Shown: positions 1-44,503 of the stretch, piece after piece | Layout of the letters: each line of letters opens with the position of its first letter | How positions within the stretch are numbered: the stretch's first letter is position 1 | From: Candidatus Celaenobacter antarcticus | GTDB taxonomy: Bacteria > Cloacimonadota > Cloacimonadia > JGIOTU-2 | Length of the DNA: 44,503 nt | Reading direction: 5' to 3' | Assembly: GCA_030765865.1 (NCBI GenBank) | Contig: JAVCDK010000156.1 | Location: 1 to 44,503 of the forward strand | Notes under the pieces: model-generated | The model's database searches: none | Told to the model about the DNA's origin: nothing | Seen by the model: the letters and a program-made list of their open reading frames with translations, nothing else | Made by a program: the position numbers and the translations under genes

Positions 1-33
1 AATCCGGAACTCAAAACTGATAATTTTTCTCGT

Positions 34-120
34 GCAGAAGTGGCGGAACTGGCAGACGCGCAAGACTAAGGATCTTGTGTCCGCAAGGATGTAGGGGTTC
101 GAGTCCCCTCTTCTGCACCA
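34..120 (+). tRNA. tRNA-Leu (anticodon AAG), CCA encoded
   Basis: Folds as a class II tRNA with a long variable arm. The 7-bp acceptor stem pairs GCAGAAG (34-40) with CTTCTGC (110-116), the discriminator is A117, and CCA is encoded at 118-120. The anticodon stem CAAGA/TCTTG (61-65/73-77) carries the loop CTAAGGA, so the anticodon is AAG at 68-70, reading CTT and, if A34 becomes inosine, CTC and CTA. The T arm is AGGGG-TTCGAGT-CCCCT. A34 in a bacterial leucine tRNA is uncommon, since GAG is usual. Confidence 0.95.
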
Positions 121-142
121 ATCATATTTTATACAATCTTCT

Positions 143-216
143 GCGCCCGTAGCTCAACTGGATAGAGCACCTGACTACGGATCAGACGGTTCCCTGTTCG
201 AATCGGGGCGGGCGCG
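143..216 (+). tRNA. tRNA-Arg (anticodon ACG), no encoded CCA
   Basis: Cloverleaf with acceptor GCGCCCG (143-149) pairing CGGGCGC (209-215), discriminator G216, T arm CCCTG-TTCGAAT-CGGGG and anticodon loop CTACGGA (175-181) giving ACG. A34 is normal in bacterial tRNA-Arg, where TadA converts it to inosine. The bases after G216 are CTT, so CCA must be added after transcription, unlike the neighbouring tRNA-Leu, which lies 22 bases upstream and is probably co-transcribed. Confidence 0.95.
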
Positions 217-370
217 CTTTTCTTATATATCATTTTCACAATTATATTTCTCCTCTTAAATTTACTGTATTTTTCTTTAAAGATCGATTAAGTTAGATTT
301 TATATTGACATCATTTATTACCATCAAAAGTTTATTTTAAATTTAATAATAAGCTGTCGAAAGGAAACTT

Positions 371-1159
371 ATGTTAAGAAAAATTGTAAAGACCGGCTTA
401 GTTGTACTTATTTTGAGTGTGATCATCATAATACTTTCCGGATGTGATGTTTGTGATATTAATATAAAAACCGGAAAAGGAAAAGTTATCATAAACGGTG
501 TTTACCTGAAGCACAAACGAACGATCCATCTTGAGGAAAAATATGATCTATCCTCGATCAAGTTGAAGGTCGGAAGTGGTGATATAGATGTGTCGGGGCA
601 TAACCAAAATAATATATCACTTGATGTCGTCATCTATGAAAAGGAACCGGATGATGTAAGCGTGTATCTGAAAGATAATCTACTGAAAACAAAAAGCGTC
701 GGACATCATCCCGTGTATATAGATAGTATTGGCGGATATCTTCCTGAAAATATTTCCTTGCAGCTCTCAGCAGGCAGTGGAGATATTTATGTGATAAATT
801 TTAATTCTTCACCTAAAATTTCTGTAAGTACCGGGTCTGGAAATAATGAGATAACAAATTGTACAAATATAGGAAACATCATTGCAGATATGGGAAGCGG
901 AGATATTGTGTTGGATGGAATGGAAAATTTGAAACATTTAAGCACCGATTCCGGCAGCGGTGATGTGTATGTAAATAATTCGACAATAACTGATGCAGAT
1001 TTTGAAACAGGTTCCGGGGATATAAAAATTAGGAACACACAATTTGAATCCATTAATGCTGATACTGGTTCTGGTGATGTTATTCTGAAAAATTCCACAT
1101 ATCAGAATGGCACTTTTGATACAGGATCTGGTGACGTGATAGAATCCCGATCAACATAG
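371..1159 (+). CDS. DUF4097-type repeat lipoprotein
   Basis: Predicted lipoprotein of 262 residues with an N-terminal hydrophobic segment (about 8-22) and lipobox LSGC with Cys25, so probably anchored in a membrane facing the periplasm or outside. The body is built of GSGD/GSGN turns near residues 68, 135, 155, 175, 195, 214, 233 and 252. From 135 onward the spacing is 19-20 residues, as expected for a right-handed beta solenoid of the DUF4097 (putative adhesin) type. The last repeat lies right at the C-terminus (TGSGDVIESRST), so no separate terminal domain follows. The start is supported by GAAAGGAAAC just upstream. Function is unknown; a structural or cell-surface role is inferred from the fold only. 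Confidence 0.8.
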   Translation: MLRKIVKTGLVVLILSVIIIILSGCDVCDINIKTGKGKVIINGVYLKHKRTIHLEEKYDLSSIKLKVGSGDIDVSGHNQNNISLDVVIYEKEPDDVSVYLKDNLLKTKSVGHHPVYIDSIGGYLPENISLQLSAGSGDIYVINFNSSPKISVSTGSGNNEITNCTNIGNIIADMGSGDIVLDGMENLKHLSTDSGSGDVYVNNSTITDADFETGSGDIKIRNTQFESINADTGSGDVILKNSTYQNGTFDTGSGDVIESRST

Positions 1160-1284
1160 AACCCCCATTTGCACATATGGCTAATTACAATGATAAAACG
1201 AATTTGGTTATGAAATTCAGAACAAAATCTGAGGACGTACCAAGCGTAATGGATCTTAATTTATAACTGGCGAAACAGAAAAAA

Positions 1285-2064
1285 ATGAGTATTGCATTCG
1301 AAAAGAATTTATCTAACTGGAACGAATACCAGAATACTCCATGGGGACGTTTATTCTATACGATAGCTCATCAAAATCTTAGTACTAATATTCCGAACAA
1401 AAATTGCCAAATCCTCGATGTGGGATGTGGTAATGGAAGAACCGGAATTGCATATGCAAAGCAAGGGCACCATATTACAATGGTGGATGCTTCTGAACGA
1501 ATAATTTCTGAAGCAAGAAATAAAACCGTGAAAGCAGGCGTGGATGATAAAATTGATTATCTGTGCGCAGAATTTTCCGAACTGCAACATATACTTGGCA
1601 ACAAAACTTTTGATGTCATTTTGTTCCATAATATCATAGCATATTTAAATGATGGTCCTTCTGCAATCAAGCATATCTACAAATATCTCAAAAGCAATGG
1701 AATCCTATCTTTAATAAGCATGAACCGTTACTCAGAATCATATAGACAAATATTACAACAGTACAATCCCAAAGCGGCCCAAGAAATGTTAGATGCAAAA
1801 TACTATACATCAAAATTATTCGATACCCCGATAAGACTTTATTCTGCTCAAGAAATTATTAACCTTCTTCAGATGGAAAACTATTCGGTTCAAAATCATT
1901 ATGGTATCCGTTGTGTAAATGACTATATCTTTGAAAATAACATAAAAGAAAATCCGGATTTTTTTGCCGGACTCGAACAGCTTGAGCTTGCAATGAGAGA
2001 TCAATATCCATATTATCTTCTTGCACGCTTTTTCCACATTATAGCTAGGAAAGATCACAAGTAA
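1285..2064 (+). CDS. class I SAM-dependent methyltransferase
   Basis: 259 residues. Motif I is ILDVGCGNG at residues 43-51, with the acidic residue that ends strand beta-2 in MVDAS (Asp68), which binds the ribose of S-adenosylmethionine. VILFHNIIAYLND (near 112-124) fits motif IV. The N-terminal W..Y..TPWGRLFY segment occurs in a broad group of small-molecule or tRNA methyltransferases. CmoM-like activity on tRNA wobble uridine is possible, but the sequence alone does not decide the substrate. The ribosome-binding site is weak. It stands alone between a lipoprotein and a membrane-protein gene on the same strand, 125 bases after the former. Confidence 0.8.
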   Translation: MSIAFEKNLSNWNEYQNTPWGRLFYTIAHQNLSTNIPNKNCQILDVGCGNGRTGIAYAKQGHHITMVDASERIISEARNKTVKAGVDDKIDYLCAEFSELQHILGNKTFDVILFHNIIAYLNDGPSAIKHIYKYLKSNGILSLISMNRYSESYRQILQQYNPKAAQEMLDAKYYTSKLFDTPIRLYSAQEIINLLQMENYSVQNHYGIRCVNDYIFENNIKENPDFFAGLEQLELAMRDQYPYYLLARFFHIIARKDHK

Positions 2065-2163
2065 TTATGTTGTTTTCCTAAATCTGATAAACCAAATGAT
2101 CATTAAATTAACTTTGTCGAAATTAATAATTAATAGTACGTTGAGCACAGGAGAATTTTAACT

Positions 2164-2898
2164 ATGATCTGGCTTCAGGCAATAATCGTTGCTGTATTTG
2201 TTCTTATCCATCTTTTTGCTGAAAGATTTCATTTAGCAAAAGACGTACCCCGCAGTGCATGGCTTTCCTTTGCAGGCGGCATTGCAGTTGCCTATGTGTT
2301 CATACATATTTTTCCTGAATTAGAGCTTGCTCAAAGACATATCTCCTCGCAATGGGAATTTATTCCCTTCATTGAACACCATGCGTATCTTGTGGCATTG
2401 CTCGGATTGATAGTATTCTATGGATTGGAAAGAGGCGCAAAACTTTCACGATCAAAACAGAACTTCCCTATCCGACACACTAAAACCACAACCAGTACAG
2501 GTGTTTTCTGGCTGCATATGACTTCCTTCGCGATCTACAATGCACTCATCAGCTACCTACTGGTTCACAGAGAAGAACAGGATCTGTACGGATTGATCTT
2601 CTTTTCTATTGCTATGGGACTGCACTTCTTTGTGAACGATTATGCATTACGACAATTTCATAAAGACACATATCAAAAATATGGAAGATGGTTATTGAGC
2701 GCAGCGATCATCGTGGGATGGACCATAGGACTCTCCATGAAGATCAGCGAAGCTATGACCGGAGTTCTATTTGCATTCATCGCCGGCGGCGTGATCCTCA
2801 ATGTATTAAAAGAAGAGCTTCCCGAAGAAAAGCAGAGCAAATTCTGGCCATTTGCACTTGGCGCTGGAGTCTATACTGTACTGCTTTTACTTTTATAA
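2164..2898 (+). CDS. ZIP-like polytopic membrane protein
   Basis: 244 residues and about seven hydrophobic segments. Two segments resemble ZIP metal transporters: GGIAVAYVFIHIFPELE (about 38-54), with His and Glu as in the ZIP HxxPE metal site, and AGGVILNVLKEELPEE (about 207-222). Histidines also occur in FIEHHAY (69-75) and GLHFFVNDY (152-160). These would fit transport of a divalent metal across the inner membrane, but the resemblance is partial and no typical His-rich loop is present. AGGAGAATTTTAACT precedes the ATG. A 69-residue gene follows after 5 bases, so the two are probably co-transcribed. Confidence 0.6.
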   Translation: MIWLQAIIVAVFVLIHLFAERFHLAKDVPRSAWLSFAGGIAVAYVFIHIFPELELAQRHISSQWEFIPFIEHHAYLVALLGLIVFYGLERGAKLSRSKQNFPIRHTKTTTSTGVFWLHMTSFAIYNALISYLLVHREEQDLYGLIFFSIAMGLHFFVNDYALRQFHKDTYQKYGRWLLSAAIIVGWTIGLSMKISEAMTGVLFAFIAGGVILNVLKEELPEEKQSKFWPFALGAGVYTVLLLLL

Positions 2899-2903
2899 GA
2901 ACA

Positions 2904-3113
2904 ATGAAATTTATTGATTTTCGAGACGAAATAAAAAAAGAGCTGTGCAGAAATCCTGAAGGACTCACCTGGACTGAACTTCGAGAGAAGCTTGATCTCC
3001 CCTATGAACGACCGTGTCCAGCATGGGTTCAGAGACTTGAAAAAGAAAACGATCTCACGTGTCGCAAAGGTTCCGGACGTGCACTTGTATGGATGATCTC
3101 AAATAAAAATTGA
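2904..3113 (+). CDS. small winged-helix-like hypothetical protein
   Basis: 69 residues, starting MKFIDFRDEIKK and ending MISNKN. The start is taken at 2904, five bases after the ZIP-like gene. An open frame extends further upstream, but it only shadows that gene. The segment GLTWTELREKLDLPYERPCPAW looks like a helix-turn-helix (TWTELREKL being the likely helix), followed by a basic C-terminal half (LTCRKGSGRALVW) that could form a beta wing. This suggests a DNA-binding or regulatory partner of the membrane protein, but no family was recognised with certainty. Confidence 0.6.
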   Translation: MKFIDFRDEIKKELCRNPEGLTWTELREKLDLPYERPCPAWVQRLEKENDLTCRKGSGRALVWMISNKN

Positions 3114-3161
3114 TCAATGCTTTTTTTAGTATCATAAATAATAACAAAAAAGAAGGTCAAA

Positions 3162-3902
3162 ATGAAAAAAATATTATTAGTCATTATGATATGTGCCCTT
3201 TTATTGTCCCTGGGTTGCTCAAAGAAACCAATGATATTCAATTTTTTAGAATATCCGCCCTATTGCTGGCAAGATTCCGAAGGACAGGCAAAGGGAATTT
3301 ACATCGACATTATTGAAGAGGTAATTCATGATCGGATGGAAATACCTGTGGTATATCATGAATATTCATGGGATGTGGCTCAGCAATTAGTAAAAGACGG
3401 CATGGCGGATGCATTCATAACAGTCCCCACTCCTGAAAGAAGACTATACACCGACATCAGTAATGAACCACTCCTTTCTGATGTCTCTGTTATTTTTACT
3501 CAGAGAAATAATGAAAAGTTGAATGAAATAAAAAAGATCACATCTATTTCCGAACTAAAAAATTTCCAGTTGCTGGATTATACGGGCAGTGGATGGGCAA
3601 AGGAAAATCTGGCAGGTTTTAATATTGAATGGTTTCCCGGCATAAAGGAAGTTTTACTCGAGCTTGCATCCGGTAAAGGGGATATTTTTGTTCAAACCTC
3701 ATTACTCACAAAGTATAATATCAAAGCTTTGCATTTAGAGGATAAAATAATCGAAATACCGACTCCACTTGACCAGATACACTTTAACTTATGCATTGGT
3801 AAAAACTCTTCTTATGTACATATCCTTCCTGATTTCGATAAGATAATCAAGGAGATGAAAGAGGACGGAACATTGCAAAAGATCATTAATAAATATCAAT
3901 AA
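3162..3902 (+). CDS. ABC-type solute-binding lipoprotein (SBP_bac_3 family)
   Basis: 246 residues. The signal segment ends LLSLGC (Cys19), giving a lipid-anchored periplasmic protein. The rest matches extracellular solute-binding family 3: an opening FNFLEYPPYCWQDSEGQAKG ligand-binding strand, GIYIDIIEEVIHDR, a central GMADAFITVPTPERR, then LLDYTGSGWAKENL, and a final DFDKIIKEMKEDGTLQKIINKY helix, which is typical of this family. Members bind polar amino acids or act as sensor domains. No permease or ATPase gene is adjacent, so it is an orphan. A run of A and AAGGTC precede the ATG. Confidence 0.85.
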   Translation: MKKILLVIMICALLLSLGCSKKPMIFNFLEYPPYCWQDSEGQAKGIYIDIIEEVIHDRMEIPVVYHEYSWDVAQQLVKDGMADAFITVPTPERRLYTDISNEPLLSDVSVIFTQRNNEKLNEIKKITSISELKNFQLLDYTGSGWAKENLAGFNIEWFPGIKEVLLELASGKGDIFVQTSLLTKYNIKALHLEDKIIEIPTPLDQIHFNLCIGKNSSYVHILPDFDKIIKEMKEDGTLQKIINKYQ

Positions 3903-3922
3903 TTTGATTAATGAATTTACAC

Positions 3923-3950
3923 GAAGGCGAGAATGCGCATTCTCGCCTTC
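3923..3950. repeat. 28-base perfect palindrome
   Basis: The half-site GAAGGCGAGAATGC is followed directly by its exact reverse complement, giving 14 bp of dyad symmetry without a spacer. It lies 20 bases after the solute-binding lipoprotein gene. No T run follows, so it is not a standard intrinsic terminator, but as RNA it would form a very stable stem and could stop transcription or protect the 3' end. The inner part (ATTCTCGC) resembles the dispersed repeat at 4040-4063. Confidence 0.85.
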
Positions 3951-4039
3951 AGTTTGGATATATTTGGAGCAGCCAGGGACCACTCCCTGACTGTTGTGAG
4001 TGTGCCATGGAATATTATATGACACCTCAAAAAAATTGC

Positions 4040-4063
4040 CATTCTCGCGAAAGCGGGAATCTA
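4040..4063 (+). repeat. REP-like hairpin repeat, copy 1
   Basis: The stem ATTCTCGC/GCGGGAAT around GAAA is followed by CTA. A related copy at 25357-25380 matches 21 of 24 bases. It resembles the widely scattered CATTCCCGCGAAAGCGGGAATCTA-type intergenic repeat of many bacteria. It lies upstream of the surface-lipoprotein gene at 4153. Confidence 0.7.
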
Positions 4064-4086
4064 ATCGAGATTAAATCCCAAATAAT

Positions 4087-4112
4087 TTGACATCAAAACT
4101 ATAAATTATACT
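4087..4112 (+). promoter_or_regulatory. possible promoter for 4153 gene
   Basis: TTGACA at 4087-4092 and TATACT at 4107-4112 are both close to sigma70-type consensus, but only 14 bases separate them, shorter than the usual 16-18. They lie 40 bases before the start codon. Nothing else in this 250-base gap looks more like a promoter. Confidence 0.3.
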
Positions 4113-4152
4113 AACTAATCAAGTAAAAATTAAAAACCTCCGGAGGTTCCTT

Positions 4153-6540
4153 ATGAGCAAAAGGATTTTGATTCTTTTACTGATAATTACGTTAGTTGTA
4201 TTTACATTCTGCACAAAAAAATCAACTTCACCGGAAGAGCAACTCCTCCCACCAACTGATCTCACAATAAGTCTCGTTGAAAATAATAAAATTCAAATTA
4301 ACTGGGTTGATAATTCCACAAACGAAACCGCATATCTTATTGATAGAAAAATGGGAACTTTTAACTGGCTGGAAAATTTTGGAGAAGTTACAGCAAATAT
4401 TACATCCTTTACAGATAATATCCCCACAAGCTCTGATACGGTTTTCTCTTACAGAATTAGGGCATTTGATGATGAAAACTATTCCTCATACTCGGACACC
4501 ATTGCGTGGTTCTCGACAAATTCAGCGCCAGCGAACTTACAAATAGAACAAATCGCACAGGACAGCATAAAACTTACATGGCAGGATAACAGCATTGGTG
4601 AGCAGTATTTCCGTATCGACAGGAAAATCGACGAAAAGGGCTGGCAAACGAACTATGCCCATGTTCCCGCAGACACCACGTATTTCTTAGATTATACAAC
4701 AGCTCTGTATGACACATGCAATTATAAAATATTTGCAGTGAGCGGTATTAGCTATTCCGATTCCACAGAAAATGCTTTCATCCCCTTTCTCCCTGCACCT
4801 ACAACCTTACAACTGCAAGCCCTCAGCGCAACAGAAGTAAAACTGACCTGGCAGGACAACTGCGAAAATGAGGATGGCTATTTAGTTTACAAAAGGTTAG
4901 AAGAAACTGCTTGGAATATAACGCCAATACCCGCAAACACTGAAGAATGGACAGATGAAGATGTAATTCCCGGAATAATGAATTATTATAAAGTATGTGC
5001 TTACATAGGGTACGACCATTCTGGTTATGTCGAAGATAGTTTAAATACCTTACCTGTTCCAACAAATTTACAAATTGAACAACAGAATGTGCATACATTT
5101 AAATTAAACTGGCAGGATAATAGTAATTTTGAACAAGGATTTAAGATTGACAGAAAAATTGATGATGAAGATTGGGTAAATGAAATTGGAATTGTTGATT
5201 CTAATATTACTACTTGGACAGACTCTACTTTGGGAAGAAATTATAATGTAGTTTATTATAGAAGTTATGCGTATTATGAAGAATACAATTCTACAAAGAT
5301 TGAATCAAATAGTAATATTGTTTTTCCTGCTCCTTCTGATCTATCTTATACAATTCTTGATATAAATTCCATTAGTTTAACATGGACGGATAAAAGTGAA
5401 GGTGAAGAAGGATTTATACTTCAACGTAAAGTATTTGGTGACAATTGGGAAGAACTAATAGTGCTACCGAAGAACTCAACAGAATACACAGATAATACTT
5501 TGAACAATGAAGATATATTTCTATATCGTGTTTATGCTTATGCGGGTGAAAACCAGACAGCTTATTCAAATGCAGTAAGTTTTCCTTATCATATTTTAAT
5601 ACCTGAAATTTATCCTACTATTCAAATAGGAATTAATTATGCAAATGATGGAGATCTTGTTTTAGTGCAACCAGGTACTTATATTGAAAATATTAATTAC
5701 ACAGGAAAGGATATAATAGTTGGTTCATTTTTCTTAATTACACAGGACGCTTCCTATATTTCACAAACAATTATTGATGGAAATCAAAATGGTATTGTAG
5801 TAGAATTCTCTAGTGGTGAAGATTCTACAGCTTATCTTATTGGTTTTACTATTACTAATGGAGATGCAAATTTAGGGGGTGGAATATACTGTAATAATTC
5901 TAGTCCTTTGATTATCAATAATAATATTAATAATAATACTGCTGGTTGTGGTGGGGGGATTTATTGTGGTGATAATTCCCATCCTATTATAAAAAATAAT
6001 AAAATTTTCAGTAATAAAAGTTCTTATTATGGCGGAGGAATTTATTGTCTTGAAGAATCTAATCCATATATATTAAATACTTCAATATTCGAAAATTTAG
6101 CTACTTATTCTGGAGGTGGTATTGCCTGTCACTCTAACTCAAATCCTATCATAATCAATACAAATATCTGCAAGAATGCCAATATAAGTGGATCCAATGG
6201 AAGTGGAATCTGGTGTTGGGATAATTCGAACCCATTTATTTTAAATTCAATAATATCTGAAAATATTGGTTGTTATGGTATATATATTAATAGTAATAGC
6301 AGTGCTAATATCAATTATTCTTGTTTTTGGAATAATGAAGGTGGAAATTTTTATAATTGTAGCGGAGGTATTGGAACTATAGAATTAAACCCACTATTTA
6401 AAGATTCTGAAAATGGTAATTTTCATTTAAAAGCAGGTTCTCCCTGCATAGATGCTGGAAATCCAGACCCACAATACAATGACCCAGATGGCACAAGAAA
6501 CGATATGGGTGCGTATGGAGGACCTGGTGGGGATTGGTAA
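4153..6540 (+). CDS. surface lipoprotein: five fibronectin III-like repeats plus beta-helix
   Basis: 795 residues. The N-terminal hydrophobic segment ends FTFCTKKSTSPEE, read as a lipoprotein signal although the lipobox is atypical. Five fibronectin type III-like repeats begin near residues 33, 124, 214, 301 and 392, each with the pattern P-x-L...I.L.W.D.S..E..[YF].I.RK. From about 485 a right-handed beta-helix follows (PTIQIGINYANDGDLVLVQPGTY), with GGGIYC rungs and the usual end AGSPCIDAGNPD...DMGAYGG. There is no T9SS sorting tail, unlike the relative at 22878, so anchoring is probably by lipid. Base use changes inside the gene: repeats 1-3 are richer in G+C, and from about 5050 the DNA is strongly A+T rich. 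It probably binds surface glycans or other cells. Confidence 0.85.
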   Translation: MSKRILILLLIITLVVFTFCTKKSTSPEEQLLPPTDLTISLVENNKIQINWVDNSTNETAYLIDRKMGTFNWLENFGEVTANITSFTDNIPTSSDTVFSYRIRAFDDENYSSYSDTIAWFSTNSAPANLQIEQIAQDSIKLTWQDNSIGEQYFRIDRKIDEKGWQTNYAHVPADTTYFLDYTTALYDTCNYKIFAVSGISYSDSTENAFIPFLPAPTTLQLQALSATEVKLTWQDNCENEDGYLVYKRLEETAWNITPIPANTEEWTDEDVIPGIMNYYKVCAYIGYDHSGYVEDSLNTLPVPTNLQIEQQNVHTFKLNWQDNSNFEQGFKIDRKIDDEDWVNEIGIVDSNITTWTDSTLGRNYNVVYYRSYAYYEEYNSTKIESNSNIVFPAPSDLSYTILDINSISLTWTDKSEGEEGFILQRKVFGDNWEELIVLPKNSTEYTDNTLNNEDIFLYRVYAYAGENQTAYSNAVSFPYHILIPEIYPTIQIGINYANDGDLVLVQPGTYIENINYTGKDIIVGSFFLITQDASYISQTIIDGNQNGIVVEFSSGEDSTAYLIGFTITNGDANLGGGIYCNNSSPLIINNNINNNTAGCGGGIYCGDNSHPIIKNNKIFSNKSSYYGGGIYCLEESNPYILNTSIFENLATYSGGGIACHSNSNPIIINTNICKNANISGSNGSGIWCWDNSNPFILNSIISENIGCYGIYINSNSSANINYSCFWNNEGGNFYNCSGGIGTIELNPLFKDSENGNFHLKAGSPCIDAGNPDPQYNDPDGTRNDMGAYGGPGGDW

Positions 6541-6558
6541 TAAAAAAGGTGGTGAATA

Positions 6559-8853
6559 ATGGCTACAACCGACCTATCAATAAAGTATAGACCAGTTAGA
6601 ATCGGTTTTTTAGTTAGAGGAGGTAAAATTGATGATTTAGTAAAAACTGCAGGTATTAACACAATGCTATGGGGTGGAATCTATAATCCTATAATTCCAG
6701 TTTCTAAGAACAAACAATATGATGAGAAATTAATAGATTTATTTAATGTAGATATACTTTATGCAGTTAGTCATACAAAAGAAATAAAAGAGATTAGTGA
6801 GAAATTTTCTTATTTAAAAGGAACATATGATTATACAAAAAATAATTTATTTCTTGAAGGTTGGTTGAATAGAGATAAAAATATTATTGGCTATTTAGAT
6901 TCTAAAAATATCGTTGATTATTACTGGCATAAAGAAGGACTAAAATTTAGTAAAAAGGATTTTAAAAGTAATTTTGCTATTATAAGATGGGATGATAAAG
7001 ATAAATTAAAAAATCTTTTTGCTATCAGTTTTGGTTATTTCCCAACTGAATACAATTTAGAAGATAATTATGAGAGCACGTTTTTAAAAAGTTTGAAATC
7101 AAAAGAGATTGAAATAAAACCTGTGCAATCTTTATCAGTAGAAATGGCAAATAATACATATCCTATGCTGTTTACAAGTTCAGAATTAAAAGTTAGTGGA
7201 AGACCATATTCCAAAGATGGAATTTATATCGGAAATGAGAATAATTTTGATGATCTACTTTATTTTTGGAATTTACGAGCTTCTGGTTTAAATATAGAAT
7301 TTCTACCAATACATCACATAAAAAGATATGAACTATTTATACAATCATTTTTGGAAAATTTGGATAATTTACAACGGCATGACAATATAATAAAAATATT
7401 CTGTCTTTCACGAATATACAAAGATGTTGAAGAAATCCTAGAAAAATTTAAATTAAGAAAACACTTTGACCTTTGCTATATTGACAAATTAGAAAATGGT
7501 TTAGATGCCATACCAGTAAATCTTTATTTTGACCGGCAATACACCTTAGCTAATGTAGATAAACCATACGATCGTTATAATGTTACAATAAGTCTACCTA
7601 ACAAAAAATTTCTTGTTGATACTAATAGAAATGTTATGTTTCAAAATTTGGCTGCATCAATTAGCACTTTAGGAGAATTTGGATATCCAGAACATACTTT
7701 AAAACCACCTTTTATAAGAAAATTAAATACATTTTATGGACGAGAAATAGCTTTTGAACCGTATAAGATAAGAAGTGAAAGAGATGGCATAAGAATTATT
7801 ATCAATACCGATAAAAATTCACTTTCTCTATATCCATTATCACATAAAAGCCTTATAAATAAAATTTTTGAATTGGCCGATTTTAAATCTGAAATTAGTC
7901 AACCAGGTTTGCTTCTTAAAAGAATAATTGAGAAATTAAATGGATTACACAATGGCGAAGTTTTTAAAATTGTTGGGGTAAGGAAATTGTTAAAGACTAT
8001 AAATAAGGATGTGTGTATAAGTAGAAAAGAAACTGAAACAATCATTAGAAATGGTAAAAACTTCAATAAATATGAAAATTTATATATCGAAAAACGTGAT
8101 AAGGAAAAATTGACTCCCTCGGATGTATTTGAATTTTTACTCAATTATGATTTCTTACGACCAGGGTTAGAATTAATATGTGAATATTGTAAATTAAGAA
8201 GTTGGATTTCCCTAAATAGGATTGATGATATATTGATATGTGATTATTGTGGATATGAAAATAAAACCAGATTACATTTAAGAAAAAGTCCAAACGATAA
8301 AGGAGAGGGTGATTGGAAATTTAGAAAAAGCGGATTTTTTGCTAAAGATAATAATCAAGAAGGTGCAATTCCTGTAATTTTAACTCTGTTAGTATTTTCT
8401 AGAATACTTAATCATAAGTTAATTTATTCTCCTGCTTTAAGTTTAAAATCTGACTCTAGAGATCCTGAAATTGATTTTTGTGTGTTAAACTACAAAACTG
8501 TAAGAAGAGGTCCATCTATTCAAATTGGTATAGGAGAATGTAAAGCTGAAGGTGGAAAAATTGATAAAAATGACATTGATAATATGAAAATTATCAGGAA
8601 AAGGTTAAGTAAGATTGGATTGGATTGTTTTTTGGTTTTTTCTAAAACAGTTGATAATTTTGATGAAGAAGAAATAAATATGTTTAAAAGATTAGATAAA
8701 GATAATATAGATATTATCTTATTAACGAATAGAGAATTGGAATCATCGCATCCTTACTGGTATAAAGAGTATTCAGACAATTTGCCCCAAAAATATGCTT
8801 TAGATTTAAAAGATATGGCAGATAATTCAAAGTATTTATATTTGAATAAATAG
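6559..8853 (+). CDS. zinc-ribbon PD-(D/E)xK nuclease-like protein (putative defence)
   Basis: 764 residues, with a good ribosome-binding site (AAGGTGGTG) 18 bases after the preceding lipoprotein gene. I did not recognise the whole protein. The N-terminus has a distinctive RPVRIGFLVRGG...NTMLWGGIYNPIIPV stretch (about 11-48). Near 541-564 are two CxxC pairs (CEYC and CDYC) forming a zinc ribbon. The C-terminal part has the order Glu601 (NQEGAIP), Asp639 (DPEIDF), Glu660-Cys-Lys662 (GIGECKAEG), matching the active site of PD-(D/E)xK nucleases of the restriction-endonuclease-like fold, followed by a helix (NDIDNMKIIRKRL) and strand (CFLVFSKT). Base composition is much more A+T rich than the lipoprotein and envelope genes nearby, suggesting transfer. 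A role in phage defence or DNA processing is inferred, not shown. Confidence 0.65.
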   Translation: MATTDLSIKYRPVRIGFLVRGGKIDDLVKTAGINTMLWGGIYNPIIPVSKNKQYDEKLIDLFNVDILYAVSHTKEIKEISEKFSYLKGTYDYTKNNLFLEGWLNRDKNIIGYLDSKNIVDYYWHKEGLKFSKKDFKSNFAIIRWDDKDKLKNLFAISFGYFPTEYNLEDNYESTFLKSLKSKEIEIKPVQSLSVEMANNTYPMLFTSSELKVSGRPYSKDGIYIGNENNFDDLLYFWNLRASGLNIEFLPIHHIKRYELFIQSFLENLDNLQRHDNIIKIFCLSRIYKDVEEILEKFKLRKHFDLCYIDKLENGLDAIPVNLYFDRQYTLANVDKPYDRYNVTISLPNKKFLVDTNRNVMFQNLAASISTLGEFGYPEHTLKPPFIRKLNTFYGREIAFEPYKIRSERDGIRIIINTDKNSLSLYPLSHKSLINKIFELADFKSEISQPGLLLKRIIEKLNGLHNGEVFKIVGVRKLLKTINKDVCISRKETETIIRNGKNFNKYENLYIEKRDKEKLTPSDVFEFLLNYDFLRPGLELICEYCKLRSWISLNRIDDILICDYCGYENKTRLHLRKSPNDKGEGDWKFRKSGFFAKDNNQEGAIPVILTLLVFSRILNHKLIYSPALSLKSDSRDPEIDFCVLNYKTVRRGPSIQIGIGECKAEGGKIDKNDIDNMKIIRKRLSKIGLDCFLVFSKTVDNFDEEEINMFKRLDKDNIDIILLTNRELESSHPYWYKEYSDNLPQKYALDLKDMADNSKYLYLNK

Positions 8854-9124
8854 CAATGGGTTCACCTAGTGAAATAGGGTTTCATTGTTATAACTTGAGT
8901 TAAGTTCAGTTAAGTTCGCAGAGCTTGACTTAAGTCATCCATTCTCTTTCATTAGACCCAGCTTGGGAATGCATTGTGGAACAGATTATTTGTTACCAAA
9001 ATTGGGTTTAGTAAAAAGAATGGTATGTTGGGTTTGGTAACGAGAAAAGTAATATTCTAATATAGAATGAATTTATAAAAAATATTAGTATTCGTTATTT
9101 GCATAATAATTTATAGGAGAACCA
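8854..9124. repeat. intergenic hairpin cluster
   Basis: No gene. It holds a short hairpin TTCAC-CTA-GTGAA (8861-8873), a tandem 10-mer AGTTAAGTTC twice (8898-8917), a 12-base perfect palindrome TGACTTAAGTCA (8926-8937), and pieces of the CCCAGCTTGGGAA...GGTAACGAGAA family (from 8957 and near 9036) that also appears at 11686-11709. These look like remnants of dispersed repeats between the nuclease gene and the broken DUF3467 gene. Confidence 0.6.
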
Positions 9125-9322
9125 ATGAAAGAAAGACAAACAAAACAAATCAAATTAAATATCCAGAAAGAAGCTGCAGAAGGGATTTATTCTAATATTG
9201 TATTTATGAATTTCAATAATTTCGAATTTATTATTTGGAGTAGTCAACTCAGTCAGCTCAAAAAAATATTTTTTAAATTTCTCTCTGTGTGCTCTGTGTT
9301 CTCTGCGGTTTACTTTTTTTGA
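9125..9322 (+). pseudogene. truncated DUF3467 gene
   Basis: A good ribosome-binding site (TAGGAGAACCA) leads into MKERQTKQIKLNI...EAAEGIYSNIVFMNFNNFEFII, which matches the start of DUF3467 proteins (usual core: AEGxYSNxxxIxHxxxEFxxDF; usual length roughly 90-110). After residue 40 the match stops. The rest (QLSQLKKIFFKF...CSVFSAVYFF) is translated from dispersed repeats, including the CACAGAG-type repeat at 9281-9312. The 3' half of the gene has therefore been replaced by repeat DNA. A short peptide may still be made, but it lacks most of the domain. Confidence 0.75.
9281..9312 (-). repeat. CACAGAG-type dispersed repeat, copy 1
   Basis: Reads on the minus strand as AACCGCAGAGAACACAGAGC followed by further CACAGAG units. 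Related copies are at 34275-34294 and 39168-39208. This 8-9-base periodic repeat is common in intergenic DNA of environmental bacteria. This copy marks the breakpoint of the DUF3467 gene. Confidence 0.75.
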
Positions 9323-9381
9323 ACTAAAAGCTCCACTCATTACTCCTTTCGCAAAGTTAAAAGAACTATAAGAATATCTGC

Positions 9382-9403
9382 GGCTGATTAAGGATAATCA
9401 GCC
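9382..9403 (-). terminator. hairpin directly after stop codon
   Basis: On the minus strand GGCTGATTA-TCCT-TAATCAGCC forms a perfect 9-bp stem with a 4-base loop, starting immediately after the TAG of the lipoprotein gene that ends at 9404. There is no T run directly after it, so it may be a REP-like repeat used as a 3' end rather than a classical terminator. Confidence 0.55.
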
Positions 9404-10165
9404 CTACTCATTACTGCCTTGCTCCTCGAGATCATCCCGAACAAGCAAACTGGTGGACATGCCTGCGAGCACGAGTTTAAGATCATCGGAAATACCATTC
9501 TTGATCCATACTGCGCCTGCATTTATCGTGGAAACTGCACCGATCGTATTTCCCTGATACACAAACTCATATCCATACACACTGCCCTGGAATATTTTGG
9601 GAATATTCTGCCCCTCAACCTGGAGAATGCCTTTTATTTTTATCACCTCTCCCTTATCGTTCTTTGCTTCACCCATATCGAGATTTTTCGGAGAGATATT
9701 ATCAGGATTATTAACGACAAAATTCCAAATATTCATGCCCTTATCAAGCAGGACGCTTCCGTAAAAATAATTCTTGTAAGATAATCCAATCGAGAAAAAA
9801 TCATTGAGAACATTCACATCAGATTCCTCAAATTGACCTGCGCAGACCACTTCTGCCTGAGTCCCATCGGGTGTAAATTGGATAAAATTGAATTTTTGCT
9901 TTGCGGACTTCATCTGAAGAACGTCAGACGAATTTGATTCTGTTGTAGTCCATCCCTTGCTGAATTTTGAGGTCTTATATTCACCATAAGTGATGACCTT
10001 ATTCCAGCTGAAACCGTAGCGTCCTTTCACCGTGTACATCGAAGTATCCGTGGAAAGAGCTGAAGGCAATTTTATTTGTGGAACAGAACATCCAATGAAA
10101 AAGATCAGCATTCCTAAAAGAAGTGGAAACATTGATTTTCTTATACAACTGTTTTTCGTATCCAT
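9404..10165 (-). CDS. lipoprotein of unknown function
   Basis: 253 residues from the chosen start MDTKNSC. An ATG five codons upstream is possible, but GAAAGGAAATATA sits at ribosome-binding distance before the inner ATG and includes the outer one. The signal segment FPLLLGMLIFFIGC gives a lipid-anchored cysteine. The mature part is a predicted beta-rich soluble domain (VKGRYGFSWNKVITYGEYKTSKFSKGW; NFVVNNPD; GYEFVYQGNTIGAVSTINAGAVW). I do not recognise a family. It follows another lipoprotein gene by 18 bases, so the two probably form an operon and may act together in the envelope. Confidence 0.7.
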   Translation of the reverse strand: MDTKNSCIRKSMFPLLLGMLIFFIGCSVPQIKLPSALSTDTSMYTVKGRYGFSWNKVITYGEYKTSKFSKGWTTTESNSSDVLQMKSAKQKFNFIQFTPDGTQAEVVCAGQFEESDVNVLNDFFSIGLSYKNYFYGSVLLDKGMNIWNFVVNNPDNISPKNLDMGEAKNDKGEVIKIKGILQVEGQNIPKIFQGSVYGYEFVYQGNTIGAVSTINAGAVWIKNGISDDLKLVLAGMSTSLLVRDDLEEQGSNE

Positions 10166-10183
10166 TATATTTCCTTTCATTCG

Positions 10184-10858
10184 TTATTTGATGATAAGCT
10201 CGCAAGTGGAAGACGAAGCGATCCAGTATGCAAGAGGAACTTCAATAATAAAGATATCGGGCAGTTCGATGTAGGAAATATCATAGGATTCATCAGCATT
10301 TTTGAAGGTGACAGACTCTATCTCATCAATAACATTACGATTTACGGTCAAGCGATACAAAGCAGTGGACATAAATGCAGCGCTCATCTGATCTCCACCG
10401 CCGTCCTCTTCACCCTGTGGGAACTTGATATAGATCTCACCATCTCCGACAAGCGGGAAAAGTGCAGGAGCATTCGATCTTTTAAGTTTTTTGTAATCCT
10501 TACTCTTGACGTCCACGCTCATATACATCTCATAACCGCATTCAAGGTCGTTGTCCGCTTTCACAAAACGCGCTTTGATATTTTTTGGAAATCCGTTTAT
10601 GATACTCTCTTCATTATATTTGAATATATCTTCGCATGGATTGTCATCGGATTTCTTACCTCCCATGCTGCTGGACATTTCAAATATACTTTTACTCACT
10701 GCAAATTTGATAAATACATTGAGATCATTTCCTTCTTTGGAAATGTGTTGGGTGATGTTAAAACAGCCGGTAAGAAGTAAAATCATTATGCTAAATACAA
10801 TAATACCAACCGTTTGTTTCTTTTTGCTGACAGGATGAGACTTTTCTTTTTTGTTCAT
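10184..10858 (-). CDS. lipoprotein of unknown function
   Basis: 224 residues. GAGGAGAAAAA precedes the ATG. A basic start (MNKKEKSHPVSKKKQ), a hydrophobic stretch and lipobox LLTGC place it as a lipoprotein, beginning CFNITQHISKEGNDLNVFIKFAVSKSIFEM. The two cysteines in DNPCEDIF and DLECGYEM could form a disulfide. A Gly-rich acidic loop (GEEDGGGDQMS) occurs near 155. The beta-strand pattern after the lipobox recalls LppM/DUF3153-like domains, but I am not sure. It is the first gene of a probable two-gene unit with the lipoprotein ending at 9404. Confidence 0.7.
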   Translation of the reverse strand: MNKKEKSHPVSKKKQTVGIIVFSIMILLLTGCFNITQHISKEGNDLNVFIKFAVSKSIFEMSSSMGGKKSDDNPCEDIFKYNEESIINGFPKNIKARFVKADNDLECGYEMYMSVDVKSKDYKKLKRSNAPALFPLVGDGEIYIKFPQGEEDGGGDQMSAAFMSTALYRLTVNRNVIDEIESVTFKNADESYDISYIELPDIFIIEVPLAYWIASSSTCELIIK

Positions 10859-10884
10859 TTTTTCTCCTCAATTATTTTCAATCA

Positions 10885-11364
10885 TTAAATTTTCGCTTCG
10901 AGTATGGGCTCATTCTCATAAGAAAATATTTTAAAAGTTATCTCCTCTTTTATGGTGATAATGCCGTATGTGGCGATGCGTCGTTTATCTTTCCGTGCTC
11001 TGAGATGTCCTGGATTAAATCGAATACCAAAAGGACTATTAGAGCATTCCCAATTATGTGTATGCCCGAAGAGAAGTACGTCAGCGGAGTTGTTCAGATC
11101 ATCGGGAGAATGTGCAATGATAAACTTTTTTCCTTCAATTTCAAACTCCAGCACATGCGGTAGTTTCCCGTTTTTATATTCAGGATGAAAAATTCCGGGC
11201 ACGCGATACACTTTTCTTCCTCTCCTGTTATAAACGCAGGAATCAAGATCATCATAATTATCTCCAAGATGGATGATCACATCAGCAAAAATATTGCTAT
11301 CCAACACATGCTGAAGGAGATCGTAATTTCTGTGAGTGTCACTGACGACGAGTATTTCTTTCAT
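10885..11364 (-). CDS. YfcE/MJ0936-type metallophosphodiesterase
   Basis: 159 residues, the usual length for the small calcineurin-like phosphodiesterases. The metal-binding motifs appear in order: VVSDTH (D-x-H), HLGDN (G-D), AHS (His near 86) and FGHTHNW (GHxH). The NC(D/H) motif normally found between them is replaced by RVPGIFHPEY, with only one His as a possible ligand, so the metal site may be altered. Likely hydrolyses phosphodiesters or small phosphorylated molecules in the cytoplasm. TTCTTTCAT at 11356-11364 is the start. It is separated from TamA-like by a repeat-filled gap and so is probably transcribed on its own. Confidence 0.85.
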   Translation of the reverse strand: MKEILVVSDTHRNYDLLQHVLDSNIFADVIIHLGDNYDDLDSCVYNRRGRKVYRVPGIFHPEYKNGKLPHVLEFEIEGKKFIIAHSPDDLNNSADVLLFGHTHNWECSNSPFGIRFNPGHLRARKDKRRIATYGIITIKEEITFKIFSYENEPILEAKI

Positions 11365-11750
11365 AAGATACCTTTTGCATTTATTTTATTGTCATGATTC
11401 AAAAAAGTAATTTTCATTTATACAATATCAACCACCTATATCATTTTAACCTCGTTGCCAAGCCCCTCAGGTTGTGTGAAAACGGATTTCTTTAAGTTAT
11501 AATTACCCCCATCCCTAACCCTTCTCCCTATCGAAGGGGAAGGGAAATTCCTACGGCAAAAGAAGATAGATTCTCCCCCTAAATAGGGGGATATAGAGGG
11601 GGTTAAGAAAATATTGAGCATTTCGCTAGCTTTCATACAGCCTGCCATTTGGGGAACGTAAAAAAGAGGGTTTCAATAACAATGCGTTCCCAAACTGGGC
11701 TTTGGGAACGAGAAGTGGAATTTGCTTCATTTTTTTAATGAGAACTCCTT
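11365..11750. repeat. repeat-filled intergenic region
   Basis: No gene. It contains a CCCTAACCCTTCTCCC...GAAGGGGAAGGG-type repeat (about 11507-11546), a hairpin CCCCCT-AAAT-AGGGGG (11575-11590) continuing into GAGGGGGTTA, and a perfect hairpin GTTCCCAAA-CTGGGC-TTTGGGAAC (11686-11709). All are well-known styles of dispersed intergenic repeat. The last one lies just after the end of the TamA-like gene and could act as its transcript end. Confidence 0.65.
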
Positions 11751-13532
11751 TTAAAACGCCTGCCCCAGACTGAAATAAAGTTTGCCAGAAGGTTCTCCGC
11801 TTTTCGGGAACCAGTTGAATCCATAATCGCATCGAACAACTCCAAGTGGCGAAGCGATCCGCAGTCCAATACCCGGGCAGCTCCGCAGCGGCTCCTTTTT
11901 GACATCCTTCAAATAGCTCCACACATTTCCGAAATCAAAAAAGATCACGCCGCCTATAAATTTATAAAAAGTCTGCCTTACCTCGAGATTCGCAATTATT
12001 TTATATCTTCCTCCAAGAGGTAATCTCTTGTCGTCCAGAGGTCCGACTTTTCTGTAACTAAAGCCCCTCAGTGAATGAGGACCACCTGTATAAAATCTCT
12101 CATTGAGCGGAATACTGGTGGAATTTCCAAATAGCGCAAGTCCCCCGGCTTCAAGAGAAAGGGCAATTACTGTGGATGATGTAACCGGTTTATAATACTT
12201 CCCCTGAACAACCAAACGTCCGAAAACATCTTTTGTTTTCTGATAGGATTCTGCAATTTCACTATCCGTGGAAAGCAAGTATCCATTGGTTGTATTGAAA
12301 ATATTATCTCTCTCATCGTGTACCGCAGAAAGGGTGAGTGAATTCAAATTAGATTTGTATTTATCGGGTAACTCCTGCACTTTTACATTACTGAAACGTA
12401 CTTTTTCATACCTGCAGGCAAGGGATGCGCTGGAATGCTCGGTAAAGGATTTACCCACAATGATCTTTGCGCCGTACTGCAAGATATCATAGCCGGGTTC
12501 TTCATTGAATGTATCAAAAATATTCACATCGGTTTTGAGTTTGATCCCAAAAGTCCACGGCTCTGTATAGGATGCTTCTATCTTGTTGGCAATAGTACTT
12601 AATTTTCCATTCAAGCTGACTTTTTGAGCTGTTCCCCAGAGGTTGCTATGAAGAAGTTCTGCAAAAACACGTGCTTTATCGAGTGAGCCATATCCCAGTC
12701 CCAGGTTGAACTCTCCGGGAATTTTCTCTTTGATGTCTATCTGGATATCTTTTTGAGAGCTCAGCGAATCAATGGTCACAGGTCGAATGAACACGCTTTC
12801 AAACAAACCTGTAAGATACAGTGCTCTCTGGGATGCAAGCAGTTTTGAATAACCCACGATCTCACCTGATTTGAAGGTCAGATCGCGCAAAATGATCTTC
12901 TTCTTTGTGATCTCTAATCCTTGAATAACAATATCTCGAATTGAAAACTGCTCATGTTCAGTTATTTGGAAATCAATGAGAGCACGATGATGTTCATCAC
13001 TGATGCGTATTTCAGGTACTACTTCTCCATCCAGGAATCCCTCATCCGCATACATTGTAAGAAGTTTGTAAGTTGCATCCTGCACTTTTTTCTGTTGCAG
13101 CAAATGCCCTTTTTGTAGCTCGGTTGCCTTCAGAAGTGTTGAATCTGAAAAAACAGTATTACCAAAAATCGTAATACCCTCAATATATGTGGGCTCCCCT
13201 TCAGAAATCGTTATGATTATCGAGACCTGCTTCTTATCCTCGTTCCTTTCAATTGAATAATCCGCAACCTTTGCCTGAAGGTAGCCATTCTGTTGATAGA
13301 AAAGTGCAAGATTTTTCAAGTCTTCACTGAAAATCTCAGGATAATAGCGCGCGGGACTCAAAAATTTGGATTCCCTGGTCACCATGACTTCCTGTAGAGT
13401 CCGAGAACGATACATATTATTCCCTTCAAAACTAATGGACATAACCTTGAATGCATTTTTCTCGGCATGCAGCCCTGCAGGTATGACCATTAGTATAATG
13501 AAAAATATCGGAAGCAGGTATCGTTTTCTCAT
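11751..13532 (-). CDS. tamA: TamA/BamA-family outer-membrane protein
   Basis: 593 residues. A signal peptide (about 1-23, ending GLHA) is followed by three POTRA-like domains (roughly 27-100, 112-185, 190-270) and a 16-strand beta-barrel typical of the Omp85 superfamily. Key marks are the loop-6 sequence GGPHSLRGFSYRKVGP (the [VL]RGF motif), IIANLEVRQ, FFDFGNVW and the C-terminal strand ending in Phe. Three POTRAs and overlap with a TamB gene (4 bases at 13529-13532) favour the TamA role, which is insertion of proteins or lipid traffic to the outer membrane, over the essential BamA, which usually has five POTRAs. The symbol is therefore by context. Confidence 0.85.
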   Translation of the reverse strand: MRKRYLLPIFFIILMVIPAGLHAEKNAFKVMSISFEGNNMYRSRTLQEVMVTRESKFLSPARYYPEIFSEDLKNLALFYQQNGYLQAKVADYSIERNEDKKQVSIIITISEGEPTYIEGITIFGNTVFSDSTLLKATELQKGHLLQQKKVQDATYKLLTMYADEGFLDGEVVPEIRISDEHHRALIDFQITEHEQFSIRDIVIQGLEITKKKIILRDLTFKSGEIVGYSKLLASQRALYLTGLFESVFIRPVTIDSLSSQKDIQIDIKEKIPGEFNLGLGYGSLDKARVFAELLHSNLWGTAQKVSLNGKLSTIANKIEASYTEPWTFGIKLKTDVNIFDTFNEEPGYDILQYGAKIIVGKSFTEHSSASLACRYEKVRFSNVKVQELPDKYKSNLNSLTLSAVHDERDNIFNTTNGYLLSTDSEIAESYQKTKDVFGRLVVQGKYYKPVTSSTVIALSLEAGGLALFGNSTSIPLNERFYTGGPHSLRGFSYRKVGPLDDKRLPLGGRYKIIANLEVRQTFYKFIGGVIFFDFGNVWSYLKDVKKEPLRSCPGIGLRIASPLGVVRCDYGFNWFPKSGEPSGKLYFSLGQAF

Positions 13533-16500
13533 TTGAAATTCACCCTGTAGAGGAGATCTATGCCCGTATTTCCCTCCTGATCTGCCTGTCCCTGCAAATA
13601 GAAGTTATCGGTGAGCTTATAATCAAGCTCGATGCTTTGCTCATTCAGATAACCGATACGAGTGGAATAGGTTACTTTCATGCGTTTTAAAAGCTGCTTG
13701 GATGCAACAAGCTGCGGTCCCCATGAATCGCCAAAATCAAAGAGGTTCCCTTCGATCGTCACATCATCGAGGTCAAAAATATGAGCCATCTGACCCGCAA
13801 CAAATCCGGAGATCTTCTGGCTGGAATACTGCTCCGCGCGCTCAAGAAGTATATCTTTCAAAGAGGTGTTATATTTATCAGGTGTTTGGGAAAATATCTG
13901 CTCTCGTGTTGTTCCGAAAGTAAGTAATGAAAGTATGTTCGCTTCATCGAGTGCTGGAATGGACTGTAGTGATATTGCGGCTTTATCTGCAGGTCCTGTC
14001 ATTGCAAAAATAATATGGTATGGTTCAGCATCGGGTTGTGAGTAATTTTTTATATCGGTCTCTGCCTGTATATCCAGAATGGGATTGATAACATTAGGAT
14101 CAGCAAAATCAAGGATTCCGCGTGTGATCGTAAATTTTCTATCAAGATAAATAATGTAGCCCTCGGAAATCTCGAGACGACCTGTAAGATTTGGTTGAGC
14201 CAAGGTGCCGATCACGCTGATGTCAGATCTCATTTGGATACGGGCAATATTGTTATCTATCCAGATATCTTTGCTGTCAGTTATACGTATATTAAGCTTG
14301 GTCTGCATCATAAGCTGGGATGGCTTACGAAATAGCCGTGGTTTGGTCATGGAATCAAGAATTTTGGAAATCTGGATATCCTCGAGATATTTTGTTTCTC
14401 CCATAACTATGATTCCATCAATAAGATAGCCATTTTTTTGCCGAGAATAATCCAGTGTGCAGCTTGGTATATTTAACTTGTATTTTTTTTGCTCGTTCAA
14501 CACAATACCCTCTGCTTCGAAATGCAAAGCGATATCCTTTATATCACCATCGTCGTAATCGACATGCCCTGAACTCTTTATCGAACCCTTACCGAACTTA
14601 CATTGGAATTCTTGCAGAGCAATCCGCTCATCTGTTGCGGAAATATCGAGAGTACAGTCCGAGAAAGGAACTGGAACATCCGCTGGATGGATACCGAAAT
14701 TATCAGCTTTAATCCATCCTCTGAACTTTGGATTACTCATCGTTCCAAGTGTGTTCACTGACGCATTAACTGAGCCCTGTGCATTCATTATAGCAGGAGT
14801 TATAGTTTCTAAAAATGCAATATCAAAGTCATTAAGCGAAATGTGAATATCCATATCTTCCTGCTGAAAAATGCCTTTCACGATCACTGCCTGCGTTCCG
14901 TTTATCGACAATGCAATATCCGGAGAGAACGAGCTCCAGTCGGACTCTGAAATGCTGCCAGTAAGAGAAAAGGGTTTGCCTTCATAAAGACCGGTGAACT
15001 TATTTATATTCATAGTGCTGTCCGAGAAGACCAAGAGTGCTTCAAGATTTTCAATCGGCGATTTATGCTTATCCAGTTGAAGAAAACCATTCTCTATTCC
15101 AAATGAACCATTTATCACAGGGGAAGCAACTGATCCACTGATCTGTACTGTAGATGTAAGTGTTCCCATAACCTGCACTGCATCGAGAAATTCTTGAGTG
15201 AAATTTGCCAGTTTCACGTCCGAAAGTGATATCTCCCCACGAAGCGCACTGTGCGGGTTGACCGCACCCCCCCCTTTGCTTTCATCCAGTCCAATCTTCC
15301 CCCGAATACGTATCTCATTTTTGAAGAGTTGAACTGTTCCATTGCTAAGAATTATCTCTGAAGGAGTAAGATTTCCCTGAATAGATATTTTATCTATGAA
15401 AAAGTCTTTATATGCGGGTTTATCTATCGTGAGAAATATCGTGCCTGTGGGCTTTCTCGTCATACCTTCAAATGATACATTACCGGAAACACTCCCCTGA
15501 ATCCCAGCTAATGAATCTGAAAAAGCAGCCAGCATATCAAGCGAGAGTACTTTCAAATCTGCCTTCAAAGAAATATCTTGTGCAATCGAGAAACTGCTCT
15601 CTATTGAACCTAAATGATCTTTTGTATTTTTTTCATTCTTTTTGAAATTTACATATACATTTCCTGTGCGATCTGATAATGAGAAGTTGCCTTGAGCTTC
15701 ACACCGGATTTTTTCCGTATCAATATGCAGCGTTTTTATTGAAATATCAGAATTCTCTGCAGTGCATTCAAGCACAAGAGAGGGTACAGAAAAGTTCTGA
15801 TATTTGACACTATCAGCGTGCAATGAGACAAAGCCGGAGAGATTTTCCAGATTGCCGGTTAACGATCCTTGATATTGGACTCGTCCAAGCACTTCTTCGT
15901 CCAGTAAAGTAGTTGTGAGTAAAGCAAGAGACGTAATCCTGCCGGTGAAAGAGCTGCTCTTTATAAATAATGAATTGTCTGCATACTGGATTTCTGCAAA
16001 CAGGGAGTCGGCAGGGAAATTCATGTAGGACAGTCCGCTCCCCTTAACTTTTACGTGAATTTCAGGACTGGACAACTTGCCTGAAAAATTTGCATCAGCA
16101 TATAACTTTCCCTTTGTTCCAAGTAGGTTGAAAAGTCCGGCAATATATTCGATATTATTTATATGAACCGAAGCAGAGCCGTCTATTTTTGAATCATGAA
16201 GAACGAATTCACTTTCAATATATGATGAATCCTGCACAACATGAAGTGCTGCATCTCCAGTTTTATATGAAAATATACAGTCAATCGGATTGATGCTTTT
16301 CTCTTCGTACATTATCTTATGGAGCTGCATTTCCCCGGAAAATTGTGAGGATAGAATTGAAGTTATCGTGCCTGACGAGCTTACAGTACCGGTCAAAAAA
16401 CCTTTGTATGGAGAATCATTTCCATAAAGATACTCCCATAATTGTGTATAATCTATGTTTGAAATGTTAAGATCGACATGATAGGATTCTGTGCTATCCA

Positions 16501-17539
16501 GCATCATCCAACCCTGCGCAGAGATAGAGCCATCGAAAATTTCACAGTATATCTTTTGGATACTCAAAGAATCGTTTTTCACAACCATATCAAACTTGCC
16601 ATTTTGCAATGCAAGCTCACCGATCTCAAGGGTATGATAAGTTAACTCCGCATGAAGATTTGGTTCTGATACTGATCCATCAAAAGTAACAAATGCCACA
16701 AAATCAGTATGCAGCGGTCTAAGTTGTGGTGGCAAAGAAGCACCTAATTTCGCAATAAGCTGCCCGGGATTACCATTTATTTCGATTTCTCCATCAATGT
16801 CAGGATCTCCTTTAATAAATATATTTGCATTCCCGCAGATGCTAATACCTTCCGATTCCAGAGAGAGAGTATCGACCTTTATATTTTGTCCCCGGGTGGA
16901 ACCGATGATAAGAATATTTTCCACTGAGTATTGCTGGTTTTCGTAATCAACCACAGCAGAGGATAGTGTCGTAGAAAAATTATAGCTCGAGTCCAGCGTA
17001 GAATGTTTTAACTGTAATTCAAGATCCTGTATATTTCCATGGAGGGGAATTGACGAATCTTCATACATAATTATTGAATTCCGTAAGCGTATGGATTTAA
17101 ACGAAACCTGCAGCGGATTTTTTACTTGTTCTCCTTTTTGTCCGGGAGTTGGAAGAAGAAAGTTACCGTTTTCATCCCGAAGGATTTTCGCTTTCAAGGA
17201 ATCGACCAGTATAGAAGAAATGCTGATCTTGTTTTTTAGAATAGAGAATAAATTGTAATGAATCTCCAGCAAGCCGATCTCAAAGGTAGATGACTCCGCT
17301 GTTTCATTATGAATAGTAATATCTTCGAGTTTAACCCATGAAAAAATATCTGTTTTCAAAGTGCCGATCTCTACTTGATCCTGAAATGTCTCCGTGAGCG
17401 CGCTTTCGATAAATTTCTTTAGGATGTTGCTTCCAATAGGAGTTCGCACAAAAATGTAGAGCAGAAGCAGTATCGATAAGAGGACGATTACTATTATCGT
17501 AATAATTCGAAGAATCTGTTTCGAAATGGAATGTTGCAT
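13529..17539 (-). CDS. tamB: TamB-like inner-membrane to outer-membrane bridging protein (DUF490)
   Basis: 1336 residues. A single N-terminal membrane anchor (IIVIVLLSILLLLYIFV, about 14-30) is followed by a very long repetitive beta-taco/beta-groove region, as in AsmA/TamB and VPS13-like bridge proteins. The C-terminal TamB domain is clear, from about 1225 (LSLLTFGTTREQIF, GFVAGQMAHIFDLDDV...GDSWGPQLVASKQLLKRMKVTYSTRIG...IELDYKLTDNFYLQGQADQEG). Such proteins span the periplasm, partner TamA and are thought to move phospholipid. The stop overlaps the TamA-like start by 4 bases, so the two are translationally coupled. The gene starts 12 bases after the binding-protein gene. Confidence 0.9.
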   Translation of the reverse strand: MQHSISKQILRIITIIVIVLLSILLLLYIFVRTPIGSNILKKFIESALTETFQDQVEIGTLKTDIFSWVKLEDITIHNETAESSTFEIGLLEIHYNLFSILKNKISISSILVDSLKAKILRDENGNFLLPTPGQKGEQVKNPLQVSFKSIRLRNSIIMYEDSSIPLHGNIQDLELQLKHSTLDSSYNFSTTLSSAVVDYENQQYSVENILIIGSTRGQNIKVDTLSLESEGISICGNANIFIKGDPDIDGEIEINGNPGQLIAKLGASLPPQLRPLHTDFVAFVTFDGSVSEPNLHAELTYHTLEIGELALQNGKFDMVVKNDSLSIQKIYCEIFDGSISAQGWMMLDSTESYHVDLNISNIDYTQLWEYLYGNDSPYKGFLTGTVSSSGTITSILSSQFSGEMQLHKIMYEEKSINPIDCIFSYKTGDAALHVVQDSSYIESEFVLHDSKIDGSASVHINNIEYIAGLFNLLGTKGKLYADANFSGKLSSPEIHVKVKGSGLSYMNFPADSLFAEIQYADNSLFIKSSSFTGRITSLALLTTTLLDEEVLGRVQYQGSLTGNLENLSGFVSLHADSVKYQNFSVPSLVLECTAENSDISIKTLHIDTEKIRCEAQGNFSLSDRTGNVYVNFKKNEKNTKDHLGSIESSFSIAQDISLKADLKVLSLDMLAAFSDSLAGIQGSVSGNVSFEGMTRKPTGTIFLTIDKPAYKDFFIDKISIQGNLTPSEIILSNGTVQLFKNEIRIRGKIGLDESKGGGAVNPHSALRGEISLSDVKLANFTQEFLDAVQVMGTLTSTVQISGSVASPVINGSFGIENGFLQLDKHKSPIENLEALLVFSDSTMNINKFTGLYEGKPFSLTGSISESDWSSFSPDIALSINGTQAVIVKGIFQQEDMDIHISLNDFDIAFLETITPAIMNAQGSVNASVNTLGTMSNPKFRGWIKADNFGIHPADVPVPFSDCTLDISATDERIALQEFQCKFGKGSIKSSGHVDYDDGDIKDIALHFEAEGIVLNEQKKYKLNIPSCTLDYSRQKNGYLIDGIIVMGETKYLEDIQISKILDSMTKPRLFRKPSQLMMQTKLNIRITDSKDIWIDNNIARIQMRSDISVIGTLAQPNLTGRLEISEGYIIYLDRKFTITRGILDFADPNVINPILDIQAETDIKNYSQPDAEPYHIIFAMTGPADKAAISLQSIPALDEANILSLLTFGTTREQIFSQTPDKYNTSLKDILLERAEQYSSQKISGFVAGQMAHIFDLDDVTIEGNLFDFGDSWGPQLVASKQLLKRMKVTYSTRIGYLNEQSIELDYKLTDNFYLQGQADQEGNTGIDLLYRVNFK

Positions 17540-17550
17540 GAGGATCGATA

Positions 17551-18759
17551 TTAAGGTTTTGGTACTTTGGTGGGTACGAGTGATTCTAAGAAAATGAGTT
17601 TTCCGTTAAGAATTTTTATAAGAGTCACACCTTTTTGTGGAATTCGTTGATCGTTGACATAGCTCAGCATTCCGGTCACTCCTGCAAAGTCTTTTGTTTG
17701 TTCGAGAGTTTTCAGGAGCTCCTCAGACTTCATGTTTGATGCTCTCAGATAGATATCAGCAACAAGCATGACAGCATCATATCCAAGTGCTGTAAAAGAG
17801 CTGACTGGAAGTGCGCCGTATCTTTCCTTATATGCTGTTATATATTTTATTATGGGTTCTTGAGCGATCTCTTGATCATTAACCGGGGGTGTGGCGAAAT
17901 AGATATTATCAGCATATTCTTCAACTAGAAAATGCGTGGCATAATAGATATCATTGGTTTTTGGACCTGCTGCTTCGAGTAGTAGAGGAGTATCATAACT
18001 ATCTCCGCCAAAGATTGGTTGAGAGATACCTGCTTCACGAAATTGTGTAATAATATTTCCAACATCATTAGGACCGGCAGATATGAAAAGCATTTCCGGT
18101 TGCGGATCGAGTGACTTAATTTCTAAGATAAATTCATTAAAATCTTTTGCTCCACCTTTGAAAAATGATTCTTTTATTATCTTCCCACCTAATTCTGAAT
18201 ATCGTTCGATAAAATAGCGGGAAAGCAGTTTTGTGAAATCCATATCTTCATCGGTCAATACATAGCAGGATTTCAAACCAAGCCGTTCATAAGAGTATTC
18301 CGCCAGAACCGCTGACTGCACATTATCACCAAAGCACGAAAGGAACAAATAAGTGGGAACCTGTTCCGGCAATTTAGGCGATGTGGCGCCGGAAGTAATA
18401 AGAATTATACCATTTTGTGCTGCGATCGGTGCAGAAGCCAGCACCATATCAGTATCACTGAAACCGATAATTATCGGAACCTTATCTTCAAAAATGAGTT
18501 TACGGGTAGCTTCTTTTATCACTGCCGTATCAGATTTTCCGTCATAGAGTATAAGCTTCAGCTTTTTGCCATTAATTCCACCTTGTGCATCTATCAGCTC
18601 GGCAGCAAGCTCGGCACCTTTTGCAGAGGGCACATCAAGCGAAGATTGCGAACCTTCAAGATTGTAAATAGCCCCAATTTTATACTCCTGCTGCACTCTA
18701 TCACAGGACACAAAAAACAGCAAAGTAGAGATAAGGATGCATACACAAAATTTCTTCAT
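17551..18759 (-). CDS. ABC-type branched-chain amino-acid (LivJ-like) binding lipoprotein
   Basis: 402 residues from MKKFCVC, chosen because CAGGAGATTGTC precedes that ATG, whereas the frame open 19 codons further up has no such site. Signal segment LLFFVSC gives a lipoprotein. The mature part matches type I periplasmic binding proteins of the Leu/Ile/Val or amide-urea type: YKIGAIYNLEGSQSSLDVPSAKGAELAAELI...GGINGKKLKL, then IIGFSDTDMVLASAPIAAQNGIILITSGATSP and TALGYDAVMLVADIYLRA. No permease or ATPase is near. It sits in an operon-like run with radical SAM and TamB genes, so its use there may be sensing or substrate delivery. Confidence 0.88.
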   Translation of the reverse strand: MKKFCVCILISTLLFFVSCDRVQQEYKIGAIYNLEGSQSSLDVPSAKGAELAAELIDAQGGINGKKLKLILYDGKSDTAVIKEATRKLIFEDKVPIIIGFSDTDMVLASAPIAAQNGIILITSGATSPKLPEQVPTYLFLSCFGDNVQSAVLAEYSYERLGLKSCYVLTDEDMDFTKLLSRYFIERYSELGGKIIKESFFKGGAKDFNEFILEIKSLDPQPEMLFISAGPNDVGNIITQFREAGISQPIFGGDSYDTPLLLEAAGPKTNDIYYATHFLVEEYADNIYFATPPVNDQEIAQEPIIKYITAYKERYGALPVSSFTALGYDAVMLVADIYLRASNMKSEELLKTLEQTKDFAGVTGMLSYVNDQRIPQKGVTLIKILNGKLIFLESLVPTKVPKP

Positions 18760-18833
18760 GACAATCTCCTGATGACTAATGAAATGAAAGTGGTAAATAT
18801 CGTATTTTACTGTCAATTAATATGATGAGAGGA

Positions 18834-20354
18834 TTATGTCTGTTTTTGAATAAAATCTTTTTTGTCAAGCAGCCACCTGCCCATTCTTTTTATCTCTCTT
18901 ATCCTGCCTGCTTTATAATTTTCATGCACACTATTTGTATAGAGGAATTTCCTCAAGGAATTCATTCCTAATTTGGGGAGCTCATTTAATATTAAACTCA
19001 AAAAATACAAAGGATAATGAAATTTTATGAGATTATCCTTCACTGAATGCAGATCGTTATAATAATTATACATTTTACTTTTGAGGAGGTTCAAATCTTC
19101 GGAAGAGAGATAGTGGGTCCGTAAATTCGCATGTGAGAGATCATAAAAAGAAAAATCATCAGCATTTGTTAGCAATCCTTCTTTGATGATCTTCTCGCGC
19201 ACTCTCGTTTTCAGAAATGGTGTGAGCAGAATGAAAAGAGGCACATCAATGCTGTGTTGTTTGGCAAAATCAAAATGATCCCAAATGGTTTTTCTATCGT
19301 CTTCGGGATTACCAAGAATAAATCCTCCGACCACTATGAGCTTATGTTTATGTAATAACTCTATTGCCATACTCGTCTGGTCAAGCACACGTTTGTCTTT
19401 TGAGAGAAACTGCACATTTGCTTTTTTTATGTTTTCAATTCCAAGAAAAACAATCTTGAAACCCGACTTAGCCATGAGTTTTATCAATTTCGCATCTCGA
19501 GCCACACCTGCCACGCTTGCCTGAATTGTATAATGGATATTCTGCAATCCGTTTTTGAGGATCTGTTCGCATAATTCTTCAAGATGAGCGGAATCCACAA
19601 AAATGTTGTCATCGATAAAAAATATCGCTTTTACTCCGAATTGTAAAGCTTGTCGTATGTCTTCGATGATTCTATCAACAGAATATTTACGAAAAATTCT
19701 TCCATACATCTGAGGCATACAGCAGAAATCACATTGCATGGTACAACCGCGTGATGCCTCAACCACATCGGCTCTTCTTCCAAAGATTGAGCAGTGCTTC
19801 GTAATTCTTGAAGTTCGATCCGGAAGTTTTATACTCTCAAGATCGAGAACGGGCTGTCTGGTATTATGAACAAAGTGTTCCTGCTTCTTAAAAGAAATAT
19901 TTGGGATTTCGGAAATATCTTCGTTACTGCTTAGTGCTTTTATTAGTCTGTTAAACGCAACTTCTCCCTCACCTCGAACGAGATAATCAATGTATTTTTT
20001 TTCTTTGGATTTTGAGATAAGCTCATAAGCCAGCGTAGGATGGTATCCCCCGAATACTGTGATAATATTTTGATCATATTGCTTGATAAGTTCAGCAATT
20101 TTAACTGCTGTCTCATACTGGAAACTCATGCAGGTCAATCCGACAACATGCGGATGAAATTTCTTTAATAACCTGATAATGTAGTTTTTCAGATTGTGCT
20201 GAACCATGAGCAGGTCAGCGATCACGACTTTCTCGACAAATGCCGAATCCAGGTTGCCGGATAGTGAAGACAATCCCAGTGAAGGAACGCGCATTCCCTT
20301 ATAAAATCCCAAAGTGTAGTTGGGCATAGAGAAAAGCAATATTTTCTTTTTCAT
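18834..20354 (-). CDS. B12-binding-domain radical SAM protein
   Basis: 506 residues from MKKKILLF; an earlier ATG would add 26 unlikely residues, and TAGGAT lies upstream of the chosen start. The N-terminal half is a cobalamin-binding-like domain (HPHVVGLTCMSFQYETAVKI; TVFGGYHPTLAYE; DYLVRGEGEVAF). The radical SAM cluster motif is RGCTMQCDFC (Cys-x3-Cys-x2-Cys), followed by IFFIDDNIF and ASVAGVARD. A GxIxG-like VVGGFILGNPED segment follows. Such proteins carry out methylations or rearrangements, often on lipids or secondary metabolites. The substrate is unknown. It is the first gene of the minus-strand run down to the TamA-like gene and faces the Mut7-C gene across an 79-base divergent promoter region. 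Confidence 0.88.
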   Translation of the reverse strand: MKKKILLFSMPNYTLGFYKGMRVPSLGLSSLSGNLDSAFVEKVVIADLLMVQHNLKNYIIRLLKKFHPHVVGLTCMSFQYETAVKIAELIKQYDQNIITVFGGYHPTLAYELISKSKEKKYIDYLVRGEGEVAFNRLIKALSSNEDISEIPNISFKKQEHFVHNTRQPVLDLESIKLPDRTSRITKHCSIFGRRADVVEASRGCTMQCDFCCMPQMYGRIFRKYSVDRIIEDIRQALQFGVKAIFFIDDNIFVDSAHLEELCEQILKNGLQNIHYTIQASVAGVARDAKLIKLMAKSGFKIVFLGIENIKKANVQFLSKDKRVLDQTSMAIELLHKHKLIVVGGFILGNPEDDRKTIWDHFDFAKQHSIDVPLFILLTPFLKTRVREKIIKEGLLTNADDFSFYDLSHANLRTHYLSSEDLNLLKSKMYNYYNDLHSVKDNLIKFHYPLYFLSLILNELPKLGMNSLRKFLYTNSVHENYKAGRIREIKRMGRWLLDKKDFIQKQT

Positions 20355-20433
20355 AAAAATCCTATTCGAAAAAAAATTACCTGCACAACATTTCTTTGAC
20401 AACTTTTTTATTAAAATGCCTTTATATTGCAAT

Positions 20434-20901
20434 ATGAACTCCGCTCACAAATTCGCAGTTGATAAGATGCTCGGTAGGCTGGCAAAATGGCTTCGTCTAC
20501 TGGGTTACGATACGTTTTATAAGAATAAGATAAAACCTGTCACATTGCTCAGTATTGCCCAAAGCGAAAATCGTATAATCGTTACAAAGAACCGTTACTT
20601 CCTGAAACACCCCTTTCCTGTACCCATTCTGTTCCTAAATACCGACACACTTGAAAAGCAGCTTCTTGAGATTGATGATAAATATCCTCTCCAAAAAAAT
20701 AAGGCATTTTCCCGATGCCCGCTTTGTAATAATGCAACTACTCCTGTTGAAAAGGAAAATATTAAGAAACTTGTGCCGGAATATGTATTCCGTACCCACG
20801 AATGCTTCCACCAATGCATACATTGTGGAAAAATATACTGGAGGGGTACTCATCCCCAAAGAGCTCTCGCATTCCTCGAAAAAATCGGACTGAAAATGTG
20901 A
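20434..20901 (+). CDS. Mut7-C RNase-domain protein (PIN-like with zinc ribbon)
   Basis: 155 residues from MNSAHKF. The opening KFAVDKMLGRLAKWLRLLGYDTFY is the hallmark of the Mut7-C domain, where the aspartate is part of a PIN-type RNase active site. IIVTKNRYF gives the second conserved block, with Lys-Asn in place of the common TRD/TrN pattern. The C-terminal half has two Cys pairs (CPLC near 93 and CIHC near 130) forming a zinc ribbon. Family members are small proteins of about 150-165 residues, so this is complete. TTGACA at 20396-20401 with a weak TTTATA 19 bases later may be its promoter. Its last 16 codons recur at 25599. Confidence 0.85.
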   Translation: MNSAHKFAVDKMLGRLAKWLRLLGYDTFYKNKIKPVTLLSIAQSENRIIVTKNRYFLKHPFPVPILFLNTDTLEKQLLEIDDKYPLQKNKAFSRCPLCNNATTPVEKENIKKLVPEYVFRTHECFHQCIHCGKIYWRGTHPQRALAFLEKIGLKM

Positions 20902-20932
20902 TATACAAAAAGGAACTTTATAAAATTTGACA
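20851..20932 (+). repeat. 82-base direct repeat, copy A (3' end of Mut7-C gene)
   Basis: Identical to 25599-25680 except for one base (G20912 versus T25660), at a constant offset of 4748. The copy covers the last 16 codons and stop of the Mut7-C gene and 31 bases downstream, ending at TTGACA (20927-20932). Four Gs at 20843-20846 also align with 25591-25594. The repeat bounds the block carrying the two T9SS-type genes. Confidence 0.95.
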
Positions 20933-21201
20933 GGAAATTAAATATTTAAGAAAAGGAAGTCAAAGGATTAATAATGAAAAGAAAATAAAAGAATGGACAT
21001 CTGAGACATAGACTAATTTCATGAAAACCAAATTCATTTATTTGTAACCTCCCTATTCTTCATCCCTGGAATAGTGAGGTTTTTGGATTATGAAGATTGA
21101 ATTGGTGAAATATGAATTGAATTTGATTTTGAGGGATAAAATTTTAGTCGCTCTTTAAATAAGCTAATGTGTAAACTAAAAAGATGAAATGGAGCTATAA
21201 A

Positions 21202-22737
21202 ATGAAAAAGCTAATTGCTGTAATATTTACATTATCATTTGTTTTTATCACTAGTACTTTGTTTAGTGAACAAGTTTTAGTAGAAATTTGGAATCCGGGA
21301 GATGAAGTACATGATGGTGCTATATGGATAGGATCATTACAGGTTTTGGAAGATGAAGTGTGGGAGAGTGGAGTTACTTCGTATTATTTTCCAATAGAAA
21401 ATCCACCTGAGGGTGTATGGGCATATGGAAATCAAAATGGATTTTATCCGGGACAGGTATACTATGTAAGCGCTTATGATTATACACAATGTAATCCAAA
21501 TACAGAGGAATGGTATGTAACATTAGAATTAACCACTACAGATGGTTATGATGAGTTCCGAACAACCAACCTATCTTCCGAGGGCTGGAACTGGGTTTCA
21601 TTCCCTGTGATGGATCCTGACTATTCAGATCCTATTCAACATGTCCTTACACCAATCCTGAATGATTTGGAAGAAGTTAGATATAAAAATTTTTATATTC
21701 GGGAGACAACCCCTGGCAATTGGACCAATACCATTGGCGATTTCCGCAGTATAGATGGTTACAAGATAAAGATGAAAAATACTGCAGATTTGGAAGTAGC
21801 CGGCTGGTGGAAAAACCCAACTACTGTTATACCTCTTTATGAAGGACAGCAGAATTGGCTTGGATATTTCCTGCAAGAGTCCTTATCAATTCGTGATGCA
21901 TTTGATTCAATCTGGGATTATTGGACATCAATAAAGTCTAAGCACTGGGCTGTTTGCCGTCAATCGAGCGAACCAACGCCACATACAAGAGGTACAGTAA
22001 ATCCGGGAGAACTCTATATAGTAACGGTCAGCCAAGATTGTGGTCTGGTTTGGGGAACAGGCGAGCCGAAACCCCCTTATAAGAAACCCGAAACAGAATA
22101 CTTTACCTATACTGAAACATCGGAGTATGAACCTATCATAATAGATACTGTTTATGGCGCATCACCGGAAGAGATAGGTATTTTTATTGGTGGTGAATGT
22201 ATTGGAGGTAGTAAAATAGAAGATGGTTATCCTGTATTTGTTCCTGCATATATTACAGATGATACAACTCGTTATGAAGTTAACGAAATCACCTTCGGGT
22301 TGTACAATGGGATCAGAAATGAGCTAACACAAGTCAAGGGTGTAAAAGTTTATGATCCGATCATATCAGCTTATGTAGATAAACCAATTTATCTAAATAA
22401 AGATGATTTTAAAGTAGTAAGACTGAACACAGAAGAAGCTCCGAAAATTCCTATAGAATTTTCCCTTCATCAAAATTATCCGAACCCGATAAGAACTTCT
22501 ACAACTATATCTTTTTCCACCCCGGAACTCACCGATAACGCAGAGATAATGATCTATAATGTAAAAGGTCAATTGGTAAAAACACTCCTACCAACTACAA
22601 CTCACCAATCAGCGCTCACCAATGTATATTGGAACGGAACGGACGAAAATGGCAATCAATTATCAAACGGTATCTATTTCTATAAGTTGAAATCCGGAGA
22701 AAAAACAGCATTTAAGAAGATGATCCTCCTTCGTTAG
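21202..22737 (+). CDS. secreted protein with T9SS C-terminal sorting domain
   Basis: 511 residues from MKKLIAV, chosen because GGAG lies at the right distance; an ATG six codons earlier lacks a site. There is a signal peptide of about 21 residues (FITSTLFSEQ). The central region has repeated aromatic-rich segments (EGWNWVSFPVMDPD, QQNWLGYFLQESLSIRDAF, WAVCRQ) like domains in other T9SS cargo, with no enzyme motif seen. The tail, from about residue 425 (LHQNYPNPIRTSTTISFSTPE), is the sorting domain: YPNP, IMIYNVKGQLVKTL, YWNGTDENGNQLSNGIYFYKLKSG and final MILLR. It is probably exported by T9SS and fixed to or released from the surface. It lies within the repeat-bounded block. Confidence 0.85.
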   Translation: MKKLIAVIFTLSFVFITSTLFSEQVLVEIWNPGDEVHDGAIWIGSLQVLEDEVWESGVTSYYFPIENPPEGVWAYGNQNGFYPGQVYYVSAYDYTQCNPNTEEWYVTLELTTTDGYDEFRTTNLSSEGWNWVSFPVMDPDYSDPIQHVLTPILNDLEEVRYKNFYIRETTPGNWTNTIGDFRSIDGYKIKMKNTADLEVAGWWKNPTTVIPLYEGQQNWLGYFLQESLSIRDAFDSIWDYWTSIKSKHWAVCRQSSEPTPHTRGTVNPGELYIVTVSQDCGLVWGTGEPKPPYKKPETEYFTYTETSEYEPIIIDTVYGASPEEIGIFIGGECIGGSKIEDGYPVFVPAYITDDTTRYEVNEITFGLYNGIRNELTQVKGVKVYDPIISAYVDKPIYLNKDDFKVVRLNTEEAPKIPIEFSLHQNYPNPIRTSTTISFSTPELTDNAEIMIYNVKGQLVKTLLPTTTHQSALTNVYWNGTDENGNQLSNGIYFYKLKSGEKTAFKKMILLR

Positions 22738-22780
22738 AACTTCGGAGTATAAATCCTGATGCGTTAACAAGCAAACATAT

Positions 22781-22818
22781 GGGTAGGTGTATCCGCCGGT
22801 TGACGGATGCACTTACCC
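22781..22818. repeat. imperfect 15-bp inverted repeat
   Basis: Arms GGGTAGGTGTATCCG and CGGATGCACTTACCC pair at 13 of 15 positions around the loop CCGGTTGA. It is 43 bases after the T9SS gene stop and may be a transcript end or dispersed repeat. Confidence 0.7.
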
Positions 22819-22828
22819 AGAATAATAA

Positions 22829-22857
22829 CTTTGCGAAAGTTTAAAACTTTCGCAAAG
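22829..22857. repeat. perfect 14-bp inverted repeat upstream of 22878 gene
   Basis: CTTTGCGAAAGTTT and AAACTTTCGCAAAG flank a single A. It ends 20 bases before the start codon of the beta-helix gene and directly precedes a second hairpin that holds the ribosome-binding site. It could be an operator or an RNA stem affecting translation; it could also be a dispersed repeat, since it resembles CTTTCGCAAAGTT near 9350. Confidence 0.8.
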
Positions 22858-22860
22858 ATA

Positions 22861-22880
22861 ATAAGTTGGAGTAACTTATG
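22861..22880 (+). promoter_or_regulatory. ribosome-binding site inside a hairpin loop
   Basis: ATAAGTT (22861-22867) and AACTTAT (22873-22879) pair perfectly around GGAGT, which is the ribosome-binding site. The right arm overlaps the first two bases of the ATG at 22878. In RNA the site would be exposed in the loop while the start codon is partly paired, so folding could tune translation. Confidence 0.5.
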
Positions 22881-25085
22881 TTAAAAAGAATTTTATTAAT
22901 CTTTGTGATTATATCACTTTTGTCATTTTCTCTACTTTTTTCCGATACTATCATTGTAGATACAACTGGAGCGGGAGATTACACTATTATACAGGAAGGC
23001 ATAAATGCTGCATCAAACGGTGACACTGTTTTAGTATATCCAGAAACTTATTACGAAAACATAAACTATAATGGAAAGAATATCACAATAGGAAGTTTAT
23101 ATCTTACTACACAAAATAATTGTTATATTGATTCCACCATAATAGATGGTAACCAAAACGGGAGTGTGGTAACCTTTGAAAGCGGAGAGGATACTACTGC
23201 TATATTGTGTGGATTTACTATACAAAACGGGAGCGGAACTCAACAGGGGAATTTTAATGTTGGTGGTGGGATTTTTTGCATTAATTCTCAAGCAACATTA
23301 AAGAATTGTATAATAAAAGATAATTTAAGTGAATTTGGTGCAGGTATTTGTTTATATTACACAACTATAAATATGAGCGATTTGTGTATTTTTAATAATC
23401 ATGCAATTTCTTGGGCTGGAGGTATCGGTTTCAATAATGCATATGCCAATTTTGACCAAATACAAAGGTGTAATATATATTTTAATTATGCTGGAGATGG
23501 ATCAGACTTAAGAGCTTTTAATAATAACAATAGTATGACTGCTTATATTGATACCTTTACAGTTGCTGAACCAAATGATTACTATGTAGCCCCGATAGAT
23601 AAATTTGTTTTTGATATACAAAATAGTAAAATTGAATTAGTAAATCATGATTTATATGTAAGCCCTCAAGGTGATAACAATAACAGCGGCTTAAATCCTT
23701 CAGAACCTTTACAAACTATATCATGGGCAGTAACAAAGATAAAATCTGACTCCATAAATAAAAATACAATATATTTATCATCAGGTTCATATTCTCCAAT
23801 AACTACTAATGAAATGTTTCCTTTAAATTGTAAGGATAATGTTTCAATTATCGGTGAGAGTAGACTTACTACTATACTTGATGGTAACAATATTTTTTAT
23901 TTATTTCATTCAAATGAGGATTCAGACTACTTGATCGAGGGTATGACAATTCAAAATGGCTTTGCAGATATTGCCGGTGGTGGGATTTGTATTTATGATG
24001 GTTCAAATATTATTGTTAACAATATTAACTTTTTTTGTAATCGTGCAAATTCTGGTGGTGGAGCGATTAATATATTTAATTCACAGGGACTTTTTAAAAA
24101 TTTAGTAATAAGAAACAATTCTTCTGATTGTGGAGGTGGAGTTGAAATTTCTATTAACTCAGATCCTGTTTTTATTAATTGTGTTATTGATAGCAATTAT
24201 ACCATAACTCCTGGTTGGGGAGTATCAGGTGGTGTGAGTTGTGTTGTAGATTGTAATCCTATTTTTATTAATACTCTTATTTCAAATAATTATTCAGATG
24301 AGTGTAGTGGAATGGGATTTGGAAACTGCCAACCAATTTTAATAAATTGTACGATATGTAATAATTCAAACAATCCGGATGGAACTATTAGTATAGGAGA
24401 TAATACTAATTTAACACAAAAAAATATTATTTTACATAATTATTCTCAATATGAAATAACATACTGGTCAGCATATCCTCCTAGTACTGCAGCAATATAT
24501 TATTCCAATATCAAGGATAGTATCGACGGAATCAATACAAATAATAACGGCACCATAATCTGGGGAGAAGGCAACATAGATTCTCTTCCACAGTTTGTTG
24601 GCGGGAGTCCTTTTAGTTATGAGTTATCGGCAGGTTCTCCCTGCATAGATAAGGGAACTCCTGACACAACCGGACTGCATCTACCCGCAATGGACTTAGC
24701 AGGCAATCCTAGAATCTTCAACGGTAGAATAGACATTGGCGCTTATGAATACCAGGATACAATAGGAGTAGATCCACCCGACACATCATTTATTCACAAT
24801 TTGTATTTATTTAATAATAGTCCCAATCCCTTTAAGGAATCCACCACAATATCTTTTATTTCGGCAGATTATGAAAGGATAAAAGATTATACACTTTCTA
24901 TTTACAATACAAAAGGGCAATTGGTACGAAGGTTCGACGGTAATACTCATGACTTTTGGGTTAAAACAAAAATAGTCTGGGATGGTACGGACGAACGGGG
25001 CAGGCAGGTCGCACCCGGGACGTATTTATACAAATTAGAGTATAATGGAAATGCGGTCGTGAGGAAAATGCTTTTGCTTCGCTAA
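22878..25085 (+). CDS. secreted beta-helix protein with T9SS C-terminal sorting domain
   Basis: 735 residues. A signal peptide (about 1-22, SLLFSDT) is followed by a beta-helix module (DYTIIQEGINAASNGDTVLVYPETYYENINYNGKNI) closely similar to the one in the lipoprotein at 4153. A DUF1565 start, LYVSPQGDNNNSGLNPSEPLQTI, opens a second helix at about 257. The helix ends in AGSPCIDKGTPD...DIGAYEY. The tail from about 649 is the sorting module (NNSPNPFKESTTISF, YNTKGQLVRRF, WDGTDERGRQVAPGTYLYKLEYNG, end MLLLR). Probably a surface adhesin or polysaccharide-binding or -degrading protein. The helix part is very A+T rich, while the tail (after about 24530) is richer in G+C, hinting at module shuffling. 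Confidence 0.88.
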   Translation: MLKRILLIFVIISLLSFSLLFSDTIIVDTTGAGDYTIIQEGINAASNGDTVLVYPETYYENINYNGKNITIGSLYLTTQNNCYIDSTIIDGNQNGSVVTFESGEDTTAILCGFTIQNGSGTQQGNFNVGGGIFCINSQATLKNCIIKDNLSEFGAGICLYYTTINMSDLCIFNNHAISWAGGIGFNNAYANFDQIQRCNIYFNYAGDGSDLRAFNNNNSMTAYIDTFTVAEPNDYYVAPIDKFVFDIQNSKIELVNHDLYVSPQGDNNNSGLNPSEPLQTISWAVTKIKSDSINKNTIYLSSGSYSPITTNEMFPLNCKDNVSIIGESRLTTILDGNNIFYLFHSNEDSDYLIEGMTIQNGFADIAGGGICIYDGSNIIVNNINFFCNRANSGGGAINIFNSQGLFKNLVIRNNSSDCGGGVEISINSDPVFINCVIDSNYTITPGWGVSGGVSCVVDCNPIFINTLISNNYSDECSGMGFGNCQPILINCTICNNSNNPDGTISIGDNTNLTQKNIILHNYSQYEITYWSAYPPSTAAIYYSNIKDSIDGINTNNNGTIIWGEGNIDSLPQFVGGSPFSYELSAGSPCIDKGTPDTTGLHLPAMDLAGNPRIFNGRIDIGAYEYQDTIGVDPPDTSFIHNLYLFNNSPNPFKESTTISFISADYERIKDYTLSIYNTKGQLVRRFDGNTHDFWVKTKIVWDGTDERGRQVAPGTYLYKLEYNGNAVVRKMLLLR

Positions 25086-25598
25086 CGCTCTGCTGCGAAA
25101 AGCGTGGAGAGTATAGAGTAGAGCTGAGAGAGGAAAAGAAAAGCGATGTGAGACTATTGTAACTCAACATTCCGATGTTGAGTACGCAAGATTGGAATCT
25201 TGCGCTACAATGCAAAATTATCACTAGCACTTGCTATTCTGATCCGCCAGCTGGCGGAGGGAGGTGTGTTGTTTTAAACCTCACCCTGACCCTCTCCTAA
25301 AAGGAGATGGAATTAAATGAAGAATATTTGCCAGCAATAAAATTTTTCTCCAGTGTCATTCTCGCAGAAGCTGGAATCTAGTATTTACAAACAATAATAA
25401 AAAAATGTGCTATATTGCTAAAACCTTGCGAACGGTTGATCTTGTCAACCCACTGGTGATAACCCTCGCAACGATTTGAAAATCTAGGGTCAATTGCCCT
25501 CAACGGATCGTTGTTTAAGAAAATCGCTCACTTCTGAAACCTTAAATCAGTGTTCTTAAATCGTCAATCAAAGACAATTAAAATATTCTCGGGGAATC
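25086..25598. repeat. intergenic hairpin cluster
   Basis: No gene. It holds a hairpin CTCAACAT-TCCG-ATGTTGAG (25163-25182), a hairpin CGCAAGATT-GG-AATCTTGCG (25185-25204), a 16-base palindrome TCCGCCAGCTGGCGGA (25243-25258), a CCTCACCCTGACCCTCTCC-type repeat (about 25280), REP-like copy 2 (25357-25380) and AAACCTTGCGAACGGTT (25421-25437), which recurs at 34148-34164. The rest shows nothing recognisable. These are the sort of dispersed elements seen in every long gap here. Confidence 0.7.
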
Positions 25599-25649
25599 CA
25601 TCCCCAAAGAGCTCTCGCATTCCTCGAAAAAATCGGACTGAAAATGTGA
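25599..25649 (+). pseudogene. 3' fragment of Mut7-C gene
   Basis: The last 16 codons and stop of the intact gene at 20434 (HPQRALAFLEKIGLKM) reappear here in the same reading order with no start or upstream domain. The fragment is the gene part of direct-repeat copy B. It indicates that the Mut7-C gene once lay directly upstream of rpmE. Confidence 0.9.
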
Positions 25650-25680
25650 TATACAAAAATGAACTTTATAAAATTTGACA
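25599..25680 (+). repeat. 82-base direct repeat, copy B
   Basis: Matches 20851-20932 at 81 of 82 positions. It ends with TTGACA, which in this copy is followed at 16 bases by TAAATT and then rpmE, so the repeat boundary falls inside the rpmE promoter. Confidence 0.95.
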
Positions 25681-25702
25681 CTGCAAAGTGGGGTCATAAA
25701 TT
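25675..25702 (+). promoter_or_regulatory. probable rpmE promoter
   Basis: TTGACA (25675-25680), a 16-base spacer and TAAATT (25697-25702), 39 bases before the rpmE start codon. Four of six bases match the -10 consensus. In copy A of the repeat the same TTGACA has no suitable -10 partner, which supports this copy being the original setting. Confidence 0.5.
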
Positions 25703-25741
25703 GTGTGCTAAATCAAAATGTATTAAACGGAGTACATATAT

Positions 25742-25969
25742 ATGAAAAAAGATATTCATCCAAAGTATCAAAAATGTGTAGTGAAATGCGCCTGCGGAAA
25801 CACCTTTGAGACCAGAGACACCTTACCGGAAATCCACGTGGAGATCTGTTCGGAATGTCATCCATTCTATACTGGTAAAAAGAAATTAGTGGATAGCGCA
25901 GGACGTATCGAAAAATTCAGGAAAAAATATAGCAAATTCGAGACCAAAAAAGAAAAAAAAGAGCAATAG
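25742..25969 (+). CDS. rpmE: 50S ribosomal protein L31 (zinc-binding form)
   Basis: 75 residues, normal for bL31. MKKDIHPKY and [10 protein letters not shown] with [24 protein letters not shown] are the family signature. Cys16, Cys18, Cys36 and Cys39 form the zinc site of the C+ form. The protein sits near the 5S rRNA at the subunit interface and helps link the subunits. The C-terminus carries a Lys/Glu-rich extension (KKEKKEQ). It is the first gene of a run with DUF1385 and prfA, an order also seen in other bacteria. Confidence 0.97.
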
Positions 25970-26055
25970 CATTTCTCCTCAGGGGAACTTTACACACCTT
26001 GAACCCATCAAATTTAAAGATTCATTAGGATACTTTTACCAAAAATTTAAAGCTT

Positions 26056-27027
26056 ATGAAAAACAAACCGGAAATCGCTGTGGGCGGTCAGGCAGTTATT
26101 GAGGGCGTCATGATGCGCGGACCTCAACATATTGCTACTGCTCTACGAAAAAAGGACGGGCATATCGTCCTGAAAAAACAAAAATTCGTATCCAAGACAA
26201 AGACGAATAAATTTTTTGGCTTACCTCTTATCAGGGGATTTGTCTCCCTTATTGAGATGCTCTCTATTGGCATTAAAACTTTGAACTTTTCTGCTGAAGA
26301 AGCGATAAAGGACGAAGAAGCGGATAAGCCGGGAAAAAAGAAAAACGTGTTCCTTGATAAACTCTATACTGCATTCTCCTACATTTTTGCTTTCGGGCTC
26401 GCCTTTCTTCTTTTTGTGTTCCTGCCCTACCGAATTGCGTACTGGATAAATATAGAGAAAACAAGTATCCTCTTCAATCTTTTTGCAGGAGGGATCAGGA
26501 TCATTTTTTTTGTTGTGTATGTTTATCTGATCAGTTTACTCAAGGATGTTCATCGGCTATTCCAGTATCATGGTGCAGAACACAAATCTGTATTTGCGTA
26601 TGAGGGAAATCCGGATTTCACTCTTGAAGATACAAAGCAATATAGGACTTACCATCCCCGCTGCGGCACGAGCTTTATGCTGATCGTTCTTGTCATTGCA
26701 ATACTTGTGTTCTCCATTTTTGATACGATCCTTGCGCTCATCCTTGGACACGCAATACCGCTTGGAATTCGAATTGTGCTGCATCTTTTACTGCTTCCCT
26801 TTGTTTCGGGAATTTCTTATGAAATTTTGAGATTTTCCGGGAAAAATATTAACCACTGGCTAGTCAAAGCATTTTCTGCGCCGGGGCTGGCTCTGCAGAG
26901 AATAACCACGCAAGAGCCGGATAGTCAACAGCTCGAGGTTGCGATCTGTGCGCTTCACGCTGCACTCGATCTTCCGCTCACTTACCCAGATGTGGAAATT
27001 TTGACCGATGACGAATCTTCTGAATAA
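26056..27027 (+). CDS. DUF1385 membrane protein (YqhQ-like)
   Basis: 323 residues. The signature start is [24 protein letters not shown]. Several transmembrane segments follow (about 110-128, 140-160, 205-235, 238-265), with conserved [24 protein letters not shown] and the [27 protein letters not shown] segment that is nearly invariant in this family. Function is not established; the gene very often neighbours rpmE and prfA. Its last 20 bases overlap the start of prfA in another frame, so translation of the two is likely coupled. Confidence 0.93.
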
Positions 27028-28081
27028 AGTTACCGAGCTCCGGCAGGAATACTCTGAGCTGGAAAAACAGCTTTCTGATCCCGATATAATCAATCAACTT
27101 GACCGATATAGGGACATTTCTTCCCGATACAAGGAAATTTCCGAAATATTGCAGTGTACAGAGGAACTTAATCAAAATATCGAAGCACTGGAAGAAAATA
27201 AAGAATCCCTAAAGCATGAAGAGGAAAAAGAGCTCGTCCTTCTTATAAATGAAGAGAATGCCAACCTCGAAAGCAAAGTTGATAAGTATTCCCAGCGGCT
27301 GAAAACAATGCTCATACCAAAGGATAAAAATGATACCAAAAAAGCCATCATGGAAATCCGGGCAGGTGCAGGCGGTGAGGAAGCAGCTCTCTTTGCATCC
27401 GATCTTTACAGGATGTACACCCATTTCATCGAGAATAAAGGATGGAAGATCGACATCATGAATTCTAATCCCACAGGTATGGGTGGTTTGAAGGAAATTT
27501 CTTTCGAAGTTATCGGAAATAATGCTTACGGTACACTTAAATTTGAAAGCGGAGTGCATCGCGTTCAGCGTGTTCCGGAAACGGAATCTTCAGGTAGAAT
27601 ACACACCTCTGCTGCTTCGGTAGTTGTATTGCCCGAAGCTGAAGAAATCGATTTTGATATTGATGAAAATGACCTGAAGGTCGATGTGTACCGTTCATCA
27701 GGTCCAGGCGGTCAAAGTGTTAATACGACAGATTCGGCAGTACGTATTACCCATATACCCACTGGTACAGTTGTCACCTGTCAAGATGAGAAATCACAAC
27801 TGAAAAATAAGCACAAGGCAATGAAAGTTCTCCGATCACGTTTACTTGACATCGAGATCCAGAAACAGCAGCAGTCAATAGCCCGGCAACGAAGAGCGAT
27901 GGTTGGTTCTGGAGATCGAAGCGCAAAAATCCGCACATATAACTACCCTCAATCACGCATTACCGATCACAGGATCAACTTCACTTCACATAATTTAGAA
28001 TCATTTATGGATGGAAATATTGACGAACTCATCGACGCTCTGCATATTGCCATGCAGGAAGAGATGTTAAATAATGAATAA
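27008..28081 (+). CDS. prfA: peptide chain release factor 1
   Basis: 357 residues, close to the usual 355-360. The codon-recognition loop motif is PET in [18 protein letters not shown], corresponding to the PxT motif of RF1 (reads UAA and UAG) and not the SPF of RF2. The catalytic GGQ is in [18 protein letters not shown], and [23 protein letters not shown] is the domain 3 signature. The ATG at 27008 lies inside the DUF1385 gene. No prmC, the methyltransferase of the GGQ glutamine, follows, unlike in many genomes; a CorC-type gene does instead. Confidence 0.97.
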
Positions 28082-28104
28082 CATCATTTTTAGTTAGAAC
28101 ATAA

Positions 28105-29346
28105 ATGATCAGCATTATTATTATAGCAATATTTTTTGTTGGGTCTGCCTTTTTTTCCGGCAGTGAGATCGGTCTTGTATCCCTCGATAAGCACCGATTG
28201 AAACACGAAGCTGCTAAAAGCAAGAGCAAAAAACGGCTTTACGATTTCATAACAAATCCTGATAAAGTACTGGGCACTACCCTTATTGGTAATAATATAT
28301 CACTAATCATTGTTTCATCTGTCTTCACTGCATTCATGATCAAATTGGATGTTATGTCTGAAACCCTTGCAGCACTGCTTCTTGCCGGGGGACTTCTTAT
28401 TTTCGCCGAGATCATCCCCAAAATACTTATCAGAAATACCTGCGACACTTCAATCCCGAAATTTTTCTTTTTGATACGATTCTTCTCATTCTTGTTTCAT
28501 CCTCTGATCTGGGTGTTGAGCAAGATAAATAATGCATTCTTTAGACTGTTTAAGATAGACAAAAAGAGCAGCACTCACCTTTTCACCAAAGACGATCTTT
28601 CATATCTTCTTGAAGTAGCCGAAAAGGATGGTCACGTAAAAAAGGATGAACACAATCTGATTGAAGAAGTGCTGGACTTCCGCGATTTGACAGTGAAAAA
28701 TATTATGATCCCCCGCACGAACATTGTCGGGGTCAAAGCAGACACTCCTATACAGGAAGTGATTAATTTAATGAAAGAAGAAGGATTTACACGTTTCCCT
28801 GTTTATTCAGTGGATATCGATCATATCGAAGGCATGCTTATTATTCACGATCTTCTTGAGGTAGAAGACCTTTCATTACCTGCAAAAAAATTCATCAGGG
28901 ATGCCTATTTTGTGCCCGAGATCATGAAAGCAACTACACTATTTAAAAAGATGCAGCAGAATAAAACCCCTCTCGCGGTTGTGGTAGATGAATATGGCGG
29001 CACTGCTGGTATTATTTCTGTGGAAGACCTCCTTGAAGAACTTGTTGGTGAGATCGAGGACGAATATGATGCCCAGGAAAATGATATCAGTAAGGTGAAT
29101 GACACAACCCTTCTCGTTAACGGTGAGGTTGAGATCGAGCGCTTGATCGAAGATTATAATATCGAGCTCGATGAAGGTGATTATGAGACCCTTGCAGGAA
29201 TGCTTATTGAAAAATTTGAGCGAATTCCTCGTTACAATGAAAAACTACTTATAAAGAATTATGAGTTCACGATAAAACAGGTTACTGCAAAAAAGATTGA
29301 GAAAGTAATGGTAAAAATCCTTCCTAAGCAGGAAGAATCCGACTAG
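28105..29346 (+). CDS. CNNM/CBS-domain (CorC/HlyC family) membrane protein
   Basis: 413 residues. The N-terminal DUF21/CNNM membrane domain (SAFFSGSEIGLVSLDKHRL, three to four helices to about 145) is followed by a CBS pair (VKNIMIPRTNIVGVKADT; FTRFPVYSVDIDHIEGMLIIHDLL; TPLAVVVDEYGGTAGIISVEDLLEELVGEIEDEYD) and a C-terminal CorC/HlyC domain (LLVNGEVEIERL... LAGMLIEKFERIP). Such proteins are linked to magnesium or cobalt efflux or, as GldE, to gliding and lipoprotein function in Bacteroidota. Sequence alone does not choose. The CBS pair would bind adenine nucleotides. It lies 23 bases after prfA. Confidence 0.92.
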   Translation: MISIIIIAIFFVGSAFFSGSEIGLVSLDKHRLKHEAAKSKSKKRLYDFITNPDKVLGTTLIGNNISLIIVSSVFTAFMIKLDVMSETLAALLLAGGLLIFAEIIPKILIRNTCDTSIPKFFFLIRFFSFLFHPLIWVLSKINNAFFRLFKIDKKSSTHLFTKDDLSYLLEVAEKDGHVKKDEHNLIEEVLDFRDLTVKNIMIPRTNIVGVKADTPIQEVINLMKEEGFTRFPVYSVDIDHIEGMLIIHDLLEVEDLSLPAKKFIRDAYFVPEIMKATTLFKKMQQNKTPLAVVVDEYGGTAGIISVEDLLEELVGEIEDEYDAQENDISKVNDTTLLVNGEVEIERLIEDYNIELDEGDYETLAGMLIEKFERIPRYNEKLLIKNYEFTIKQVTAKKIEKVMVKILPKQEESD

Positions 29347-29381
29347 CTTTCTTTCCCTCCTGAACAAACTTCAGTAATCTT

Positions 29382-29576
29382 TTACTTCTTTTTTAACTTG
29401 GGAAAATACTTCTTTTTTAACTTATCGACAAGTTCATTCAGACGCTTGTTATCTATTAGACCAAGACCTGCAGCGATTAAAAGAATTCCCTGCAAAAACG
29501 GCGTAAATAAACCAATTATACCGAGGCCGAGGAGCGAGTAACCAGCGATCTTTCTAAACGAAGTTTTGGCTTTCAC
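29382..29576 (-). CDS. small PGPGW-like membrane protein
   Basis: 64 residues with one long or two short hydrophobic helices (GYSLLGLGIIGLFTPFLQGILLIAAGLGLI) and a basic Lys-rich tail (KLKKKYFPKLKKK). The Gly-rich G.LLLG..G...P...G pattern resembles the PGPGW/YbaN-type small transmembrane proteins. It lies 2 bases after the NifU-like gene, so it is co-transcribed. Function unknown. Confidence 0.7.
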   Translation of the reverse strand: MKAKTSFRKIAGYSLLGLGIIGLFTPFLQGILLIAAGLGLIDNKRLNELVDKLKKKYFPKLKKK

Positions 29577-29578
29577 AC

Positions 29579-29806
29579 TTAAACCGCTGTTACTTTTTTC
29601 ACTTCAGGAATTTTGTCTTTGAGTTGCTTTTCAATGCCGTACTTCAGCGTCATCTGAGAAAATGGGCATCCTCTGCATGAGCCCTGAAGTTCGACCTTGA
29701 CCTCACCATCGTCGGTAACTTCAATTAATTTCACATCCCCACCATCGCCCATTAATGCCGGACGTATTTTTTCTAATTCTTTTGATACTTTTTCTTTTAG
29801 TTCCAT
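29579..29806 (-). CDS. NifU-like C-terminal domain protein (Fe-S scaffold)
   Basis: 75 residues, a stand-alone NifU C-terminal domain. IRPALMGDGGDVKLIEV and GSCRGCPFSQMTLKYGIE contain the conserved CxxC that holds a transferable [4Fe-4S] cluster. It is 56 bases downstream of a LeuC-type dehydratase gene that needs such a cluster, so a role in delivering it is plausible. This is inference from position. Confidence 0.93.
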   Translation of the reverse strand: MELKEKVSKELEKIRPALMGDGGDVKLIEVTDDGEVKVELQGSCRGCPFSQMTLKYGIEKQLKDKIPEVKKVTAV

Positions 29807-29862
29807 ATTATCTTCAACAATTTTTTTATATATAACCTACACGTTTTTTCATAATGTCAAAA

Positions 29863-31116
29863 TTAAATTTTTCTTGGATCTGTTATCACACCCTTGCGCG
29901 CAGAAGCAGCAACTGTTTCCGGAGATCCAAGATATATCTCTGCGGTCTTATTGCCCATTCTACCTTTGAAGTTTCGGTTCGCAGTTGAGACAGTCACCTC
30001 ATTATCTGCCATCACACCCTGATGAGCGCCAAGGCATGGTCCACATCCGGAAGGAAGTATCACTGCACCTGCCTTGTTGAGAATACTCATAGTGCCGTCA
30101 TCGGTTGCTTCTTGATATACTTCTCTGGATGCAGGGAGAATTAGCAACCTGGTGGAAGGATGTACTGTTTTTCCATTCAATATGGCTGCAGCCGCATGAA
30201 GGTCTTCTAACCTGCCATTCGTGCATGTGCCAATGAAACACTGATCGACCTTGATCCCTTCAGCTTCCGAAATATCTTTCACGTTATCGACGGTATGCGG
30301 GAAAGCAATTTGCGGAGTGATCTCATTCAAATTATAGGAATACTCCTTTTCATAAATTGCGTCATCATCCGCCCAAACCGCATGATACTCCTCAACATTA
30401 TGCTCTTTCAGCCATTTTTTGGTCAGCTCATCAACAGGGAATGCACCATTCTTTGCACCCATTTCCACTGACATATTTGCAATTGTCATTCTATCTGAAA
30501 TATCCAGATTTATGATGCCCGAGCCGTGATATTCAACTGATTTATAATTTGCTCCGTCAGCACCAAGATCGCCGATTATTTTTAAAATGAGATCCTTGGC
30601 GGATACCCTCTGTTGAAAACGCCTTTCCAAAGTGATCTTATATGATCTGGGAATTTTGAACCACGTCTCACCTGTTATCCAGATGCCAGCAGCTTCGGTT
30701 CTGTCAATACCTGTTGAAAAAGCACCAAATGCACCGTAAGTACAAGTATGGCTGTCACTTCCGACAATTACACTACAGGGTAAAGCAAGTCCTATTTCCG
30801 GAAGAACCTGGTGGCAAATTCCCCTGCCTATATCATAAAAATGTGTGATATGCTGCGTTTTTACAAATTCTCGAATTTCTTTATGATTGTTCGCAGTCTT
30901 TACACTTGCAGCGGGAATAACATGATCGAGCACGATCACGATGCGGTCAGGATATTTTACTTTGATACCTTCTTTAACCTGGCTGAGCTTTTTTATAATT
31001 GCAGCAGAATTATCATGAGTTAGAATATAATCCGGCTCAACAAAAACGATTTCACTTTCTTGAACTGATTGTCCGATCTTGTTTTCAAAAACTTTCTGTA
31101 TAAAAGTTTTACCCAT
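29863..31116 (-). CDS. LeuC/homoaconitase-type large subunit, orphan
   Basis: 417 residues, the length of the archaeal-type 3-isopropylmalate dehydratase or homoaconitase large subunit. The [4Fe-4S] ligands are in FIGTCTNGR and PSGCGPCLGAHQG. VGSDSHTCTYGAFGAFSTGID and ADGANYKSVEYHG are conserved substrate and cluster regions. AGGAGC precedes the ATG. The enzyme isomerises 2- to 3-hydroxy acids, as in leucine or lysine synthesis, but needs a LeuD small subunit, and none is in this window. A NifU-like gene follows. The exact substrate (isopropylmalate, homocitrate or citramalate-type) is not decided. Confidence 0.88.
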   Translation of the reverse strand: MGKTFIQKVFENKIGQSVQESEIVFVEPDYILTHDNSAAIIKKLSQVKEGIKVKYPDRIVIVLDHVIPAASVKTANNHKEIREFVKTQHITHFYDIGRGICHQVLPEIGLALPCSVIVGSDSHTCTYGAFGAFSTGIDRTEAAGIWITGETWFKIPRSYKITLERRFQQRVSAKDLILKIIGDLGADGANYKSVEYHGSGIINLDISDRMTIANMSVEMGAKNGAFPVDELTKKWLKEHNVEEYHAVWADDDAIYEKEYSYNLNEITPQIAFPHTVDNVKDISEAEGIKVDQCFIGTCTNGRLEDLHAAAAILNGKTVHPSTRLLILPASREVYQEATDDGTMSILNKAGAVILPSGCGPCLGAHQGVMADNEVTVSTANRNFKGRMGNKTAEIYLGSPETVAASARKGVITDPRKI

Positions 31117-31144
31117 TTATGCTCCTATATATAAATACATTTTT

Positions 31145-31174
31145 ACCACTAAAAGCACGAAATTCACGAAAAAA
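31145..31174 (+). repeat. CACGAAA-type repeat, left copy (inverted to 31578-31607)
   Basis: Reads ACCACTAAAAGCACGAAATT then CACGAAAAAA. The reverse complement of 31578-31607 matches it at 24 of 30 positions without gaps. The two copies enclose the GxxExxY gene. Another copy, in the orientation of the right one, is at 34301-34337. Confidence 0.8.
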
Positions 31175-31209
31175 CTTTTGGAAATTCAATTTTCTTTTTT
31201 TTCTTAGCT

Positions 31210-31611
31210 TCATAACACGATCCTTTCAATCTCTACTTTGGGAAATGCTGAAAAGTTCAACAGTAAACCCAGCTTCAAATGAGTTACTCTAAGATAATTC
31301 AAGATATGAGCTCTATGTACATCAAGAATCTGGCTAACTGTTCTTATTTCAATAATAATTGAATCAAAACATATAAAATCTGCTCTATAAGCGTGGGTTA
31401 ACGGAATGTTTTTATAATTTAATCTGATCTCTGCCTGGTTTTTAAATGGAATTTTTCTTAAAGTAAACTCTTTTTCTAAACATTTTTGATAGACTGCCTC
31501 TAAAAATCCTACCCCCATTTTTTTATATACTTCAAAAATTGCCCCCTGAAGCGCGTAACTTTCATTTTTGAAAAATATTTTTTCGCGTCTTTCGTGTATT
31601 TCGTGGTTCAT
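31210..31611 (-). CDS. GxxExxY family protein
   Basis: 133 residues from MNHEIHERREKIFF. The family motif is GFLEAVYQKCLEKEF (G-x2-E-x2-Y), followed by IPFKNQAEIRL, YRADFICFDSIIIEIRTV and QILDVHRAHILNYLRVTHLKLGLLLNF. The strand pattern D...IIIEIR sits in the same order as the D...ExK core of PD-(D/E)xK nucleases, with Arg in place of Lys. The longer open frame upstream overlaps the aldolase gene and is rejected. The first dozen codons are supplied by the CACGAAA repeat on the minus strand. Function of the family is unknown. It looks inserted between the aldolase and LeuC-type genes. Confidence 0.88.
   Translation of the reverse strand: MNHEIHERREKIFFKNESYALQGAIFEVYKKMGVGFLEAVYQKCLEKEFTLRKIPFKNQAEIRLNYKNIPLTHAYRADFICFDSIIIEIRTVSQILDVHRAHILNYLRVTHLKLGLLLNFSAFPKVEIERIVL
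31578..31607 (-). repeat. CACGAAA-type repeat, right copy
   Basis: On the minus strand ACCACGAAATACACGAAAGA then CGCGAAAAAA, overlapping codons 2-12 of the GxxExxY gene. Inverted relative to the left copy, so the gene lies in a unit of about 463 bases with inverted ends. Confidence 0.8.
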
Positions 31612-31624
31612 GATATTATACTTC

Positions 31625-32230
31625 TTATGCCTTTTCAATATCAGATAGAACCTGAATAATATTTTCCCCTGCCTGCTGGCAAGTTTTTCCAAAACTTAAA
31701 AATCCGTGATCTTTCATGATAAGAATACTGTCATTTTCCCCGAGCGCATCACATACGGATTCCATCAGCTCAAGGGTTCCATAAGGATACCATTTTTTTG
31801 TAGATTTCAATCCCAATTGTGAGCAGTGTGCGAGTAAATGCCGGTTATGACCGTGAAAAATTATTTGAATATCACTCCGCTTCTGATAAATACTGTTATG
31901 CAGCATTGTTTCAGATGACGGCTCCTCAGTACCGGTCACATCGATCTGTCTCGAAGGAATATCAACATTGATGATCTCAACAAAATCTTTTTCCGCGAGT
32001 GCTCCAAGGTTTGAACCTGCTGCAGTGATAATAAACCTGCCTCCGATCCGCGCACTGAGATTACCGGCAGAGCTTGTGATAAGAGGATTTACCGGGTGTG
32101 GATATGTAGGAATGCAACCCAATTCCGACAACTTCTTCCCCCACTTAATGAGCTCTTGCTGAATTGGGAAATCGATTATCTTTTTTTCTGAAAATCGTAC
32201 GCTGAACTTTATTCCCTGATATTGTTCCAT
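31625..32230 (-). CDS. class II aldolase/adducin-family protein (MtnB- or Ald2-like)
   Basis: 201 residues. The class II aldolase zinc site is present: IIFHGHNRH (two His), KDHGFLSFG (third His) and the acidic catalytic residue in SSETMLH. Other signatures are SSAGNLSARIGGRFIITAAGS. Its ATG overlaps the mtnA stop by one base (TAATG), so the two are coupled. After MtnA makes the ribulose phosphate, this enzyme would either cleave it (DHAP shunt, oxygen-independent) or dehydrate it (MtnB of methionine salvage). No acireductone dioxygenase or other later salvage gene is visible here, and the organism is probably anaerobic, so the aldolase reaction is favoured. Confidence 0.85.
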   Translation of the reverse strand: MEQYQGIKFSVRFSEKKIIDFPIQQELIKWGKKLSELGCIPTYPHPVNPLITSSAGNLSARIGGRFIITAAGSNLGALAEKDFVEIINVDIPSRQIDVTGTEEPSSETMLHNSIYQKRSDIQIIFHGHNRHLLAHCSQLGLKSTKKWYPYGTLELMESVCDALGENDSILIMKDHGFLSFGKTCQQAGENIIQVLSDIEKA

Positions 32231-33243
32231 TATTTTAAAGTATGAATATCTTCCGGTTTATGAATACCCTTTTCCGTTATGATGCCTGTGATATATTTTG
32301 CAGGTGTGACATCAAATGCCGGATTCAATGCATTACTTTCTGTATTAGCGATGTGTTTATTTCCAATTTTTTTTACTTCATCAGAAGAGCGTTCTTCAAT
32401 TGGAACATCTGCTCCGCATCTGCATGAAAAATCTATTGTTGAGCATGGGGCAACAACATAAAAAGGAATTTCGTTTTCTTTTGCGAGAACTGCCTTTTCG
32501 TATGTACCGATCTTGTTTGCCACATCACCGTTACACGCGATCCTGTCTGCTCCGACAAATACGATATCGATCTTTTTTTGCTGCATATAATATCCTGCAG
32601 CATTATCTGCGATGATCGCATGAGGTATGCCTGCATACTGCAATTCCCAAGCAGTAAGCTGAGCGCCCTGCAAACGGGGTCGGGTTTCATCCGCATACAC
32701 AAAAATATCTTTGCCCTGTTCATGAGCTACATATATCGGGGCAAGTGCACTTCCCCATCCCTGGATCGCCAGCTTTCCTGCATTGCAATGCGTGAGTATT
32801 TGGAAACCGTCCTTTACGAGTTCAGCTCCAAGTTCACCCATAATTCGAGAGTGTTTCTCATCTTCACGCAGAATATCATCAGCTGTTTTGAATGCTGTCT
32901 CTGTTGGATCTGATGACTTGGCAGCAGCATAAAAAACTCTGTTTGTCGCATAAAAAAGATTCTGCGCTGTTGGGCGTGATGATTCGATAAAGAGTTTTGC
33001 TTTTCCCAAATCCTTTTTAGTTGTACATTCCGCAAACGCCTGCGCCATAGCATAGCCAGCAGCCACCCCGATCGTTCCTGCTCCTCGCAGAAGCATATGC
33101 TGAATCGCATTAACAGTCGATAAATATGATCGAAGTTCAACAATTTTCGAAGTAAAGGGCAACTTTGTCTGGTCTATTATAAAAACTGTGTTTCCTTCTC
33201 GCCAGATCGCTTTCCATTCTTTATCTTTGATGATCTTTTTCAT
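32230..33243 (-). CDS. mtnA: S-methyl-5-thioribose-1-phosphate isomerase
   Basis: 337 residues. Signature segments are RGAGTIGVAAGYAMA, ILTHCNAGKLAIQGWGSALAPI (catalytic Cys), VYADETRPRLQGAQLTAWEL and VFVGADRIACNGDVANKIGTY (catalytic Asp), plus CRCGADVPIEERS. It converts 5-methylthioribose-1-phosphate, or 5-deoxyribose-1-phosphate, to the ribulose form in the cytoplasm, salvaging the waste of SAM-dependent and radical SAM reactions. GGGTGGGTAAGCT precedes the ATG. The family also includes ribose-1,5-bisphosphate and eIF2B-like members, but the motifs and the adjacent aldolase fit MtnA. Confidence 0.92.
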   Translation of the reverse strand: MKKIIKDKEWKAIWREGNTVFIIDQTKLPFTSKIVELRSYLSTVNAIQHMLLRGAGTIGVAAGYAMAQAFAECTTKKDLGKAKLFIESSRPTAQNLFYATNRVFYAAAKSSDPTETAFKTADDILREDEKHSRIMGELGAELVKDGFQILTHCNAGKLAIQGWGSALAPIYVAHEQGKDIFVYADETRPRLQGAQLTAWELQYAGIPHAIIADNAAGYYMQQKKIDIVFVGADRIACNGDVANKIGTYEKAVLAKENEIPFYVVAPCSTIDFSCRCGADVPIEERSSDEVKKIGNKHIANTESNALNPAFDVTPAKYITGIITEKGIHKPEDIHTLK

Positions 33244-33318
33244 AGCTTACCCACCCAATAAAATAAAAAAAACTTGTCAAAGATTGCGTGCGTAAAATCT
33301 CTGAGATCAGGAGAAAAC

Positions 33319-33873
33319 ATGAATGTATATGAAGCAATATTGAGTAGAAAAAGCATACGAAGCTATGACACGAAACAGCTCGAAGATGATAAGCTAGACA
33401 AGATCCTTGAAGCAGGTCGGCTAGCTCCTTCTTGGCAGAATAAGCAGTGCTGGCAATACGTGGTTGTAAAAGACAAAGACACGATCGGAAAACTCGCTCT
33501 CAAATCCGGATTGATCAGCAAATCCAACTTTTTTATAAAGGATGCACCTGTGGTGATCGTCGCGTGTGCCAATCCTAATGACAGCGGACACCTCAACGGG
33601 CAGGATTACTACCTTGTCGATGTAGCGATCTCTTTTCAACAGATGATGCTCGCAGCATGGGAAATGGGTATCGGCTCATGCTGGCTCGGTGCGTTCAATG
33701 ATAAAAAAGTGCAGGAAATACTGGGAATTCCTGAGAAACTAAAAGTTGTTGCGCTTAGTCCTTTTGGCTACCCTAAAGACAAAGACAGCTTGTATGCAAA
33801 AGCGATTAAAACTTTTGCTGGGAGCAAGAAGAGGAAGGATATAGAGAAGATCGTGCACTGGGAAAAATGGTGA
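33319..33873 (+). CDS. nitroreductase-family FMN protein
   Basis: 184 residues from MNVYEA, chosen because AGGAGAAAAC precedes that ATG. SRKSIRSYDTKQLEDDKLDKILEAGRLAPSWQNKQCWQYVVV is the classic opening of the nitroreductase fold with FMN-binding Arg-Ser. GIGSCWLGAF and ALSPFGYPKD are the other conserved blocks. Such enzymes reduce nitro compounds, quinones or flavins with NAD(P)H; the natural substrate is unknown. It diverges from mtnA across a 75-base gap. The final segment (KRKDIEKIVHWEKW) is as in clostridial and FCB homologues. Confidence 0.92.
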   Translation: MNVYEAILSRKSIRSYDTKQLEDDKLDKILEAGRLAPSWQNKQCWQYVVVKDKDTIGKLALKSGLISKSNFFIKDAPVVIVACANPNDSGHLNGQDYYLVDVAISFQQMMLAAWEMGIGSCWLGAFNDKKVQEILGIPEKLKVVALSPFGYPKDKDSLYAKAIKTFAGSKKRKDIEKIVHWEKW

Positions 33874-34352
33874 TTTAGGAGACAGAAGTCAGAATTCAGA
33901 AGTCAGGAGTCAGAATTTACAAGCCTGGACTTCATCGGCTTTTAAGCTTGATGGAGTTCAGTGCGGAAAATGAAATAGCACACTGATAAACGTTGATTGG
34001 ACCGATTTGCGCTGATAAATCTTAAGATATGGAGTTTACAATTGCGGTAAGCAGGATGTGTAGTACAGGGTGACGCTTACATGCCATCTTAATACTGAAC
34101 CCCATGCAACTTCGTCGGCCAGCTAGCGGAAGTCCAGTCTGAAGTATAAACCTTGCGAACGGTTAATGAAAGAAAATTTCGCAACGGTTTTTAGTTAAAT
34201 TGTACAGAATAGACTCTTCGACAAGCTCAGAGTGACAAATTATTTATATTCGATTGGATTTTTTTATAATTACTTCTCGCTGTGTTCTCTGTGATTTTTT
34301 TACGATTTTCGTGCTTTTCGTGTCATTTCGTGGTTAAATATTTTTATTCGAA
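33874..34352. repeat. long repeat-filled intergenic region
   Basis: No gene. In order: AGAAGTCAGAATTC...AGAAGTCAGGAGTCAGAAT direct repeats (33884-33916), two CGCTGATAA units, GGCCAGCTAGCGGA (near 34120), AAACCTTGCGAACGGTT (34148-34164, also at 25421), CTCTTCGACAAGCTCAGAGTGAC (near 34212), a CACAGAG-type copy (34275-34294) and a CACGAAA-type copy (34301-34337). At least six repeat families meet here. No promoter or terminator stands out. Confidence 0.75.
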
Positions 34353-34750
34353 TTACTCGATCAAAGTAATCGCTTTTTCAATCTCGGCAATTGCATGCTT
34401 TTCAAGAGGAAGCGCTTCCTGCAATCTCTTTATTTGTTCCGTTCTCATCTCATTTGACCAGGTTGCTTTCTTTTCCAACATCCAGGGATAAGGCACAAAA
34501 TCAGTAAAACAACCATCCTCATCAAGAAGTTTTTCCGTCACCATTTTTTCATAGTAATCTGCAGCATTGAGCAGATGGAGCTCAACCTCCTCATAAAATC
34601 CCTGCGCAAGACCACGAAGATAATTCACCGCATGCAGTCTATAAAAAATAAAATACTCATAAATCCCGGCATTGCCCATCATATTAAACTGCTTATACTA
34701 AAGCTAATTATAAACAGCAGGATCACACTAGCTTTTAAAATCTTAAACAT
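34353..34750 (-). pseudogene. exported small protein split by a frameshift
   Basis: On the minus strand GGGGGTGGT precedes ATG at 34750, which begins a 23-residue signal peptide-like stretch (MFKILKASVILLFIISFSIS). It ends at TGA (34681-34679). That TGA overlaps an ATG (34682-34680) of a second frame that runs 109 residues to 34353 (IYEYFIFYRLHAVNYLRGLAQGFYEE...AITLIE), which lacks its own ribosome-binding site. Joined, they would make an exported helical protein of about 130 residues. A one- or two-base indel, a sequencing error, or ATGA-coupled reading are possible. I do not recognise the family. It is downstream of a membrane-protein gene and TSUP on the same strand. Confidence 0.6.
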
Positions 34751-34775
34751 ACCACCCCCAATAATATTTCAACCT

Positions 34776-35129
34776 TTATTCGGATTTACGTCTCACACAC
34801 GCACAGAATCCATGATAGATCATGCAAACCCCGCCGAAAATGGAGATCAGTCCCCAGAATAACGGTCTGACGAATACATATAATATCGAAGCGCCTGTAT
34901 AGGGTATGAGATACACTCCCCATGTAACAAGTATACATCCTATCACGATAAACATATGCCCCAGAATGATAGTCATTTTTCTACCCTTGGTGAATCCTGT
35001 ACCAATAAGAGATATTCCAACAATCAGCGGGAAAATACCTGCCAATTTTCCGAGCAAGATCAGCATGGCTAATCCCATAAGTAGAAGGAAAATACCGATT
35101 GAGAATCCAATAGGTTGCTTAATTTTCAT
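34776..35129 (-). CDS. four-helix membrane protein of unknown function
   Basis: 117 residues with four hydrophobic segments (IGFSIGIFLLLMGLAMLILL; GIFPLIVGISLIGTGF; IILGHMFIVIGCILVTWGVYLI; PLFWGLISIFGGVCMIYHGF) joined by short basic loops, and a basic C-terminus. AGGAGCTACA precedes the ATG. No enzyme motif seen. Located 27 bases after the TSUP gene and probably in its operon. Confidence 0.75.
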   Translation of the reverse strand: MKIKQPIGFSIGIFLLLMGLAMLILLGKLAGIFPLIVGISLIGTGFTKGRKMTIILGHMFIVIGCILVTWGVYLIPYTGASILYVFVRPLFWGLISIFGGVCMIYHGFCACVRRKSE

Positions 35130-35156
35130 TGTAGCTCCTTAATTATATTTTATTTA

Positions 35157-35906
35157 TTACATACCAATAAATTTAAATATTCCAAATAATTTCATGCAAG
35201 CAACGATCACCGCAATCGTTATCACGATTTTGACGAAGCCAGCCCCCTTTTTCACGGCAGCATGCACGCCGATAAAAGCACCGAGTATGTTCCCGGCAGC
35301 AAGTAAAAGACCATAATGCCATATTATCTTATCAGAAGCCGCGAACACAATCACAGCAAAGAATGTATAACACATTACGATAAAAACTTTTACAGCATTA
35401 GCTCGAATGAGATTGAAATCTTCAACCAGGTTGAGCGTAGCAAGTAAAATAAACCCAACTCCCACCTGTATGAATCCACCATACAATCCTACACAGAAAA
35501 AAATGAGAACTTCAAGCCATTTGGGTAATGATCTCCTTGCCGTGTTCGCTTTTCTCTTCGGTTTGAAAATGAGCACTAAGATGAGAATGAGCATCATTCC
35601 AAGCAATTTATCAAATACTTTTGTGCTAATATCTACAGCGAACAAAGAACCAATTATCGCTCCGATAATTGCTGCGATGGTTATATGAATGACCGGTTTG
35701 ACTTCGAGCTCTTTATACTTCGCGAATCGGGCTGTACCAACGATATTCTGAAAAAGTATCGCAACACGATTTGTGGCATTTGCAATGGGCGAGGGCAATC
35801 CCAACAATATGAGAATCGGAAGCGTCAACGTTGATCCGCCACCTGCGAGGGTGTTCATAAAACCGGCTGCCACACCGGCAAGAAAAAGTATGATGTAAAG
35901 TAGCAT
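35157..35906 (-). CDS. TauE/SafE (TSUP) family transporter
   Basis: 249 residues, about eight membrane helices. The start GVAAGFMNTLAGGGSTLTLPILILLGLPSPIANATNRVAIL is the TSUP signature, with the second repeat in GLYGGFIQVGVGFILLATLNLVEDFNLIRANAVKVFIV. Members export sulfite, sulfoacetate or other organosulfur anions, or import them. The substrate cannot be told from sequence. It is the first gene of a three-gene run with two small membrane or exported proteins. A broken copy of its first 22 codons lies at 39089-39154. Confidence 0.92.
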   Translation of the reverse strand: MLLYIILFLAGVAAGFMNTLAGGGSTLTLPILILLGLPSPIANATNRVAILFQNIVGTARFAKYKELEVKPVIHITIAAIIGAIIGSLFAVDISTKVFDKLLGMMLILILVLIFKPKRKANTARRSLPKWLEVLIFFCVGLYGGFIQVGVGFILLATLNLVEDFNLIRANAVKVFIVMCYTFFAVIVFAASDKIIWHYGLLLAAGNILGAFIGVHAAVKKGAGFVKIVITIAVIVACMKLFGIFKFIGM

Positions 35907-36249
35907 ATATTATTCTCAACTAATGATGTTTGATATGTGAAAATTCTCCTCTCGCTGGCAAGCTTTTTATAAATTCATTGACAATATTATATCAAAATAA
36001 TAACCATCTGTTTAGTAAGTTTAGGTAAAATAAAAACTACACAGGGATGTGCGAAATGAAGAATGGATATAAGGATTTTATCGCACCTGTTGCAAATACA
36101 TAGTTAACCTTCGTCTTGGAAGAAACGGGAATTTGATAACGAGAACTTGAATTTATTTTTTAATTGAGCTTAAATAATACATAAATGGGCAATGGAAGTT
36201 GCGTAAGTAAAAAAACTTTATGTGATAAACCTTTATCGGAGAAAAAAAT
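35907..36249. other. intergenic region without a clear element
   Basis: No gene seen. TTGACA at 35978-35983 lacks a good -10 partner at the usual distance. ATTTGATAACGAGAACTTG near 36130 is a faint relative of the GGGAACGAGAA repeat. A ribosome-binding site (CGGAGAAAAAA) lies before the gene at 36250. The region separates the divergently transcribed TSUP and DUF1611 genes. Confidence 0.5.
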
Positions 36250-37320
36250 ATGAAAGCATTAGTATATTGTGAAGGTGAATTTGGGAAAATAGACGGTAAG
36301 GTTGCGAATGGGCTTGCCAGACATTCGGAAAAGTATCAGATCCTTGGAATTATTGATAGTACAAAAGCCGGTCTTGATGCTGGAGAATTTCTTGATGGAA
36401 TAAAAAATGGGATCCCGATATTCCGAAGTAGCGAAGATGCCATCGAGACCCTGGGCTTTGTTCCGGAATACTTCATCTATGGCATCGCAGCGATCACCGC
36501 ATTTCTTAACCATTATGATAGAGGGATAATCTTTGCAGCGATGAAACTGGGGATGAATATCATAAATGGTCTCCCGGAATTTTTTACTGAGGATCAAGAA
36601 TTTGTCCAAAAAGCACATGATTATGATGTCCAAATCTATGATATGAGAAAATCGCCGATGAGAAAGCATTTACATAATTTCTCCGGACGTATTCATAAGG
36701 TTACAATTCCCGTAATAACAGTGCTTGGAACAGATTGTGCAGTTGGCAAAAGAACAACTGCGGTAGAACTCGTTGAAGCATTGAAACAAGCAGGGCTGAA
36801 TGCTGCATTTGTTGCAACTGGTCAGACGGGCTTGCTACAGGGCGCAAAGTATGGCACAGTGGTGGATGTTTTAAGTTCGGGTTTTGCAAGTGGTGAGGTT
36901 GAAAATGCAATTCTAAATGCAAATAAAGGAGAGCGCCCTGATATTATTGTTGTTGAAGGTCAAGGTGCTTTGAGTCATCCGGCCTATACATCATCACACG
37001 CTATTGTCAGAGGCGCTGTGCCCGATGCGGTTATTCTGCAGCACCCGCCTAGAAGAAAGAATCATTGTGATTATCCCACCATACCCATGCCCACACTTGA
37101 AAGCGAGATCGAATTGATAGAAGTATTCTCAAAAACGAAGGTAATTGCCATTACAATCAACCATGAAGACATGACTGATCTTCAAGTAAAAGACACAATA
37201 GATGAGTATGAAGCCAAGTATAAATTGCCGACCACAGATGTTCTAAAATTTAGTTGTGATAAACTTGTCGAAACCTTATTCAAGTTGTTTCCGGAACTGC
37301 AAAAAGGAAAATCCATATAA
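36250..37320 (+). CDS. DUF1611 protein (DgcN-like, P-loop)
   Basis: 356 residues, the usual size. The N-terminal Rossmann-like domain runs to about 140 (ALVYCEGEFG, GIIDSTKAG). The C-terminal P-loop-type domain has VLGTDCAVGKRTTAVEL (about 156-172, Walker A-like), VATGQTGLLQGAKYG, VVEGQGALSHPAY and ILQHPPRRKNHCDYP. Some members (DgcN) have been reported as D-glutamate N-acetyltransferases in D-glutamate breakdown; others are found next to dipeptide epimerases. The stop overlaps the next start by one base (TAATG), so it is coupled to the racemase::VanX gene, which supports a role in D-amino acid handling. Confidence 0.88.
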   Translation: MKALVYCEGEFGKIDGKVANGLARHSEKYQILGIIDSTKAGLDAGEFLDGIKNGIPIFRSSEDAIETLGFVPEYFIYGIAAITAFLNHYDRGIIFAAMKLGMNIINGLPEFFTEDQEFVQKAHDYDVQIYDMRKSPMRKHLHNFSGRIHKVTIPVITVLGTDCAVGKRTTAVELVEALKQAGLNAAFVATGQTGLLQGAKYGTVVDVLSSGFASGEVENAILNANKGERPDIIVVEGQGALSHPAYTSSHAIVRGAVPDAVILQHPPRRKNHCDYPTIPMPTLESEIELIEVFSKTKVIAITINHEDMTDLQVKDTIDEYEAKYKLPTTDVLKFSCDKLVETLFKLFPELQKGKSI

Positions 37321-39059
37321 TGTTAACGCCAAGAATTGAAATGAACCTTGAAAAAATTGCCCATAACGCTAAAACATTAAAGGACTTATATAGTTCAAAA
37401 GGCATTGATGTTATCGGGGTGACAAAGGTTGTATGCGGAAATCCCTATATCGCCAATGTTTTAGTGAAAAGTGGAATAAATATCCTTGCAGATTCAAGGA
37501 TAGAAAATATCAGGAAGATGCGTAACGCCAGTGTGCAGGCACAGTTTCTCCTCCTAAGAACTCCCTGCTTAAGCCAAACCGAAACCGTGGTGAAATATGC
37601 TGATATGAGTCTTAACACCGAGCTTGCTGTTATCAAAAGACTCTCGAAATTTGCCGTTGATCGTGATCGTTCACATAAAATTATATTAATGGTTGAATTG
37701 GGAGATTTGAGAGAAGGACTGATGCCATCGGATTTGGATGACACTGTTAAGCAGGTATTAGAGCTTGAAAACATTGAGCTTATTGGAATCGGAACAAACC
37801 TGGCATGTTTTGGAGGCGTCAAACCCGATGATGAAAAAATGGGATGTTTGACCTCAATTGCTATAGATATTGAAGACAAATTCGGACTAAAATTAGAAAT
37901 CGTTTCTGGCGGCAACTCGGCAAATTATGATTGGTTCACCTCCACAAAGGATGTCGGAAGGGTCAATAACCTGAGGTTAGGCGAATCAATATATTTGGGA
38001 TGTGAAACCCTCAACAGAAAACCCATCCCCGGGCTGTACACGGATTCGTTTACACTGGTATCAGAAGTTATTGAATCAAAAATAAAGCCGTCTGTGCCCT
38101 ATGGAGTAATTTGCCAGAATGCATTTGGAAATGTTCATGAGTTTAAGGATCGTGGCTCCATCCAACGGGCTATTCTGGGCGTCGGCTTGCAGGATGTTCT
38201 GGTGTCCGGACTTTCTCCCAGAATCGATATCGAGATCCTTGGAGCAAGCAGCGACCATATCATCGTTGATACAAAGGATATTGATGTAAACGTAGGAGAC
38301 GAATTAGAGTTTGACCTGAATTACGGTGCCTTGCTTTCCGCGATGACCTCTCCATATGTAAATAAAGTATCAAGTGACCGAGTGAATGCTCATGAATATT
38401 GCGAAAAGGTTGAACAAAAATACCGCCGGCATTTACAACTTCTGCCAACAATTTCAATTAAAGAAAATAATTCTCCATTAATCAGTCTAAAAGAATCAGG
38501 GTTTAATTTAATATTTGAACCATCAATTAAAAAAGACTACAAATATATAGTTAGAGAAGCCGTTTTTGATAAAGTCGGACGGATAAGCAAACGATTGGAC
38601 GGGGAAAACAAAACATTAATAATCCGCTCTGTATGGAGATCTTTTGAACATCAACGTCTTTTATGGGAAGATAGAGTTGATTCTTTGAAGAAAAAATATC
38701 CAAAAAGACAAATGGCGGAAATTGAAGAACTCGTCTCATATTTTATTGCACCCCCAAGTAAATCCATGCATTCGACGGGTGGGGCTGTGGATGCTCTAAT
38801 ATATGATTTGAAAAATGATTGCGTTATGCGTTTTGGAACAAATGATGGACTAAAAATCAACCTTAATGATAAATGTTACCCGTATCATCCTTATATCACC
38901 CCTGAAGCGAAAAAGAATCGGAAATTACTAATCGGTCTCTTTGAAGAAGAAGATTTTGTTGTCGATATAAAAGAGTACTGGCATTTTGATTATGGAAATA
39001 GTGCGTGGGCTATAGAAAAAGGGAAAGACCACGCCATATATGGCATCATTGAAGCATGA
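37320..39059 (+). CDS. fusion: PLP racemase (Orr/alanine-racemase-like) + VanX-type D-Ala-D-Ala dipeptidase
   Basis: 579 residues. Residues 1 to about 370 match the fold-type III PLP-dependent alanine/ornithine racemase family: VIGVTKVVCGNPYIA holds the PLP lysine (Lys36), with LADSRIENIRK, MVELGDLREG, GTNLACFGG, IVSGGNSANYDW and NNLRLGESIYLG. Residues about 390-579 match M15D zinc dipeptidases (VanX/DdpX): SMHSTGGAVD (near 481, zinc His and Asp) and EYWHFDYGN (near 552, catalytic Glu and zinc His), with YKYIVREAV and IRSVWRSFEHQ before them. Normally these are separate proteins. There is no signal peptide, so it is cytoplasmic. With the coupled DUF1611 gene it suggests breakdown of D-Ala-D-Ala or other D-amino acid peptides and racemisation of a product. 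Confidence 0.88.
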   Translation: MLTPRIEMNLEKIAHNAKTLKDLYSSKGIDVIGVTKVVCGNPYIANVLVKSGINILADSRIENIRKMRNASVQAQFLLLRTPCLSQTETVVKYADMSLNTELAVIKRLSKFAVDRDRSHKIILMVELGDLREGLMPSDLDDTVKQVLELENIELIGIGTNLACFGGVKPDDEKMGCLTSIAIDIEDKFGLKLEIVSGGNSANYDWFTSTKDVGRVNNLRLGESIYLGCETLNRKPIPGLYTDSFTLVSEVIESKIKPSVPYGVICQNAFGNVHEFKDRGSIQRAILGVGLQDVLVSGLSPRIDIEILGASSDHIIVDTKDIDVNVGDELEFDLNYGALLSAMTSPYVNKVSSDRVNAHEYCEKVEQKYRRHLQLLPTISIKENNSPLISLKESGFNLIFEPSIKKDYKYIVREAVFDKVGRISKRLDGENKTLIIRSVWRSFEHQRLLWEDRVDSLKKKYPKRQMAEIEELVSYFIAPPSKSMHSTGGAVDALIYDLKNDCVMRFGTNDGLKINLNDKCYPYHPYITPEAKKNRKLLIGLFEEEDFVVDIKEYWHFDYGNSAWAIEKGKDHAIYGIIEA

Positions 39060-39088
39060 ACAATTCTCTTACCATTGTAGCTTACAAG

Positions 39089-39154
39089 CCCTGCAAGCGT
39101 GTTCATAAAACCGGCTGACACACCGGCAAAAAAAAGTATGAGATAAAGTATCAT
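39089..39154 (-). pseudogene. 5' fragment of a TSUP transporter gene
   Basis: Reads MILYLILFFAGVSAGFMNTL then AG, matching the first 22 residues of the intact TSUP protein (MLLYIILFLAGVAAGFMNTL then AG), after which homology stops abruptly. The DNA is clearly related to 35841-35906 with several base changes, so it is an older copy. It lies 30 bases after the racemase::VanX stop, placing the DUF1611/fusion pair between a whole TSUP gene and this remnant. Confidence 0.85.
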
Positions 39155-39167
39155 AATTTTTAAACTC

Positions 39168-39208
39168 ACCACAGAGAAAACAGAGGACTCAGAGGACACA
39201 GAGAAGAA
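39168..39208 (+). repeat. CACAGAG-type dispersed repeat, copy 3
   Basis: ACCACAGAGAAAACAGAGGA followed by CTCAGAGGACACAGAGAAG, directly upstream of the broken TSUP start. Related to copies at 9281-9312 and 34275-34294. Confidence 0.75.
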
Positions 39209-39326
39209 ATGATATTTTTTATCTCGATTGAGTTTTTCCATGAGCTTCTTTCTTTGGTCAAGAATTTCTTTTTATTCCTGATTCCGCAGGTAAAGAAATT
39301 TGTTATTCTGACTTTTTATGAATTAA

Positions 39327-39388
39327 TTGACACATTTTTTATATTGTGCTAGTTACGATTTTAGTGTGTTAAACTAACAACACCAAAA
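39327..39388 (+). promoter_or_regulatory. promoter-like element and inverted repeat before the R-M genes
   Basis: TTGACA (39327-39332), a 17-base spacer and TAGTTA (39350-39355), with TG two bases before it as in an extended -10. Right after it, TTTTAGTGTGTTA (39359-39371) and TAACAACACCAAAA (39375-39388) form an inverted repeat with one gap. An operator here could time endonuclease expression, which would otherwise precede the methyltransferase because the endonuclease gene is first. Confidence 0.4.
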
Positions 39389-39450
39389 TATGCTAAATGA
39401 AATGCAAATTGAATCAATAAATTCAATTGAGTAAAATATAGGATTAAAAG

Positions 39451-40176
39451 ATGCTAAACATTTTAAACGAAATTGATAAACATGTTGCAAAAGCTGTATC
39501 GTATTATTGGACAACTCGAAAAAGCCAAACAGACAAACAGAAAAGACGGGGAGTAACAGATGCTGGTTCACGAAGCGCCGTTACCGGTGGCGCTCAAATG
39601 GACGGCTTCATTGATCTTTTTAAAAAACTGATCAAAGATACTGGGATTGATAGTAAATATATCTTTGAGAAAAAGGCACTTGAATTGCCGGGTTTTTTCA
39701 GACCGACTAAAGAGTGGGATTTACTCGTTGTTAAAGACAACAAGCTTATAGCTGCTATAGAAGCAAAATCGCAAGTTGGACCATCGTTTGGAAACAATTT
39801 CAATAACAGAACAGAAGAAGCTATGGGGAGTGCTCTCGATTTATGGACTGCTTTTAGAGAGGGAGCTTTTAATAAAGGGATCCAACCTTTCCTAGGTTAT
39901 TTTTTCATGCTTGAAGATTGTGGTGCATCGAATCGACCGGTAAAAGTTCGAGAGCCGCACTTTAAGGTATTTCCCGAATTTGTGGATGCTTCATATATGA
40001 AACGATATGGATTGTTCTGTAGAAAATTGATCCTCGAACGCCATTATACTTCCACAGCATTTATTACATCAACACGCATTAGTGGTGTGAATGGTAGTTA
40101 TAAGGAACCTGCAATGGATTTATCACTTAAGCAATTTGCACAAATTCTTATTTCACATGTTGGTGCTCACGTATGA
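39451..40176 (+). CDS. PaeR7I/XhoI-family type II restriction endonuclease
   Basis: 241 residues, normal for this family (isoschizomers cut CTCGAG). The PD-(D/E)xK site is TKEWDLLVVKDNKLIAAIEAKSQ, with Asp90, Glu104 and Lys106, followed by GPSFGNNFNNRTEEAMGSALDLWTAFREGAF, a strongly conserved block. RRGVTDAGSRSAVTGGAQMDGF at the N-terminal side is also family-typical. It overlaps the methyltransferase start by 4 bases (ATGA). CTCGAG specificity is inferred from the family. CTCGAG is not obviously avoided in this window (at least nine sites by eye). Confidence 0.9.
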   Translation: MLNILNEIDKHVAKAVSYYWTTRKSQTDKQKRRGVTDAGSRSAVTGGAQMDGFIDLFKKLIKDTGIDSKYIFEKKALELPGFFRPTKEWDLLVVKDNKLIAAIEAKSQVGPSFGNNFNNRTEEAMGSALDLWTAFREGAFNKGIQPFLGYFFMLEDCGASNRPVKVREPHFKVFPEFVDASYMKRYGLFCRKLILERHYTSTAFITSTRISGVNGSYKEPAMDLSLKQFAQILISHVGAHV

Positions 40177-41108
40177 TCAATAAAAAACTCAGCACAAAAC
40201 ACAGATTAATAAACGGGGATGCGAGAGATTTATCTTTCTTAGAAGACGAATCCATTCATTTAGTTGTTACCTCCCCACCATATTGGAATCTGAAACGCTA
40301 TAATGAACATCCTGATCAATTAGGACATATTAATGATTATGAATCCTTTATAAAAGAACTCGATAGGGTGTGGCACGAAATTTTTCGTGTACTCGTTCAA
40401 GGAGGAAGATTAGTGTGCGTTGTGGGTGATGTATGCGTTTCGAGACGTGAATTCGGACGCCATCTTGTTTTTCCCCTTCATTCGGATATCTGTGTTTCAT
40501 GTCGAAAAATTGGCTTCGACAATCTCAATCCTATTATCTGGTATAAAATCGCAAATGCAAAGTTTGAAGTTGAAAATGGTTCAAAATTTTTAGGAAAACC
40601 TTATGAACCTAATGCTATAATTAAAAACGATATAGAGTTTATTTTAATGCAGCGAAAACCGGGCGGTTACCGTAAGCCCACAGAACTTCAAAGAGAATTG
40701 AGCAAGATAGATAAGAAAGATTTTAACGCTTGGTTCAAACAAATATGGAATATTCCCGGCGCTTCGACAAAGAAGCATCCGGCACCTTTCCCATTTGAAC
40801 TCGCATCCCGTCTTGTAAGAATGTTTTCATTCCAGGGTGATACGGTGTTAGATCCATTCTGTGGCACAGGCACAACAATGATAGCTTCCCTAAAATCCGG
40901 CAGAAACAGCATAGGATTAGACATTGATCCTGCATATTGTCGTATGGCAGGAAAACTACTAAAAAAGGAAAGCAGCGATCTCTTTTTCAACACAGAATTG
41001 GTCTTTGAAAATATATCTATAGACAAAGCAAGTAACATAAAAATACTGGGAAACCAGACTCTCGCTGAAACTAAATCAGTTAAAAACGGGATCAGTAGGC
41101 ATAGATAA
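40173..41108 (+). CDS. beta-class DNA methyltransferase (SPPY), R-M partner
   Basis: 311 residues. Catalytic motif IV is TSPPYWNLKRY (SPPY at 34-37) and the SAM-binding motif I is VLDPFCGTGTTMIASLKSGRNSIGLDIDP near 225. Motif IV before motif I defines the beta class. SPPY is usual for N4-cytosine and some N6-adenine enzymes. The known PaeR7I and XhoI methyltransferases are, as I recall, gamma-class NPPY N6-adenine enzymes, so this is an unusual partner. Overlap with the endonuclease gene shows they form one system that would protect host DNA. Confidence 0.92.
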   Translation: MINKKLSTKHRLINGDARDLSFLEDESIHLVVTSPPYWNLKRYNEHPDQLGHINDYESFIKELDRVWHEIFRVLVQGGRLVCVVGDVCVSRREFGRHLVFPLHSDICVSCRKIGFDNLNPIIWYKIANAKFEVENGSKFLGKPYEPNAIIKNDIEFILMQRKPGGYRKPTELQRELSKIDKKDFNAWFKQIWNIPGASTKKHPAPFPFELASRLVRMFSFQGDTVLDPFCGTGTTMIASLKSGRNSIGLDIDPAYCRMAGKLLKKESSDLFFNTELVFENISIDKASNIKILGNQTLAETKSVKNGISRHR

Positions 41109-41220
41109 TTATATAATTTTGCTGGGAGCAGTCAGAGATGATTTATATAGATACGGATAAATAACGATATAAGTTTATCTTCACTCCTTTGATATGAACC
41201 ATAGTTAGGAGATTTTAAAA

Positions 41221-42117
41221 ATGAAGCTAAAAATTTTTATTGGATCATCTACTGAGGGTCTGGAATATGCGAAAGCTCTTCAGCAAAATCTAGACCATAC
41301 AATGCAAGTCGTTCTTTGGAACCAAGGTGTATTCGGTCCGGGAAGTGTAATATTAGAACAGATTGTTGAAATACTTAAAACTGTTGATTTCGCAGCTTTA
41401 GTGGTAACTCCTGATGATTTAATTCAATACAGAAATAGTACACAGGCTGCACCTCGTGATAATGTATTGATTGAGTTAGGATTATGTATTGGAGCACTTG
41501 GTAGAGAACGAAGCTTTATCGTTTATGATCGGTCTTCGGACATTAAACTACCATCAGATCTTGCTGGTATTACACCTGCGACTTTTGAACCTCATGATGA
41601 TGGTAATGCGCAAGCCGCTTTAGGTGCTGCATCAACGCAAATAGAAAACACAGCAATAAAGATTGGTGAAAGAACAAAACAAGGTATTGTTGGAATAATT
41701 GATGGAAATTCACAGTATCGTATTATTGCTGATCTTCTAGGTTATGTTGCTGATAATTACTTAATTCAGATGCTTTTATCAGATTCCTCTATAAAAAGAG
41801 AAACTGGGGGTTTTTTTAAAATACCTAAATATTGGTATGCTATTGACTTTTATGGAAGGATATCTGGTTGTGGACAATTTTCAGTCAACGACTTGTGTGA
41901 AAAGTTGTTTGAAGCTGATATTATTTGTCAAAATTTAGATTTTTATGTTAGTTTAACTACGAGAGGAAGAGATTTTTCCAAATGGTTAATTGATAATGGA
42001 TATAAAGCAGAAGCTTTTATGTCTCCCATTGGTGGTTGGGGTGAACTGAGTGAAATAAATATAATGGGCGTTAAGCATTTTTCAAAAGAGAATAAATATT
42101 ATTTAGAAGACGATTAA
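41221..42117 (+). CDS. TIR-like nucleotide-binding-domain protein (defence effector candidate)
   Basis: 298 residues with TAGGAG before the ATG. Residues 1-125 match the TIR-like domain family found in bacterial immune proteins such as Cap12/TIR-STING (PF10137): KIFIGSSTEGLEYAKALQQNL, VVLWNQGVFGPGSVILEQI, DFAALVVTPDDL, APRDNVLIELGLCIGALG, with Glu85 as the likely NAD-cleaving residue. The C-terminal half (about 160-298) is not a STING domain that I can recognise; it has alpha-beta character, with a helix-turn-like LTTRGRDFSKWLIDNGY. It lies 112 bases after the R-M genes, forming a small defence island. NAD depletion upon infection is inferred from the family. Confidence 0.82.
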   Translation: MKLKIFIGSSTEGLEYAKALQQNLDHTMQVVLWNQGVFGPGSVILEQIVEILKTVDFAALVVTPDDLIQYRNSTQAAPRDNVLIELGLCIGALGRERSFIVYDRSSDIKLPSDLAGITPATFEPHDDGNAQAALGAASTQIENTAIKIGERTKQGIVGIIDGNSQYRIIADLLGYVADNYLIQMLLSDSSIKRETGGFFKIPKYWYAIDFYGRISGCGQFSVNDLCEKLFEADIICQNLDFYVSLTTRGRDFSKWLIDNGYKAEAFMSPIGGWGELSEINIMGVKHFSKENKYYLEDD

Positions 42118-42270
42118 AAGAAAGTATAGGGATAACTCTCCTCAATACTTAACTATAACTTAATTATACCAATTAATTGTTTAGAATAAACATCACAAGC
42201 TACCTCTTTTTCATTCTCGAATTATTGTTTCTTAATAAAAATATTATGTCCCTCAGTATAAATCCCCCCA

Positions 42271-43629
42271 TCACACTTTTCTCACATACAGATTCGGCAT
42301 GATCCTGCATCCTGTCATGCTGGCGATCACATTCGAGGTGCCTGCGCGAGTATAAAGTCCGTGAAAGCGTCCGTTATACACAAATAATCCAGTAATATAT
42401 TTATACTCTTCCAAAATTGGCTTTTCATCTCTGAATGTTATACAAGGAATAGTCGGAGGTTCTATAAATTGCTGCACGAGATAGGAATCCTTCTTTTGTA
42501 TCGAGTCGATGATCCGCTCCCATTCCTCCTGCGAATGATCGATTCCAACAAAAACTCCCTTCGCTGCATACCTGTCCATCGGTTTGAGAATATAATCATC
42601 CTTTGAAGTACGCACCTGCATTTCTGTATCGGGATCGGAAAGTTCTTTTGTAAAAGGAATGTGCTGTTCGATGAATACCTGTTCTTCAGCACTTAAAAAT
42701 GAAGTCTTCGTTTTATCATGCAGAATGGAAAATATCCTCTTATTATGGATTACATGAGAGCGAAATGGTCCGACCATACAGACATTGCCATCTGCATACG
42801 CATCGAGCACATCGCCTACCTCAGCCGCTCTTTCGCACATTTCAAACGTCAGTGAGCGACGATAAATGAGATCGATGGGCGTATCGAGAAAATACAGTTT
42901 TTTATTTTTATATTTCAGATCGCGGGGATCGCAAATAACTGTTCTACATCCTCGCCGCATAAGCATTTGCTGGAAAACCTTGAACTCTTCGATCGTTGCC
43001 ACGCCTTCCCAATCCATGATCGCGATATTTGGTTTCGTAAGTAATGAGTTCGAGTACTCCGCATAACATCCAAGCAGTTCTTCTATCCACGGAAGGAACA
43101 ATTCAAAATAACTGATACGGTATTTCTTCTGGAGCACTTTCAATATCTGGGATGAAAGCACTGCTTTTTCAATTGGATTGGATTCATTCATACCGGAAGT
43201 GCCGTCTGTATTTAGTTCACAAAACATAAAGTCGTCATTGTAGGAATAGAATAGGTCAAAACGAGCAACAGGAAACGGCATTGCGTAGCCGGGATCGATT
43301 AGAATAAGCTCTTCCATCAAAGAAGGAAAATTAAAATATGAGCGAAACACGGGATTCTTCAGATATTCCTGTATCACTTTTTTTAAAATTGAGGAAAAGG
43401 TAGAAACAAGATTTTCGAATCTTTGTATATCGGTCGAATCGAAAAACATTGGCTGATAATGAAAATCAATTGGTTGTCCTTTGTAACGTGCTGTGGAATT
43501 TGCAACTGCTTCTTCTACGAGCTTGAAATCCTCATAATATTTTTTTGGATGCTTTAATATTTCATTGGAGAATTCTTTATAAATTGGTAAGATAGACTTC
43601 ATAGGATTGTTAAAATTTTCCTCTATCAT
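42271..43629 (-). CDS. glutathionylspermidine-synthase-like/permuted ATP-grasp ligase
   Basis: 452 residues. The C-terminal half has ATP-grasp features: DDYILKPMDRYAAKGVFVG, YLVQQFIEPPTIPC and GRFHGLYTRAGTSNVIAS. The N-terminal half includes PVARFDLFYSYNDDFMFCEL followed by NTDGTSGMNESNP, a Mg/acid-binding region seen in glutathionylspermidine synthase-like and circularly permuted ATP-grasp proteins. It probably joins a carboxylate to an amine in the cytoplasm. The gene follows a glutamate-cysteine-ligase-like gene by 39 bases, so it may act as the second ligase of a thiol pathway, replacing GshB. The ATG at 43629 has no strong ribosome-binding site. Confidence 0.75.
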   Translation of the reverse strand: MIEENFNNPMKSILPIYKEFSNEILKHPKKYYEDFKLVEEAVANSTARYKGQPIDFHYQPMFFDSTDIQRFENLVSTFSSILKKVIQEYLKNPVFRSYFNFPSLMEELILIDPGYAMPFPVARFDLFYSYNDDFMFCELNTDGTSGMNESNPIEKAVLSSQILKVLQKKYRISYFELFLPWIEELLGCYAEYSNSLLTKPNIAIMDWEGVATIEEFKVFQQMLMRRGCRTVICDPRDLKYKNKKLYFLDTPIDLIYRRSLTFEMCERAAEVGDVLDAYADGNVCMVGPFRSHVIHNKRIFSILHDKTKTSFLSAEEQVFIEQHIPFTKELSDPDTEMQVRTSKDDYILKPMDRYAAKGVFVGIDHSQEEWERIIDSIQKKDSYLVQQFIEPPTIPCITFRDEKPILEEYKYITGLFVYNGRFHGLYTRAGTSNVIASMTGCRIMPNLYVRKV

Positions 43630-43668
43630 TCTCTGTGGTCATTTTGACTTAATTTTAGCATAGGTGAG

Positions 43669-44503
43669 TTAAGCGAAAATATTATTTATTATGCAATCTT
43701 TCAGAGCTTCTTTAAGTGGCACTTTTGCGTTTAATTTTTCATTGATAATTGTGACCGGATTCTTCCTGATCTCAACTAATCGATAAAGAGGTTCAAGATA
43801 TTTTTGCTCTTCTTCGATCAATCCTTCTTTTGCAAGATTCACAAATTTCAGGATCACTTCCATAATGTGCTTATCACAAGCCCTTGCTTTTAATCCTTTT
43901 TTTATTATGTCTTGCTGAAACGCCAGGATTTTTTTAAATTCAAAACATCCAGTCACTGTCTGATGTATAGTCTTAATATTTTTACAATCATACAGTAAAC
44001 CTTTAAGCAATGCAAGATATGCAAAGTTTAGTGGATATGGAATCGAATCTGCAGTACGGATCTCGATGAACTGTTTAGTGCGCACATCCGGGAAAAACAT
44101 CGTCAGCACCTGCTCGAGTTCCTTATCAGTGCATTCTTCAGGATCGAAGATCGCTTTAAACGGCTGGTCTTCGGTATTGCATAACTGCCCTTCCCGGGTA
44201 ATAAAGATCGGAGGTCGTTCAATAATGTATCGAGCATAAGTATCATAGCAGAAATCATCATCAAAGGCATGGGGAATAATGCCGCATCTGTCATCATCAC
44301 AATGCAGCCAGATTTTGGTTCGTAATGCATGTTTTTTATATCGCTGTCCTTCAAATATCGGGCTGTTGTCAGTCAGGATTGCCAGCAAAGGGGAAAGATA
44401 GCATGCAACTTGGAATTTCTTTATATAATCCTCTTCGTTCAGGTAATCAAGAGTAAGTTGAGTGGACGCAGTGCCTTTCATCATATTAAGCGCATATTTG
44501 TTC
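43669..44503 (-). CDS. glutamate-cysteine ligase-like (GCS2), 5' end outside window
   Basis: The reading frame is open to the window edge, so only the C-terminal 277 or so residues are seen. The bases just before the first ATG also code sensibly (NKYALN then MMKGTASTQ), matching the family's G-Y-A-L-x-M-M-x-x-T-x-S-x-Q segment; the true start lies upstream. Further marks are LSPLLAILTDNSPIFEGQ and FIEIRTADSIPYPLNFAYLALLKGL. GCS2/GshA enzymes join glutamate to cysteine using ATP, the first step toward glutathione. The adjacent ATP-grasp gene on the same strand suggests a two-step thiol pathway. Confidence 0.85.
   Translation of the reverse strand, partial: NKYALNMMKGTASTQLTLDYLNEEDYIKKFQVACYLSPLLAILTDNSPIFEGQRYKKHALRTKIWLHCDDDRCGIIPHAFDDDFCYDTYARYIIERPPIFITREGQLCNTEDQPFKAIFDPEECTDKELEQVLTMFFPDVRTKQFIEIRTADSIPYPLNFAYLALLKGLLYDCKNIKTIHQTVTGCFEFKKILAFQQDIIKKGLKARACDKHIMEVILKFVNLAKEGLIEEEQKYLEPLYRLVEIRKNPVTIINEKLNAKVPLKEALKDCIINNIFA

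Follow-up and report, generated by a model that had tools for sequence, protein, structure and literature searches.

With a probability of roughly 0.55, the GxxExxY gene described here is carried by a small mobile unit with repeat ends, which is moved by the GxxExxY nuclease acting on its own arrays. The gene is encoded on the minus strand (31210..31611) of a stretch of 44,503 nt of Candidatus Celaenobacter antarcticus (GCA_030765865.1, contig JAVCDK010000156.1), hereafter called the window. The unit has the appearance of a very small type of mobile DNA that has so far gone unrecognised, because gene-less occurrences of its repeats exist and related species lack the repeats at corresponding sites.

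The GxxExxY locus of the window

The gene is enclosed by two inverted arrays: (i) a head array, ACCACGAAATACACGAAAGACGCGAAAAAA in minus-strand reading (31578..31607, minus strand), which encodes codons 2-12, the 133-residue protein thus starting with MNHEIHERREK, and (ii) a tail array (31145..31174, plus strand), its inverted partner, with 24 of 30 bases identical. When 31100-31700 was shuffled 300 times with dinucleotides preserved, the best inverted 30-mer matched at 23 positions and none reached 24. The first-pass annotation had reported inverted 30-base copies enclosing this gene alone, the right one supplying its N-terminus, and a solo copy further along; all of this is borne out, except that neither copy is an undivided 30-mer, since each is built of three arrayed units (CACGAAANN) about 9 nt long. 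Next to the tail array, an outer stretch (31127..31144; AAAAATGTATTTATATAT on the minus strand), which is kept beside GTGGT in other units, abuts AGGAG and the start of leuC, and is missing in congeners without the unit.

The solo head array (34301..34337, minus strand) is of the same type as in the window unit, and no inverted partner was detected within 620 nt on its inner side. It lies in an intergenic stretch of about 460 nt (33880-34345) containing remnants of several repeat types, namely GTCAGAA-type direct repeats (33880-33914), degenerate CACTGAT-like units (33970-34020) and a CACAGAG array (around 34276-34294) in addition to the CACGAAA solo array; this stretch is perhaps a landing site for several element families. 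In the genome as a whole, the pattern CACGAAA-N1-3-CACGAAA occurs 26 times and the reversed control pattern 0 times; four matches to TIGR04256 are present, one of which is a fragment, and most arrays are gene-less.

Repeat pairs around GxxExxY genes

GxxExxY loci were collected from the organism's own family, from its phylum and from named contigs (mostly Bacteroidota; best 80 of 586 matches). Matches were found in 13 of 17 genomes of the family, with up to 13 per genome, and TIGR04256 matches in 82 of 124 genomes of the phylum, a subset of which was fetched as phylum loci. The test set comprised 176 distinct intact genes with both flanks (41 own/family, 67 phylum, 68 named), the upstream flank being scored by local alignment against the reverse-complemented downstream flank. 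The median score was 27 when both flanks came from one gene, 17 when they came from two different genes and 16 at 445 neighbouring open reading frames (ORFs), and own pairs were separated from mismatched pairs with an AUC of 0.82. Under a stricter control of 118 distant ORFs, in which inverted or direct orientation was counted, 99 of the 176 loci scored above the 99% level and 136 above the 95% level; the other 40 genes, below the 95% level, have no detectable repeat pair. The comparison of GxxExxY loci proposed in the first-pass annotation thus showed the association to be recurrent among GxxExxY genes and in more than one phylum.

Direct flank matches arise from gene-less units located on both sides of the gene or in tandem with it. 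At four loci (L001, L035, L147, L150) the tandem order gene-less unit, gene, gene-less unit produces long direct repeats around GxxExxY, and the top direct flank score among the 176 loci was 238. The commonest array period in flanks with a clear array is 9 (59 flanks), followed by 10 (22 flanks). Units found by eye include CACGAAA, CACAGAG, CACAAAG, CACAAAA, CACAGAT, CACGAACT, CGCAAAG and CGCAGAG; one GxxExxY gene (L061) has a very different, GGAGATAAGG-like unit in both flanks. Furthermore, small GC-rich inserts (about 28-75 nt, e.g. CGTCTTCACTCCGTTACGCCGTTGCAGG) occur within arrays of various types, repeatedly directly after CAC (L036, L039, L055, L057, L066, L072, L079, L011, L022, L312 and L318), and seem to be a second-level insert targeting the array grammar. 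GxxExxY is also present in eight plasmid records.

Pairing of arrays with protein subfamilies

The upstream array of one gene was compared with the downstream array of another, which excludes any help from orthologous flanks. The median cross-end score rose with protein identity, from 16 (<40%) to 24 (70-85%) and 29 (>85%). Within the same genome, the two ends of a gene scored a median of 27 against each other, versus 18 against an end of a GxxExxY gene of <50% identity (n=166 comparisons, AUC 0.83, p 8e-18; Mantel-type permutation 0/300). The array therefore belongs with the protein subfamily and not with the genome, because own ends beat the ends of other GxxExxY genes inside single genomes. 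Each GxxExxY subfamily has an array sequence of its own.

Gene-less units

A 123-nt gene-less unit of the organism's own genome was matched in seven of the eight genomes of the genus (G000, 14 matches; G001, 9; G003, 15; G004, 1; G005, 8; G006, 19; G007, 20). The eighth, G002, has 0 matches and a gene of the window subfamily, so that the number of gene-less units does not strictly track the number of genes. Core and outer tail are conserved in the gene-less copies, which are up to 95% identical between species. They are not solely products of independent decay, the core being conserved between unrelated sites, although decay has also affected gene-bearing copies (L079, L080).

The genome of Flavobacterium phragmitis (L220, G124) contains 48 occurrences of the head pattern AACCGCAARGNNCGCNARG and none of the control. 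Nine inward pairs within 600 nt (counted from the pattern listing) and 0 outward pairs are present; GxxExxY lies within one of the inward pairs, spaced by 517 nt, and the remaining eight are spaced by 69-138 nt and hold no gene. In another genome (G126), two of three head-pattern matches are the ends of its GxxExxY unit. Several gene-less units form strong hairpins when folded: the DNA folding z-scores were -5.2 to -8.9 for five Flavobacterium units and -5.3 and -2.5 for two units of the organism's own genome.

The first-pass annotation had stated that its reading would fail if the repeat were equally common beside unrelated genes. Taken from repeat to gene, this is partly the case, because repeats occur gene-less, in many copies, singly beside unrelated genes and also in genomes with no GxxExxY match; taken from gene to repeat, the association stands. 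The strongest alternative, which we regard as unlikely, is that another enzyme moves the arrays, as independent MITE-like repeats, and that GxxExxY is a tolerated passenger caught between two of them. The mostly gene-less arrays of the organism's own genome are in line with this, as are four genomes that carry arrays and no GxxExxY match (G014, 99% complete, with 31 hits; G004, 11; G045, 13; G046, 11). Two observations speak against it: the array sequence follows the GxxExxY subfamily, even inside one genome, and in every inspected case of inward arrays spaced by about 430-600 nt (window, L335, L353, L354) the cargo is GxxExxY and nothing else.

The GxxExxY protein

The window protein matches TIGR04256 (132.3 bits, cut-off 35), whose curated name carries no function, and PF13366 (PDDEXK_3; 129.3 bits, cut-off 22), the sole Pfam family matched. 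Its structure model (mean pLDDT 91) has a restriction-endonuclease-like fold of the PD-(D/E)XK, RecB/Cas4-like type, the nearest fold being that of Cas4 SSO0001 (4ic1; Z 10.0, rmsd 3.2 over 98 residues; Foldseek E 0.0016). The sequence search retrieved no solved structure (best E 0.14), and a search of PHROGs gave weak hits and nothing stronger. A defence role was considered and not retained, as 5027 defence models yielded weak Cas4 hits alone (best E 0.00034).

Residues E38, Y41, E88 and N119 are invariant in the 176 loci, D78 is present in 174 of them, K90 in 175 and Q102 likewise in 175. The sole exception at K90 (R) and the sole exception at Q102 (H) are both found in the window copy, which accordingly reads E-x-R where the family has the D...E-x-K motif. 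Over 72 close pairs, median pN/pS was 0.15 and the maximum 0.37; this calculation omits 11 of the 176 genes, in which the stored protein is not an exact translation of the stored DNA, and the residue counts include them. GxxExxY is therefore a selected, working protein family, because catalytic residues are kept and pN/pS is low. Judging from its two substitutions, the window copy itself is probably catalytically dead.

Empty and filled sites

Empty sites, which the first-pass annotation had suggested looking for, do exist in congeners. At the leuC junction, G000 and G002 carry the unit and G003 and G006 a decayed form of it; G001, G004 and G005 lack it, and in these three the end of the aldolase gene continues straight into the ribosome-binding site (RBS) of leuC. 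Likewise, three sites of gene-less units are continuous in congeners: L011 in both G005 and G004, L022 in G005, and L026 in G004 and G002 (for L011 in G004 and L026 in G002, on the basis of a continuous match alone). The L026 site holds a full gene in G006 and gene-less or deleted forms in G000, G001, G003 and G007. These empty and filled sites show gain or precise loss of the unit; for the leuC-site copies of G000 and G002, the tree did not separate one insertion from two.

Target duplications, also anticipated in the first-pass annotation, did not emerge as a general feature: a duplication of the RBS-ATG stretch is suggestive at L011 and L022, and own versus mismatched start regions gave p 0.13 over 69 loci (76 codirectional loci minus seven without ATG), with no very recent insertion among them. 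The proposal of a mobile unit with terminal repeats and a cargo gene is thus upheld as regards the repeats, the N-terminus, the recurrence and the empty sites, but not as regards a general target-site duplication, and the window copy is probably inactive. Two further observations concern related copies. A GxxExxY cluster in G017 (C1, about 793-828 kb; L139, L144, L155) includes three copies 95-97% identical, with common flanks, and represents a local duplication, and two close GxxExxY proteins (L040 in G009 and L339 in G101; support 99/99) occur in genomes of different families, possibly owing to horizontal transfer.

No very recent copies were found at unlinked sites, within-genome unlinked pairs being at most 84% identical. 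Together with the decay of the leuC-site units of G003 and G006 and the loss of K90 and Q102 in the window copy, this would fit relics of past mobility, the arrays being decaying remains and the nuclease being kept for another job (e.g. defence or repair). We consider this improbable, given the weakness of the defence-model hits and the high identity of gene-less copies between species.

The insertions sit in gaps between genes and, in the window genus, mostly directly before a Shine-Dalgarno site: the tail is immediately followed by GGAG and ATG in 16 of the 17 copies with a visible right end (out of 30 fetched), some of which represent one site in different species. This position and the folding of the units as hairpins could point to fixed regulatory or terminator hairpins, or to a part in the function of the protein N-terminus, in an immobile unit. 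Such an explanation is improbable, as the same sites are occupied in some congeners and empty in others, and as copies with a conserved core are dispersed at unrelated genes. Lastly, chance similarity of low-complexity sequence, which has nothing but the simple make-up of CACGAAA in its favour, is ruled out by the shuffles, the pattern counts in the organism's own genome and the recurrence over 176 loci.

Comparison with known systems

In the sections of Bertels and Rainey (2011; PMC3116915) that were consulted, the REPIN-RAYT system consists of inverted repeat doublets of about 100 nt with predicted hairpins, dispersed outside genes, with single repeats as well as doublets and, for each repeat group, one dedicated gene next to a few of the copies. 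As far as these sections go, GxxExxY units resemble this system in their inverted doublets of about 100 nt with predicted hairpins, which are dispersed outside genes and also found gene-less, in the singles beside doublets and in the own gene per repeat group. They differ from it in (i) the protein, a PD-(D/E)XK nuclease where REPIN-RAYT has a Y1 tyrosine (HUH) transposase, (ii) ends made of short-period arrays starting with RCCRC, and (iii) a gene placed inside the inverted pair and often taking its N-terminus from it. Membership in REPIN-RAYT was rejected, no Y1 transposase being encoded (PF13366 as sole Pfam match; restriction-endonuclease-like model).

The MITEs of insertion sequences have terminal inverted repeats, gene-less short forms and intergenic positions. 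GxxExxY units share these three features but have no DDE or HUH transposase, and no general target duplication was found. A review of MITEs is available (PMC10969869).

Rpn/YhgA-like proteins are widely spread and of PD-(D/E)XK type, and we know of no private inverted arrays associated with them. A part in DNA mobility has been proposed for these nucleases (PF04754) in the extracts consulted of PMC5350276 and PMC10327210. The window protein is not a member, PF04754 being absent from its Pfam hits at E 0.001, where PF13366 alone was found.

Cas4/RecB-type nucleases carry a Q-x-x-x-Y motif, and Cas4 has conserved cysteines of an Fe-S cluster. GxxExxY proteins share with them the fold and the D...ExK and Q-x-x-x-Y motifs; unlike Cas4, they have no cysteine in the columns that are invariant, or nearly so, among 29 sequences, and no CRISPR context was noticed in the loci read. 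Membership in Cas4 was therefore rejected on the missing cysteines and the weak profile hits. A literature search found no description of the arrays or of a GxxExxY function; in the extracts consulted, GxxExxY is mentioned in passing (PMC8934634; the name is also present in PMC12085832) and a repeat-like string occurs within a primer (PMC3090145).

Proposed mechanism and significance

In the preferred reading, the unit consists of two inverted ends, each built from roughly three short repeats (mostly 9-10 nt long, about one helical turn, usually starting with RCCRC), which enclose either one GxxExxY gene (unit of about 450-550 nt) or a short spacer alone (about 70-170 nt). GxxExxY is a candidate mover of the arrays: the nuclease would recognise its own phased arrays and would cut or release the unit, perhaps as a single-stranded hairpin. 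Gene-bearing and gene-less units could both be moved in this way, as RAYT is thought to move REPINs, and the host would rejoin the DNA.

More tentatively, GxxExxY and its arrays may constitute a new class of autonomous elements of about 460-550 nt, among the smallest known, with a lone RecB/Cas4-like nuclease recognising a helically phased array. Array and nuclease would co-diverge into many private specificities, and one genome could host several families that do not cross-talk, each with its own gene-less hairpins.

The subfamily-private repeat provides a testable substrate for a common protein family of unexplained function. If the proposed reading is true, it would explain odd N-termini (e.g. 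NHEKHEK and NTENTE) as well as many intergenic repeats that otherwise have no explanation, and GxxExxY with its arrays would be a nuclease-based counterpart to REPIN-RAYT.

Follow-up and report, generated by a model that had tools for sequence, protein, structure and literature searches.

A widespread gene module of DUF1611, racemase and M15 peptidase, with a racemase-peptidase fusion in Candidatus Celaenobacter antarcticus

The cassette and its surroundings

The stretch of DNA analysed, hereafter the window, comprises 44,503 nt of Candidatus Celaenobacter antarcticus. It contains a DUF1611 gene followed, on the same strand, by a gene encoding a racemase and an M15 peptidase in one protein. 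The last A of the DUF1611 stop codon TAA (37318-37320) is also the first base of the ATG of the fusion gene; this one-base overlap and the joining of the two enzymes had been described in the original prediction, with which the open reading frames, coordinates and Pfam matches all agree. The features of the region are as follows.

35157-35906, minus strand: TauE/SafE (TSUP) permease gene, divergent, a neighbour of the module here and not elsewhere
35842-35907, no strand assigned: first copy of a 66 bp direct repeat, at the start of the permease gene
35918-36106, plus strand: upstream element that includes a promoter-like TTGACA and recurs twice on contig C7 of this genome
36250-37320, plus strand: DUF1611 gene, 356 aa, with a Rossmann-like N domain and a P-loop C domain
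37320-39059, plus strand: racemase-M15 fusion gene, 579 aa, a single chain
37320-38369, plus strand: Orr-type PLP racemase domain, residues 1-350, with the PLP lysine K36 at 37425-37427
38382-39056, plus strand: M15 (VanX-like) peptidase domain, residues 355-579, with conserved R440, H484, D491, E552 and H555
39090-39155, no strand assigned: second copy of the 66 bp repeat (89%), a remnant of the permease start 3' of the fusion

The 66 bp repeats, both from the start of the TSUP permease gene, bracket the cassette, which suggests a past recombination or insertion. The permease itself was rejected as a partner of the module, as it is not recurrent beside other cassettes. The TTGACA-containing element is of a type, 130-190 bp long and with a possible leader ORF of 14-15 codons (MKNGYKD...), that lies between genes upstream of several unrelated modules in the same genome (35918-36106 in the window; 18880-19074 and 16040-16173 in locus L218); an Rfam search around the cassette gave no match. 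Further upstream, adjoining class II aldolase-like (31625-32230) and methylthioribose-1-phosphate isomerase-like (32230-33243) genes resemble what we take, from their translations, to be a methionine-salvage-type set. Directly 3' of the cassette, positions 39451-42117 contain genes for an XhoI-type restriction endonuclease (PF04555, E 3e-92), a protein resembling DNA methyltransferases and a nucleotide-binding/TIR-like protein; as contig C7 has other genes at this point, the region would seem to be hypervariable or concerned with defence. Contig C7 also carries a copy of the M15 end, and was considered as a second, duplicated cassette. This was rejected because two further stretches of the window, 42280-42593 and 44338-44503, also have matches on it, making a strain variant of this locus in a mixed MAG the likelier explanation.

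The window belongs to a genome of Cloacimonadota, its prfA gene being 88-89% identical to those of four genomes of the same genus. Two loci, one in a same-genus genome (L004, genome G006) and one in Cloacimonadota (L044), are identical to the window. The closest relatives of the cassette lie in other phyla (Electryoneota, 88%; Zixibacteria, 84%), while a same-genus genome has a split version at 69-70%. Since relatives in other phyla are closer than the split version within the genus, the window cassette was probably acquired laterally, with the reservation that many of the genomes compared are MAGs.

Fusion and separation of racemase and peptidase

Pfam recognises both parts of the fusion chain, with Ala_racemase_N at residues 9-226 (E 1e-22) and Peptidase_M15 at 473-562 (E 2e-7), as well as VanY (E 4e-6). 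Pfam and NCBIfam together put the racemase fold in residues 1-350 and the peptidase at about 395-579. AlphaFold models the whole chain with a mean pLDDT of 93.6 and a pTM of 0.65, the relative placement of the domains being less certain. The search for other fusions and DUF1611 neighbours that had been proposed with the original prediction covered a single genome for each species and confirmed 104 relatives, 80 of them being retained. Among the 93 loci compared, racemase and M15 are fused in 29 and encoded by separate genes in 48, with no M15 recognised in the other 16. The fused loci include cultured Aquimarina isolates, in one reading frame. In nearly all of the split loci the two genes are adjacent on one strand, either overlapping (by ATGA or by 23-100 nt) or a few bases apart, and in nine they share a frame with one stop codon between them; at L075, the M15 gene lies nearby on the opposite strand.

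At least four changes between fused and split states are needed on the racemase tree, on which the fused groups are the clade of the window, with 10 loci spread over several phyla, Aquimarina, with 17, and L047 and L062, the last two being single cases from one assembly each. Racemase and M15 appear to have been fused about four separate times. Purifying selection on the DUF1611, racemase and M15 domains is clear: dN/dS relative to L033 is 0.13-0.16 in all three, and relative to L034 and L035 it is 0.08-0.12 in both domains of the fusion. The original prediction had allowed that a base error might have joined two separate genes. Such an error, or an assembly or frameshift artefact, is excluded by the 29 of 93 loci fused in frame, Aquimarina among them, by the repeated changes on the tree and by dN/dS values of about 0.1.

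No description of a racemase-dipeptidase fusion was found in the searched literature, in keeping with the earlier claim that no enzyme of this kind had been described, and searches on racemases with HflK, N-acetyl-D-ornithine and DUF1611 returned nothing on this system. The trio of DUF1611, racemase and M15 is a widespread D-amino-acid module, undescribed in that literature, whose parts come from known families.

The three protein families

Five residues of the M15 domain, H484, D491, E552, H555 and R440, do not vary across 22 members. They constitute the M15D signature, in which H-x6-D and H bind zinc and Glu and Arg complete the set, Glu as the base, and the alignment conserves the equivalents of VanX H116, D123, E181 and H184. 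Because the top structures in a full-length fold search were all of the racemase fold (type III PLP), the peptidase domain was modelled apart (mean pLDDT 93.7; pTM 0.89). With this structure prediction, a step suggested at the outset, VanX came out as the closest match among solved structures (E 1.2e-9; TM 0.66 on the target); VanY, VanXY and L,D-carboxypeptidases ranked behind it. The domain passes the 27-bit Pfam cut-off for PF01427; against the equivalogs NF033115 and NF007557 it scores 28.7 bits (cut-off 320) and 32.8 bits (cut-off 176), missing both. What stands of its original designation as an M15D dipeptidase is the fold and the catalytic residues, but it falls far below the VanX cut-off and has 16% identity to VanX; hence D-Ala-D-Ala specificity is only a guess. 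Like VanX and DdpX, the cassette M15 has no apparent signal peptide, positioned as it is after the racemase, but it is very divergent from them and forms the C-terminal part of a racemase. A stand-alone M15 relative in Legionella was set aside, having no D-amino-acid context.

The racemase domain matches the ornithine racemase (Orr) model NF040742 with 407.7 bits over positions 2-350 of 351, short of the cut-off of 480, and related plasmid genes are annotated as 'alanine/ornithine racemase family'. It shares with this family full-length homology, the catalytic lysine (K36, invariant in the aligned racemases) and family-specific invariant residues; it differs in scoring below the curated cut-off and in being fused to M15, and no ornithine-fermentation genes were recognised beside the cassette racemase. 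The Alr tyrosine motif GYADGY, present in the Alr of the same genome, is absent from the cassette and from every aligned Orr-type relative, which have GxQD, GxED or GxLD instead, so that of the lysine and tyrosine that mark alanine racemases the cassette enzyme has the lysine alone. The second catalytic base must therefore be another residue, and the statement that both active sites are intact holds for the PLP lysine and the M15 residues, but not for this tyrosine. The genome has two other, weakly similar genes of the alanine-racemase fold, a 395 aa Alr on contig C132 and a 661 aa open frame on C33, taken to be a putative MurF-Alr fusion; hence the cassette racemase is probably not the housekeeping enzyme.

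Genes of basic-amino-acid metabolism adjoin several relatives. An arginase gene (TIGR01229, 319 bits against a cut-off of 228) lies directly upstream of the DUF1611 and racemase pair at L081, and an NhaC/ArcD-like antiporter gene directly downstream of M15 at L066; elsewhere the neighbours are an Orn/Arg-decarboxylase-type gene (L154), a deiminase-type gene (L155) and an IucA/IucC siderophore synthetase gene (L152). A related Orr-type racemase (41%) in Roseateles sp. XES5 (L161, 8001-9788) is likewise joined to a C-terminal hydrolase fold in a basic-amino-acid operon, with a gene of equal length in the same operon in Shinella (L165, 8001-9788). Agmatinase, 5-guanidino-2-oxopentanoate decarboxylase and D-amino-acid dehydrogenase genes surround it, making a D-arginine catabolic operon likely. 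Unlike in the cassette, the C-terminal domain is of the arginase fold according to Pfam, and its identification as M15 was rejected; on our own reading its canonical metal motifs are apparently absent.

As the racemase is of the Orr type, ornithine or another basic amino acid would be a likelier substrate than Ala or Glu; ornithine is suggested by relatives of 36-41% identity and by single loci rather than by a repeated cassette neighbour. The original assignment to fold-type III PLP racemases stands, with Ala and Glu, two of the substrates it had put forward, less likely than basic ones given the 408 bits to NF040742. In the class of the window organism (L005-L029), many Orr-like racemases that lack DUF1611 have the gene of a small GNAT acetyltransferase as partner, apparently a second, unrelated and undescribed pairing with an acyltransferase-type protein.

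VanT, a fold-III racemase, and VanXY, an M15 dipeptidase, are partners in the vanC, vanE and vanG operons. This pairing, together with VanX having the fold closest to that of the M15 domain and a weak match of the racemase to the VanT-G catalytic subunit (NF033131, E 8e-7), raises the question of a similar remodelling of the cell wall, in which racemase and M15 would lower D-Ala-D-Ala and supply another D-residue, and DUF1611 would form the bond. We consider such a role very improbable. In the van operons the two activities are in separate proteins, with a serine racemase bound to the membrane and an ATP-grasp ligase encoded by the third gene; the third gene of the cassette is DUF1611, not a D-Ala-D-Ser ligase and not a known ligase family, and neither a mur gene nor a D-Ala-D-X (ATP-grasp) ligase gene was recognised as recurring beside it. 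Moreover, the racemase is Orr-type rather than VanT-type, and the scores fall well short of the VanX, VanXY and VanT cut-offs.

The product of 36250-37320 matches both DUF1611 domains in Pfam (N domain E 1e-17, C domain E 9e-68) and can be aligned with DgcN (7XRJ) and two proteins from structural genomics, all retaining the P-loop, GQTG and EGQG(xLxH); the motifs in common with DgcN are GTDCAVGKRTTA, ATGQTG and EGQGALSHPA. The family is not without a function, as its studied member, DgcN, is a D-glutamate N-acetyltransferase; no other function for DUF1611 was found in the searched literature. D-glutamate N-acetyltransferase (EC 2.3.1.312) is listed with N-acetyl-D-glutamate racemase (EC 5.1.1.25) (PMC11747546), and a second paper describes dgcN as key to a racemisation pathway that is irreversible (PMC12363236). 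Like the cassette, DgcN-DgcA combines a DUF1611 gene with an adjacent racemase gene in D-amino-acid chemistry, the two being side by side in the locus examined. Unlike DgcN-DgcA, the cassette has a PLP fold-III racemase and M15, no DgcA-like gene was recognised among its recurring neighbours, and its DUF1611 protein scores 152.7 bits against the DgcN model NF041892, where the cut-off is 480. DgcA has an enolase-superfamily epimerase fold, and DUF1611 pairs with a dipeptide epimerase in a haloarchaeon; the family is thus found with racemases of two unrelated folds. The cassette DUF1611 protein is likely to be a D-amino-acid acyltransferase, judging from these sequence relationships.

Proposed function, mobility and stress-gene context

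The reading we favour, tentatively and with somewhat less than even confidence, is that of a cytoplasmic module of three activities acting on D-ornithine chemistry or that of a similar basic amino acid. The zinc M15 domain would hydrolyse a small amide of a D-residue, most likely a dipeptide, as its fold, residues and repeated fusion suggest, and the freed residue would pass to the racemase of the same chain. This domain, from its family and context, would interconvert L- and D-ornithine on PLP at Lys36. DUF1611 would then use acetyl-CoA to N-acylate the D-enantiomer, in the manner of DgcN with D-Glu, and so pull the reversible racemisation one way, a proposal based on homology and on the pairing of DUF1611 with two racemase folds. 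Alternatively, the pathway might be entered from L-ornithine without a peptide step, the racemase producing the D form for DUF1611 to acylate. Since a PLP racemase cannot use an alpha-N-acylated amino acid, the order of steps would differ from that of DgcN-DgcA, and one activity may have a side role.

A more general salvage of D-amino acids and D-dipeptides, in which scavenged D,D-dipeptides would be split and their residues converted to L forms for catabolism irrespective of ornithine, would account for a cytoplasmic M15 and a racemase in one chain, and for the cassette being common in marine and sediment bacteria; D-amino acids form part of the refractory organic matter in such settings (PMC12363236). 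No peptide transporter was recognised as recurring beside the cassette, however, and both DUF1611 and the basic-amino-acid associations would be left unexplained, so this seems a distinctly unlikely account.

As M15 is missing from many DUF1611 and racemase pairs, it would not be essential to the core reaction. In Bacillota the pair occurs without M15, with a 4 bp overlap in most cases, and it is found on plasmids of Vibrio and of the roseobacters Phaeobacter, Ruegeria and Aliiroseovarius, with mobilizable and conjugative plasmids among its carriers. M15 joins it in Bacteroidota and in other, mostly uncultured phyla; hence DUF1611 and racemase are probably the older core and M15 a later addition. 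Where M15 is absent at L078, the racemase is followed by a hydrolase of the Amidohydro_3 family, which includes D-aminoacylases. On Vibrio plasmids (L159, L168, L169 and L170) the next gene after the pair carries the annotation GspS-beta pilotin lipoprotein and overlaps the racemase gene in three of them.

Stress genes surround many of the cassettes. Comparison of Bacteroidota cassette loci with control regions found SPFH in 24/49 against 0/37, small AraC in 42/49 against 0/37, GroES in 13/49 against 1/37 and MscS in 6/49 against 0/37, figures to be read with the 37 controls coming from two of the genomes only and the case loci being related (Flavobacteriaceae synteny), such that p-values overstate independence; the arrangement differs between genera. 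A cupin gene also flanks Bacteroidota cassettes. Amongst plasmids, HflC is present in 35 of 72,556 records overall and in 3 of the 8 with a cassette-type DUF1611; on a V. coralliilyticus plasmid, hflK directly follows DUF1611 with no racemase listed between, and GroEL/GroES genes are near the pair on two further records. The link of the cassette to stress-gene islands (HflKC, SPFH, GroES/GroEL) in Bacteroidota and Proteobacteria is real but unexplained. In the window, none of these neighbours is found beside the cassette. Such a context is not predicted by simple salvage, and the cell-wall salvage suggested in the original prediction becomes one of several options, as the neighbours in a number of phyla are stress genes and not cell-wall genes.

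The main rival to the ornithine-type module, and a likelier one than the Van-like role, is suggested by this context. The racemase and DUF1611 could make an inert N-acyl-D-amino acid, such as N-acetyl-D-ornithine, which would accumulate under heat, salt or membrane stress, with M15 degrading a related conjugate afterwards. The enrichment around Bacteroidota cassettes, the HflC and GroEL/GroES genes on plasmids and the carriage of the core pair by mobilizable and conjugative plasmids are consistent with this; the kinship of the case loci, the narrow source of the controls and the window itself speak against it, and the association may be only that of cargo on mobile islands. We regard it as rather unlikely. 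Unlikely also is the broader form, a horizontally moving stress-tolerance pathway in which racemase and DUF1611 would yield a protective N-acyl-D-amino acid (or a dipeptide with a D-residue) that M15 recycles.

DUF1611-type genes have been counted as dgcN, for D-glutamate degradation, in marine metagenomes including those of Bacteroidetes and Marinisomatia (PMC12363236). As the cassette shows, a DUF1611 branch common in such groups has another partner and probably another substrate, so such counts may mislead. The repeated fusion directly couples a racemase to a cytoplasmic enzyme of the D,D-dipeptidase type, a combination open to testing, and the link with HflKC, SPFH and GroES/GroEL suggests that D-amino acids have a part in stress that is as yet unstudied.
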